Shown: piece after piece, positions 1-46,201 of the stretch
Layout: each line of letters opens with the position of its first letter
Position numbering within the stretch: position 1 is the first letter of the stretch
DNA from: Oscillospiraceae bacterium
GTDB taxonomy: Bacteria; Bacillota; Clostridia; Oscillospirales; Oscillospiraceae
DNA length: 46,201 nt
Assembly (NCBI GenBank): GCA_017409205.1
Contig: JAFQTF010000015.1
Span: 1 to 46,201 of the forward strand
Direction: 5' to 3'
The notes under the pieces: model-generated
What the model was told of the DNA's origin: nothing
Databases searched by the model: none
The model's input: only the letters and a program-made list of their open reading frames with translations
Position numbers and translations under genes: made by a program

Positions 1-1019
1 TACAGACCGTAGCCGGGACGGACGGTGCCGGGGCCTTCGTTCCACAGGTGACGGCCGTGGTCGGGACGGATGTAGCCCTCGTAGCCGGCCTCGTGGTAAG
101 CCTTGATGATGTTGACGATCTGAGTCTCGCCGTCGCAGTCACGATGGGAAGCCTCGGAGAAGTCGCCGTTGGGGAAGTGCTTGACGTTGCGGATGTGGGC
201 GAAGGCGATGCGGTCCACATGCTTGCGCACGATGGAGGGAACGTCGTTGTTGGGGTCGGCGTTCAGGGAGCCGGAGCACAGAGTCAGGCAGTTGTAGGGA
301 TGGTCGACCATCTTCAGGAAGCGCTCGATGTTCTCGCCGTTGATCAGTAGGCGGGGCAGGCCGAAGATATCCCAGGGGGGATCGTCCATGTGGATGGCCA
401 TCTTGACATCGCACTCCTCACAGGTGGGCATAATGGCCTCCAGGAAGTACTTCAGGTTGGCCCACAGCTTCTCGTGGTCCACATCGGCGTAGTCCTTGAA
501 CAGCTGGTCCAGCTTGGCCATACGCTCGGGCTCCCAGCCGGGGAAGCTCATGTTGTACTTCTCGGTGAAGTCCAGGATGTACTTAGCCATGGCGTTGTAA
601 TCGTCCTGGATCATGCCCTTCTCATAGAACAGGGCGGTGGAGCCGTCGCCGATCTCGTGGAACAGGTTGGAACGGGTCCAGTCGAAGATGGGCATGAAGT
701 TGTAGCAGATGACCTTGACACCGAACTTGGACAGGTTGCGGATGCACTGCTTGTAGTTCTCGATCAGGGCGTCGCGGGTGGGCTTGCCGATCTTGATGTC
801 GTCATGGACATTGACAGACTCAACAACGTCGCCGTTGAAGCCGTACTTGTGCAGCTGATCCATAACTTCAGCGATCTCGTGTTCTTCCCAGATCTCACCG
901 GGCATCTTGTTGTGCAGGGCCCAAACAATGCTGGTGACGCCGGGGATCTGCTTGATATCGTTCAGGCTGATCTTGTCGTTGCCTTCACCATACCAACGGA
1001 AACCCATGTGCATAGGCAT
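1..1019 (-). CDS. uxuA: Mannonate dehydratase UxuA (3' end outside window)
   Basis: Dehydrates D-mannonate to 2-keto-3-deoxygluconate in cytoplasmic glucuronate catabolism. The reading frame runs off the left edge, so about 339 codons of the N-terminal part are present. It begins MPMHMGFRWYG, followed by the family's WALHNKMPGE-like segment, then MAIHMDDPPW and LCSGSLNADP segments with metal-binding His/Cys residues, and RPDHGRHLW near the edge, all typical of UxuA. The start at 1019 is preceded by a good GGAGGA site and by a promoter at 1088-1117. It is transcribed away from the barnase gene. Its role fits the GH79-like enzyme and GPH symporters further along the window, although it is not contiguous with them. 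Confidence 0.93.
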   Translation of the reverse strand, partial: MPMHMGFRWYGEGNDKISLNDIKQIPGVTSIVWALHNKMPGEIWEEHEIAEVMDQLHKYGFNGDVVESVNVHDDIKIGKPTRDALIENYKQCIRNLSKFGVKVICYNFMPIFDWTRSNLFHEIGDGSTALFYEKGMIQDDYNAMAKYILDFTEKYNMSFPGWEPERMAKLDQLFKDYADVDHEKLWANLKYFLEAIMPTCEECDVKMAIHMDDPPWDIFGLPRLLINGENIERFLKMVDHPYNCLTLCSGSLNADPNNDVPSIVRKHVDRIAFAHIRNVKHFPNGDFSEASHRDCDGETQIVNIIKAYHEAGYEGYIRPDHGRHLWNEGPGTVRPGYGL

Positions 1020-1087
1020 AGTAAATTCCTCCATTTTTTCGTAAAATGTGCCGCCCCTGAAAACAGGGGGCGTCTTTGGCTAAAATG

Positions 1088-1117
1088 ATTATAACACAAA
1101 ACCTTCGGTTCTGACAA
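1088..1117 (-). promoter_or_regulatory. Promoter of uxuA
   Basis: On the minus strand, TTGTCA (1117-1112) and TATAAT (1093-1088) are separated by 18 bases. This reads as a vegetative promoter about 70 bases before the uxuA start. Confidence 0.7.
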
Positions 1118-1223
1118 CGAAGTGTTCCGAAAATATTAACCAAAAATACGCTGATAAATTTATGAAAGAAAACCATAGTTCCTGCTCTTTCCCGAAAAAC
1201 TGTCAGGAATAACACTTTTCCTC

Positions 1224-1252
1224 TTGAGAATCCCCGGCAATGCCGCTATAAT
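1224..1252 (+). promoter_or_regulatory. Promoter of the barnase-barstar operon
   Basis: TTGAGA (1224-1229), a 17-base spacer and a perfect TATAAT (1247-1252) lie about 30 bases before the barnase start. Confidence 0.75.
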
Positions 1253-1283
1253 GATTGCAAATTCCGATCAACAGGAGGTTATC

Positions 1284-1820
1284 ATGAAAAAAATACTTTC
1301 CACACTGCTTGCTGTGGTGCTGGTGGTGCTGTTCTCCATCTTCGGCGGTCCCGGAGAGGAAGCTGTCCAGCCTGAAATCCAGCAGCAGATCCAGATCATT
1401 GAGACCGAAGCCCCCGCGGCAGCTGCCCCGGAAGAGGCTGAGGCCCAGCCTCAGGCACCCCCGGAAACCGTTCTGAAAATCGTTGTTGGGGAAAGCTATA
1501 CCACCAAGGAAGATGTTGCTCTGTACATCCACACCTACGGCTGTCTGCCGGATAACTTCATCACCAAGAATGAAGCCCGGAAGCTGGGCTGGGAAGGCGG
1601 TTCCCTGGAGCCCTACGCTCCCGGTATGTGCATTGGCGGCGATCACTTCGGCAACTATGAAGGACTGCTGCCCGAAGACCGGGACTACACCGAATGTGAC
1701 ATCGATACTCTGGGACAAAAAAGCCGGGGCGCCAAGCGCATCGTCTTCTCAGAGGACGGTCTGATCTACTATACCGATGACCACTACGAAAGCTTCGAGC
1801 TGCTGTATGGAGAGCCCTGA
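1284..1820 (+). CDS. Exported barnase-type ribonuclease
   Basis: A 178-residue guanyl-specific RNase of the barnase (RNase N1) family. Residues 1-22 form a Lys-Lys plus hydrophobic signal peptide or anchor without a lipobox Cys. Residues 25-66 are a low-complexity Ala/Glu/Pro/Gln linker, and about 72-176 are the barnase domain. Diagnostic matches to barnase are LPDNFITKNEA (barnase LPDNYITKSEA), IGGDHFGN and TDDHYESF. The catalytic set appears complete: Glu137, Arg148, Arg152 and His167 align with barnase Glu73, Arg83, Arg87 and His102. The start at 1284 has an AGGAGG site; an earlier in-frame ATG at 1224 lies inside the promoter. The barstar gene follows after one base. It should act outside the cytoplasm, as a nutritional or antagonistic nuclease; that role is inference. 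Confidence 0.93.
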   Translation: MKKILSTLLAVVLVVLFSIFGGPGEEAVQPEIQQQIQIIETEAPAAAAPEEAEAQPQAPPETVLKIVVGESYTTKEDVALYIHTYGCLPDNFITKNEARKLGWEGGSLEPYAPGMCIGGDHFGNYEGLLPEDRDYTECDIDTLGQKSRGAKRIVFSEDGLIYYTDDHYESFELLYGEP

Positions 1821-1821
1821 T

Positions 1822-2091
1822 ATGAAAGACATCACCATTGACTGCCGGGGCTTTGTCCCCCGGTCCGATCTGCACAAGGCCTTTGCCGATGCCCTGGCCT
1901 TTCCGGATTACTACGGCAACAATCTGGATGCCCTCCACGACTGTCTGACGGAGATCTCCGAGGAAACCCGGATCCGCCTGCTGCACTGGGAGGATGCCGA
2001 AGCCAGTCTGGGCAGCTATGCCCGGGCCACCAAACGGGCCATCCTGGATGCCGCTCTGGAAAACACACAGCTTGCGGTCATGTTTGACTGA
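1822..2091 (+). CDS. Barstar-family ribonuclease inhibitor
   Basis: An 89-residue cytoplasmic inhibitor that should protect the cell from the upstream RNase before export. The hallmark YYGNNLDALHDCL segment aligns with barstar YYGENLDALWDCL, keeping both acidic contacts (Asp36 and Asp40, equivalent to barstar Asp35 and Asp39). The barstar Trp of that segment is His39 here. The start at 1822 is one base after the RNase stop, so the genes are co-transcribed and probably translationally coupled. A strong hairpin follows. The length matches the family. Confidence 0.93.
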   Translation: MKDITIDCRGFVPRSDLHKAFADALAFPDYYGNNLDALHDCLTEISEETRIRLLHWEDAEASLGSYARATKRAILDAALENTQLAVMFD

Positions 2092-2097
2092 AAAAAC

Positions 2098-2125
2098 GCC
2101 TGCACAGTTCCCGGACTGTGCAGGC
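2098..2125. terminator. Bidirectional terminator between barstar and lysR genes
   Basis: An 11-bp perfect stem (2098-2108 with 2115-2125) has T-rich sequence on both sides, so it can end transcription of the barstar gene (+) and the LysR gene (-). Confidence 0.8.
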
Positions 2126-2148
2126 ATTTTCTTTCTCCGGACGGCGTA

Positions 2149-3006
2149 TCAGTCCTCATCGGACAGAAAGCAGGCGATCTTCGGCCCGGCGACACCGGCA
2201 TTGGCATAGACAAAATTGAATTCTCCCCGGATCTGCATATCCTTCACCGAAAAGGTCGCCAGATCCTCCCGGCAACAGGCCACCGGTTCATAGGCAAATG
2301 TGATGGCATCGCTCCCGGCCACCAGCTCACAGATCACGGAAAAATTGCTGACAGAGGTACAGCTGCGGAAGCTGTCCAGGGTATAGCCCCTGTCCGCCAC
2401 CGCCTGCTGCAGAAGCATCCGGGTGCCGGAGCCCTGTTCCCGGACGATCAGACGTTCCCGAAGCGCCTCCTCCAACGTGATAACTCTGCCCGCAAAGGGA
2501 TGGCGGCAACCGCAGATCCCAAGAAACCGCTCCTTCTTGAACAGATGATGGGGATACTGCTCCTTGTCAAATACGCCTTCGATCACCGCGAAGTCCAGTT
2601 CCCCGTGGGAGAGCATCGCCAGGAGTGTCCGGGTGTTGTCCACAGTTAAATCCAGGCTGTGATTTTCCTTCGACAAAAAGCGTCTGACCGCCGGAACGAT
2701 CACATATTCCCCGATGGTTTTGGTGGCGCCGACCCTTAGCTTCACCCTGTCCGTCCGGGCAAAGCTCTCCTTCAGGGAATTCTCCTCCGCCAGAACGCTG
2801 TCAAAATGCCGCTTGAGCAGTTCCGCCTGCCTGGTTCGGATCAGCTGCCGCCCGTTATAGACAAACAGCTTTACACCATAAAAATTCTCCAGATACTGTA
2901 TATGCTGCGTCACCCCCGGCTGGGTCATATTTCGTTTTTCCGCCGTTCTGCGGTAGTTCATCTCCTCATACAGCGTCAGGAAGGTGTCAGTCCGATAATC
3001 CAGCAT
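2149..3006 (-). CDS. LysR-family transcriptional regulator
   Basis: A 285-residue LysR-type DNA-binding regulator. The N-terminal winged helix (about 1-60) contains AEKRNMTQPGVTQHIQYLE, the usual LysR recognition helix pattern. The rest is a type 2 periplasmic-binding-like effector domain with REQGSGTR near the middle. The start at 3006 (MLDYRTDTF) has GGAGG at suitable spacing; a longer reading from 3039 lacks a site. It is divergent from the YeiH-type exporter gene, the classic layout for a LysR protein controlling its neighbour. In related pairs the regulator is CysB/CysL/YeiE-like and senses sulfur compounds or anions; the effector here is unknown. Confidence 0.9.
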   Translation of the reverse strand: MLDYRTDTFLTLYEEMNYRRTAEKRNMTQPGVTQHIQYLENFYGVKLFVYNGRQLIRTRQAELLKRHFDSVLAEENSLKESFARTDRVKLRVGATKTIGEYVIVPAVRRFLSKENHSLDLTVDNTRTLLAMLSHGELDFAVIEGVFDKEQYPHHLFKKERFLGICGCRHPFAGRVITLEEALRERLIVREQGSGTRMLLQQAVADRGYTLDSFRSCTSVSNFSVICELVAGSDAITFAYEPVACCREDLATFSVKDMQIRGEFNFVYANAGVAGPKIACFLSDED

Positions 3007-3028
3007 AGCATCCTCCGATAATTTCATA

Positions 3029-3082
3029 TTATCATTCAATAAGAAACGATAATTTTATTTTATGATATACATCTGGTATAAT
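3029..3082. promoter_or_regulatory. Divergent lysR/exporter control region
   Basis: The AT-rich intergenic region holds an inverted repeat TTATC-N14-GATAA (3029-3052), a plausible LysR operator, and a TATAAT (3077-3082) 34 bases before the exporter start with no good -35 box, as expected for an activated promoter. The operator assignment is inference. Confidence 0.45.
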
Positions 3083-3115
3083 CAAGGGGAAATGTAAAAA
3101 ACAAGGAGAGGTCCT

Positions 3116-4144
3116 ATGAAAATCATCAAGCTGTTTCCCGGCGTTATCCTGTCCGTTGCCGTTGCGGCGCTGGCCTGCTGGCTGGAAAGCCTGCTGCCCG
3201 TCCACCTCATCGGTTCGGCAGTCATCGCCATGTTTATCGGTATGTTCCTGAACCAGTTTCTGACAAAAACCGGCGTGTTTGCATCGGGACTGAAATTCAC
3301 CTCCAAGAAGATCCTGAAATTCGCCATCATCCTGCTGGGTCTGTCCCTGAATATCTCCACCATTCTCCATGTGGGCAGGCTGTCTCTGACGGTCATGGTG
3401 TTTACACTGCTGACCTGTTTCGGCGGCGGCTATTTCATCGGCAGGGCGCTGGGCCTCAACTGGAAGCTGAGCAATCTGATCTCTGCCGGCACCGGTATCT
3501 GCGGCGGCAGCGCCATTGCTGCCATTGCCCCCACCATCGATGCAGACGACAACGATGTGGCCTACGCCATGTCCGCCACCTTCCTCTTCGATATGGCCAT
3601 GATCGTGCTGTTTCCCATTATGGGCAGAGCCCTGGGCATGTCCGACGAAGCCTTCGGCATCTGGGCAGGCACGGCCGTCAATGATACATCCTCTGTGGTG
3701 GCAACCGGCTACGCCTTCTCCGAGGGGGCTGGTGACTTCGCCACCATGGTCAAACTGACCCGTACCCTGGCCATTATCCCCACGGTCATCACCTTTGCCT
3801 TTATCCAGCTGAACATCAAGCGGAAGGAAGCCCTTGCAAATCAGACAGACGGTTCCGGTCTGAAGGCCGATTTCTCCATTACCAAGATCTTCCCCTGGTT
3901 CATTCTCGGCTTCCTGGCCATGTCCATCCTGGCAAGCATCCTCCCCATCCCGGCCCATGTGGTATCCGGCACCAAGGGCGTCAGCAAGTTCCTGATGGTC
4001 TGCGCCTTATCCGCCATCGGTCTGAACACCTCCTTCTCCAGCATGAAGAAGGCTGGCATCCGGCCCATGATCCACGGCTTTATCATCTCCGCTCTGGTGG
4101 TGGTCGTTGCACTTCTGGTGGAAATCGGAATGGGCATCGTGTGA
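3116..4144 (+). CDS. YeiH-family membrane protein (putative sulfate/anion exporter)
   Basis: A 342-residue polytopic inner-membrane protein of the YeiH/UPF0324 family. It is hydrophobic throughout, with about ten predicted membrane segments. Family features are GMFLNQF near residue 42, the ISAGTGICGGSAIAAIAPTI block near 120-140 and WAGTAVNDTSSVVATGYAF near 180-200. Length is normal. The start at 3116 has an AAGGAGAG site. The family is annotated as a putative sulfate exporter on limited evidence, so the substrate is uncertain. It is probably regulated by the divergent LysR protein. Confidence 0.9.
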   Translation: MKIIKLFPGVILSVAVAALACWLESLLPVHLIGSAVIAMFIGMFLNQFLTKTGVFASGLKFTSKKILKFAIILLGLSLNISTILHVGRLSLTVMVFTLLTCFGGGYFIGRALGLNWKLSNLISAGTGICGGSAIAAIAPTIDADDNDVAYAMSATFLFDMAMIVLFPIMGRALGMSDEAFGIWAGTAVNDTSSVVATGYAFSEGAGDFATMVKLTRTLAIIPTVITFAFIQLNIKRKEALANQTDGSGLKADFSITKIFPWFILGFLAMSILASILPIPAHVVSGTKGVSKFLMVCALSAIGLNTSFSSMKKAGIRPMIHGFIISALVVVVALLVEIGMGIV

Positions 4145-4165
4145 TCCCCGGCAGTCTGAACATAA

Positions 4166-4190
4166 GACGGACACCATTATGGTGTCCGTC
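4166..4190 (+). terminator. Terminator after the YeiH-type gene
   Basis: An 11-bp stem (4166-4176 with 4180-4190) is followed by CTTTTC. Confidence 0.75.
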
Positions 4191-4200
4191 CTTTTCGTAG

Positions 4201-4219
4201 GGGCGGCCTGCGGTCGCCC
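4201..4219. repeat. GC-rich hairpin at the 3' side of the spoVAC fragment
   Basis: GGGCGGCC/GGTCGCCC with a 3-base loop ending CGCCCG. A similar hairpin (GGGCGGTT/AACCGCCC, 4658-4676) sits at the same place next to the intact spoVAC gene, so the duplicated unit includes this hairpin. It may belong to a family of intergenic repeats in these genomes; that cannot be judged from one window. Confidence 0.5.
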
Positions 4220-4220
4220 G

Positions 4221-4340
4221 TTAAAACAATGTCGTTACCCAATAAATCAATCCATACACCACCGAAGCGCTCACGCCATAAACAATCACCGGGCCGGCGA
4301 TGGTGAACATCTTTGCCGCAGTACCCAGGATCATGCCCTC
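4221..4340 (-). pseudogene. Displaced 3' fragment of spoVAC
   Basis: This stretch encodes EGMILGTAAKMFTIAG and the rest of the SpoVAC C-terminus up to YGLIYW, then VTTLF and a stop. It repeats the last ~40 residues of the intact SpoVAC upstream. Homology stops abruptly at 4340 where unrelated sequence begins. There is no start site of its own; an open frame runs in from junk sequence. DNA identity with the intact gene is perfect over 56 bases and then mostly synonymous, so the two ends come from diverged alleles or paralogues rather than a recent simple copy. Confidence 0.8.
4285..4340 (-). repeat. 56-bp direct repeat, copy 1 (spoVAC 3' region)
   Basis: Identical base for base to 4740-4795 and in the same orientation. 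The two copies lie 455 bases apart and flank the small gene at 4354-4587. The layout resembles the duplicated core at the ends of an element that integrates in the 3' end of a gene. Confidence 0.85.
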
Positions 4341-4353
4341 TGCGGGTGTCCAG

Positions 4354-4389
4354 TTAGGACCCATAGTTTCGTGTTCTATTAGGACCCAT
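4354..4389 (-). repeat. Degenerate tandem repeat ATGGGTCCTAA, period 25
   Basis: TTAGGACCCAT occurs at 4354-4364 and 4379-4389; similarity extends a few bases beyond (minus strand ATGGGTCCTAAY then W-G-R-ACAC). A weaker TTGGGACC-like copy lies near 4398. The repeat sits at the junction between the small gene and the spoVAC fragment and may mark an element end. Confidence 0.6.
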
Positions 4390-4587
4390 TTTGATAATTG
4401 GGACCTCACCACAAACAGAAATAGCTTTTTCCAAATCAAAGAAGATTTCTTTGTCAATCATATCTTCGTCAAATTCTTGAATGTCAAACCCACAAATATT
4501 TCTATCCGCATAGAACCTATTCTCTATTACCGTTCCTTCCAGCAACACATCTTCATCTAAGTACCATGCTGTTTTTTTATTCTCCAT
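4354..4587 (-). CDS. Small hypothetical protein of foreign composition
   Basis: A 77-residue acidic soluble protein beginning MENKKTAWYLDED, not assigned to any family. It has a very good start site (GGAGGG, 7-base spacing to the ATG at 4587). Base composition is visibly more AT-rich than its neighbours. It lies between the intact spoVAC terminator and the spoVAC fragment. Its C-terminus (MGPNRTRNYGS) is encoded by the first unit of a short degenerate tandem repeat, so the original C-terminus may have been replaced. It is probably cargo of a small inserted element. Confidence 0.55.
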   Translation of the reverse strand: MENKKTAWYLDEDVLLEGTVIENRFYADRNICGFDIQEFDEDMIDKEIFFDLEKAISVCGEVPIIKMGPNRTRNYGS

Positions 4588-4626
4588 AGCGCATCCCTCC
4601 ATTTAGATTATGATACCACTAAAAAG

Positions 4627-4656
4627 CAAAACCTGCAATATTGGTTGCAGGTTTTG
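4627..4656 (-). terminator. Terminator of spoVAC
   Basis: A perfect 12-bp stem (4627-4638 with 4645-4656) with a T-rich tail on the minus strand. A second hairpin, GGGCGGTT/AACCGCCC (4658-4676), overlaps the spoVAC stop codon. Confidence 0.8.
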
Positions 4657-4666
4657 TGGGCGGTTT

Positions 4667-5113
4667 TTAACCGCCCGCTACCATTTTACATATCCAATAA
4701 ATCAAGCCATAAACTACCGACGCAGACACTCCATACACGATCACCGGGCCGGCGATGGTGAACATCTTTGCCGCAGTACCCAGGATCATGCCCTCGGTCT
4801 TGAATTCCACTGCCGGGGCAGCAATGGCATTGGCAAAGCCGGTGATGGGCACCAGTGTTCCGGCGCCGGCATGCTTTGCGATATTGTCATACAGGCTCAG
4901 GCCTGTCAGCAGGGCCGACAGAGCGATCAGTGTCATAGACATGGCCGTGGCTGCCGTTTTCTCCTCCATTCCCCAGGCCTGATAGCAGTTGAGCAGAAAC
5001 TGTCCCAGAGTGCAGATCAGTCCGCCGATCCAGAAAGCATTCAGGCAATCCTTTATGATGGGCGATTTGGGCATCATTTCCGTTACCAGTTCGCTGTATT
5101 CCTTTTCCGTCAT
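4667..5113 (-). CDS. spoVAC: Stage V sporulation protein AC
   Basis: A 148-residue membrane protein of the SpoVAC/SpoVAE family, part of the inner-membrane channel for dipicolinic acid uptake into the forespore and release at germination. Visible features are several hydrophobic segments, the GFANAIAAPAVEFKTEG segment and the C-terminal EGMILGTAAKMF block. The start at 5113 (MTEKEYSEL) is preferred over the ATG at 5119, because GGAGG lies 7 bases before 5113 and touches 5119. The usual spoVAD and spoVAE neighbours are absent here. It shows that the organism belongs to a spore-forming lineage. Confidence 0.92.
   Translation of the reverse strand: MTEKEYSELVTEMMPKSPIIKDCLNAFWIGGLICTLGQFLLNCYQAWGMEEKTAATAMSMTLIALSALLTGLSLYDNIAKHAGAGTLVPITGFANAIAAPAVEFKTEGMILGTAAKMFTIAGPVIVYGVSASVVYGLIYWICKMVAGG
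4740..4795 (-). repeat. 56-bp direct repeat, copy 2 (inside spoVAC)
   Basis: Identical to 4285-4340, same orientation, located within the C-terminal coding part of the intact spoVAC. Confidence 0.85.
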
Positions 5114-5164
5114 GGTCATCCCTCCGGTTACAGGATGCCCAATTATTCATTTTTCTTTCAGTGC

Positions 5165-5193
5165 TTGACATTTGTTTGCCACAGGAGTATAAC
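5165..5193 (+). promoter_or_regulatory. Promoter of the MATE exporter gene
   Basis: A perfect TTGACA (5165-5170), 17-base spacer and TATAAC (5188-5193), about 60 bases before the start codon. Confidence 0.8.
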
Positions 5194-5251
5194 AGATTCA
5201 GTTTGATTTTAGAAAACCGGATTTTTCCGGCAAGCAGAAAGAAGTGTCTTC

Positions 5252-6613
5252 ATGCAACGTGTTCCCCATTCCCTGACAGAAGGCTCCATCTGGAAATCCA
5301 TGCTGCTTTTCGCCATGCCCATTCTGCTGGGCAACCTGTTTCAGCAATTTTACAACACCTTCGACTCCTGGGTGGTGGGCCGCTTTCTGGGCGACACCGC
5401 ACTGGCTGCTGTCAGCTCCTCCAGCCATTTGATCTTCCTGCTGGTTGGCTTCTTCAATGGTATGTCCATGGGCGCCGGTGTGGTCATTGCCCAGTATTTC
5501 GGCGCCCGTGACTATGATTCCCTGAAAAAAGCCATCCATACAGATGTGGCTCTGGGACTTTCCGCCGGACTGCTGCTGACGGCCCTCGGCGTCGGCTTTA
5601 CCCCCACCATTCTCCGGTGGATGGATACCCCGGCGGATGTGCTGCCGGAATCCATCTCCTATTTCCGGCTGTATTTCTGCGGTGCTGTTTTCGTGGTGAT
5701 GTACAATATCTCCCAGGGCATCCTCCATGCACTGGGGGACAGCCGCCACCCGCTGTACTATCTGATGTTTTCCACCTGTGTCAATGTGGCGCTGGATCTG
5801 CTGTTCGTGGGGGTATTCCACTGGGGCGTGGGCTCCGCCGCTGTGGCCACCACCATCTCTCAGGGCATCAGTGCCCTGCTTTGCTGCATCCATCTGCTGC
5901 GCATAAACGCAGATTACCGACTGGAACCCAGGGCCATCCGGTTCCACCAGGAAAGCCTTGGCAGGATCGTCCGGGTCGGCCTGCCCTCCGGCGTGCAGAA
6001 TTCCATGATCTCCATCGCCAATGTGGTGGTGCAGACCTGCATCAATGGCTTCGGTGCCGCCGCCATGGCCGGCTGCGGTACCTATTCCAAGCTGGAAGGC
6101 TTTGCCTTTCTGCCGGTGGTCTGCTTCTCCCAGTCCCTGGCCACCTTTGTGGGACAAAATTTGGGGGCGAAGCAGTATGACCGGGTGAAAAAGGGCGTCC
6201 GGTTCGGTGTGGGCTGCTGCCTCATCATGGCGGAGATCATCGGCATCGGTGCTTATCTGCTGGCCCCGCATCTGATCCGGATCTTCAACGATTCTCCGGA
6301 GGTTGTGGATTTTGGCGTGCGGCACATGCGCACCATCTGCCTGTTCTATTTCCTCATGTCCTATTCCCACTGCATGGCCGGCGTATTCCGTGGCGCCGGA
6401 CGGGCCACCGTCCCTATGGCCACCATGCTGGTCTGCTGGTGCTTCATCCGCATCGGCTATATCACGCTGGCGCTCCCCCATTGGCCCCGGCTGGAAACGG
6501 TATCCTGGGCCTACCCCATCACCTGGCTCCTCAGCGGCATTGTCTTCATTCTGTGCTATCAGTCTCTGCGCCGGAAGTTGGACGCCGGAACCGTCAGGCC
6601 CCTTCAGGCATAA
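5252..6613 (+). CDS. MATE-family multidrug/cation exporter
   Basis: A 453-residue polytopic membrane protein with about 12 hydrophobic segments in two similar halves, as in NorM/DinF-type MATE antiporters. Near the N-terminus are AMPILLGNLFQQFYNTFDSWVVG and PVFxVxxN-like inner motifs; AGCGTYSKLEGFAFLP and VGQNLGAKQYDRVKKG in the second half are characteristic of the family. It exports drugs or organic cations using a Na+ or H+ gradient. Only a weak site precedes the ATG at 5252. It is monocistronic, with its own promoter. The substrate cannot be told from the sequence. Confidence 0.93.
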   Translation: MQRVPHSLTEGSIWKSMLLFAMPILLGNLFQQFYNTFDSWVVGRFLGDTALAAVSSSSHLIFLLVGFFNGMSMGAGVVIAQYFGARDYDSLKKAIHTDVALGLSAGLLLTALGVGFTPTILRWMDTPADVLPESISYFRLYFCGAVFVVMYNISQGILHALGDSRHPLYYLMFSTCVNVALDLLFVGVFHWGVGSAAVATTISQGISALLCCIHLLRINADYRLEPRAIRFHQESLGRIVRVGLPSGVQNSMISIANVVVQTCINGFGAAAMAGCGTYSKLEGFAFLPVVCFSQSLATFVGQNLGAKQYDRVKKGVRFGVGCCLIMAEIIGIGAYLLAPHLIRIFNDSPEVVDFGVRHMRTICLFYFLMSYSHCMAGVFRGAGRATVPMATMLVCWCFIRIGYITLALPHWPRLETVSWAYPITWLLSGIVFILCYQSLRRKLDAGTVRPLQA

Positions 6614-6640
6614 CAATGCCGTCCGTTTAAGCGGCGTTTC

Positions 6641-6856
6641 CTATTGCTCTTCCAAATACTGAAATCTGGGGCCGTGGTAGCTGCCCCGATCCACCCACTG
6701 GGTCCACATGGCGGCAGGCCGCACCCATAATCCGCCGTCGCCGTAAAGCGCCCGATAGATCACCATGGGTTCCAGGGTCTCGGAATGGGTTGCCACCCCG
6801 ATGAGCTCATACTCCATGCCTTTGAAATGGCGGTATCTTCCCTTCTTCAGTTCCAT
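6641..6856 (-). CDS. DUF1653 domain protein
   Basis: A 71-residue soluble protein. GRYRHFKGMEYELIGVATHSET, followed by VIYRALYGDGGLWVRPAAMW, is the signature of DUF1653, a small single-domain family of unknown function. The full family length is present. The start at 6856 has a GGAGG site. It is separated by a strong terminator from the long gene upstream on the same strand. Confidence 0.9.
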   Translation of the reverse strand: MELKKGRYRHFKGMEYELIGVATHSETLEPMVIYRALYGDGGLWVRPAAMWTQWVDRGSYHGPRFQYLEEQ

Positions 6857-6875
6857 AAGTTCCCTCCTGAAAAAT

Positions 6876-6903
6876 CATGCGCCGGAAGAACTTCCGGCGC
6901 ATG
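6876..6903 (-). terminator. Terminator after the NodB-like gene
   Basis: A 13-bp perfect inverted repeat (6876-6888 with 6891-6903) is followed on the minus strand by ATTTTT. Confidence 0.85.
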
Positions 6904-6914
6904 TTATATGATGT

Positions 6915-9047
6915 TTAGCCCACAGGAACGTTGCCGCGGGTGGCCAGATCCAGAACGGCATTGGGATCAAACAGGCCGGTGTCAGTGAACATGGAAGCCT
7001 TGGAAACCATATTCTCACCGGTGACCATCAGACGGGTCTGACGGATATAGCTGGTATTGACCTCGGTATAGGGCGTATCGCCGCTCTTGATCATGAAGCG
7101 GAAGCCATTGTCGTACAGCACATCGAACTTACCGCCGGTATAGTCGCCGATGTCGGTGCCTCTTGCGAAGACGATGGTATCAATCTCACCGATGACGGGA
7201 GAGATCTGGGACTTCCACTTCTGCAGGTCTTCGTTGACCTGTGCTGCGCTGATGTTGGAGTAGTCCTTGTTCTGGAAGGAGTAGCAGGCCAGATTATAGC
7301 CCTTGTTCTTCAGAGCCTCCACCACCTTGGTGGCGCCCACGACCTGCTCATTGTAATAGTCATTGCCCTTCTTGGCAATGGTCTCGGACTGGATGCGGTA
7401 ACCGAAGATGCCCTCATAGCCGCAGACAGCCAGCGTGGCACGGGCGCCCCGGTAGCTGAAATCGGGATGCTGGGCAATGAAATCCTCCAGAATGGGTACC
7501 AGATCATAGTTGCCCACCTGTGTGGCGCCGCTGGCATCCACGTATTCGGCCTTGATATCGCCATTGGCATCCACCACCAGGCGGCTTGCAAAGCCAGCGC
7601 CGCCGGCGTCTGCCACGCCATCCTTGTTGCCGTCGATCATATACTCGAAGTAGTTGACCAGGGTCTCTGTCAGCATCACAGGCTTCTTGCCCTCAGGCAG
7701 CCAGATGGAATCTTCCATATAAACAGAGGTCGTTCCGTCCACAGAGTTGCTGCCCACAAAGCTGTCGAAATCCACCAGAACGTAGTTGTTCAGGTACAGC
7801 TGGTTCAGGATCTTTTCAAATTCAGAGGTGGAAACAAAGTTGCGGTTGAAGGAGCCACCGTTTTCATCGTCAGCGATTGCCCGGTTCATATCCGCCACCA
7901 GAACATGGAAGGACAGGTTGGGAATCAGGGTGGGATCCTGATGCTCCACCAGGCTGTTTCTGGCGTTGATATACTCAGACTTCTTCATGGTCATTTCCTG
8001 GCTCAGTTCTCCGGTGTAGGAGTCGATCAGGCCGATGGCCTTGTCATAGTCATAGCCCTTGGCCAGCTCCTCTGCCTTTTTCAGCAGCTCTGCGCCTTCG
8101 CTTTGCAGTTTCTCAGCAGCAATGGATTCCTGCTGGGCCTTGTCCTTTTCCTGCTGACGCTTCAGCTGTGCATTGTCGATGGCATTGGACAGCGCGCCGA
8201 TGACAAAGGACAGGATCAGCACAACGGACAGACCGGCAATGATGGTGGGCAGATAATATTCCTTGAAGATCTGCTGCTTGGAGGGTCTTCTTCTGCGGCG
8301 GCCCTCAGTGGACTCGGCGCGCTCCCGGATCTCCTGCTGGGTGGGGAAATACAGCTTCACCAGCTTGGTCAGGAAGGGAGGCATTGTCAGCTTGATGGGC
8401 TGAACAGGCTTGCGTTCCTTTCTGGGACGCTCTCTGCGGCGGCGTACGGGCTCCTCGTCCTCGTCCTCCGGGATGGGATCTGCCACATCGTATTCTTCCT
8501 GTGCCTGGTCATCATAGGCCGGCTCCTCATAGGAAGGTGCATCGGCGGCAGGCTCCTCATAAACAGGTTCCTCGTAAACAGGCTCCTCATAAGCAGTCGC
8601 TTCGGGCTGCTGGGGCAGCACCCCGGTATCCATTCCGAAGAAATTGGCCCGGCGGGTGAAGTCCATGTCTGCAGTCAGGTCTGCATCATCCGGATACAGA
8701 TCCTCCTCGTCGTCCTCTTCATCGTCAAAGCCCAGACCGTCCAGATCCAGATCATCCAGATCCAGGTCGTCTGCTTCCGCTTCAAAGTCGGCCTCATAGG
8801 CAGATTCTGCCTTCTCTTCCGGAACAACGGCAGTCACATCAGGGGCTTCTTCCTGATCCAGGCTGTCCAGATCAAAATCCTCAAATTCGTCCGCAGACAC
8901 CTGCTCCAGGTCAATGCCCAGGGCAGCATCATCAAACTGGCTCAGGTCCAGATCGTCATCAGTATATTCAGAATCTAAAATGGCTTTGGGGTCGAAGCCA
9001 TATTCTTTTTCAAAATCGAAATCGAGATCGAAATCGTTCTTCGCCAT
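6915..9047 (-). CDS. Membrane-anchored NodB-like (polysaccharide deacetylase fold) protein, probably non-catalytic
   Basis: A 710-residue protein. Residues 1-200 are very acidic and disordered, with a YEEPVYEEP repeat near 153-178. Residues 201-260 are rich in Arg/Lys, and 266-286 form one membrane helix. A coiled-coil-like stretch follows (290-330). From about 376 there is a domain resembling Clostridia polysaccharide deacetylases, with the PEGKKPVMLT lead-in, YDLVPILEDFIAQHPDFSYRG and FARGTDIGDY. The usual Asp-Asp after the lead-in reads ETLV here (about 461-464), and the expected His-x3-His region reads YSFQN, so the metal site seems lost. Topology suggests a cytoplasmic acidic tail and an outer wall-facing domain. 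The exact role is unknown. Confidence 0.65.
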   Translation of the reverse strand: MAKNDFDLDFDFEKEYGFDPKAILDSEYTDDDLDLSQFDDAALGIDLEQVSADEFEDFDLDSLDQEEAPDVTAVVPEEKAESAYEADFEAEADDLDLDDLDLDGLGFDDEEDDEEDLYPDDADLTADMDFTRRANFFGMDTGVLPQQPEATAYEEPVYEEPVYEEPAADAPSYEEPAYDDQAQEEYDVADPIPEDEDEEPVRRRRERPRKERKPVQPIKLTMPPFLTKLVKLYFPTQQEIRERAESTEGRRRRRPSKQQIFKEYYLPTIIAGLSVVLILSFVIGALSNAIDNAQLKRQQEKDKAQQESIAAEKLQSEGAELLKKAEELAKGYDYDKAIGLIDSYTGELSQEMTMKKSEYINARNSLVEHQDPTLIPNLSFHVLVADMNRAIADDENGGSFNRNFVSTSEFEKILNQLYLNNYVLVDFDSFVGSNSVDGTTSVYMEDSIWLPEGKKPVMLTETLVNYFEYMIDGNKDGVADAGGAGFASRLVVDANGDIKAEYVDASGATQVGNYDLVPILEDFIAQHPDFSYRGARATLAVCGYEGIFGYRIQSETIAKKGNDYYNEQVVGATKVVEALKNKGYNLACYSFQNKDYSNISAAQVNEDLQKWKSQISPVIGEIDTIVFARGTDIGDYTGGKFDVLYDNGFRFMIKSGDTPYTEVNTSYIRQTRLMVTGENMVSKASMFTDTGLFDPNAVLDLATRGNVPVG

Positions 9048-9081
9048 AGCAAATCCCTGCCTTTACGGTATAGTCAATAGT

Positions 9082-9110
9082 ATTCTAGCATTATTCGATA
9101 AAAAATGCAA
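9082..9110 (-). promoter_or_regulatory. Promoter of the NodB-like gene
   Basis: On the minus strand, TTGCAT, a 17-base spacer and TAGAAT lie about 35 bases before the start codon at 9047. Confidence 0.6.
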
Positions 9111-9238
9111 GATGAATCCAAAGAATTCATAAAAATACAATAAACTTCCGGAAACGGATGCACTTTACATAAAACTCCCCCTTTCAGGCGGAAATATCCG
9201 CTGTTTTTCCCCAACAGCGGATCTCTCTTAAGAATTAT

Positions 9239-10228
9239 TTATAGATACCGGATGCTGATCTCACCAAAATCCGCATCATTTTCCACCAGAATGACATGTG
9301 CTGCATCCGGACCGGGACTGCCGTATTCCTGCACCGTGCCGAAGGCAGTTTTGTTGATACACTGCACCTGGACATTCCGGGGAACATACAGCGTCATGGA
9401 GCCGAAGATACACTTGAGCCCGATGCGGCAGTCCTCAGAAAATGCTGCACAGTCATGAAGGTCTATCACCAAATCGCCGAAACAGACGCTCCCCTCTCCT
9501 CCCTCCAGCACCGGCAGGCTGATGGTTCGGTGATCATCGCCAAAAAAGGTACTGCATACAAAGGTATTCTTCCGATATTCGAAGATATTTTTTCCCGCAC
9601 CGTTGACGGAAAGATGCACTCTGTTTCCCTGTTTCCCCCGGAGGCTGTCCACCAGTAAGCTCAGACCGAAAAATACCAGCAGAATCGGAAGCAGCAGTTC
9701 TTCATTCAGCTGCACCCTGGGACAAAAGACTGCACAATATAAATAGTATCCGCCAAACAGTGCACAACCCAGTCGGAACATGCTGAACCTGGGATATAGG
9801 CCAAACAGGCCGAATACCGTCAATCCTGTCAAACCCAGCAATGTCCAGAACGGGACATAAAATAAGTGCAGCGGAAACATCTCCACCGCCAGCAGTATAC
9901 CGCCGGTCAGCAGCAGCCACAGCGCAATTCCGATTCCTTCTTTTCTGCCTGGCATTTTCCTCCGAACAGGAACAGATTCCTCCGGTTCAGACGGAATGGA
10001 TGTCTCTCTTACTTTCGTCTGTCTCTCCACACCCAGAAGTTCGTCAATGGTGATACTGAACATCTCAGACAGCTTCGGCAGCATGCTGATATCCGGGCAG
10101 GACTGATCATTCTCCCATTTGCTCACTGCCTGGGCCGTCACCCCCAGCTGTTCCGCCAGACTGTCCTGGGTCAGTCCCAGTCTTTTTCGGTGAGCCGCAA
10201 TCCGTCTGCCCAGTGTTTCTTCTGTCAT
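9239..10228 (-). CDS. XRE-type regulator with membrane helices and LiaF-like C-terminal domain
   Basis: A 329-residue fusion. Residues 1-68 are a Cro/CI-type helix-turn-helix (RLGLTQDSLAEQLGVTAQAVSKWEN). A short linker leads to several hydrophobic segments between about 100 and 195. The last ~120 residues resemble the C-terminal domain of LiaF/VraT-type envelope proteins, with alternating beta strands and CIFGSMTLYVPRNVQVQ. The start at 10228 has a GGGAGG site. It may be a one-component sensor that links envelope state to transcription; that is inference from the domain order. Confidence 0.78.
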   Translation of the reverse strand: MTEETLGRRIAAHRKRLGLTQDSLAEQLGVTAQAVSKWENDQSCPDISMLPKLSEMFSITIDELLGVERQTKVRETSIPSEPEESVPVRRKMPGRKEGIGIALWLLLTGGILLAVEMFPLHLFYVPFWTLLGLTGLTVFGLFGLYPRFSMFRLGCALFGGYYLYCAVFCPRVQLNEELLLPILLVFFGLSLLVDSLRGKQGNRVHLSVNGAGKNIFEYRKNTFVCSTFFGDDHRTISLPVLEGGEGSVCFGDLVIDLHDCAAFSEDCRIGLKCIFGSMTLYVPRNVQVQCINKTAFGTVQEYGSPGPDAAHVILVENDADFGEISIRYL

Positions 10229-10382
10229 ACAAGGTTCCTCCCTTTTTTCTGTGTTTCGGATCCGTTGGATTCATCATGCCACATTTTGTCAGAAAAAGCT
10301 ATCAAGCATTCGTTAATTTCCGGTTTCTTTTTTCACAACCGGCAGTTGAATCCACCTCAACCAGCGGTTGTTTCCATTTTTC

Positions 10383-10411
10383 TTGCAAAGAAATCCGGAT
10401 TATGGTATAGT
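10383..10411 (+). promoter_or_regulatory. Promoter of the LURP-one/luxS/mtnN operon
   Basis: TTGCAA (10383-10388), 17-base spacer and TATAGT (10406-10411), followed by a GGAGG site and the first gene of the operon. Confidence 0.7.
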
Positions 10412-10432
10412 ACAGCCAAAGGAGGCGGTGAT

Positions 10433-10918
10433 ATGGAGCTTTACATCAAGCAAAGGATATTCTCCTGGACCGACAGTTATGACGTTTATGATGATACCGG
10501 CGAAGCCCGATATGAGGTCCGGGCTGCCCTGTTCTCCCTGGGCCACCAGATCCATGTATATGACCGGCGGGCCGATGAGCGAAGTGAAGAAATCGGCTGC
10601 ATCCGGCAGAAGCTGTTTACCCTGCTGCCCACCTTCGAGATTGAGATCGGTGGACGGGTGGTAGGCACCATCCGAAAGAAATTCACCCTGTTCCGTCAGG
10701 ATTACCTGGTGGATTACCTGGGCTGGGATGTGGAAGGGGATTTTATGGGCTGGGACTACCGGATCCATCAGAATGGCCGGGAACTGCTTTCCATCACGAA
10801 GGAGATCTGGAACTGGTCCGACACCTACACCCTCCGCTTCCGGGATCCTGCCGACGAGATCCCGGGCCTGCTGCTGGTGCTGGCCATCGACGCGGCAAAC
10901 TGTTCCCACAATGATTAG
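10433..10918 (+). CDS. LURP-one-related (YxjI-like) protein
   Basis: A 161-residue soluble beta-rich protein. It starts MELYIKQRIFSWTDSYDVYD, and the pattern of repeated YEVRAALFSLGHQIHVYD and IGCIRQKLFTLLPTFEIE strands matches the LURP-one-related/YxjI family, a Tubby-like barrel of unknown function. The start is supported by a GGAGG site 7 bases upstream. It is the first gene of an operon with luxS and mtnN, 11 bases before luxS. No enzymatic residues are known for the family. Confidence 0.82.
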   Translation: MELYIKQRIFSWTDSYDVYDDTGEARYEVRAALFSLGHQIHVYDRRADERSEEIGCIRQKLFTLLPTFEIEIGGRVVGTIRKKFTLFRQDYLVDYLGWDVEGDFMGWDYRIHQNGRELLSITKEIWNWSDTYTLRFRDPADEIPGLLLVLAIDAANCSHND

Positions 10919-10929
10919 GAGTAACTGCT

Positions 10930-11406
10930 ATGGAAAAAATCACAAGCTTCACCATCGATCACATCAAGTTGCTGCCGGGACTTTATGTATCCCGGAAGGA
11001 TAAGATCGGCACAGAAACCGTCACCACCTTCGACCTGCGGCTGACCAAGCCCAATGATGAGCCGGTGATGAACACCGCCGAGATGCACACCATGGAGCAT
11101 CTGGCTGCCACCTATCTGCGCAATGAACCCAACTGGAAAGAGAAGGTCATCTACTTCGGCCCCATGGGCTGCCGCACCGGCTTCTACCTGCTGCTGGCCG
11201 GAGATCTGAGCAGCCGGGACGTCCTGCCGCTGGTGACAGACTGCTTCCGGTTCATCCGGGATTTCCGGGGAGAAGTTCCCGGCGCCAGTGCAAAGGACTG
11301 CGGAAACTATCTGGACATGAACTTACCCATGACAAATTACTGGGGCGCAAGATATACCGCCCTGCTGGAAACCATTGACGAAACCCGGCTGGTCTACCCG
11401 GAATAA
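10930..11406 (+). CDS. luxS: S-ribosylhomocysteine lyase LuxS
   Basis: Cleaves S-ribosylhomocysteine to homocysteine and DPD, the precursor of autoinducer-2. The protein has 158 residues, the usual length. The metal-binding HTMEHL motif gives His53 and His57 with Glu56 as general base, and Cys124 in KDCGNY is the third ligand. Cys81 in GPMGCRTGFY is the catalytic Cys. A GGAG-type site precedes the ATG. It sits 12 bases before mtnN, which makes its substrate, so both steps of SAH detoxification are in one operon. Confidence 0.97.
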   Translation: MEKITSFTIDHIKLLPGLYVSRKDKIGTETVTTFDLRLTKPNDEPVMNTAEMHTMEHLAATYLRNEPNWKEKVIYFGPMGCRTGFYLLLAGDLSSRDVLPLVTDCFRFIRDFRGEVPGASAKDCGNYLDMNLPMTNYWGARYTALLETIDETRLVYPE

Positions 11407-11418
11407 AGGAGAGATACT

Positions 11419-12126
11419 ATGACAAAACTCGGCATTATCGGCGCCATGCAGGAGGAAGTGGAGACCCTGCTGGCCCTGACAGAAAATATAAAAGAGCTGC
11501 ACAAGGCAGGCTCCGTCTTTTATGAAGGCGTGCTGGAAGAGCTTCCCGTAGTCATTGTCCAGTGCGGCGTGGGCAAGGTCAATGCTGCCATGTGCACCCA
11601 GGTGCTGTGCGACCTGTTTGGCGTGACCCATATCGTCAATACCGGCATTGCCGGTTCCCTCTGCGCCCGGCTGGACATCGGCGATCTGGTGGTGAGCCGG
11701 GATGCCATGTATCATGACGTGGACGCCGTCCACTTCGGCTATCCCTACGGCAAGGTGCCCGGTATGGACACCACCGAATTCCCCGCCGATGAAGCCATGA
11801 TCCGCTATGCCTTCGCCGCTGCCGAGGCTGTGAATCCCGGCCATACGACCATTGGCCGTGTCGCCTCCGGCGACCAGTTTGTTGCCGTGAAGGAGCTGAA
11901 GGAAAAGATCATCGCCTGTACCCAGGGCCTGTGTACCGAAATGGAGGGCGCCGCCATCGCCCAGACCGCCTACCGCAACAGCGTGCCCTTTGTGATCCTG
12001 CGGGCCATTTCCGACAAGGCCGACGACAGCGCCGAAATGGACTACCCTACCTTTGAGCGCATCGCTGCCCACCGCTGCGCCGAAGTCACCCGGCACCTGG
12101 CCCGGCAGCTGAAGGCCGCCCAATAA
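11419..12126 (+). CDS. mtnN: 5'-methylthioadenosine/S-adenosylhomocysteine nucleosidase
   Basis: A 235-residue cytoplasmic nucleosidase that removes adenine from SAH and MTA. Family features are GIIGAMQEEVE at the N-terminus (catalytic Glu), FGVTHIVNTGIAGSL, IGDLVVS, and TEMEGAAIAQ followed by RAISDKAD, which supply the ribose-binding Glu and catalytic Asp. The AAGGAGAG site and position after luxS indicate co-translation in the SAM recycling operon. Length is normal. Confidence 0.97.
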   Translation: MTKLGIIGAMQEEVETLLALTENIKELHKAGSVFYEGVLEELPVVIVQCGVGKVNAAMCTQVLCDLFGVTHIVNTGIAGSLCARLDIGDLVVSRDAMYHDVDAVHFGYPYGKVPGMDTTEFPADEAMIRYAFAAAEAVNPGHTTIGRVASGDQFVAVKELKEKIIACTQGLCTEMEGAAIAQTAYRNSVPFVILRAISDKADDSAEMDYPTFERIAAHRCAEVTRHLARQLKAAQ

Positions 12127-12278
12127 CCGGCAAAGCCATCCCCACCGGGACGGTACATATCCAACAGGCAACAGGCACAGCAGACCATTCTGCCGTGCCT
12201 GTTTTGATCCACTACCATATTATAGTATATGCAGCGAAACAAACCTGAACCGGTCCAACCTCCGCGTACCGCAGAAAA

Positions 12279-12299
12279 GGCCCCCATATAGGGGGCACC
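12279..12299 (+). terminator. Terminator of the luxS-mtnN operon
   Basis: A GC stem of G/C runs (12280-12285 with 12291-12296, loop ATATA) is followed by CTTTTTT. It lies about 150 bases after mtnN. Confidence 0.7.
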
Positions 12300-12327
12300 T
12301 TTTTTCCAAAGCCGGCAGACATCGCAA

Positions 12328-12363
12328 AAATCCGGCCTGTGACCGAAACCACAGGCCGGATTT
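12328..12363 (-). terminator. Terminator of the GH79-like gene
   Basis: A perfect 14-bp stem (12328-12341 with 12350-12363) with a T-run on the minus strand, 40 bases after the hydrolase stop. Confidence 0.8.
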
Positions 12364-12403
12364 GCTGGTTTGCGGACTCCGCCGACAGCGGAGATTCTTC
12401 GCC

Positions 12404-13900
12404 TTACAGAACGAAGAAGGCGCAGGAAGCGGCAGGCAGCTCCACCTTGCCGGAAACGGCAACGGGAGTCAGTTCGGGCAGGGCATCGTTTTCACCCAGC
12501 ACCAGATCCCTGCCGTTCAGGCACATGACCCGGGAGCGCAGGCCGTCCCGGCCGGTGAGGACGTAAGCCTCAGCCTCTCTGGGCAGCTCCACAGTGGTAA
12601 CATCGGTGGTGGAGTTGTTAATCACCAGATAGGCCATGCCTTCCTTGCCGTCCTTGCGGGAGTGGGCAAAGACATGGGCGCCTTCCCGGATGGATTCGCC
12701 GGAGGCATAGACAGTTCTGCCCATGAGGCGGGTCCACAGCAGGGCGGCAAAGTAGTTGGGCCGGGGCTCAAAGGTGCCGTGCTTCAGGAAGCCGTAGTCA
12801 GAGGAAGCAAGCGTATTGTGGAAGATGACACCATCGGTGATGGATGCGAACTCACCCAGTTCGTTCAGGGTACGCAGCACATCCAGATAGGTGGAAGCCC
12901 AGGTGTCACCACCGCCGCCGGCATCACCGGACTCGGTGACCCACATCTGGCCGCCGGGAACATATTTGTCCCGTGAGACAGCTGCATACCGTGCGCAGGC
13001 ACCAGCCATAGCCAGGTAAGCCTCGCCGGTAGCCTCCTCAGGCTGCCAGTGCATGGCGGGCATCATGGAAGCCAGACGCTCGGAAATACCATTATAATAA
13101 TGATAGCTGAATACATCCAGCTTCTCGGTGCAGCCCTCCATAAGCTCATCGGTATTCAGCGTTACGCCGAAGGCAGCGCCCACACCGGCTGTACTCTTCT
13201 CAGCCTCGCCCGCACCGTTCATGGCATCGATGGTGCAGGGGCCAACCACCAGGGTATCGGGATAATTCTCCCGGACCCACTTGTGGAACAGATCCTGATC
13301 CCGGCGGAAATCCGCAGCGGTATAGCCCACAGGGAAACCGGTGGTCTGCAGGATGTTGGGCTCGTTGGTGAATTCCACGGCATCGATGGGGTGACCCAGT
13401 TCCCGGCTCAGGGAGAAGATCTTCTCTGCCTCGCTGGGGTTCCAGGGCTCCTGAGCACTGTGCAGGCCATCGCAGTTGGCTACGCTGATCAGCAGCTTGC
13501 CGCCCACGGCCTCCACAAAGTTGATGAGATTGACCCACTGCTGACGGGTCATGGCGCTCTGATAACCCTCGGGCATGCCCTTGCCGTCGAAATCATAATA
13601 TGTCTTGGTTGCCCAGGTGCCGGAGACGCGGACCCACACAGGGCCCAGTTCCTTTGCCAGAGCAATGAGCCGGGGATTGGTGGTATCGATGGGGTCATAC
13701 CACTGCATCAGATTTGCCATTTCGGCAGCAGAGGAAATAGGCGGGAAAATCTCGGTACCAGCGATCTGGCCGGGGGTATAGGCTTTCCAGAAGGTGCCGC
13801 CGGTAACCTCGGTCATTTCAACGTTATAGGAAACCAGACGCTCATCCACAGTACGCAGCTCTTCCAGACCGGACAGCTGCAGCTTTACAAATTCAGCCAT
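12404..13900 (-). CDS. GH79-like glycoside hydrolase (probable beta-glucuronidase)
   Basis: A 498-residue cytoplasmic enzyme with no signal peptide. The N-terminal SYNVEMTEVTGG segment and VWVRVSGTWATKTYYDFDG strand (about 88-106) resemble the heparanase/beta-glucuronidase family GH79 (clan GH-A TIM barrel). The probable acid/base is Glu180 in FTNEPN and the probable nucleophile Glu323 in VTESGD. A C-terminal beta domain from about 400 fits the family. An AAGGAG-type site precedes 13900. It neighbours a TetR regulator and a GPH hexuronide-type symporter, so intracellular hydrolysis of imported glucuronides is likely. The family call is by motif only; another clan GH-A family is possible. Confidence 0.65.
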   Translation of the reverse strand: MAEFVKLQLSGLEELRTVDERLVSYNVEMTEVTGGTFWKAYTPGQIAGTEIFPPISSAAEMANLMQWYDPIDTTNPRLIALAKELGPVWVRVSGTWATKTYYDFDGKGMPEGYQSAMTRQQWVNLINFVEAVGGKLLISVANCDGLHSAQEPWNPSEAEKIFSLSRELGHPIDAVEFTNEPNILQTTGFPVGYTAADFRRDQDLFHKWVRENYPDTLVVGPCTIDAMNGAGEAEKSTAGVGAAFGVTLNTDELMEGCTEKLDVFSYHYYNGISERLASMMPAMHWQPEEATGEAYLAMAGACARYAAVSRDKYVPGGQMWVTESGDAGGGGDTWASTYLDVLRTLNELGEFASITDGVIFHNTLASSDYGFLKHGTFEPRPNYFAALLWTRLMGRTVYASGESIREGAHVFAHSRKDGKEGMAYLVINNSTTDVTTVELPREAEAYVLTGRDGLRSRVMCLNGRDLVLGENDALPELTPVAVSGKVELPAASCAFFVL

Positions 13901-14067
13901 TTTGTGTTCATTCTCCTTATTTTCCAGTATTTTCAGGTTGTTTTTCTCCTGCTGAAGGTATTATAATAAAATAAATCCGCTCAGCACAGACTCAAACCGC
14001 GGCAACTGTGACACGACGCCACAAAAAAAGAAATTGCCTTTGCACATATCGTACAAAGGCAATCGAA

Positions 14068-14646
14068 TCAAAACCATTCACTTACCGCAGGAACCAGCGG
14101 CTCACTGACAAGCCGCAAAGCGATGCGGGTCATTTCCTGCACGCTCTCCCGAAAACCGTCGTGATGCCAGTTTACCATCATGATCATCAGTCCACAGAGG
14201 GCAAACCGCAGCACATGATCCCGCATATTGGGATTTTCATCATAGCGCACATATTTCTGATTCAGTCCGTCGCTGACATTGTGGATAGCCCGCTCCATCA
14301 GCACACCGCTGAGGCCGCTGTGCTCCAGAGCATCCAGAAGAGGCTTCTGGCTTTTCCAGAAGAGAAAGAAGCTTTCCATGTCCTTCTGCAGTACATTGTC
14401 TCCATTAAAATCCACAGAGGACCGGTACATGTCATAATCCAGCATGGTATGATCCAGCAGAGCAAAGAGGGCGCCGTCCTTACTGGAAAAATACCGGTAA
14501 AACGCCTTTCTGGGAATACCTGCATGAATACAGAAATCGCTGACGCTGATTTCCTCGTACCGGCGGATATTCATCAGTTCCACAAGACACTGCTCCAGCT
14601 CCCGCTGCCGGGCAGCGGACTGTTCCGTTTTACACAGTTTATACAT
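14068..14646 (-). CDS. TetR-family transcriptional regulator
   Basis: A 192-residue regulator. The N-terminal helix-turn-helix contains YEEISVSDFCIHAGIPRKAFYRYFSSKD (residues about 31-58), with the TetR-type FYRYFSSK recognition motif. The C-terminal helical ligand domain is not specific to any subfamily. The start at 14646 (MYKLCKTEQ) has GGAG at usable spacing; a longer frame to 14772 has none. It is divergent from the GPH symporter gene and close to the GH79-like gene, so it probably controls glycoside uptake and cleavage. Confidence 0.88.
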   Translation of the reverse strand: MYKLCKTEQSAARQRELEQCLVELMNIRRYEEISVSDFCIHAGIPRKAFYRYFSSKDGALFALLDHTMLDYDMYRSSVDFNGDNVLQKDMESFFLFWKSQKPLLDALEHSGLSGVLMERAIHNVSDGLNQKYVRYDENPNMRDHVLRFALCGLMIMMVNWHHDGFRESVQEMTRIALRLVSEPLVPAVSEWF

Positions 14647-14677
14647 AGCCAACACTCCGTTTTCAGGATTCTTTTGT

Positions 14678-14706
14678 ATTATACCTTTATTTATCAAAAA
14701 AATCAA
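14678..14706 (-). promoter_or_regulatory. Promoter of the tetR-family gene
   Basis: On the minus strand, TTGATT, 17-base spacer and TATAAT. The rest of the 279-base divergent region toward 14926 is AT-rich. I see no convincing vegetative promoter for the symporter there, only TATAAA-like sequence near 14811. Confidence 0.65.
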
Positions 14707-14925
14707 CCGTTTTGTAAATTGTGAACAAATTATAACCATCATAATTCTATTGTCGGTGTCACAAAATCGCAATAATGTACCTAGTAAAGTTTTAGTAAAT
14801 TTATTACAATATAAAAGGCAAAAATCCCGGATGTCCGCGGTCTGCTCTGCTTCATTTCTCCAAGGAAAAATGTGGCCGAACGATTTGAAAAAGCCGGGAA
14901 ATACCTGAAATAAGGAGAAAAAAGT

Positions 14926-16425
14926 ATGAGCAAACCCATTAACCCCAAGTACTTAGGTGAAAATGGTATTCACCGCGTACCCCTGTGGCGAATCGGCGGC
15001 TTCGCCCTGAACAACACCGCTACCAACCTGTACATGTTCCTGATGAACTACGTGTCCTTCTACCTGATGGGCTGGGTAGGCGTCGGCATGGTGCTGGCTT
15101 CCTCCTTCTCCATGATCATGCGTCTGTGGGACGGTGTTACCGACCCCATCGTCGGCTTCATGGTTGACAAGACCAACGGCAAGTTCGGCAAGAACCGCCC
15201 CTTCATGGTCATCGGCAACATCATCCTGTGCGTCACCTCCTTCATCCTGTTCCATGTGACCCACAAGCTGCCTGAAGGCCCCATCCGTCTGGTGTTCTTC
15301 ATCATCATGTCCGCCATCTACTACATTGGCTACACCTCTCAGTGTGTCGTCACCAAGTCCGCACAGTCCTGCATCACCAACGACCCCAAGCAGCGCCCCC
15401 TGTTCGCTTCCTTCGACGGCGTTTACAACACCGTCCTGTTCGCTGGTATCGCCATCGTTGCTGCCAACATGGCTGCCAAGCATCAGGCTGTGGGCGGCTA
15501 CTCCTCCACTGAGTACTTCCACGATCTGTGGCTGTTCGTTGCTATCCTGTCCGGCATCTTCACCACCATCGCTGTCATCTCCATCGCTCCCAAGGACCGC
15601 TCCGAGTTCTTCGGTACCGGCAAGGCTGTCAAGGTTGGCCTGAAGGATTACTGGGAAGTTCTGAAGAACAATCGTGCTATCCAGATGCTGGTTCTGTCCG
15701 CTTCCTCCGACAAGCTGGCTGCCACCGCCAAGACTTCCGCTGTTACCGTTGCTATGTTCGCCTGTATCGCCGGCTCCACCAAGCTGCAGGGCAACATCAC
15801 CGCAATGACCACTGTTCCCTCCTGCATCATCACCTTCCTGTCCATCTCCATCATCGCTACCAAGCTGGGTCAGCGTAAGGCCATGATCATCGGCTCCGTC
15901 GGTGGTATCATCACCAACGCTCTGATGTTCTGCCTGTGGGTCTTCGGTGATCCCACCACCATGACCAACGATCCCGCTGCCGGCACCGTTGCCTTCTCCT
16001 TCTTCACCATCGCTTACCTGGTCGGTACCTGTGTTCAGGCTGGCTTCCAGGGTATCTCCGGCAACATCGTTATCCCCATGACTGCTGACTGCGCCGACTA
16101 CGAGACCTACCGTTCCGGTAAGTACGTTCCCGGCCTGATGGGCACCCTGTTCTCCTTCGTCGACAAGATCATCTCCTCCTTCGCTCCCATGATCGCTGGT
16201 CTAGTCTTCACCGCTGTTGGCTTCGCTGATCACAACCCCGTCGAAGGCGACCCCGTCACCACCGAGCTGGTCATCGGCGTTGCATTCCTGGCATACGGCC
16301 TGATCATCCTGGGCCTGCTGTGCAACCTGATCGCCATGAAGTACTACCCCCTGACCAAGGAAAAGATGGCCGAAATTCAGGACAAGGTTGCTGCCATCAA
16401 GGCTGCTGCCGCTCAGGAAGCCTAA
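14926..16425 (+). CDS. GPH-family sugar/glycoside:cation symporter 1
   Basis: A 499-residue, 12-helix transporter of the glycoside-pentoside-hexuronide (GPH, MFS_2) family. The first cytoplasmic-loop motif RLWDGVTDPIVGFMVDKTNGKFGKNRPF is characteristic of the family, with the Asp pair that binds the coupling cation, and DCADYETYRSGK in the second half is also conserved. It imports glycosides or hexuronides with Na+ or H+. AAGGAG precedes the start. Codon use is strongly biased, as in prs and the lipoprotein at 41296, which suggests high expression. The context (TetR, GH79-like hydrolase) points to glucuronides. Confidence 0.92.
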   Translation: MSKPINPKYLGENGIHRVPLWRIGGFALNNTATNLYMFLMNYVSFYLMGWVGVGMVLASSFSMIMRLWDGVTDPIVGFMVDKTNGKFGKNRPFMVIGNIILCVTSFILFHVTHKLPEGPIRLVFFIIMSAIYYIGYTSQCVVTKSAQSCITNDPKQRPLFASFDGVYNTVLFAGIAIVAANMAAKHQAVGGYSSTEYFHDLWLFVAILSGIFTTIAVISIAPKDRSEFFGTGKAVKVGLKDYWEVLKNNRAIQMLVLSASSDKLAATAKTSAVTVAMFACIAGSTKLQGNITAMTTVPSCIITFLSISIIATKLGQRKAMIIGSVGGIITNALMFCLWVFGDPTTMTNDPAAGTVAFSFFTIAYLVGTCVQAGFQGISGNIVIPMTADCADYETYRSGKYVPGLMGTLFSFVDKIISSFAPMIAGLVFTAVGFADHNPVEGDPVTTELVIGVAFLAYGLIILGLLCNLIAMKYYPLTKEKMAEIQDKVAAIKAAAAQEA

Positions 16426-16467
16426 TCTTTCCTGCCTTCGGGTAAATATTGTTCCCTAAGCATTATG

Positions 16468-16493
16468 TAGGGTGCCGCGAAAGCGGCACCCTA
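16468..16493 (+). terminator. Terminator after GPH symporter 1
   Basis: An 11-bp perfect stem with a GAAA tetraloop (16468-16478, 16483-16493), followed by TTTAT. Confidence 0.8.
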
Positions 16494-16523
16494 TTTATCA
16501 CTATCCGGAAGGACTGAGCATTT

Positions 16524-16940
16524 TTGAAAAATCCCTACAGACTGGAAGATCCCGGCATCCGTAAAACCAAAAAGCAGATTGAGCGGGAGGTCCTGCAGGA
16601 AGTCAGCTTTGAAGAATATCTGTCCGCCAAGGGTGAACTGGAAGAACTGGAAGAAAAATATGGTCTTGCACCGGAAGAGGGTAAGCTCTCCAAGGCTATC
16701 TCCACCTTCTTTGATCGCCGGGAAGCCAAGGAAAAGGTGAAGGTCAACAAGAAAAAAGATCTTCTGCTGTGCATTTTCCTGGGCTGGGCAGGTGCCCACC
16801 GGTTCTACCAGAAGCAGTACCTGCTGGGTTTTCTGTACCTGGCTTTCTGCTGGTCCGGCTACTCCATGGCCATGTCCATCATTGACCTGCTGATTATCTT
16901 CCCAAAGCAGGCCGATGAAAACGGCGATATTCTGATCTGA
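16524..16940 (+). CDS. TM2-domain membrane protein
   Basis: A 138-residue protein with a TTG start at 16524, which has a GGAAGGA site about 10 bases upstream and is the only sensible start in frame. Residues 1-75 are a charged, helical, probably cytoplasmic region. The C-terminal part has the TM2 pattern: KKDLLLCIFLGWAGAHRFY with the D/N-x-G-x-H-RFY-type turn, then YLLGFLYLAFCW and a second helix. TM2 proteins are small membrane proteins of unclear role. It lies between two terminators, so it is transcribed alone. Confidence 0.85.
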   Translation: MKNPYRLEDPGIRKTKKQIEREVLQEVSFEEYLSAKGELEELEEKYGLAPEEGKLSKAISTFFDRREAKEKVKVNKKKDLLLCIFLGWAGAHRFYQKQYLLGFLYLAFCWSGYSMAMSIIDLLIIFPKQADENGDILI

Positions 16941-16944
16941 TCAT

Positions 16945-16976
16945 AAACCCGGCTTTGTATAAACAAAGCCGGGTTT
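16945..16976 (+). terminator. Terminator after the TM2 gene
   Basis: A 14-bp perfect stem (16945-16958 with 16963-16976) leading into TTCTTT. Confidence 0.88.
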
Positions 16977-17182
16977 TTCTTTATTTTCCTGTTTCTTTAC
17001 CATATATTTGTTGAAAAAATAAAAATTATATGCTTTGAACAAAATGTTGCTGCATTTTTTGTAGGGTGATGTCACACATTTTTCCATTTGTGCCTAGTTA
17101 ACAATTTGTTCATGATATATAATGTTATTCAATACGGGAAAGATAGCAATATCCCATCCCGAACAATAAGGAGGAAGAATCA

Positions 17183-18595
17183 ATGGCAAAAACTGTCCAA
17201 CTGGACGAGCGCGGCTACCGTAAGTTCGGTATGCGCGACAATCTGGCTTATGCTGCCGGCGACCTTGGCTGCAACATGAGCTTTGCTCTGAAGAACACTG
17301 TTCAGATTTTCTGGACCCAGTACATGGGTGTTTCCCTGGCTGCTATGGGTATCCTGATGCTGATCGTGCAGATCTGGGACGCAATCAATGACCCCATCAT
17401 CGGCTCCATGGTCGACGCTGACAAGCGTACCTACAAGCGCAACAAGTTCCTGCAGTATATCTGGGTCGGTTCCATCGGTCTGCTGGTGGCTGGTGCTGCA
17501 ATGTTCCTGCCCTTCCCCAACGCTCCCATGGTCATGAAGTATGTCCTGTTCGTTGTGGGCTACATTCTGTGGGACGCCTTCTACACCATCGCCAACGTTC
17601 CCTACGGCTCCCTGCTGTCTCTGATCACCACTGACGCTGGCGACCGCGCTATGCTGTCCAGCTTCCGTTCCGTGGGCTCCATGGTGGGCAACATGCTGCC
17701 CATGGCCATCCTGCCCATGCTGATCTACGACGGCAACAACAACCTGAAGGGCAATGCCGTGTTCTGGGCTGCTCTGATCATGGGCGGCATCGGCTTCGTA
17801 TGCTTCCAGTATATGATCAAGAACACTGTCATCCGTGTTGACACCGATGTCAAGTGCAACGAGGAAGAAGCCCCCAAGTTCAACGTTATCAAGGCTTTCG
17901 GTTCCTTCATGAAGAACCGCGCTGCTGTCGGCGCTACTCTGGCTCCCGTGGGTATGTTCATCGGTATGTACGGCTCCTCCTATGCCACCACTGCCATGTT
18001 CCAGTCCTACTTCCACAATGCGCAGATCTCCGGCATCATGCAGATCATCCAGATGCTGCCCATGTTCGCCTTCATGCCCTTTGTCCGTAAGATCGTTGAC
18101 AAGTTCGGCAAGAAGGAAGCTGTCACTCTGGGCACCGTCGTGGCTCTGGTTGGCTACGCTCTGCTGCTGATCCTGCCCATCACTCCCGACAACAAGGGTA
18201 TGTTCATGTGGGTCGGCGGCCAGCTGATCGCCGGTATCGGCGGCGGCATCTACCAGTGTGTCTCCTGGTCCCTGATGGCTGACGCCATGGACTACGGCGA
18301 GTGGAAGTTCGGCGTCCGCGAGGAAGGCACCACCTATGCTCTGCACTCCTTCTTCCGTAAGCTGGCACAGGGCGTTGGCCCCTCCCTCGGCCTGTTCGTC
18401 GCTGCTGCTCTGGGCTTCGTGGAGGCCAACGGCGGCAACCAGACCTTCGAGGTCGCTCTGAAGATGCGCTATCAGGCTGCAGCATTCTATGTTGTTGCCG
18501 GCGTCATCCAGTTTATCGGCCTGGCTTTGGTCTACAACCTGGACAAGAAGACCCTGGCAAAGGTTCAGGAAGACCTGGCTGCCCGCAAGGCTTAA
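17183..18595 (+). CDS. GPH-family sugar/glycoside:cation symporter 2
   Basis: A 470-residue, 12-helix GPH (MFS_2) transporter, not closely similar to symporter 1. It has QIWDAINDPIIGSMVDAD in the first loop, ANVPYGSLLSLITTD in the middle and DAMDYGEWKFGVREEGTTYALHSFFRK near the end, all family hallmarks. AAGGAGG precedes the ATG. Codon use indicates high expression. Upstream, TATAAT near 17117 lacks a good -35 box, and the 240-base gap is AT-rich, suggesting activator control. The substrate is unknown, but a pentoside, glycoside or hexuronide is likely. Confidence 0.92.
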   Translation: MAKTVQLDERGYRKFGMRDNLAYAAGDLGCNMSFALKNTVQIFWTQYMGVSLAAMGILMLIVQIWDAINDPIIGSMVDADKRTYKRNKFLQYIWVGSIGLLVAGAAMFLPFPNAPMVMKYVLFVVGYILWDAFYTIANVPYGSLLSLITTDAGDRAMLSSFRSVGSMVGNMLPMAILPMLIYDGNNNLKGNAVFWAALIMGGIGFVCFQYMIKNTVIRVDTDVKCNEEEAPKFNVIKAFGSFMKNRAAVGATLAPVGMFIGMYGSSYATTAMFQSYFHNAQISGIMQIIQMLPMFAFMPFVRKIVDKFGKKEAVTLGTVVALVGYALLLILPITPDNKGMFMWVGGQLIAGIGGGIYQCVSWSLMADAMDYGEWKFGVREEGTTYALHSFFRKLAQGVGPSLGLFVAAALGFVEANGGNQTFEVALKMRYQAAAFYVVAGVIQFIGLALVYNLDKKTLAKVQEDLAARKA

Positions 18596-18628
18596 TTCCT
18601 GCCTGATCTGAATCCGGTTTGAAGCACG

Positions 18629-18658
18629 AATCCCCTCCGGATCGCTCCGGAGGGGATT
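18629..18658 (+). terminator. Terminator after GPH symporter 2
   Basis: A 13-bp perfect stem (18629-18641 with 18646-18658, loop TCGC) leading into TTCC. Confidence 0.82.
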
Positions 18659-18662
18659 TTCC

Positions 18663-18690
18663 TTGCATCCCGCACCAAGTGTGCTATAAT
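18663..18690 (+). promoter_or_regulatory. Promoter of the small membrane protein gene
   Basis: TTGCAT (18663-18668), 16-base spacer and TATAAT (18685-18690). Confidence 0.7.
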
Positions 18691-18723
18691 ACAGACAGAC
18701 ATTCCAAAAGGCAGGTTATTCCC

Positions 18724-19146
18724 ATGAAATTCCGCGACTATTTTTCCATCAAACATATCCTTTTCGGCATCGGCATCGTTGCTCTGATGATGGTTTTTGC
18801 CTTCTATCAGTCCGGCAATATGGTAAAAGTCACCCTTGACGAGGACTCCATTTATGTATACTCCAAGCTTTACAACATGGACATCGTCTATTCCGATATC
18901 TCCAAAGCTGAGCTGACCACTCTGGAAGAACCCGGAGAGGAAGTTCAGGATGCCTTCGATGACGGCACGCTGGTGGCAGGTGTCTGGAAGAACGAAGCCT
19001 GGGGCGAGTACCACTGCTGCATCGATCCCGATACCGCAAACTGTGTTGTGATAACCCTCAATGACGGACGCACCATGGTATTCAGCCGCAAAGACGGCGA
19101 AACCACCGCAAAACTGTTTCATGAGCTGATGGATCACCTTTCCTGA
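18724..19146 (+). CDS. Hypothetical membrane-anchored protein, PH-like
   Basis: A 140-residue protein with one N-terminal membrane helix (about 10-29) and a beta-rich remainder. VKVTLDEDSIYVYSKLYNMDIVYSDIS, then VVITLNDGRTMVFSRKD and a C-terminal helix, resembles bacterial PH-like domains. I do not recognise a named family with certainty. It has its own promoter and a bidirectional terminator shared with uvrB, so it is monocistronic. The ribosome binding site (AAGGCAGG) is modest. Confidence 0.7.
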   Translation: MKFRDYFSIKHILFGIGIVALMMVFAFYQSGNMVKVTLDEDSIYVYSKLYNMDIVYSDISKAELTTLEEPGEEVQDAFDDGTLVAGVWKNEAWGEYHCCIDPDTANCVVITLNDGRTMVFSRKDGETTAKLFHELMDHLS

Positions 19147-19154
19147 ACAAAACA

Positions 19155-19176
19155 GCACCCCTCCGCAGAGGGGTGC
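19155..19176. terminator. Terminator between the PH-like gene and uvrB
   Basis: A 9-bp stem (19155-19163 with 19168-19176) with T-rich sequence on the plus side and a shorter T stretch on the minus side. It serves the plus-strand gene and probably also uvrB. Confidence 0.8.
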
Positions 19177-19187
19177 ATTCTTTTTCA

Positions 19188-21158
19188 TTATTTCAGACCG
19201 TTACCCCGAAGCTCGATGATCTGGTCCCGGAGGATGGCCGCATACTCGTATTCCATCATGCGGGCTGCTTCCTTCATCTGCTTTTCCAGACGGGCGATCT
19301 CCTTCTCCTTCTCGGCCTTTGTCATCTTCACGCCGGTCCTGCCCTTCCGCTCGGCGGTGGGAGAGGAAATCTCGATCAGATCCCGGACGGACTTAATGAC
19401 AGTTTTCGGCACAATGCCGTGGGCCTTGTTATAGGCATCCTGGATCTCCCGGCGCCGCTCCGTCTCATCAATGGCTGAGCGCATGGAGGGGGTGATGTTG
19501 TCGGCATACATGATGACCCTGCCCTCGGCATTTCTGGCCGCGCGGCCGATGGTCTGGATCAGGCTGGTCTCGCTGCGCAGGAAACCCTCCTTGTCCGCAT
19601 CCAGTATGGCCACCAGGCTCACCTCCGGCAGATCGAGGCCTTCACGCAGCAGATTGATGCCAACCAGAACATCAAATTTCGCCATACGCAGATCCCGAAT
19701 GATCTCCATCCGTTCCATGGCGCCGATATCGGAGTGCATATACCGTACCCGGATCCCCGCCTTGGTCAGGTATACCGTCAGATCTTCCGCCATTTTCTTG
19801 GTGAGGGTGGTCACCAGCACCCGCTCTTCCCGGGCCGTCCGGGCATTGATCTCTCCAATGAGATCATCGATCTGCCCTTCGATGGGCCGGACCTCCACGA
19901 TGGGGTCCAGCAGACCCGTGGGGCGGATCACCTGCTCCACGGTCTGGCCGGAGCGGGTGCGCTCATATTCGGCAGGCGTTGCGGAAACATAGATCACCTG
20001 ATTGATTTTTTTGTCGAATTCCGCAAAGTTCAGAGGCCGGTTGTCATAGGCCGAGGGCAGGCGGAAGCCGTAATTCACCAGAGCATCCTTTCGGCTCCGG
20101 TCGCCGGCATACATGGCCCGGCACTGGGGCAGCGTAACATGGCTCTCGTCAATGAACATCAGGAAATCCTCCGGGAAATAATCCAGCAGCGTGGTGGGGG
20201 GCGTGCCGGGAGCACGGCCCTGGATCACCCGGGAGTAGTTTTCGATGCCGTTACAGAAGCCGATCTCCGTCAGCATTTCCAGATCATAGGCCGTCCGCTG
20301 GGCAATACGCTGGGCTTCGATCAGCTTGTCCTTTGCCCGGAAAAATGCTACCTGCTCATCACATTCCCGCTGGATGTCCCGCATGGCACGGTGAAGCTTT
20401 TCCTTAGATGCCACATAATGGCTGGCAGGATAGATGGCCACGTGATCCAGATACCGCTCCGCCACACCGGAAACGGCGTTGATCTCACTGATCCGGTCCA
20501 CCTCATCCCCGAAAAATTCTACCCGGATGGCTTTACCCGACCAGTAGGCGGGGTAAATTTCCAGGGTATCGCCCCGGAGCCGGAACTTGTTTCGGGAGAA
20601 ATCCAGATCGTTGCGCTCATAGCGGATCTCCGCCAGCTTTCGCAGCACATCGTCCAGAGGGTATTCATTGCCCACCCGGAGGGAGATCACCATGCTTTTA
20701 TAATCGATGGGGTCACCCAGACCGTACAGGCAGCTGACGGAGCTTACCACGATCACATCCCGCCGCTCAAAAAGCGCGGACGTTGCGCTGTGTCGCAGCC
20801 GGTCGATCTCCTCATTGACGGAGGCATCCTTTTCGATATAGGTATCGGTATGGGCAATGTAGGCCTCCGGCTGGTAGTAGTCGTAGTAGGATATGAAATA
20901 TTCCACCGCATTATTGGGGAAAAATTCCCGGAACTCGGTGCAAAGCTGGGCCGCCAGGGTTTTGTTGTGAGCCAGCACCAGAGTTGGCCGGTTCAGCTTT
21001 TCAATGACAGAAGCCATGGTAAAGGTCTTTCCGGAACCGGTAACGCCCAGCAGCGTCTGCTCCCGCAGGCCCCAGTTGACACCATTGACCAGTCCCGCAA
21101 TAGCCTCCGGCTGGTCGCCGGAGGGACGGTACTGGGATACAAGCTTGAAACGATCCAT
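19188..21158 (-). CDS. uvrB: Excinuclease ABC subunit UvrB
   Basis: A 656-residue helicase-like subunit that verifies damage and recruits UvrC in nucleotide excision repair. Features: [11 protein letters not shown] and the Walker [11 protein letters not shown] at the start; the beta-hairpin region [16 protein letters not shown] (Walker B); [10 protein letters not shown]; the C-terminal helicase motifs [17 protein letters not shown] and QTIGRAARN; and a UvrB/UvrC coiled-coil domain at the end ([24 protein letters not shown]). The start at 21158 (MDRFKLVSQ) has a GGAGGG site; the longer open frame overlaps radC. It is downstream of radC by 10 bases. Confidence 0.97.
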
Positions 21159-21168
21159 AAGAACCCTC

Positions 21169-21867
21169 CTACACAAAAACGCAGTCGTCGAACCGGTAGC
21201 CTGACTGTACCATGGAAACATAATCGTCATCCGCCACCACGATGTGGTCAGCCAAAGCAATCTCCACCGACTGCAGCGCCGCAGCGATCCGCCGGGTGGT
21301 CTGGATATCCTCCGCCGAAGGCAGGGCTATGCCGCTGGGGTGATTATGGGCCAGAACAACGGTGGATGCACCCTCCCGCAGGGCTGTCTCCACGATCCGC
21401 CGGACAGAGATCCCGGCAGAATTTACACTTCCTTCCCCCACCTCCCGGCAGGAAAGCACCTTGCATTTGGCATCCAGACACAGCAGGAACACCGTCTCCA
21501 CCTTCCGGCCATGAAACCGAGGCTGCAAATATCCGGCACAGTCATCAATGGTGGCCAGGATCCGTTCCTGCTGCACCTTGTTTACCAGATAGTATCTGGC
21601 CATCTGATTCATCAGCCGGATCAGGATCGCCGAATGGTCACCGATACCGGCGACGCCCTTCAGCTCCTCCACAGGGGCGTCCAGTACCTGTGACAGGCTG
21701 CCGAACCGCTGGATCAGCCGGTGGGCCAGTTCGTTGGTATCTCCCTGGGGAATACAGAAGAACAGCAGAAATTCCAGTGCCTGCACTTCCGTAAAGCTGT
21801 CCAGTCCCTGCTGAAGAAAGCGTTCCTTCATCCGTTTCCGGTGATCCTTATGGATGGACTGTGCCAT
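21169..21867 (-). CDS. radC: RadC-family JAB-domain protein
   Basis: A 232-residue protein with an N-terminal helix-hairpin-helix region ([14 protein letters not shown], about 70-84) and a JAB/MPN metal-binding domain. The metal motif is [19 protein letters not shown] (about 174-192), with the His-x-His and distant Asp. Despite the name, a direct DNA repair role of RadC is unproven. It is the first gene of a radC-uvrB unit. A GAGG-type site precedes the start at 21867. Confidence 0.93.
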
Positions 21868-21893
21868 ATTCTTTCACCTCTTTGCGGTTTTGC

Positions 21894-21922
21894 TTGCTAT
21901 TTTGGATATCTTGGGTTAGAAT
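21894..21922 (+). promoter_or_regulatory. Promoter of the kinase-like gene
   Basis: TTGCTA (21894-21899), 17-base spacer and TAGAAT (21917-21922), about 80 bases before the start codon. Confidence 0.6.
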
Positions 21923-22003
21923 GGGTTTGTCGAATCGTGTCGAAACCCGGGAAGAAAGTTTTCTCCCAAACTGCGCATGCTAGAACTGGTCAGGAGGGGC
22001 AGC

Positions 22004-23053
22004 ATGGAAGAACCGAGATATATTTCAGACCTGCTGGAGCGGATCGCCCAGCCCGGTTTTCTGGTAAAAAATCAAAAAATCGTCAATGTGAACCAGGCTG
22101 CCCGTGCTATGCTTCTCGCTCCTGAAATGCCTGTAGCGCAGTTTCTCTGCACCGGCAGCGAAGAATACGCCGTCTTTCAGGAGGGCCACCTTTGCCTGAC
22201 CCTGACCATCGGCGGTCAGAATCATGCCGCAGTGGTCAGCCGGTTGGATGACTGCGACCTTTTCCTTCTGGATCCGGCGGAAGAAACAGCGGAATTCCGT
22301 TCCATGGCGCTGGTTTCCAAAGAACTCCGGATGCCGCTGATGCAGATCATCAGCAGCGCCCAGCAGTTGGCCAATACCGAAGGTGCCGACTCCCCCGCTG
22401 CTGCCAGAATGAATCAGGGGCTGATGCAGATGCTCCGGCTGGTAAACAATCTTGGTGATATCAGCCGGTATATGACCTCCTCCCGGATGGAGGTCCGGGA
22501 TGTGGACAGCTTCCTGCAGGAAGTGTTCGAAAAAGCCGGTACGCTGACCCGCGGCAGGGTGCAGCTTTCCTACGAAGGCTTGAAACAGCCTGTTTTTTCA
22601 CAGATCGATCCGGAGCAGCTGGAACGGGCTGTCTGGAATATTCTGTCCAACAGCATCAAATTTCTGCCGGAGAACGGCAGTATTCAGGGGCGTCTCAGCC
22701 GCCACGGCCGGATGCTGCATCTGACCGTACAGGATAGCGGCAGCGGTATTGCCGAGGCTGTCCGGGATACCCTGTTTGCACGATATCTGCGCAAGCCCGG
22801 TCTGGAGGACCCCCGGTACGGTCTGGGACTTGGGCTCACCATTGTCCAGACAGCTGCCGCCAACCACGGCGGAACCGTTCTGATCAGCAGCACCCCTGAG
22901 GGTACCCGGGTCACCATGACCATGGCGATCTGTCAGGACAGCAACGCCTTGCTCCGCAGTCCCCTTCTCCGGCCGGATTACACCGGCGGCTGGGATCATG
23001 GTCTGGTGGAACTGTCAGACTGCCTGTCTGCAGACTTGTACAGCAATTTATAA
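22004..23053 (+). CDS. Histidine-kinase-like protein lacking the usual phospho-acceptor His
   Basis: A 349-residue soluble protein. Residues 1-95 resemble a degenerate PAS-type sensor. Residues 98-160 are a HisKA-like helical hairpin, and 195-310 a HATPase domain with N-box WNILSNSIKFLP (Asn212, Asn216), G1 DSGSGI (244-249) and G2 GLGLGL (273-278). The H-box, normally xHELRxPL, reads SKELRMPL: Lys106 stands where the His should be. ATP binding looks intact, but autophosphorylation at this site does not. No response regulator is adjacent. The start at 22004 has AGGAGGGG; the upstream ATG at 21977 lacks a site. It may be a pseudokinase or act on a partner. Confidence 0.8.
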   Translation: MEEPRYISDLLERIAQPGFLVKNQKIVNVNQAARAMLLAPEMPVAQFLCTGSEEYAVFQEGHLCLTLTIGGQNHAAVVSRLDDCDLFLLDPAEETAEFRSMALVSKELRMPLMQIISSAQQLANTEGADSPAAARMNQGLMQMLRLVNNLGDISRYMTSSRMEVRDVDSFLQEVFEKAGTLTRGRVQLSYEGLKQPVFSQIDPEQLERAVWNILSNSIKFLPENGSIQGRLSRHGRMLHLTVQDSGSGIAEAVRDTLFARYLRKPGLEDPRYGLGLGLTIVQTAAANHGGTVLISSTPEGTRVTMTMAICQDSNALLRSPLLRPDYTGGWDHGLVELSDCLSADLYSNL

Positions 23054-23065
23054 CAGATTCTGTCA

Positions 23066-23087
23066 GCGCACCGCTCAGGCGGTGCGC
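23066..23087 (+). terminator. Terminator after the kinase-like gene
   Basis: A 9-bp GC stem (23066-23074 with 23079-23087, loop TCAG) followed by seven T. Confidence 0.9.
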
Positions 23088-23092
23088 TTTTT

Positions 23093-25915
23093 TTACAGAT
23101 ACTGCTTCAGATACTGGCCGGTGTAGCTGCCCTCCACGGCTGCAACATCCTCCGGTGTACCCTGGGCCACCACATAGCCGCCACCGTCACCGCCCTCAGG
23201 GCCAAGATCGATAATATGGTCGGCAGTCTTGATCACATCCAGATTGTGCTCGATGACCAGCACCGTATTTCCGGCATCCACCAGTTTTTGCAGCACCTCG
23301 ATGAGCTTGTGGACATCTGCTGCATGAAGGCCCGTGGTGGGCTCATCCAGAATATAAATGGTCTTGCCGGTGGAAACCCTGGCCAGCTCCGTGGCCAGCT
23401 TGACACGCTGGGCCTCGCCGCCGGAAAGAGTGGTGCTGGACTGGCCCAGCTTCACATAACCCAGGCCCACTTCCACCATAGTCTGGGCCTTCCGGCGGAT
23501 CTTGGGCAGGTTTTCAAAGAACTCCACCGCCTCTTCAGCGGTCATATCCAGAACCTGGGCAATATTTTTGCCCTTGTACTGCACTTCCAGCGTTTCCCGG
23601 TTGTACCGCTGGCCCTTGCAGACCTCACAGGGAACGTACACATCCGCCAGGAAGTGCATCTCGATCTTCACCAGGCCATCGCCGCAGCAGGCCTCGCAGC
23701 GGCCGCCCTTCACATTGAAGGAGAATCGGCCGGGTCCATAGCCCCGCATCTTGGCATCCGCAGTGGAGGCAAACAGATCGCGGATATCATTGAACAGGCC
23801 GGTATAGGTGGCCGGATTGCTGCGGGGTGTTCTGCCAATGGGGCTCTGGTCAATGTCGATGACCTTGTCCAGATGCTCCATGCCTTCCACACAGCGGCAG
23901 GCGCCCGGACGGGTGCGGGCATGGTTCAGTCTGCCCAGCAGGGTCTTGTTCAGCACTTCATTCACCAGGCTGGACTTGCCGGAGCCGGAGACACCTGTGA
24001 CACAGGTCAGGGTCCCCAGAGGGATCTCCACATCCACATTTTTCAGATTGTTTTCGCTGGCGCCCCAGATGGCAAGGGTTTTGCCCTGGCCTGCCCGGCG
24101 GGCAGAGGGCACCGGGATCTTCTTGAAGCCGGATAGATACTGACCCGTAATGGACCGTTCGCAGCCTTCAATATCCTCCAGGGTGCCGGTGCAGACGATC
24201 TCACCGCCCCGACTGCCGGCGCCGGGGCCCACATCCACGATAAAGTCTGCCGCCCGCATGGTATCCTCGTCATGCTCCACCACGATCAGGGTGTTGCCCA
24301 GATCCCGCAGGTGGCGCAGCGTTCCCAGCAGTTTGTCATTGTCCCGCTGGTGCAGACCGATGGAGGGCTCATCCAGAATATACAGCACGCCCATCAGGGA
24401 GGAACCGATCTGCGTGGCCAATCGGATCCGCTGGCTTTCGCCGCCGGACAGTGTGCCGGCAGCACGGGACAATGTCAGATAGCTCAGTCCCACGTCCATC
24501 AGGAACTGTAGCCGGGACTTGATCTCCCTGACGATCTGCTCGGCAACCGTGGCCATATTGCCCTCCAGATGGAGGTTCGTCATAAATTCCAGTTCATCCC
24601 GGATGCTCATGCGGCAGAAGTCCATGATGCCCATGCCGCCTACGGTAACCGCCCGGGCAATATCCGAAAGCCGGTCCCCGCCGCACTGGGGACAGGGGGC
24701 GGAGGACATACATTCCTCCAGCTCCTTCCGGGCGGAATCGGACTGCGTCTCCCTGTACCGGCGGGAAATATTATTGAGAATACCCTCAAAGGGCTGCTCC
24801 AGCACACCCATTCCATTGCCCCGGTTATAGGTCATGCGCAGCTTTTCTCCCCGGGTGCCATTGAGGATCACATCCATGGCCTCCGCCGGCAGCTCCTGCA
24901 CAGGAACCGTCAGAGAGAAGTGATATTTCTGGGCCAGGGCCTCAAAATACATCCGGAAAATAGAATCCGTCCGGGCGCTCTGCCAGCCGCTGGCCTGAAT
25001 GGCGCCCTCGAAAATGGACTTCGTCTTATCCGGGATCACCAGATCCTCGTCCGCCACCAGCCGGAAGCCAAGGCCCGTACAGCTGGGGCAGGCGCCGCTG
25101 GGATTGTTGAAAGAGAACATCCGGGGCTCCAGCTCCGTCAGGCTGATGCCGCAGTCCTCACAGGCATAGTTCTGGGAAAAGGTCAGTTCCTCCTTGGTGG
25201 AGGGCAGTTCAATGGTCACAAGGCCCCCGGAATGGGCACAGGCCGTCTCTATGGAGTCCGTCAGCCGGCGGCGAAGGCCCGCCTTCAGCACCAGCCGGTC
25301 CACCACCAGCTCAATGGTGTGCTTTTTATTCTTCTCGGGCTTGATCTCTTCCGTCAGGTCGTAAAGGATGCCATCCAGGCGTACGCGGGCAAAGCCCTGC
25401 TTCCGGGCATCCTCGAACACCTTCTGATGCTCACCTTTCTTGTCCCGGATCACGGGAGACAGGATGATGAACCGGGTTCCCTCTCCCAGGGATTCGATCC
25501 GGTCCACGATCTGGTCGATGGTCTGCCGGTTGATCTCCTTGCCGCATTTTGGGCAGTGGGGCACACCCACTCTGGCCCACAGCAGACGGAGATAGTCATA
25601 TATTTCCGTAACAGTGCCCACTGTGGATCGTGGATTCTTGGAGGTGGTCTTCTGGTCAATGGAAATGGCGGGAGAAAGGCCGTCAATGGAATCCACATCC
25701 GGCTTGTCCATCTGACCCAGGAACTGACGGGCATAGGAGGAGAGGCTCTCCACATACCGCCGCTGTCCCTCAGCATAGATGGTATCAAAGGCAAGACTGG
25801 ACTTGCCGGAACCGGACAGGCCGGTGAACACCACCAGCTTGTCCCGGGGAATGGTCAGATTCACATTTTTCAGATTGTTCTCTCTGGCGCCCTGAATGAT
25901 GATCTTGTCGTTCAT
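23093..25915 (-). CDS. uvrA: Excinuclease ABC subunit UvrA
   Basis: A 940-residue ABC-type ATPase that finds bulky DNA lesions with UvrB. It has two ATP sites: Walker [15 protein letters not shown] near residue 33 and [15 protein letters not shown] near 645. Signature motifs are [12 protein letters not shown] and [12 protein letters not shown]. Zinc fingers are CPKC near 120, the CEDC/CPSC pair near 255-285, and [12 protein letters not shown] near 740-765. Length is normal. A promoter at 25949-25977 lies just upstream. It is separated from uvrB by the kinase-like gene on the other strand, so uvrA and uvrB are near each other but not co-transcribed. Confidence 0.98.
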
Positions 25916-25948
25916 ACGCAGCTCCTGATGCTAAATTCTGTACCTTGT

Positions 25949-25977
25949 ATTATACCACAGAATATTCTCCCTCACAA
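25949..25977 (-). promoter_or_regulatory. Promoter of uvrA
   Basis: On the minus strand, TTGTGA, 17-base spacer and TATAAT, about 35 bases before uvrA. I see no Firmicutes LexA box (GAAC-N4-GTTC) next to it. Confidence 0.7.
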
Positions 25978-26090
25978 GACATTTTTCAAACAAAATTTCG
26001 GTTTCCCCTCTTTGCCGGTATATGGTTGCTTTGTTGCAAGATGACATATTTTCAGTCTCTTTTTTCGGCGTTATTTCAGCTGGATAGATA

Positions 26091-26120
26091 TTGCTTTTCC
26101 CAATATATTGATGATATAAT
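26091..26120 (+). promoter_or_regulatory. Promoter of the prs-pth unit
   Basis: TTGCTT (26091-26096), 18-base spacer and TATAAT (26115-26120), 80 bases before prs. Confidence 0.7.
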
Positions 26121-26200
26121 GGGTTTGTAAAATTGCCCCGGCATGGGCTGCGGGCAGAAAAAAGAATTATGAAAGAAAAAATAAGTGAGGTATTTGTTCG

Positions 26201-27169
26201 ATGATTGCATACAGCGAAAGTATCAAGGTTTTCACCGGCAATTCCAATCCCGAATTCGCAAAGACCATTTGCAAGGAACTGGGCATTGAACTGGGCAACG
26301 CCGACGTCAAGCACTTTGCTGACGGCGAAGCTTCCGTCTCTCTGGTTGAGACTGTCCGCGGTGCTGACGTTTTCCTGATCCAGTCCACCTGCAAGCCCGT
26401 TAACGACAATCTGATGGAGCTGCTGGTTATGATCGATGCCTGCCGCCGTGCATCCGCAGGCCGTATCACCGCTGTCATCCCCTACTTTGGCTACGCCCGT
26501 CAGGACCGCAAGGCCAAGTCCCGCGATCCCATCTCCGCCAAGCTGGTGGCCAATATGCTGACCGTGGCTGGCGCTGACCGGATCCTGACCATGGACCTGC
26601 ACGCCAACCAGATCCAGGGCTTCTTCGACATCCCCCTGGACCACCTGCTGGGCGCTCCCTCCTTCGTGGAGTACTACATGAACAAGTTCCCCGAGGATAA
26701 GTTCGACCATGAGAACGACTTCGTTGTTGTCTCTCCCGACGTTGGCTCCGTTGCCCGCGCCCGTAACTTTGCCCAGAAGGTCCACATGAATCTGGCCATT
26801 GTTGACAAGCGCCGTCCCAAGGCAAATGTTTCCGAAGTCATGAACATCATCGGCGATGTTAAGGGCAAGACCTGCATCCTGTACGATGACATGGTGGATA
26901 CCGCCGGCTCCCTGTGCAATGCTGCCAAGGCTCTGGTGGAAGTTGGCGGCGCCAAGGAAGTTTATGCCTGCGCCACCCACGGTGTTCTGTCCGGCCCCGC
27001 TTACGAGCGTCTGGAAAACAGCGTCATCTCCGAAATGCTGTTCCTGAACACCATCCCCGAAGTGAACAACACCCCCAGCGGCAAGATCAAGTTCCTGGAC
27101 GTGGCTCCCGTCTTTGCCCGCGCCATCGAGCACATCCACGGCGCTACCTCCATCGCCGATCTGTTCTAA
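26201..27169 (+). CDS. prs: Ribose-phosphate pyrophosphokinase
   Basis: Makes PRPP from ribose-5-phosphate and ATP for purine, pyrimidine, His and Trp synthesis. The protein has 322 residues, the normal length. Features: FTGNSNPEFAKTI near the N-terminus, ATP-binding YFGYARQDRK, the metal-binding MDLHANQIQGFFDIP block, and the PRPP-binding loop LYDDMVDTAGSLCNAA. Strongly biased codons indicate high expression. A GTG-started pth follows after three bases. The prs-pth-mfd order is common in Firmicutes. Confidence 0.98.
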   Translation: MIAYSESIKVFTGNSNPEFAKTICKELGIELGNADVKHFADGEASVSLVETVRGADVFLIQSTCKPVNDNLMELLVMIDACRRASAGRITAVIPYFGYARQDRKAKSRDPISAKLVANMLTVAGADRILTMDLHANQIQGFFDIPLDHLLGAPSFVEYYMNKFPEDKFDHENDFVVVSPDVGSVARARNFAQKVHMNLAIVDKRRPKANVSEVMNIIGDVKGKTCILYDDMVDTAGSLCNAAKALVEVGGAKEVYACATHGVLSGPAYERLENSVISEMLFLNTIPEVNNTPSGKIKFLDVAPVFARAIEHIHGATSIADLF

Positions 27170-27172
27170 GCC

Positions 27173-27766
27173 GTGTTCGGAAAAGCTAACGAGACCTGGC
27201 TCATCGTTGGTCTGGGCAATCCCGGCAGGGAGTATGAGCGTACCCGCCACAACTGCGGCTTCCGGGCCGTGGAACTGCTGGCGGATAAGCTGGGCTGCAA
27301 AATCGACAAAGCCAAATTTCAGGGCATCTACGGTCAGACCACCTACGGCGGAAAAAAGCTGATGCTTCTGAAGCCTTTGACCTACATGAACCTCAGCGGC
27401 CGCAGTGTGCTGCAGCTGAGTGCCTACTTTAATATCCCGCCCCAGCGGATCATTGTCCTGTTTGATGATATCTCTCTGGAGCCGGGGCGTCTTCGTGTCC
27501 GGCCTGACGGCTCTGCCGGCGGCCACAACGGCATCAAGTCCATCATTCAGGAGGTAGGCTCTCAGGCTTTTCCCCGGGTGAAGATCGGTGTGGGCAGCAA
27601 GCCCAACCCCGAATATGATCTGGCGGACTGGGTGCTGAGCAGCTTCTCTGCAAAAGAGGAAAAGGCTCTGGCTGTGGCTCTGGAAAACGCTGCCGATGCA
27701 GCCCTTGCCATCATTGACCACGGCGTGCCTGACGCCGCCAACCGGTTCAACGGCAGCCACCCGTAA
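27173..27766 (+). CDS. pth: Peptidyl-tRNA hydrolase
   Basis: Releases tRNA from stalled peptidyl-tRNA. It has 197 residues. Motifs include VGLGNPGREYERTRHNCGF with the catalytic His (about His23), LLKPLTYMNLSG with Asn, and LFDDISLEPGRLRVRPDGSAGGHNGI with the catalytic Asp. The start is GTG at 27173, three bases after the prs stop. No good ribosome binding site is visible, so translation is probably coupled to prs. Length and core residues are normal. Confidence 0.96.
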   Translation: MFGKANETWLIVGLGNPGREYERTRHNCGFRAVELLADKLGCKIDKAKFQGIYGQTTYGGKKLMLLKPLTYMNLSGRSVLQLSAYFNIPPQRIIVLFDDISLEPGRLRVRPDGSAGGHNGIKSIIQEVGSQAFPRVKIGVGSKPNPEYDLADWVLSSFSAKEEKALAVALENAADAALAIIDHGVPDAANRFNGSHP

Positions 27767-27788
27767 ACCGTATATTGTCACAAAACCA

Positions 27789-27816
27789 CGGAAAGGGGGA
27801 GTTATCCCCCTTTCCG
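27789..27816 (+). terminator. Probable terminator after pth
   Basis: A 12-bp perfect stem (27789-27800 with 27805-27816, loop GTTA), but the downstream T-run is poor, so some read-through into mfd is likely. Confidence 0.6.
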
Positions 27817-27910
27817 CGTTGCCATTTTGTCAGAACACCGTGAAATTGGTGATTGAAAACAGATAAGTTATTTATATGCTTTCCATTGTCCATTTCTATG
27901 AGGTACGATT

Positions 27911-30900
27911 ATGGAACAACTCCTCCATTTACTGAAAACCATTCCGGAATACACTGCCCTGCTGGATGCCCTGAAGGAGGGCAAAAGCGCTGCCGTTACC
28001 GGCATCGGTCAGATCAACCGCAGCCATATGATCGCGGGTCTGACCCGGGACAGCGGCAGTCCCATTGTGATCCTCTGCCAGGATGATATGGCCGCCCGCC
28101 GGCTCCAGGAGGAACTGAAGGGCTTTCTGGGTATCGCCGCCCCCATTCTCCCCAGCCGGGATCTGACGCTGTATGACGCAGCGGTGGTCTCCCGCAGCTG
28201 GGAGCAAAAGCGCCTGCGGCAGCTGTACGATCTTGCCGCAGGAAAGACCCGGATTCAGATTCTCAGCTGGGAATCCCTGAGCCAGCGCACCATGCCCCGC
28301 CCTGTTCTGCTGAAGGCCGCCTTTTCTCTGGAAGTGGGGCAGGAATATCCCATCGACGAGCTGACCCGCCGGCTTTCTGCCGCCGGTTACAGCCGCTGCG
28401 GCATGGTGGAAGGCCCCGGCCAGTTTGCCGTCAGAGGTGGAATCATCGATATCTACTCCCCCGGTGAGGATCTGCCCATCCGTGCAGAATTTTTCGGCGA
28501 TGAACTGGACACCATGGGCTATTTTGATCCCGCCACCCAGCGCCGCAGTGAAAATACGGAGCAGGTGCTGATCCTCCCCGTGGGTGAGACCCAGCCCAGC
28601 CTTCACCCCGGTGGCATGGAGGGGCTGTGCAGGGACATTTCCATCCTGATCTCCCGTCAGAAGCGGAGGAAGAACCTGAACGAAGCCCTCATCACCACAC
28701 TGACAAAGGACCTGGAAAAATATGAAAATGGCCTGACCAATCCGGCCTCCGACCGGTATATGGCCATGATCTATCCCGAAATGGCCACAGCCGCCGATTA
28801 CATCCCCGAAAATGCGGTGATGGTGCTCTGTGACCACAGCAGCCTGCAGCGTTCCGCCCGGAACCGCAGTGATGAGATGGGCATGCAGCTGGACAGCCTG
28901 CTGCAGACTGGTCTGGTGGCCGGCGAGCTCTGCGACTACGTCTGCCAGTGGGAGGACTTCTGCGCCGGACTCAGGGGCCGTAAGGTAGTCTATTTCGATG
29001 CCTTCGGCGGCGCCTCCTATCCGGAGGACGCGCCCCCCAAAATCCTGCTGCCCATGACCGCCAAGCAGCTTCCCGGCTATGGCGGCAATCTGGATACTGC
29101 CGCTTCTGACCTGGCCCACTACCAGAAGGTGGAATTCGGCGCTCTGGTGCTCTGCGGCACCCGCCGACGGGCAGAGCTGCTGCAGCAGATGCTCCGGGAG
29201 AAAGGCCTCTCCGCCTTCCTGTGTATTCCCCTCACCTCCATGCCCAAGCCCGGTCAGATCCTGCTGACAGAGGGCACCCTGCCCTTCGGCATGGAGTATC
29301 CCCTGAGCAAACTCGCCATTCTGACGGAGGGACAGCTGCTGTCCCGGGGAGAACCCCGGAAAAAGGCTGCCGCCAAAAAGACCGGTGCCACCAACCGGCA
29401 GAAACTGAATTCCTTCACCGATCTGACTCCCGGCGATCTGGTGGTCCATGAAAACTACGGCATCGGCCGGTTCGTTGCCATGGAGCAGATCAAAGTGGAC
29501 AACGCGGTGAAAGACTATATCAAAATCGCCTATCAGGGCAGCGACACCCTCTTCGTCCCCGCCACCCAGCTGGATCTGGTCAGCAAATATATCGGCGGAG
29601 GCGGCGAGGATACCAATGTCCGACTGAATAAGATCGGATCTGATGCCTGGCAAAAAACCAAGGCCAAGGCCCGGAAGGCCGCCAAAGATATGGCAGGCGA
29701 GCTGATCCAGCTTTATGCCGCCCGGAAGCGGCAGCTGGGCTATGCCTTCTCCGCAGACGCACCCTGGCAGAAGGAATTTGAGGATAACTTCCCCTATCCC
29801 GAAACCGACGATCAGCTGCGCTGCATTGCCGATATCAAGCGGGATATGGAGTCCCCTCAGCCCATGGACCGGCTGCTCTGCGGCGATGTGGGTTTCGGCA
29901 AAACGGAGGTCGCCCTTCGGGCCGTGATGAAAGCTGTCATGGACGGCAAGCAGGTGGCCATACTGGTGCCCACCACCGTTCTGGCCCAGCAGCATTACCA
30001 GACCGCTGTTTCCCGGTTCCGGGGCTTCCCGGTGAATATTGATGTGCTCAGCCGGTTCCGCAGCCCCAAGCTGCAACAGCAGACCATGCACAATGTGGCC
30101 GCCGGCAGTGTGGATCTTATCATCGGCACCCACAAGCTGCTGCAGAAAAATATGCAGTTCAAGGATCTGGGCCTGCTGATCATCGATGAAGAGCAGCGCT
30201 TCGGCGTCAGCCACAAGGAGCGGTTAAAGGAAATGTCCAGGGGTGTGGATGTGCTGACCCTGTCTGCCACCCCCATTCCCCGGACACTGAACATGGCCCT
30301 CTCCGGCATCCGGGATATGTCCACCATCGAGGAACCGCCTTCCGACCGATATCCCGTACAGACCTTCGTTATGGAACACAACAACGCCATCATCGATGAC
30401 GCTATCCGCCGGGAGGTGGAACGGGGCGGTCAGGTCTATTACCTGCACAACCGCACCGAAACCATCGACCAGTGCGCCGCTGCTCTGAAAAAGCGGATCC
30501 CCGGTCTCAGCGTAGGCGTTGCCCACGGTCAGATGGGCGAGGATGCGCTGGGAGATGTGATGCAGGCCATGACGGAAGGCGATATTCAGGTGCTGGTCTG
30601 CACCACCATCATCGAAACCGGCCTGGATATCCCCAATGCCAACACCCTGATTATTGAAAACGCGGATCGCTTTGGTCTTTCCCAGCTCCATCAGCTGCGG
30701 GGCCGTGTGGGCCGCTCCACCCGCCATGCCTATGCCTATTTCACCTATCGGCCTGACAAGAATCTGACAGAAGTCGCAGAAAAGCGCCTCTCTGCCATCC
30801 GGGACTTTGCAGAATTCGGCTCCGGCTTCAAAATCGCCATGCGTGACCTGGAGATCCGGGGCGCCGGTAATCTGCTGGGTGCCGAGCAGTCCGGTCACAT

Positions 30901-31429
30901 GATGAGCGTGGGCTACGACATGTACCTGAAGCTGCTGGACGAAGCTGTTCTGGAGGAAAAGGGCGAGGCTCCCAAGACCCCGGACTGTACCGCCGACCTG
31001 AACGTTACCGCCAATGTGGACAAGCGCTACGTGGAGCGGGGCGAAGAACGGATGGATCTGTACCGCCGGATGGCTGCCATCCGGAGCCAGGAGGATGCCG
31101 ACGATCTGCTGGATGAGATTGTGGACCGCTATGGCGAGCCTCCCAGAGGCGTTCTGAACCTCATCGATATTGCTCTGCTCCGTGCCCAGGCCCGGGAAGC
31201 CGGCATCAAGGATATCAGGCAGAAGGCAGGAGATGTGCTGTTTACCCTGCACAATCTGAATTTCGAGGCTGTAGGTTCCCTCTGCGCCGACCCGGACTAC
31301 AAGACCCGGGTTACCTTCCTGGCCAATGCCAAGGAGCCTACCCTTCGGCTGAAGCTCTCTGCCGGTGTGGACAGCCTGAAGCAGAGCAAGATTTTTGTGC
31401 AGCACTACCGCAGTGTTGCCCTGAAATAA
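27911..31429 (+). CDS. mfd: Transcription-repair coupling factor Mfd
   Basis: A 1172-residue DNA translocase that removes RNA polymerase stalled at lesions and recruits UvrA. Domains in order: UvrB-like N-terminal module (to about 330; FAVRGGIIDIYSPGED near 170), the RNA-polymerase-interacting CarD-like domain beginning LTPGDLVVHENYGIGRF (about 510), and a RecG-like translocase with Walker A CGDVGFGKTEVALRA (about 655), IIDEEQRFGV, TLSATPIPRTL and QLRGRVGRS. A TRCF C-terminal domain follows. Length matches the family. A GAGGTACG-type site precedes 27911. Its partners uvrA and uvrB lie within 9 kb. Confidence 0.98.
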   Translation: MEQLLHLLKTIPEYTALLDALKEGKSAAVTGIGQINRSHMIAGLTRDSGSPIVILCQDDMAARRLQEELKGFLGIAAPILPSRDLTLYDAAVVSRSWEQKRLRQLYDLAAGKTRIQILSWESLSQRTMPRPVLLKAAFSLEVGQEYPIDELTRRLSAAGYSRCGMVEGPGQFAVRGGIIDIYSPGEDLPIRAEFFGDELDTMGYFDPATQRRSENTEQVLILPVGETQPSLHPGGMEGLCRDISILISRQKRRKNLNEALITTLTKDLEKYENGLTNPASDRYMAMIYPEMATAADYIPENAVMVLCDHSSLQRSARNRSDEMGMQLDSLLQTGLVAGELCDYVCQWEDFCAGLRGRKVVYFDAFGGASYPEDAPPKILLPMTAKQLPGYGGNLDTAASDLAHYQKVEFGALVLCGTRRRAELLQQMLREKGLSAFLCIPLTSMPKPGQILLTEGTLPFGMEYPLSKLAILTEGQLLSRGEPRKKAAAKKTGATNRQKLNSFTDLTPGDLVVHENYGIGRFVAMEQIKVDNAVKDYIKIAYQGSDTLFVPATQLDLVSKYIGGGGEDTNVRLNKIGSDAWQKTKAKARKAAKDMAGELIQLYAARKRQLGYAFSADAPWQKEFEDNFPYPETDDQLRCIADIKRDMESPQPMDRLLCGDVGFGKTEVALRAVMKAVMDGKQVAILVPTTVLAQQHYQTAVSRFRGFPVNIDVLSRFRSPKLQQQTMHNVAAGSVDLIIGTHKLLQKNMQFKDLGLLIIDEEQRFGVSHKERLKEMSRGVDVLTLSATPIPRTLNMALSGIRDMSTIEEPPSDRYPVQTFVMEHNNAIIDDAIRREVERGGQVYYLHNRTETIDQCAAALKKRIPGLSVGVAHGQMGEDALGDVMQAMTEGDIQVLVCTTIIETGLDIPNANTLIIENADRFGLSQLHQLRGRVGRSTRHAYAYFTYRPDKNLTEVAEKRLSAIRDFAEFGSGFKIAMRDLEIRGAGNLLGAEQSGHMMSVGYDMYLKLLDEAVLEEKGEAPKTPDCTADLNVTANVDKRYVERGEERMDLYRRMAAIRSQEDADDLLDEIVDRYGEPPRGVLNLIDIALLRAQAREAGIKDIRQKAGDVLFTLHNLNFEAVGSLCADPDYKTRVTFLANAKEPTLRLKLSAGVDSLKQSKIFVQHYRSVALK

Positions 31430-31485
31430 ATCCTTTTTATTTTCCTTTTTCCGTGATATAATCCCCAAAAAAGGGAGGTGCAGAA

Positions 31486-32976
31486 ATGAAACTTTTCCTC
31501 TCCAAAGCAAAACATCCATCCCGCCGGTGGCTTATGGGGCTTGGTCTGCTCCTGCTGGCGCTGGCGCTAACCGCTGTCATGATCGCCGCTGCGCTGGGCA
31601 GCCGGCTCGCCCCCCATGTTCGGGTAGGCGGACTGGATATCGGCGGACAGACCTTGCAGGAGGCTTACCACACTCTGAAAAAAGCCTCGGAAGAAGTGCT
31701 GGAAAGCACCTGGCTGGAAGTGGAGACTCTGGACGGCTCCACCATTCCCTTCTCCCCTGCAGAAACCAAGGTGTCCCTGAACTGTTTTTCCGCATTGTGG
31801 GAAGCGTATCAGGTGGGCCGGGTGGATGGGAAAAGCCACAGCATCTGGCTGCAGGAGCATCTGAAGCTGGATGAGGGCTATATCCGTCAGCGGATTGATC
31901 TTTACGCAGACGATGCCGAAACGGAGCTGACCCCGCCCCAGGTATGGATGGCCGGGCCGGCGCCGGATCTGGAAATTGAAAATCAGAGCAGCGAAAACCG
32001 CCCTCAGACGCTGGAGCTGACCATGGGCCTGCCCACCACCCGCATTGACCGGGAACATGCCTTCCAGCAGATCCTGGCCCTTTATGACTGTGCTTTTTCC
32101 GCCGCGGAGGAAGGCCATTACCGTGTGGAAAATCCCTTCCTTGTGGAAATTCTGGAAGAGCCGGAAATGCCGGATCTGAAAGCAATCTATGACGAATACT
32201 ACATTCCTCCGGTGGATGATTCCCTGAACATGGAAAAATACGAAGTGATCCCCGGTGCTTTCGGCTATCATTTCGATCTGGAAAAGGCCCGGAAGCAGGT
32301 GGATCAGGCTGGTTTCGGTGAAACGATTTATATTCCCATGGAGTGGATCGAACCGGATATTTTCGGGGACGGGGTTTATTTCCGGGATGTACTGGGTTAT
32401 TGCGAGACGCCCCATACCCAGGATGAAAACCGGAACAACAACCTCCGGGTCGCCTGCAAATCCCTGAACGGCGTGGTCCTGCAGCCCGGCGAAACCTTTT
32501 CCTACAACGAAACGCTGGGCCAGAGAACAAAGGAAAACGGATATCTGCGGGCCGGCGCCTACTCCGGCTGGGAGCTGGTGCAGTCCTACGGCGGCGGCAT
32601 CTGTCAGGTTTCCTCCACAGTCTACTGCGCCACCCTGTATGCGGATCTGGAAATCGTCCATCGGGTCAACCACGGCATGAAGGTTGGCTATATGGAGCCG
32701 GGTCTGGATGCCACTGTCAGCTGGTGGGGACCGGACTTCCAGTTCCGGAACAACACTCACTTCCCCATCAAACTTGCCGCAGAAGTCTCGGATGACCATG
32801 TTAAGATCACGATCCTGGGCACCGAGGAGCGTGACTACTATGTGGAAATGGAAACGGAATCCAGCGTATGGGACAATGTACTCTACGCCCGCAGCTACAA
32901 GTGCAAGTATGACCGGAAAACCGGGGAACTCATCAGCCGGGATCTGGAAGCACGATCCAATTATGCACTGTATTAA
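31486..32976 (+). CDS. VanW-family cell-envelope protein
   Basis: A 496-residue protein with a short cytoplasmic start and one membrane helix (about 17-38), so most of it lies outside the membrane. It carries a YoaR-type putative peptidoglycan-binding region (VGGLDIGGQTLQEAYHTL from about 46, with a second related segment) and a C-terminal VanW domain (about 300-440) containing NNNLRVACKSLNG, LQPGETFSYNETLG and YGGGICQVSSTVYCATLYA. VanW proteins are common in Clostridia and do not by themselves mean vancomycin resistance. GGGAGG precedes the start at 31486. A terminator follows directly. Confidence 0.92.
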   Translation: MKLFLSKAKHPSRRWLMGLGLLLLALALTAVMIAAALGSRLAPHVRVGGLDIGGQTLQEAYHTLKKASEEVLESTWLEVETLDGSTIPFSPAETKVSLNCFSALWEAYQVGRVDGKSHSIWLQEHLKLDEGYIRQRIDLYADDAETELTPPQVWMAGPAPDLEIENQSSENRPQTLELTMGLPTTRIDREHAFQQILALYDCAFSAAEEGHYRVENPFLVEILEEPEMPDLKAIYDEYYIPPVDDSLNMEKYEVIPGAFGYHFDLEKARKQVDQAGFGETIYIPMEWIEPDIFGDGVYFRDVLGYCETPHTQDENRNNNLRVACKSLNGVVLQPGETFSYNETLGQRTKENGYLRAGAYSGWELVQSYGGGICQVSSTVYCATLYADLEIVHRVNHGMKVGYMEPGLDATVSWWGPDFQFRNNTHFPIKLAAEVSDDHVKITILGTEERDYYVEMETESSVWDNVLYARSYKCKYDRKTGELISRDLEARSNYALY

Positions 32977-32982
32977 AATCAA

Positions 32983-33010
32983 AAAGGACGCACCGAAGGG
33001 TGCGTCCTTT
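32983..33010. terminator. Terminator between the vanW-family and DUF1934 genes
   Basis: A 12-bp perfect stem (32983-32994 with 32999-33010) with T-rich flanks on both strands, serving both convergent genes. Confidence 0.85.
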
Positions 33011-33015
33011 GTTTT

Positions 33016-33438
33016 TTACTTTGCCCGGATGTCCAGGTGATAATCGATGACACCGGCTTCGGTGTTTTCGATGTCAATGTTATAGCTCAGATCGATGGAG
33101 CCGCCGTCCTCTACAATATCAAAAAATACAAACGTTGCCTTCACCGTCATCAGCAGCGCGCCAAAAGGCATCTGGTACAGGGAATCATGGGGCACGCCCT
33201 GCTCAAAGACCATCTGGGACTTCAGCTTTCCGGTACGGGTCAGGATCACCTTGCCGGGTTCCACCCGGAAGGTGGTTGTCACGCCCTCCAGACCTGTCAG
33301 AGCACTTTCCTCATAGCTGATATCCCAGCCGCCGTTTCGCAGTTCCATGGTTCCCTCGGTCACCAGTTCGATGACCTCCGGCTCCTGATCCGCATAGGTC
33401 TGGCGTCCCTGAATGGACAGAACCACATTACGCTTCAT
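33016..33438 (-). CDS. DUF1934 (YwiB-like) protein
   Basis: A 140-residue soluble beta-barrel (calycin-like) protein. The pattern VVLSIQGRQ, then EVIELVTEGTMELRNGGWDISYEESALTGLEGVTTTFRV and QGVPHDSLYQMPFGALLM matches the DUF1934 family, of unknown function. It overlaps the end of ddl by 11 bases, so the two are translated together. The overlap with a cell-wall gene suggests an envelope link, but this is only context. Confidence 0.88.
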   Translation of the reverse strand: MKRNVVLSIQGRQTYADQEPEVIELVTEGTMELRNGGWDISYEESALTGLEGVTTTFRVEPGKVILTRTGKLKSQMVFEQGVPHDSLYQMPFGALLMTVKATFVFFDIVEDGGSIDLSYNIDIENTEAGVIDYHLDIRAK

Positions 33439-34504
33439 CGTAGGCCTCCTGTGCCAGCTGCAGCAGCAGGTCGATCAGCTGGCTGTAGGGAATTCCGCTG
33501 GCGCCAAACAGCTTGGGATACATGGAAATAGAGGTAAAGCCGGGCAGGGTGTTGATCTCGTTGAACACCACCCGGTTATCTTCATAGGTGGCAAAGAAAT
33601 CCACGCGGCTCAGGCCCTGGCAGCCGATGGCGGTATACACCTGAATGGCAGCCTCCCGGATGGTCTCCTGTACATCCTCGGGGATCCGGGCGGGGATATA
33701 CGCCCGGGAGGTATCGGTGATGTACTTGGCGTCATAATCATAGAAGTCGGCACCGGAGTCGATCTCACCGCAGATGGAAGCCACAGGATTGTCATTGCCC
33801 ATAACAGCCACTTCGATCTCCCTGCCGTGGATGAATTCCTCCACCAGGATCTTCTTATCATATTTGGCAGCGGCCAGCAGCGCCTTATCCAGCGCTTCCC
33901 GGTCAGCAGCCTTGGAAACGCCCACGGAAGAACCCGTGCCGGCAGGCTTGACGAACATGGGATAGCAGAACTTGGCTTCCAGCTTGTCAAGAATGGTGTC
34001 CATGTGGTTGGACAGCTCCTCCCGGCGCACCAGATGCCAGGCTGCCTGGGGCACACCCGCATGGTCCACTACCAGTTTGGTCATGGTCTTATCCATAGCC
34101 ACGGCAGAAGCCGCCACGTGGGGGCCCACATAGGGAATTCCTGCCAGCTTCAGCAGGCCCTGCATGGCGCCGTCCTCGCCGTTTTCGCCGTGAAGCACAG
34201 GGAACACCACATCGATGCGCTCCCGCACCACGCAGTCACCCTCAAAGCTCAGCAGGCCCTGACCCCGGACAGGGGAAATGGCTGCCCGGCGGTTTTTGGG
34301 ACAGGTTTCCCATTCGCCGGTGGGCAGCAGGGAATAATCCTTGCCGCCGTAGAGGATCCAGTCGCCGTCCCGGGTAATGCCCACGGGAAATACATTATAT
34401 TTGTGATGGTCGATATTGTTCAGCACAGCCTCCGCAGACCGCAGGGATACTGCGTGCTCCGGACTCATACCGCCGAACAGAATACAGACGCTGAGTTTTT
34501 TCAT
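33428..34504 (-). CDS. ddl: D-alanine--D-alanine ligase
   Basis: An ATP-grasp ligase of 358 residues that makes the D-Ala-D-Ala dipeptide for peptidoglycan. Features: CILFGGMSPEHAVSLRSAE at the N-terminus, FPVLHGENGEDGAMQGLL, VKPAGTGSSVGVSKA, the omega-loop FYDYDAKY, and VVFNEINTLPGFTSISMYPK with the Mg ligands. The Tyr in FYDYDAKY is the normal D-Ala-D-Ala determinant; VanA/B-type enzymes have another residue. The start at 34504 (MKKLSVCIL) has an AGAGG site. It overlaps the DUF1934 gene downstream and is near murC. Confidence 0.97.
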   Translation of the reverse strand: MKKLSVCILFGGMSPEHAVSLRSAEAVLNNIDHHKYNVFPVGITRDGDWILYGGKDYSLLPTGEWETCPKNRRAAISPVRGQGLLSFEGDCVVRERIDVVFPVLHGENGEDGAMQGLLKLAGIPYVGPHVAASAVAMDKTMTKLVVDHAGVPQAAWHLVRREELSNHMDTILDKLEAKFCYPMFVKPAGTGSSVGVSKAADREALDKALLAAAKYDKKILVEEFIHGREIEVAVMGNDNPVASICGEIDSGADFYDYDAKYITDTSRAYIPARIPEDVQETIREAAIQVYTAIGCQGLSRVDFFATYEDNRVVFNEINTLPGFTSISMYPKLFGASGIPYSQLIDLLLQLAQEAYDEA

Positions 34505-34599
34505 ATTGTCGCCTCTTCTCAATAGAATTTACAATTTCCATCTGGAAATTCGGAAAATTCGTGGTATACTGGTTGCAGAAAACCCACAGGAGGTTCATC

Positions 34600-34992
34600 A
34601 TGCAGATCAATTTGTCATCCAGGGAATTCCGCAGGCTCCTGGATCTGGTATATATCGGTAACTGGGTGCTGAATTCCACCCGTGGCAACGACCGCTTCAG
34701 GGATTATGATGCCCTGGAAAGCAAGATCTTTGCCATGTCCCCTGCCCTGTCCGAATTGTGGAACGGAGAGGTGGTTCCCTCCCGGGCTTACTGCGAGGGA
34801 GGCATCCACGAAGCCATCGCCCTGTACGAGGACAATGTGTTCTATGAAATTCTGGCCGAGGAGCTTTCCCGCCGGGATATGGACTACGCCGAGATCACGG
34901 AGGAAAACTACGATGAGATCGTGGGCCGCATGGACCGGTATATGTCGGAATTCGAAGCTTCCGGTCTCCAGCATCTGGTGCTGGATGAATAA
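34600..34992 (+). CDS. Hypothetical acidic helical protein
   Basis: A 130-residue soluble protein that begins MQINLSSREFRRLLDLVYIGNWVLNSTRG. It has no signal peptide or membrane helix and is rich in Glu and Asp, with mainly helical character. I do not recognise the family; I believe similar proteins occur in related Clostridia, but that needs a search. A strong AGGAGG site precedes the ATG at 34600, and TATACT (34565-34570) is the likely -10 box. A terminator shared with murC follows. Confidence 0.75.
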   Translation: MQINLSSREFRRLLDLVYIGNWVLNSTRGNDRFRDYDALESKIFAMSPALSELWNGEVVPSRAYCEGGIHEAIALYEDNVFYEILAEELSRRDMDYAEITEENYDEIVGRMDRYMSEFEASGLQHLVLDE

Positions 34993-35005
34993 GATAATCT
35001 CAGAA

Positions 35006-35030
35006 AATGTGCCGGTGAGCCCGGCACATT
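35006..35030. terminator. Terminator between the acidic protein gene and murC
   Basis: A 10-bp stem (35006-35015 with 35021-35030, loop TGAGC) followed by TTTCTTTTT on the plus strand; the minus side has a shorter T stretch. Confidence 0.85.
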
Positions 35031-35037
35031 TTTCTTT

Positions 35038-36402
35038 TTATTTGATTTCCAGCAGCGCCTCGCCTGCCCGGAAAATGTCGCCGGCGCCCATGGTAATCAC
35101 CACATCGCCCTCCTGCACCACTTCCTGGAAGAACCGGGTCACTTCCGGCAGCGTCTCACAGAACCGGGAACCCGGGATCTGCTCAGCCAGATGGGCAGAG
35201 GAAATACCGATGGTGTTCCGTTCCCGGGCTGCATAGATCTCTGCCAGGACCAGAACATCTGCCTTCTTCAGTTCCCGGACGAAATCATCGAACAGGGCTG
35301 CGGTACGGCTGTATGTATGGGGCTGGAAGGCCAGCACCAGCCGGCGTCCGGGGAAGGAAGTCCGGACGGAATCAATGGTGGCAGCCAGTTCATCCGGATG
35401 GTGGGCATAGTCATCATAGACAACGGCACCATGCCAGCTGCCCTTTTCCTCCATCCGGCGTCCCGCGCCATGGAAGGATTGGAGTCCGTGGGAAACCGCC
35501 TCACCGGGAACTCCCATCATCCAGGCGGCTGCGGCTGCGGCAAGGCCATTCAGAGCATTGTGACGGCCCATAACGCCCATATCCAGATGGCAGTAGAATT
35601 CCCCGTCGCAGATCACGTCAAAGTGCCGCCAGTCGGGACACATATTGTCTGCATGGATTCTGTTTGTTTCCTTCAGACCGAAGGAAACATAGTCAATGCC
35701 CTGCATTGCCTGGGTAGTGTGCTCATCATCACCGTTGGCAACAACACCGAAGGTGGCCAGCTCCGCAAACTTATGGAAAGATTTCTGAATATCCGCCAGA
35801 TCCTTAAAATAATCCAGATGATCAGCCTCAACATTCAGCACCACAGCCAGGGTGGGGAAGAAATTCAGGAAGGAATCGCAGTATTCGCAGCTCTCCATAA
35901 CGATGGTATCGCCATGGCCCACACGGTGGGTGGCATGCAGCAGCGGCAGATAGCCGCCAATCATAACCGTGGGATCCATATTCGCTTCCATCAGGATATG
36001 GGTCATCATGGAAGTGGTGGTGGTCTTTCCGTGGGTGCCGGAGATGCAGACTGCATTCTTGTAGGACTTCATGATCTCGCCCCAGGCCTGAGCCCGCTCG
36101 AAAACGGGGATACCGGCAGCACGGGCGGCGGCAATTTCAGGATTGTCATTGTGGGCAGCGGCAGTGCGGATGATACACTCGGCGCCTTCGATATTCTCAG
36201 CATTGTGGCCGATGAAAACAGAAATACCCTGTTCTTCCAGTTCACGGGTGCCGGCAGAGGCGCTCATGTCAGAGCCGGTAACCTCCATGCCCATCCCCTT
36301 CAGCACCAGGCCAAGAGGCCGCATGGATACGCCGCCAATGCCCACCAGATGGACACGCCGGCCGGGAACAAGGTATTTGGCAATTTTTTTGCTTCTAAAC
36401 AT
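35038..36402 (-). CDS. murC: UDP-N-acetylmuramate--L-alanine ligase
   Basis: A cytoplasmic Mur ligase of 454 residues that adds L-Ala to UDP-MurNAc. Features: VHLVGIGGVSMRPLG with the UDP-binding loop near 18-31, the ATP-binding SGTHGKTTTT (121-130), HNALNGLAAAAA, and DDYAHHPDELAATIDS in the C-terminal domain. The start at 36402 (MFRSKKIAKY) is chosen because GGGAG lies 10 bases upstream; the ATG at 36411 is too close. It is monocistronic with a clear promoter. ddl is close by on the same strand but separate. Confidence 0.97.
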   Translation of the reverse strand: MFRSKKIAKYLVPGRRVHLVGIGGVSMRPLGLVLKGMGMEVTGSDMSASAGTRELEEQGISVFIGHNAENIEGAECIIRTAAAHNDNPEIAAARAAGIPVFERAQAWGEIMKSYKNAVCISGTHGKTTTTSMMTHILMEANMDPTVMIGGYLPLLHATHRVGHGDTIVMESCEYCDSFLNFFPTLAVVLNVEADHLDYFKDLADIQKSFHKFAELATFGVVANGDDEHTTQAMQGIDYVSFGLKETNRIHADNMCPDWRHFDVICDGEFYCHLDMGVMGRHNALNGLAAAAAAWMMGVPGEAVSHGLQSFHGAGRRMEEKGSWHGAVVYDDYAHHPDELAATIDSVRTSFPGRRLVLAFQPHTYSRTAALFDDFVRELKKADVLVLAEIYAARERNTIGISSAHLAEQIPGSRFCETLPEVTRFFQEVVQEGDVVITMGAGDIFRAGEALLEIK

Positions 36403-36444
36403 ATATGTCATACTCCCGCATTATATCATTGCATTATCTAAGGC

Positions 36445-36473
36445 ATTATACACCATTCTTAAGAATATTACAA
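36445..36473 (-). promoter_or_regulatory. Promoter of murC
   Basis: On the minus strand, TTGTAA, 17-base spacer and TATAAT, 43 bases before the murC start. Confidence 0.75.
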
Positions 36474-36582
36474 CCACAATCTTGAAATATACAGTTACAT
36501 TTTGATATTTTTTCTTCATTTATTCAATAATTCCAACTGAAAGAAACAAATAACCGATAATTCATGGCCAGTTATGCAAAAA

Positions 36583-36608
36583 GAAAGCCTCCCTTCCGGG
36601 AGGCTTTC
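36583..36608 (-). terminator. Terminator of the NhaC-family gene
   Basis: An 11-bp perfect stem with loop TTCC (36583-36593, 36598-36608) followed by a T-run on the minus strand. Confidence 0.85.
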
Positions 36609-36623
36609 TCAGGAATCCGGTTG

Positions 36624-38321
36624 TTATGCGGCCTTCTTCTGGACAGCGCGGATGCCCATGAGGACGGCAAACATCATCAGCAGGCTAATGGGCAGAACGA
36701 TCCAGGCATTCTGGATGAAACCGGCCAGAATGTAGCCAACAAAGGTCACACCGGCAACGGTCAGCGCATAGGGCAGCTGAGTGCTGACGTGGGCAATGTG
36801 GTTGCAGTCGGCACCGGCAGAAGCCATGATGGTGGTATCGGAAATGGGGGAGCAGTGGTCGCCGCAAACAGCACCGGCCAGGCAGGCGGAGACAGCAATG
36901 ACCATCAGCTCACCGCTGGGGAACACTGCACAGACGATGGGCAGCAGAACTCCGAAGGTGCCCCAGGAGGTACCGGTGGAGAAGGCCAGGCCCACGCCAA
37001 TGACAAAGACAATGGCGGGCAGGAAGTTGGCCAGGCCGCCGGCGGCGCCGCGGACCAGCTCAGCCACAAAGACCTTGGCGCCCAGCATATTGGTGACACC
37101 GGACAGGGTCCAGGCAAAAATCAGGATCAGGATCGCGGAGGTCATGGCCTTGAAGCCATCCACAAAGGAATCAGCAAACTGCTTGAAGGTGATGACCTTC
37201 CGGGGCAGGTACAGAACGAAGGTAACTGCCAGAGCAATGAAGGCGCCCAGAACCAGACCCATGGAAGCATCGGAGTTTGCGAAAGCATCCACGAAGTTCA
37301 TGTAGGAGCCGCTTTCGGCATCGAAGAAGCCGCCGGTGTAGATCATGGTGGTAACGCAGGAAGCGATCAGCACCAGAATGGGCAGAACCAGATCCAGAAC
37401 GGTACCCTTGGAATTGGCAGCAGCCTCAGTATTCTCGTTTTCGGGATAGCCGATGCCCTGAGCGGCATTCTGCTCAGCGATACGCATCTTGCCGAAGTCC
37501 AGGCCGATGTAAGCCATGAACAGCACGGTGAACAGGGTCAGCAGTGCATACAGGTTGTAGGGAATGGAGCTGATGAACAGGCTCAGGCCCTCACCCTCGG
37601 GAGCAACAGAGGAAACTGCGGCAGCCCAGGAGGAAATGGGAGCGATGATGCAGACAGGCGCTGCAGTGGCATCGATGATGTAGGACAGCTTTTCACGGGA
37701 GACCTTGAACTTGTCGGTAACGGGACGCATGACGCTGCCCACGGTCAGACAGTTGAAGTAGTCGTCAATGAAGATCAGCATACCCAGCACGCAGGTGGAG
37801 ATCATGGCGCCGGCCCTGGACTTGATATGTGCCTGTGCCCAGCGGCCATAAGCAGCAGAGCCGCCGGCCTTATTGATCATGGAGACCATCATACCCAGCA
37901 GCACCAGGAAGATCAGGATGCCCACATTCCAGCTGTCACAGATCTTGGAGATCATGGTGTCGAATGTCACCAGGATCATATCCCAGATATTGAAGTTGGA
38001 GTAGATCAGGGCACCGGACAGGATGCCGACAAACAGAGAGGAATACACTTCCTTGGTCAGCAACGCCAGCGCAATGGCGATGATAGGGGGAAGCAGTGCC
38101 ATAAAGGTGGCATAGCTGCCAACGGAATCCCGTGCAATGGTCAGTGCATCGGAAATATTGGCATCAAAGTCGGGATCCACACCCACATTGTCGGCATAGC
38201 CGTCCAGATAGGCGAAGGCATCCTCAGAGCTCAGTTCGGCGGCGCTGACAGTCATGGTCATGACGCCCACCAGCATGACCAGCATCAGGATCATGCTCAA
38301 AAGTCTTGTGGTTCTTCTCAT
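36624..38321 (-). CDS. NhaC-family transporter under lysine riboswitch control (probable lysine transporter)
   Basis: A 565-residue polytopic protein of the NhaC Na+/H+ antiporter superfamily, with FIDDYFNCLTVGSVMRPVTDKFKVSREKLSYIID, GLAFSTGTSWGTFGVLLPI and GDHCSPISDTTIMAS as family hallmarks. Unusually, it begins with what looks like a cleavable signal peptide (1-27, ending VSA-AE) and a ~45-residue acidic extracytoplasmic segment before the first transport helix. The leader contains a lysine riboswitch. NhaC-superfamily members in lysine regulons of Gram-positive bacteria were predicted to be lysine transporters (LysW), so lysine rather than only Na+ is the likely substrate. An AAAGGAAA site precedes the start. 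Confidence 0.85.
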   Translation of the reverse strand: MRRTTRLLSMILMLVMLVGVMTMTVSAAELSSEDAFAYLDGYADNVGVDPDFDANISDALTIARDSVGSYATFMALLPPIIAIALALLTKEVYSSLFVGILSGALIYSNFNIWDMILVTFDTMISKICDSWNVGILIFLVLLGMMVSMINKAGGSAAYGRWAQAHIKSRAGAMISTCVLGMLIFIDDYFNCLTVGSVMRPVTDKFKVSREKLSYIIDATAAPVCIIAPISSWAAAVSSVAPEGEGLSLFISSIPYNLYALLTLFTVLFMAYIGLDFGKMRIAEQNAAQGIGYPENENTEAAANSKGTVLDLVLPILVLIASCVTTMIYTGGFFDAESGSYMNFVDAFANSDASMGLVLGAFIALAVTFVLYLPRKVITFKQFADSFVDGFKAMTSAILILIFAWTLSGVTNMLGAKVFVAELVRGAAGGLANFLPAIVFVIGVGLAFSTGTSWGTFGVLLPIVCAVFPSGELMVIAVSACLAGAVCGDHCSPISDTTIMASAGADCNHIAHVSTQLPYALTVAGVTFVGYILAGFIQNAWIVLPISLLMMFAVLMGIRAVQKKAA

Positions 38322-38348
38322 TTTCTCATTTCCTTTCTAAATAAAAAA

Positions 38349-38381
38349 CCGCGAATCCCGGAGAAAATCCAACATTCACGG
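38349..38381 (-). terminator. Riboswitch-controlled intrinsic terminator
   Basis: On the minus strand, CCGTGAAT pairs with ATTCGCGG (one G-U pair) around a long loop and is followed by TTTTTTA. It lies between the aptamer and the start codon, so it is the expression platform. Confidence 0.75.
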
Positions 38382-38410
38382 CACAAGGCTATCGCCAATA
38401 CACGAAGAAT

Positions 38411-38570
38411 GATAGCGCTCCACGAAATGTGACAGTCCGGCGGATATTCTCCGACGGCCCAGCGCCGCTGCCCGGGAAGCAGTCTGCGCTTCGGCGGAGC
38501 GCCCTTTCCCTCTGCCGGAATTCCCGTTCCATTGGCAGAAGTACTGATACACACCGCACCTCTATCGATC
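38411..38570 (-). ncRNA. Lysine riboswitch (L-box)
   Basis: The minus-strand leader carries the conserved lysine aptamer blocks in the right order: AGAGGTGCG (about 38564-38556), a GTATCAGTAC-type helix, GGCAGAGGGAAAGGGCG, GCCGAAGCGCAGACTGC, CGGCGCTGGGCCGTC and GGACTGTCAC (38438-38429). CTATC/GATAG sequences at both ends can close P1 (38562-38566 with 38411-38415). A promoter lies directly before it and an intrinsic terminator after it, so lysine binding should stop transcription of the transporter gene. Confidence 0.93.
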
Positions 38571-38593
38571 CACAGTTTTCAATTGATAGCCAA

Positions 38594-38622
38594 AGTATAG
38601 CATTTGATTGTATCATTGTCAA
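38594..38622 (-). promoter_or_regulatory. Promoter of the lysine riboswitch transcript
   Basis: On the minus strand, perfect TTGACA, 17-base spacer and TATACT. Initiation is expected near 38587, just before the aptamer. Confidence 0.85.
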
Positions 38623-38790
38623 CACTGTTTTCCGGGCTTTTCAAACATTTTTTGTGTTTTTGGTATATTTCACACACGGACATTTGTATTTTCTTTCTCC
38701 ATTTGGAAAAAACGCCCATATTGCCTTCGAAGGGGCTGGAAAGGCCCTCCGATTTATGCTATAGTATGAAAAAAGAAAGGATGACGTCCC

Positions 38791-39555
38791 ATGAAAAGAC
38801 CGCTCCCCATGAAGCTTCGGGAACTGCAGGACACCTACCGTAAAAATGAATATATGCTCCGGCCCTACCTTCTGAAGGATGGAAACGTCCATCCCGTGGC
38901 CATCATCTGTCCCGGCGGCGGCTATCGCCGGGTTTGCAGCTTCATTGAGGGCCATCCGTATGCCCGGAAGCTGAACAAAATGGGGTACCACGCCGTGGTA
39001 GTCTACTACCGGGTTCGGAATCAGGCTGTTTATCCCAAGCCGCAGGAAGATCTGGCCCGGGCTATCCGGGAAGTCCGGAGTCATGCACAGCAGTGGAAAC
39101 TGGATATGGAGGGCTACTCCCTTTGGGGTTCCTCCGCCGGCGGCCACCTTGCAGGCAGCTTCGGCACGGAAGCCATGGGCTGGAAACAGTTCGGCCTCCC
39201 CCGCCCCGGTGCAGTCATTCTGTCCTATCCAGTGGTGACCATGGGGACAAAGACCCACCAGAGCAGCAAAAACTATCACATTGGCGCCTATGCCTCTGAG
39301 GAGTATGTGAATCTGACCAGCATCGAAAAGCAGATCACCGAAAGCTATCCCCCCACCTTCCTGTGGTGGGGCGACTGCGACAGCACCGTAGATCCCGACA
39401 ACAGCCGGATGCTGAAGGCGGCTCTGGAGGAGTCCGGTGTCCCCTGCATCTGCCGGGAATACAAAGGCGTGGATCACGGCATCGGCATCGGAAAGGGTCT
39501 GCCCTGCGAGGGATGGTTTGAGGATGCTGTCCAGTTCTGGATGAATCATCGATAA
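38791..39555 (+). CDS. Alpha/beta-hydrolase (acetyl esterase/xylan esterase-like)
   Basis: A 254-residue cytoplasmic serine hydrolase. The oxyanion-hole region is ICPGGGYRRVC (about 39-49), the nucleophile elbow is WGSSAGGHLAG (Ser near 115), the acid is in DCDSTVDPDNS (about 205) and the catalytic His in GVDHGIG (about 232). This combination resembles the BD-FAE/acetyl-esterase group. It probably removes acetyl or other acyl groups from sugars or xenobiotics. The start at 38791 has a modest GGATGACG region; the ATG at 38809 is an alternative. A TATAGT near 38759 may be its -10 box. Confidence 0.87.
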   Translation: MKRPLPMKLRELQDTYRKNEYMLRPYLLKDGNVHPVAIICPGGGYRRVCSFIEGHPYARKLNKMGYHAVVVYYRVRNQAVYPKPQEDLARAIREVRSHAQQWKLDMEGYSLWGSSAGGHLAGSFGTEAMGWKQFGLPRPGAVILSYPVVTMGTKTHQSSKNYHIGAYASEEYVNLTSIEKQITESYPPTFLWWGDCDSTVDPDNSRMLKAALEESGVPCICREYKGVDHGIGIGKGLPCEGWFEDAVQFWMNHR

Positions 39556-39560
39556 AAAAT

Positions 39561-39584
39561 GCCAGCATCCTGCAGGATGCTGGC
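39561..39584. terminator. Terminator between the esterase and anti-sigma genes
   Basis: An 11-bp perfect stem (39561-39571 with 39574-39584), with GTTTTC on the plus side and ATTTTTTATC on the minus side. Confidence 0.88.
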
Positions 39585-39589
39585 GTTTT

Positions 39590-40609
39590 CTATGGGATCG
39601 GGAATTTGGTGCCGTCCTCCAGAAGGAGATGGTCCACCTGATCGAGAATGATGGGGGTCTCCACTTTGTAGGTGATGAAGTCCGGCGCGCCAAAAGACTG
39701 GTTCATCGTGATCTTTTCCCTGTTTTTCATCACCGCATACAAATCCCCAAATTCTGCGTTTTTCGGCTTTTCCCCAAAGCGGAAGGAAAGCTCTGCACCC
39801 AAGGCCCAGAGGTTCAGGGCTGTGATCTGTCCTTCCTGAGGCTCGGTGACGGCCATCATGGTGTTTTCTCCTGTCCTTTCATAGCCCACGGTTACCTGCC
39901 GGGTGATGGGTACCGGCTCCTGAATAAAGGCAATGCTGCGGTTGCAGTCCTCCGGGAAGTGGATATCAAAGCTCCAGCAGCCCTCCGTCAGCACTTCTGT
40001 ACAGACCTCCATGTGTTCCCGCCATACCGCCTCCAGACCGTAGACATACAGGCGGCAGTTTTGCTCGGAAAAGGGCGTTTCATTGTTCCATGCAGTATTG
40101 ATGGAATACAGCAGCTTCACCCGGTTGTCTGTCCGGTCATCGTCCTGAAGCGACCATTCCATGCACATGGCAGAGGGCATTGCCTCACTCTCCAGAATCG
40201 TGCCGCGAATATCCGAATAGCTGTCTGCATCCAGAATCTTCCCGCTGGGAGCCGTCAGCTCAAACTGAATCAGAATATCACGGCCGTCAGAAAAGACAGA
40301 CTGCAAGGTCAGGGTGTAGCCATTGACGGTCTGACTTTTGTTCACATCGAGGGTATTGGCCACAATATACTCCACCTGCTCTGCAGAAAGCTTTCCCGGT
40401 GCAACATCTGAAAAATACTGCAAGAACCAGCCCGCACCCCCCATTGCCGTACAGGCAGTTATCATCAAAAGACAGGCAATCAGTGCAGCCGCAATGAGCA
40501 CGCTGCGGTTGACAAGACGTTTTCTCGCCGGACCGGGCTGATCCGCCACTTCAGCGATCAGATCCTCATCCAGCTCATTCAGTATCCGCAAAAGATTCCA
40601 TGCAGTCAT
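39590..40609 (-). CDS. Probable anti-sigma factor, DUF4179-like
   Basis: A 339-residue single-pass membrane protein. Residues 1-34 are a short cytoplasmic part, 36-58 a membrane helix (VLIAAALIACLLMITACTAM), and the rest an extracytoplasmic domain. KSQTVNGYTLTLQSVFSDGRDILIQFEL resembles the DUF4179 domain found in proteins encoded next to ECF sigma factors. Its start overlaps the sigma factor stop in ATGA, so translation is coupled. The likely role is to hold the sigma factor at the membrane until a signal arrives; this is inferred from the gene pair. Confidence 0.8.
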   Translation of the reverse strand: MTAWNLLRILNELDEDLIAEVADQPGPARKRLVNRSVLIAAALIACLLMITACTAMGGAGWFLQYFSDVAPGKLSAEQVEYIVANTLDVNKSQTVNGYTLTLQSVFSDGRDILIQFELTAPSGKILDADSYSDIRGTILESEAMPSAMCMEWSLQDDDRTDNRVKLLYSINTAWNNETPFSEQNCRLYVYGLEAVWREHMEVCTEVLTEGCWSFDIHFPEDCNRSIAFIQEPVPITRQVTVGYERTGENTMMAVTEPQEGQITALNLWALGAELSFRFGEKPKNAEFGDLYAVMKNREKITMNQSFGAPDFITYKVETPIILDQVDHLLLEDGTKFPIP

Positions 40610-41166
40610 ACCCGAATCCCCTCCTTTTCAAGCTGTGTTCTGAGTTTCTTCCGAATGCGCAGCAGCATGGATTTCACCTTACTTTGAGAAAAACCATACC
40701 GCTGTGCAATTTCCGCAATGGAATCCATGCGCCAGTACCGGCAGAGAAAAATCTGGCGCTCAGGCTGGGGCAGACTGCGCACAAAAGAATTGAGCATTTC
40801 TCTCAGTTCCATGCACTCCAGTTCCTGCTGCGGATCTCCGCCGCCGGATATACAGTCCTTCAGTTCCTCCAAAACCAGCAGCACCTCTCCGCCGCCCCGT
40901 TTTTTTGCCAGGTTATGATCCCAGCGATCCAACGCATTTCGCCTCGTGAGCTTGCCCAGAAAGGCTGACAGACAATTGGGGATATGAGGCGGGATGGAAT
41001 TCCATGTGTCCATGTAAGTATCGCTGACAGCCTCCTCTGCATCCCGGCTGTCAGATAAAATACGGTATGCGATGGAATAGCAGAATCCGCCATACTTGGA
41101 AGCAGTGGAGGCAATGGCTTCCTCGCTGCGCTGCAAATATAGCTGGATGATCCGTTGATCGTCCAT
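40606..41166 (-). CDS. ECF-type RNA polymerase sigma factor
   Basis: A 186-residue sigma-70 family factor with only regions 2 and 4. Region 2 (about 10-75) has SIAYRILSDSRDAEEAVSDTYMDTWNSIPP and region 4 (about 120-175) has LPQPERQIFLCRYWRMDSIAEIAQRYGFSQSKVKSML. The start at 41166 (MDDQRIIQLY) has AAGGAG; a longer frame to 41274 has no site. It overlaps the anti-sigma gene by 4 bases. Target genes cannot be deduced from the window. Confidence 0.92.
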   Translation of the reverse strand: MDDQRIIQLYLQRSEEAIASTASKYGGFCYSIAYRILSDSRDAEEAVSDTYMDTWNSIPPHIPNCLSAFLGKLTRRNALDRWDHNLAKKRGGGEVLLVLEELKDCISGGGDPQQELECMELREMLNSFVRSLPQPERQIFLCRYWRMDSIAEIAQRYGFSQSKVKSMLLRIRKKLRTQLEKEGIRV

Positions 41167-41243
41167 GGTATCAGCTCCTTTCACCCTTCCAGTCGGAAAA
41201 CAGGTTTCTCCGGTTGCAGCCGCACATGAATTTTGCAGAAAAA

Positions 41244-41267
41244 CCCCGGCTTCCGAGGAAGCCGGGG
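41244..41267 (-). terminator. Terminator of the permuted lipoprotein gene
   Basis: A GC-rich stem (41244-41254 with 41257-41267) followed on the minus strand by TTTTTC, 30 bases after the stop. Confidence 0.9.
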
Positions 41268-41295
41268 CAATCATTACATTGGATCAGACAGGAAC

Positions 41296-43131
41296 TTAGG
41301 GCAGCAGGGGCTCGTTGATGTTCCAGCAGACGTAGTAGGTACCGATCTGGCCAACGACGGTGAATTCGTTGGGGAATTCTTCCTTCATAGCAGCCATTTC
41401 GTTGGTGGGGCAGTCATCGATGAACTGCCAGGTGTCGTTCTTCCAGTTGGTCAGCTGGTTGTTGGAGTCATCGGACAGGAAGCAGTTGATCTCTTCCATG
41501 ACGACGTTCTCAGCGTCCCAGTAGTGCTCGTTCTTAGCCAGGTTGATGACGGAGTCATGCTCCCAACCGACCATGGTGTAAGCACCGTTGGAGATGTAGG
41601 TGGAGGGATCGGTTGCCCAGCCTTCGTTACCAACGACATCCTCGCGGACGGGGAAGTAGGTGGGGAATGCCAGCAGCTCGTTCCAGTAAGCAACGGAGTT
41701 GCTCAGAGTGACTTCCAGAGTCTTGTCATCGATAGCGGTGACAGCCAGCTCAGCGCCTTCTTCCTCGGCCCAAACTTCGCTGTAGCCCTTAACGACTTCG
41801 AACATGTAGTTGTAGTCAGCAGCCAGCTCGACGGAGGCAGCGCGCTTCCATGCGAACTCGAAGTCATGAGCAGTCAGAGCCTGACCGTCGGACCACTTCA
41901 GGCCGTCCTTCAGGGTGTAGGTGTAGGTGACGGTGCCGTCTTCGTTGACAACGCCTTCGACCAGCTCTTCAGCGCAGTCAGCCACGATAGCCAGGTTGCC
42001 GTCAGCGTCTTCGGACCACTTGGCCAGACCTGCGAACAGGTGGGAAACCATGGTAGCGCCGTCAACAGCGGAGTTCAGAGCGGGATCCAGGGTGTCGGGC
42101 TCGGAGGACAGGCAGATGTTGATGCTTTCGCCGGAGCCGCTGACAGTAGCCTGATGGAAGTACTTGTAGCCCAGGGGGTTAACGACCATGCCGTCAACGG
42201 TCTCGTCAACAACAAAGACGTCGGTGTAGAAGTACAGGGGAACGATAGCGCCGGTGCTCATCAGCAGATCCTCAGCCTTGTGCATCAGAGCCATACGCAT
42301 GGTGTTGTCGGTGGTGGACTTGATCAGGGGGATGATGACGTCGAAGGTCTCAGCCCAGGTGCCGTTCTCGACCTTGATGTCGAAGCCCAGGTCGGTCAGA
42401 TCCAGGTTGTAGACAGCCAGGTCAGCGTGGCCCTCGCGGCCGAACTGAACGTCGTTGTTGCCGGAGCCGGTGGTCCACATATCCAGGAAGCAGATGGGAT
42501 CGTTGTAGTCAGCCAGCCAGCCATTACGGGCGATGGAGTAGTTGCCTTCCTTACGGGTGTTCAGGAAGGTGTTCCATTCCTGGTTCTCCAGCTGCATGTT
42601 GATGCCAACACCGGCCAGAGCGGACTGCAGGTACTCACCGATAGCCTTGTGGCCTTCGGAAGTGTTGTACAGGTAGGTCAGGGTGGGGAAGTTGGTCAGC
42701 ATGCCGTTGGCATCGACCTCGTAGTACTTGGTCAGGATCTCGTATGCCTCAGCATAGTTGTCCTCGAAAGCAGCGGGATCAACATTGTAGTAGCCGTAGA
42801 ACTCGTCGCTGGAGCCGGCATTGTGGTAGAACTGGGAGCCGTCAGCATCGGTCATGCCCATGGGCACGAAGGAAGAAGCGGGGACCTGACCGGCCTGGCC
42901 GATTTCCTCAACGATGTAAGTACGGTCGAACAGCAGGGAGATTGCATAGCGAATCTCAGCCTCGGCAGCAGCCTTTTCAGCCTCGGTCATTTCTGCAGGA
43001 GCAGCAGCCTCAGTGGCAGGTGCCTCGGTAGCAGCGGGTGCTTCAGTAGCAGCGGGCTCAGAGCTGCCGCCGCAAGCGACCAGACCCAGAACCATAGCCA
43101 GTGCCAGAAGCAGGGTTACGATTTTCTTCAT
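41296..43131 (-). CDS. Oligopeptide-binding lipoprotein (SBP family 5) with circularly permuted domain order
   Basis: A 611-residue surface lipoprotein (lipobox LVAC, Cys20; Ala/Glu/Pro/Thr-rich tether 21-50). Family members normally run from EPxTLDP through YTFxLRDGxKWSDG and the SNGPF/YWD blocks to a later VRxALSxLxDR...GWxxDYNDP...PLYFYTD half. Here the later half comes first: EIRYAISLLFDR (59-70), NGWLADYNDP (203-212), VPLYFYTD (297-304) and the normal C-terminus KYFHQAT (323-329). Then a SGSG linker leads to EPDTLDP (344-350), YTLKDGLKWSDG, YISNGAYTMVGW and the end at NINEPLLP, exactly where the normal second half would begin. It has its own promoter, site and terminator. No ABC permease genes are adjacent. 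Start 43131 (MKKIV) has GGAGG. Confidence 0.88.
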   Translation of the reverse strand: MKKIVTLLLALAMVLGLVACGGSSEPAATEAPAATEAPATEAAAPAEMTEAEKAAAEAEIRYAISLLFDRTYIVEEIGQAGQVPASSFVPMGMTDADGSQFYHNAGSSDEFYGYYNVDPAAFEDNYAEAYEILTKYYEVDANGMLTNFPTLTYLYNTSEGHKAIGEYLQSALAGVGINMQLENQEWNTFLNTRKEGNYSIARNGWLADYNDPICFLDMWTTGSGNNDVQFGREGHADLAVYNLDLTDLGFDIKVENGTWAETFDVIIPLIKSTTDNTMRMALMHKAEDLLMSTGAIVPLYFYTDVFVVDETVDGMVVNPLGYKYFHQATVSGSGESINICLSSEPDTLDPALNSAVDGATMVSHLFAGLAKWSEDADGNLAIVADCAEELVEGVVNEDGTVTYTYTLKDGLKWSDGQALTAHDFEFAWKRAASVELAADYNYMFEVVKGYSEVWAEEEGAELAVTAIDDKTLEVTLSNSVAYWNELLAFPTYFPVREDVVGNEGWATDPSTYISNGAYTMVGWEHDSVINLAKNEHYWDAENVVMEEINCFLSDDSNNQLTNWKNDTWQFIDDCPTNEMAAMKEEFPNEFTVVGQIGTYYVCWNINEPLLP

Positions 43132-43161
43132 AATCTTTTCCTCCAATAGAGATTTTATGAA

Positions 43162-43241
43162 CGCTGTTTACTGGATGTAAACAGTGACATACAGGAAAGA
43201 TTCTGTTTCCGGTGGAAACAGAAAAGAGCGGTACCGCTCTT
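43162..43241 (-). promoter_or_regulatory. Triple-hairpin 5' leader of the lipoprotein gene
   Basis: Three consecutive perfect inverted repeats: CTGTTTAC/GTAAACAG (43164-43171, 43177-43184), a 10-bp stem TTCTGTTTCC/GGAAACAGAA (43201-43210, 43214-43223), and the 18-bp palindrome AAGAGCGGTACCGCTCTT (43224-43241). They lie in a ~150-nt leader. None is followed by a T-run, so they may stabilise the mRNA or bind a protein rather than terminate. Confidence 0.65.
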
Positions 43242-43287
43242 GGAATTCACCAATTTATCGTTTTAGATTGTATCTGTGAATGGGTGT

Positions 43288-43316
43288 ATTATATCTGAAT
43301 CCCAACAATTTTGCAA
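43288..43316 (-). promoter_or_regulatory. Promoter of the permuted lipoprotein gene
   Basis: On the minus strand, TTGCAA, 17-base spacer and TATAAT. The transcript should begin near 43281. Confidence 0.8.
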
Positions 43317-43620
43317 GTTAAAAGATGGATAAACGCTTGTCTGCGTCAAATTTTGGATAAATGAACAGGATTAATACAATTTTAACAATTTTCCTGTGCA
43401 ATTTGACCACAGTATGTGGAGATTTGTGCGTCCTCGGCGGACGAACGCACCAATGATATTTTCATCTGAAGGATCTTCTGCTTCCGAAACTGTGAAATCC
43501 TTCCAAAGAAACTATAATAAATATGACATATTTTATTAAAATAATGGTACAGCGCTGGATTTACTTCAATTTACCCCAATTTTATGCTTGGGGAACGCAG
43601 CTGGCAAAAAAATGGACAAA
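43317..43620. other. Intergenic stretch without a recognised gene
   Basis: AT-rich sequence between the lipoprotein promoter and the terminator of the methyltransferase remnant. I see no supported coding region, RNA or repeat in it. Confidence 0.6.
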
Positions 43621-43623
43621 AAA

Positions 43624-43643
43624 GAGGACGCCGAAGCGCCCTC
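43624..43643 (-). terminator. Terminator of the methyltransferase remnant
   Basis: GAGGACGC/GCGCCCTC with one mismatch and loop CGAA, followed on the minus strand by TTTTTT. Confidence 0.75.
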
Positions 43644-43690
43644 CTGCAAAAAATACGGACATAATCGGTATGGATAGAACAGCGGTACGA

Positions 43691-44100
43691 TCATGCCTTT
43701 GTCAATTTCTGATACATCTTCATCAGCTCAGCCACACATTCGGTTTCCGTATTCAGCCTACCCCAGAAGCCGTAGGCCTGCATGACTGCTTTGTCATTTT
43801 GCTGGTGAGCCTTGCGGAGCTCCGGAGGCATGGTGACTTCATCATACAGATCGGCGAGACTGCAATCAGGGTACAATGCTCTGGCATCCAGGATAGCCTG
43901 TGCGGTCTGCTCGATGTTTGCTTTCTGTGCATCCGTAGGTGTAGGCCAAGGAAAGTTGTTATAGACGATATCCTTGGAATAGCGATAATCACTTTTTAAC
44001 CGGCCTGCTACAGCCCGCATCCAGGCATTGTGAACATTAGATGTAAGGATGCCGAAATGGAATAGTGTAGCATCGGGTATTAAGAATCCAGTAACGCAGT
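43691..44100 (-). pseudogene. C-terminal remnant of a large DNA methyltransferase (MmeI/type IIL-like)
   Basis: The last ~135 residues of a restriction-modification or orphan methyltransferase, with FGILTSNVHNAWMRAVAGRLKSDYRYSKDIVYNNFPWP-type sequence (43960-44070), then a helical tail with LADLYDEVTMPPELRKAHQ and GRLNTETECVAELMKMYQKL. This matches the C-terminus of MmeI-like methylases. The methylase catalytic motifs (NPPY, SAM site) are missing because homology stops near 44100. The 3' end and terminator are intact, so the gene lost its 5' part by recombination. The open frame continues to 44293, but only as antisense of the next gene. Confidence 0.78.
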
Positions 44101-44104
44101 TGTT

Positions 44105-44398
44105 ATGACCAACCGGGAATTCTTCCGGCAGCGGGAATATGCCGCCCTGTGCCGCATCCCCGGTGTTCGGGAGATCATGGGTGCCTATGCTGACCAGCGC
44201 CCCGCTTTGGAAAAGCAGTATCCGGATGCAGCCTTTGCATTGAAGATCGTATCGAATCTGTTCTTCCATGACCGGGAGCTGACCAACATTCACATGAACG
44301 CTTATACCTCCATCTTAAATGGAGAGAATCTTGCCGATGCCCGGTTCCGTTATAACCGGGATATTGTAAGCTACCATCTGCGGCACAACTGGGACTGA
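44105..44398 (+). CDS. Hypothetical protein, possibly 5'-truncated
   Basis: A 97-residue soluble, charged protein beginning MTNREFFRQREYAALCRIPG. I do not recognise the family. No ribosome binding site precedes the ATG, which lies within a few bases of the point where the methyltransferase remnant breaks off, so the true N-terminus may be lost. The open frame extends back only to 44084. It is followed after four bases by a short gene with which it forms an operon. Confidence 0.5.
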   Translation: MTNREFFRQREYAALCRIPGVREIMGAYADQRPALEKQYPDAAFALKIVSNLFFHDRELTNIHMNAYTSILNGENLADARFRYNRDIVSYHLRHNWD

Positions 44399-44402
44399 GC
44401 TT

Positions 44403-44597
44403 ATGAAAGACAGAATCGCACAAATGATTTCCCAGCTGCACAAGGGACAGCAGGTCACTGTGGTCTTTGACTGCAGCTTTGCAGAGGAGCGCCTGCGGGT
44501 CACTGGTACAGTTTCCAGCATCGACACTTACTGGAAAGTTCTTCAGGTCAAGAATATGGCAATTGACTTCTCTGAGATATGTGAAATCATCCTTTGA
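44403..44597 (+). CDS. Small YolD-like protein
   Basis: A 64-residue protein, MKDRIAQMISQLHKGQQ then VTVVFDCSFAEERLRVTGTVSSIDTYWKVLQV and FSEICEI. The short beta-barrel pattern ending in an acidic I-x-D/E-I motif resembles the C-terminal part of YolD-like proteins, which often accompany Y-family DNA polymerases. No polymerase gene is present here, so this may be the surviving end of a larger SOS-type operon. The family call is tentative. Confidence 0.45.
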   Translation: MKDRIAQMISQLHKGQQVTVVFDCSFAEERLRVTGTVSSIDTYWKVLQVKNMAIDFSEICEIIL

Positions 44598-44606
44598 AAA
44601 CAAAAA

Positions 44607-44647
44607 AGGCCGTCATGGTTTTCCCTTCCGGGCTACCATGACGGCCT
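44607..44647. terminator. Terminator between accessory operons
   Basis: A 13-bp perfect stem (44607-44619 with 44635-44647). The plus side has weak T content and the minus side a T-run, so it may serve both convergent units. Confidence 0.82.
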
Positions 44648-44732
44648 ATCTGTTTCTATTTTTCACATACTCATCTCCCCAAAATCAGGAGCGTCTCCCA
44701 TCTGCAGCGGAACCAGTTCCTCCAGCAAAGCA

Positions 44733-45533
44733 TCACGGTAATCCATATCTGCAATCAAAGACTTTTTCTTTGCCGGTACCGAAGTTGATATAGAGAATCC
44801 CCTTATCTGTCAGCACCGACCAGCGATCCAGGCGCAGAGCCATATCCTGTGTCGTGATCCGTCTGGTCTTTTCCTCCAACGCTTCCTGCTCCTCCAGAGT
44901 CAGGTCTTCTGTCAGGAGCAGGTCGATACGTCCATACAGCTTTCTTCCCCGCTTCTCTACCGACCATCTGGCGGATAGGATCTTCTGGAACAGAGATTCT
45001 TCAGCATCCGTCTCGGTATCCGCAAAGCAAAGTGCCATGTCATGGATGATCCAGGATTGCATCCGCTGAACCGCTTCGCCTATTACTTCAGCGTGCTGGA
45101 GCATTACGGCATCTCTGGCCGGTTCCATCTCACCATCCACTCCAACAAGCCACCCTCGTACAGGAAAGAAACAGGTACTTCCAAACTGAGCGGAGCTTTT
45201 GATCATACGGTCGATTTCCTGCCGCAATTCTGTAATAGAGCGAAATCCGCTGGACAGGATCTGCACCTGAGCCATAATCGGTCGAGGTGGTGCGATCACA
45301 GTGTAAATGGCAGCCACCGCATCCAGCAGGCTCATCTCCCCCTCCAACAGCCGCAGCACAAAATACTCCAGCGGAGACTGGTAGCGAAAAGTTGCTTTCA
45401 AGTCCTGTAAAGTGTATTTCTCCGGTACCCGGTCCAATCCCAGCTTCCAGAGAGCCAGCTGCAGTTCTTCATACATTGCAGGCATATCTACATCGGCGTA
45501 CTTATTGTGATGATTCAGAATGATTGTGATCAT
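44733..45533 (-). CDS. Hypothetical protein of an accessory element
   Basis: A 266-residue soluble protein starting MITIILNHHNKYADVDMPAM. It contains a SPLEYFVLRLLEGEMSLLDAVAAIY helix pair near 66-90 and a C-terminal part rich in Glu and Arg (LTEDLTLEEQEALEEKTRRITTQDMALRLD). I do not recognise the family; the context suggests a gene of a conjugative or integrated element. The start at 45533 has GGAGG at 7 bases and overlaps the stop of the small Cys-rich frame upstream in ATGA, so the two were translated together. Confidence 0.6.
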   Translation of the reverse strand: MITIILNHHNKYADVDMPAMYEELQLALWKLGLDRVPEKYTLQDLKATFRYQSPLEYFVLRLLEGEMSLLDAVAAIYTVIAPPRPIMAQVQILSSGFRSITELRQEIDRMIKSSAQFGSTCFFPVRGWLVGVDGEMEPARDAVMLQHAEVIGEAVQRMQSWIIHDMALCFADTETDAEESLFQKILSARWSVEKRGRKLYGRIDLLLTEDLTLEEQEALEEKTRRITTQDMALRLDRWSVLTDKGILYINFGTGKEKVFDCRYGLP

Positions 45534-45768
45534 TTCGATTCCTCCCTGTTTTGTAATTTCATATATCGTGACCGCAGACAGTCCTCTCCGCTGCCCCAGC
45601 AAATAAAGCCAGAAGCCAGAAAAGGGCATCCGATACAGAGTTCGGATCTGCTGCATACTTTTCTCTCTGTCTCTTTAGGCGGAGCGGCATACCGCCGCCG
45701 TTCCGGTGTGATTCTCTTTTTACAGCACGGCGCCGCTATGCCGGTGCCCTTTTTAATGACTGTGCCAT
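45530..45768 (-). pseudogene. Small Cys-rich protein gene with a frameshift in an A5 run
   Basis: The frame ending in TGA at 45530 encodes CSRSELCIGCPFLASGF, then ICWGSGEDCLRSRYMKLQN, a credible Cys-rich metal-binding motif (C-x6-C-x2-C ... C-x5-C). Its stop overlaps the next gene's ATG. No start codon exists in that frame near a binding site. However, ATG at 45768 has an excellent GGGAGG site 7 bases away in a neighbouring frame that stops after ten codons (MAQSLKRAPA). A -1 shift or one extra A in the A5 run at 45754-45750 joins the two into a ~79-residue protein. It is either an indel, a sequencing error or a real frameshift. Confidence 0.5.
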
Positions 45769-45925
45769 TTTTCTTCCTCCCTTCTGAAAAACAAAAAAGC
45801 CGGACATCCTGGAGCAGTTGCTCCAAAATGTCCGGCTCAAATTTATTTGATATTTTTCTGAAAACTCGAATAAAAAAGCGGTGCCCTTTTTCAAAACCCT
45901 TCCCGGATTCAAAAAAGGCACCGCT
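45742..45925 (-). promoter_or_regulatory. Leader with two tandem terminator-like hairpins
   Basis: Hairpin A pairs AGCGGTGCC (45877-45885) with GGCACCGCT (45917-45925) plus an inner A/T stem, and is followed on the minus strand by a T-run. Hairpin B pairs 45798-45807 with 45828-45837, with an inner TGGAGCA/TGCTCCA stem and a T6 tail. The 13-mer CGGTGCCCTTTTT from hairpin A (45879-45891) is repeated at 45742-45754, inside the start of the Cys-rich gene, so it can pair with the same partner strand. The layout resembles transcription attenuation. Confidence 0.6.
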
Positions 45926-45945
45926 CAAATCGCTATATACAGCAC

Positions 45946-45972
45946 ATATCCTCCGCTGTCTTGCGGAGATAT
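45946..45972 (-). repeat. Upstream leader hairpin
   Basis: CTCCGC/GCGGAG with a further ATAT pairing across a bulge. It is the first of three hairpins between tRNA-Asn and the accessory operon. Confidence 0.5.
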
Positions 45973-46076
45973 CTGTTTGCACTGCTATGATATCTATGAA
46001 AATGAATAAAATCGTATTCACATTTTACCCCTGAAATTCAAACAACAAACTCCAAAAATCGCCTATAAACCAAGAA

Positions 46077-46126
46077 AGTGTACACTCTGAATCAACTTTT
46101 CACAGTTGATATCTAAAGTGTACACT
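46077..46126. repeat. Symmetrical palindrome array beside tRNA-Asn
   Basis: The palindrome AGTGTACACT occurs at 46077-46086 and 46117-46126. Between them is the inverted repeat ATCAACT/AGTTGAT (46090-46096 with 46103-46109). The whole 50-base block is nearly symmetrical and ends 6 bases from the tRNA 3' end. It may be a recombination or protein-binding site, or the tRNA terminator region. Confidence 0.65.
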
Positions 46127-46131
46127 AACTA

Positions 46132-46201
46132 TGGCTCCCCCTGTTGGACTCGAACCAACGACCTGCGGATTAACAGTCCGTCGCTCTACCGACTGAGCTA
46201 A
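46132..46201 (-). tRNA. tRNA-Asn (GTT), 5' acceptor strand outside window
   Basis: The minus strand reads TTAGCTCAGTCGGTAGAGC (D arm), anticodon loop CTGTTAA with GTT, variable loop, GGTTCGAGTCC T-arm, acceptor AGGGGGA, discriminator G and encoded CCA. Only the first six bases of the acceptor stem lie beyond the right edge. Confidence 0.95.

Follow-up and report, generated by a model that had tools for sequence, protein, structure and literature searches.

Does a gene in which the second half of an oligopeptide-binding protein precedes the first encode a genuine circular permutation, and how might such an order have come about? This question was raised by the window, that is, the whole stretch of 46,201 nucleotides analysed here (contig JAFQTF010000015.1 of an Oscillospiraceae bacterium, assembly GCA_017409205.1), for which a reading of the letters alone (the sequence-only reading) had proposed a functional, circularly permuted OppA-type lipoprotein, with a misassembly of tandem oppA copies as the alternative.

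The permuted gene and its surroundings

A single open frame was found on the minus strand, running from the ATG at 43131 to 41299, with the stop codon at 41296-41298. Its translation gives a product of 611 aa (P0001, the window protein) that starts with MKKIVTLLLALAMVLGLVAC and carries a signal followed by LVAC, which fits the lipobox pattern, as in an exported lipoprotein. The features of the gene are as follows:

41296-43131 (-): whole permuted oppA-like gene including the stop codon, from the frame and homologues
43288-43316 (-): promoter-like site TTGCAA-17-TATAAT, 10/12 consensus matches, by consensus only
43140-43144 (-): ribosome-binding site GGAGG, 8 bases 5′ of the ATG, by eye
43072-43131 (-): lipoprotein signal peptide and lipobox LVAC, residues 1-20, from the translation
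42991-43071 (-): low-complexity, alanine-rich tether (APATEA...), residues 21-47, from the translation
42142-42990 (-): canonical second half, now first, residues 48-330, from structure-chain, doubled-profile and Pfam alignments
42130-42141 (-): SGSG linker between the former C- and N-termini, residues 331-334, from the translation and relatives
41299-42129 (-): canonical first half, now last, residues 335-611, from the same alignments as the second half
41243-41268 (-): strong intrinsic-terminator-like hairpin 3′ of the gene, 11 pairs, 8 of them G-C

By homology, residues 48-330 would comprise lobe 2 together with the end of domain I, and residues 335-611 would comprise domains I and II, with NINEPLLP forming the new C-terminus. 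Around the gene, four promoter-like sites were observed against 1.6 expected from shuffles, the best being at 43316-43288, and four terminator-like sites against 1.8 expected; GGAGG stands at 43144-43140. Promoter-like, ribosome-binding and terminator-like sites, of which the sequence-only reading had spoken, are thus present. The leader between the promoter-like site and the start codon contains two hairpins (43201-43241), which matched no Rfam family at the gathering score. The ENC of the gene, 27.1, is the lowest among 12 chosen window genes, so the codon bias that had been claimed is present, and the high expression read from it might be what this bias reflects. Together with the promoter-like and terminator-like sites, this strong codon bias accords with an expressed gene.

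Just downstream of the terminator, an ECF-type sigma factor and, after it, a DUF4179 protein are encoded on the same strand (39590-41274), and a fragment from the C-terminal end of an MmeI-like restriction-modification protein lies near the gene at 43691-44293. Elsewhere in the window, a lysine riboswitch (RF00168, 96.8 bits, 38405-38572) sits just upstream of a membrane protein (36624-38321) that looks NhaC-like.

Order of the blocks in the window protein

Residues 54-228 and 263-328 of the window protein match residues 291-450 and 457-522 of Bacillus subtilis OppA (8are_A), and residues 335-585 match residues 20-269; because its early residues correspond to the late part of 8are_A and its late residues to the early part, the halves are reversed. 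The Pfam family SBP_bac_5, the sole family in a scan at E 0.001, was matched in two stretches in the wrong order with 196 bits (cut-off 32.4), and the rotated protein (331-611 then 51-330), whose end-to-end alignment had been proposed as a check, was covered as a single stretch from profile position 6 to 367 of 368 with 211 bits. Against the canonical profile written twice, which came from a rotated alignment that itself includes the window protein, the chain aligned as a single run from 274 to 835 with a period of 563 columns. Since this is one full turn of the doubled profile, every block is present once and nothing is doubled. None of the 46 solved sequences listed gave an end-to-end best stretch to the window protein, and the permuted order was absent from the solved chains listed as matches.

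By its Pfam score and its complete set of blocks, the protein belongs to SBP family 5 (cluster C), and by its departure from the canonical block order it is a permuted variant of that family. With homologues in both orders and each block present once, it is a true circular permutation of an ordinary SBP family 5 chain. The earlier claims of a single frame with a lipoprotein signal, of a second half, SGSG and a first half in that order, and of all blocks kept once are borne out.

Distribution of the permuted order

The order of the window protein, hereafter CP1, was also observed in a paralogue (L198) on another contig of the same genome, with 64% identity and with oppD and oppF upstream, and end to end in 6 of the 59 other genomes of the nearest set, all six from the same genus (G002, G007, G016, G019, G024 and G029). 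Among the other same-genus genomes (n = 36), six carry a complete permuted gene and two a canonical one, one (G015) gave a partial match, and no such match was seen in the remaining 27. CP1 genes were also found end to end in G197 and G146, and in L110 the gene stands well inside an 88-kb contig. Among 80 named loci, found with permuted proteins as queries and all from metagenomic or uncultured records, 39 have the CP1 order, 30 a second rotation (CP3) and 11 the canonical order, shares that are not frequencies because these loci are the 80 most similar among 526; repeat copies of a genome that had been retrieved twice and nine ORFs lacking the pivot motif were excluded from the counts. With the paralogue, the nearest genomes and these named loci sharing one order, and with the rotated Pfam fit, the permutation that the sequence-only reading had proposed is genuine.

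In an even sample of the order, searched with a junction query, 16 of 394 genomes held verified permuted genes, a count that includes G095 and G520, the gene of the latter lying in two broken frames, and in an even sample of the phylum they were verified in 10 of 398, with G000 counted in both; the phylum sample added a further CP1 gene (G821). The frame of the candidate gene is broken in G1149, and the gene of G520 (L231), which is of a third rotation (CP2), is split into frames of 202 and 358 aa, as a broken copy or through a sequencing error. Another CP1 gene (L126:5983-7806) lies on a contig labelled Coriobacteriaceae (Actinomycetota), and its usual signal is replaced by TRRNFLK, presumably a twin-arginine motif; the gene may have been transferred horizontally and given a new signal, or the bin may be mislabelled. 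The lipobox pattern was found in 40 of 41 CP1, 28 of 29 CP3, 15 of 20 CP2 and 33 of 45 canonical ORFs, counts that take in incomplete ORFs and a pattern that misses some boxes, such as LCAC.

Other rotations and their cuts

Two further rotations, CP3 and CP2, thus occur among the relatives. CP3 proteins begin at the strand FPTLTYLYN (near residues 141-145 of the window protein) and finish at ...KYY (138), and CP2 proteins nearly always finish at or just past GNNDCQFGR (232) and begin near 255. The CP2 order was observed in 20 of 20 loci, which were fetched because they looked like CP2, from hits of about 35-49% identity. In 8are numbering, the cuts lie near 283-291 (CP1), at 359-366 (CP3) and at 450-457 (CP2); by homology, CP1 would open one of the two lobe crossings, and CP2 and CP3 would open places in lobe 2. 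In all three rotations a short linker, often with NG, connects the former ends; the one in the CP1 protein of L155, PTGSSISV, is unlike the others. Canonical members retain the full hinge loop. The canonical, CP1 and CP3 forms share roughly 57-76% identity with the window protein, and among related genomes one gene beside the same transporter genes is found in four orders.

A distant lineage, CP3b, was found in eight genomes of the phylum sample, with 31-34% identity in the query stretch and the cut at the CP3 place. The genes oppB, oppC, oppD and oppF are all downstream in seven of the eight, and oppB and oppC precede the contig end in the other; one carrier (G969) is a 3.3-Mb genome in a single contig. 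In the five sequences of this lineage that were read, the signal is of Sec type and lacks a cysteine lipobox. From the lipobox cysteine to the first conserved element, CP3 proteins have a median of 13.5 residues (range 7-32), and the medians for CP1, CP2 and canonical proteins are 31, 35 and 26 residues, respectively.

Transporter genes and selection

Of 182 loci, 104 carry all four of oppB, oppC, oppD and oppF upstream of the gene, on its own strand and no more than 6.5 kb away, comprising 33 CP1, 32 canonical, 27 CP3 and 12 CP2, with the own-genome paralogue L198 among the loci that have oppBCDF beside the gene; the remaining 78 were mostly fetched with a flank of about 1.5 kb. No opp gene was found in more than 5 kb upstream of the canonical L215, and none in the 46-kb contig of the window copy, which therefore stands without oppBCDF neighbours. 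Compared with the OppBCDF proteins of L155, those of the named CP1, CP3 and canonical operons mostly show 70-90% identity, and because of this similarity and the shared operon slot, rotated and canonical OppA probably serve closely similar transporters. This shared transporter context is, short of an assay, the strongest argument that the rotated proteins work.

Nei-Gojobori (NG86) dN/dS values ranged from 0.05 to 0.25 in 14 close permuted pairs and from 0.07 to 0.26 in four canonical pairs, with a higher value of 0.38 for the window gene against L101. The low values point to purifying selection on the permuted relatives and suggest that they are working proteins. Residue D208, which we take to be the counterpart of Salmonella OppA Asp419, the holder of the peptide's amino end, is invariant in 39 of the 39 CP1 rows of the alignment. 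Downstream of the CP1 gene, L155 (7757-8401) and L218 (frame from 2621), which may be one genome, have an open stretch of 215 aa, perhaps a remnant, whose resemblance to a diverged family 5 binding protein is confined to the final part of the latter; in L155 the identity is about 30%.

These observations bear on two rival readings of the window gene. That tandem oppA copies of normal order were misassembled draws some weight from the source, a metagenome-assembled genome of 62 contigs with 76.6% completeness; yet the CP1 order recurs with conserved linker and ends in separate assemblies (39/80 of the named loci, the best 80 of 526), the diverged paralogue and 6/59 nearest genomes repeat it, and the related rotation CP3b stands in a single-contig genome, so this alternative fails and we give it virtually no credence. 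That the rotated gene is dying or functionless and retained by chance would accord with the lack of adjoining opp genes at the window copy and with its dN/dS of 0.38, but the intact frame, the ENC of 27.1, the promoter-like and terminator-like sites, the low dN/dS among permuted relatives and the presence of all four oppBCDF genes upstream at 72 permuted loci make it very improbable.

Phylogeny of the rotations

In the tree of 56 OppA proteins brought into one order, CP2 (100/100) and CP3 (96/98) formed clades and CP1 did not. Across the trees kept, CP2 was one clade in each and CP1 in none, and CP3 was one clade in two (with three rows in one of them) and required two changes in four others. 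The CP1 protein of L155 was placed deep inside a canonical clade (100/99), and the canonical L026/L027 were nested among CP1 rows beside L103 (98/89); the independent OppBCDF tree agrees, with L155 among canonical operons and the operons of L026/L027 (L196/L197) with L103, each at 100/100.

Several groupings were compared by AU tests, the groups being set by block order, yet after the first tree had been seen, and values under about 1e-30 are not to be taken literally. A single clade of all CP1 rows was rejected both on OppA (p 0.0002) and on OppBCDF (p far below 0.001); a single origin of CP1 minus L155 was not rejected on OppA (p 0.17) but was on OppBCDF. Also rejected were a joint clade for the canonical rows of the ingroup (p 0.003, OppA) and the placement of all permuted rows on one side (p 0.0002), a rejection that L155 may drive. 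One origin shared by CP3 and CP3b was rejected as well, and again at p 5e-5 after L164 and L147, which had both broken CP3 in an earlier test, were dropped; CP3b grouped with the canonical L255 and L259 (100/99). The CP3 cut was thus used at least twice.

Two cuts were therefore each used more than once: the CP1 cut in L155 and in the rest, and the CP3 cut in CP3 and in CP3b. Whatever the path, the trees require at least five rotations, one each for CP1, CP2, CP3, the separate CP1 of L155 and CP3b. For L026/L027, perhaps one reversal to the canonical order took place, with repeated gain of the rotation as the alternative. The OppBCDF of L198 and L129 stood beside the canonical operon L180 (95/91) in one tree and beside the CP3 pair L147/L154 in a quick tree, whereas L002, by its OppA, falls among CP1 rows; this conflict may stem from an exchange of genes among operons or from one more rotation.

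A bolder reading, to which we give somewhat less than even odds, is that oppA in gut Oscillospirales-like and some other Bacillota has been rotated repeatedly and independently at a few fixed places, and at least once back from CP1 to the canonical order, with the transporter genes staying put. Instead, one ancient fused, double-length OppA might have been trimmed differently in each branch, the canonical relatives inside the clade being reversals. Similar short old-end junctions, often with NG, are shared by CP2, CP3 and most CP1, and the canonical L026/L027 do lie among CP1 rows in both trees, as such a history would have it; but no WSDG/WSNG marker, and hence no double-length fused copy, was seen in any ORF >850 aa among the ORFs examined, the tree with permuted rows on one side was rejected (perhaps through L155), the linker of L155 differs, CP3b is separate and the full hinge loop is kept in canonical members, so we consider this history unlikely, though it keeps a real share of the probability. 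A related question is whether the rotations were selectively neutral, with new ends tolerated at three places and duplication producing them often. The operon slot common to canonical and permuted forms, their similar dN/dS and the closeness of the old ends in oligopeptide-binding proteins (PMC10924461) speak for neutrality, and the repeated use of the CP1 and CP3 cuts and the retention of CP2 and CP3b over long branches speak against it, leaving the chances about balanced.

Proposed function and origin

Returning to the window gene, it very probably encodes a secreted, lipid-anchored, truly permuted OppA-type peptide-binding protein with the same flytrap fold, serving an OppBCDF-type transporter and belonging to a repeatedly rotated lineage. 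In a published structure of cluster C, two segments bridge the lobes, and according to its authors both chain ends lie near each other in domain I in other oligopeptide-binding proteins (PMC10924461). The permuted chain would fold into the same two-lobed flytrap because its old termini are close in domain I and its new ones fall at the first lobe crossing. A peptide would be bound in the cleft and then passed to the transporter, which for the orphan window copy would be encoded elsewhere, e.g., beside the own-genome paralogue.

In this lineage, oppA would have been rotated repeatedly at one of three places with its adjacency to oppBCDF kept, and each rotation probably proceeded by tandem duplication, in-frame fusion and trimming at both ends, the fusion-and-trimming route that the sequence-only reading had also suggested. 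Rotation would shift the lipid anchor from lobe 1 in the canonical form to the hinge in CP1 or to lobe 2 in CP2 and CP3, and the moved anchor is perhaps an advantage; since the five CP3b sequences lack a cysteine lipobox, anchor relocation cannot be the general reason.

Comparison with known systems

The OppA and DppE proteins of B. subtilis (8are, 8ay0) and Salmonella OppA (1b05) belong to SBP family 5, cluster C. The window protein has the same blocks as 8are, in three stretches of about 490 residues together, and has relatives with oppBCDF neighbours; it differs from all three in that the block order is rotated. The canonical OppA proteins of L026/L027 and of L167-L178 except L171 are about 68-76% identical to it in each half, with oppBCDF upstream where the flank suffices and with the ordinary block order. 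The best NCBIfam match, OppA, was below the cut-off for the permuted proteins scanned and likewise for the canonical L178. Since L090, a CP2 protein, is covered by the Pfam 'Middle' model in a single ordinary match, the CP2 rotation is invisible in Pfam architecture, and annotators should be cautious that such an architecture can hide a rotation.

The sequence-only reading knew of no natural permutation described in this family. Among the matches listed from the open-licence PMC literature, none described a permuted OppA or SBP family 5 protein, and to that extent the claim stands; as a claim of a new kind it has to be narrowed, given TpMglB-2 from another cluster, the one published permuted binding protein among those matches. 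In PMC4990184, TpMglB-2 (Tp0684) of Treponema pallidum is described as a circularly permuted glucose-binding lipoprotein that still binds its ligand and changes shape and has relatives in gut Gram-positives, and its authors also propose tethering as a reason for the permutation. Like the window protein, it is a natural permutation in a lipid-anchored ABC binding protein; unlike it, the fold as described there is a Type I, cluster B sugar-binding one and not SBP_bac_5, with one rotation and a weak sequence match in the moved part. The window protein, for which SBP_bac_5 is the only Pfam family, falls outside the TpMglB-2-like cluster Bc, as judged from sequence.

Several natural rotations within one fold family are also reported for PDZ domains, in four permuted forms, in a preprint (PMC12667903); that domain is smaller and the forms were found by structure comparison, whereas oppA is one orthologous operon gene in four orders. 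Saposins and swaposins (PMC3320104) belong to the same general class, with a duplication-fusion-trimming route proposed, and differ in fold and setting. Since the TpMglB-2 and PDZ permutations are reported in these sources, the kind of event was already known. The canonical and rotated OppA forms can be compared directly with closely similar transporters, and a gene set in four orders allows tests of the part played by the hinge and by the position of the lipid anchor, and of how permutations originate. To our knowledge, natural permutations have seldom been met as several rotations of one orthologous gene, and an orthologous operon gene rotated in several ways, with two cuts reused, is, as far as we know, a new variant.
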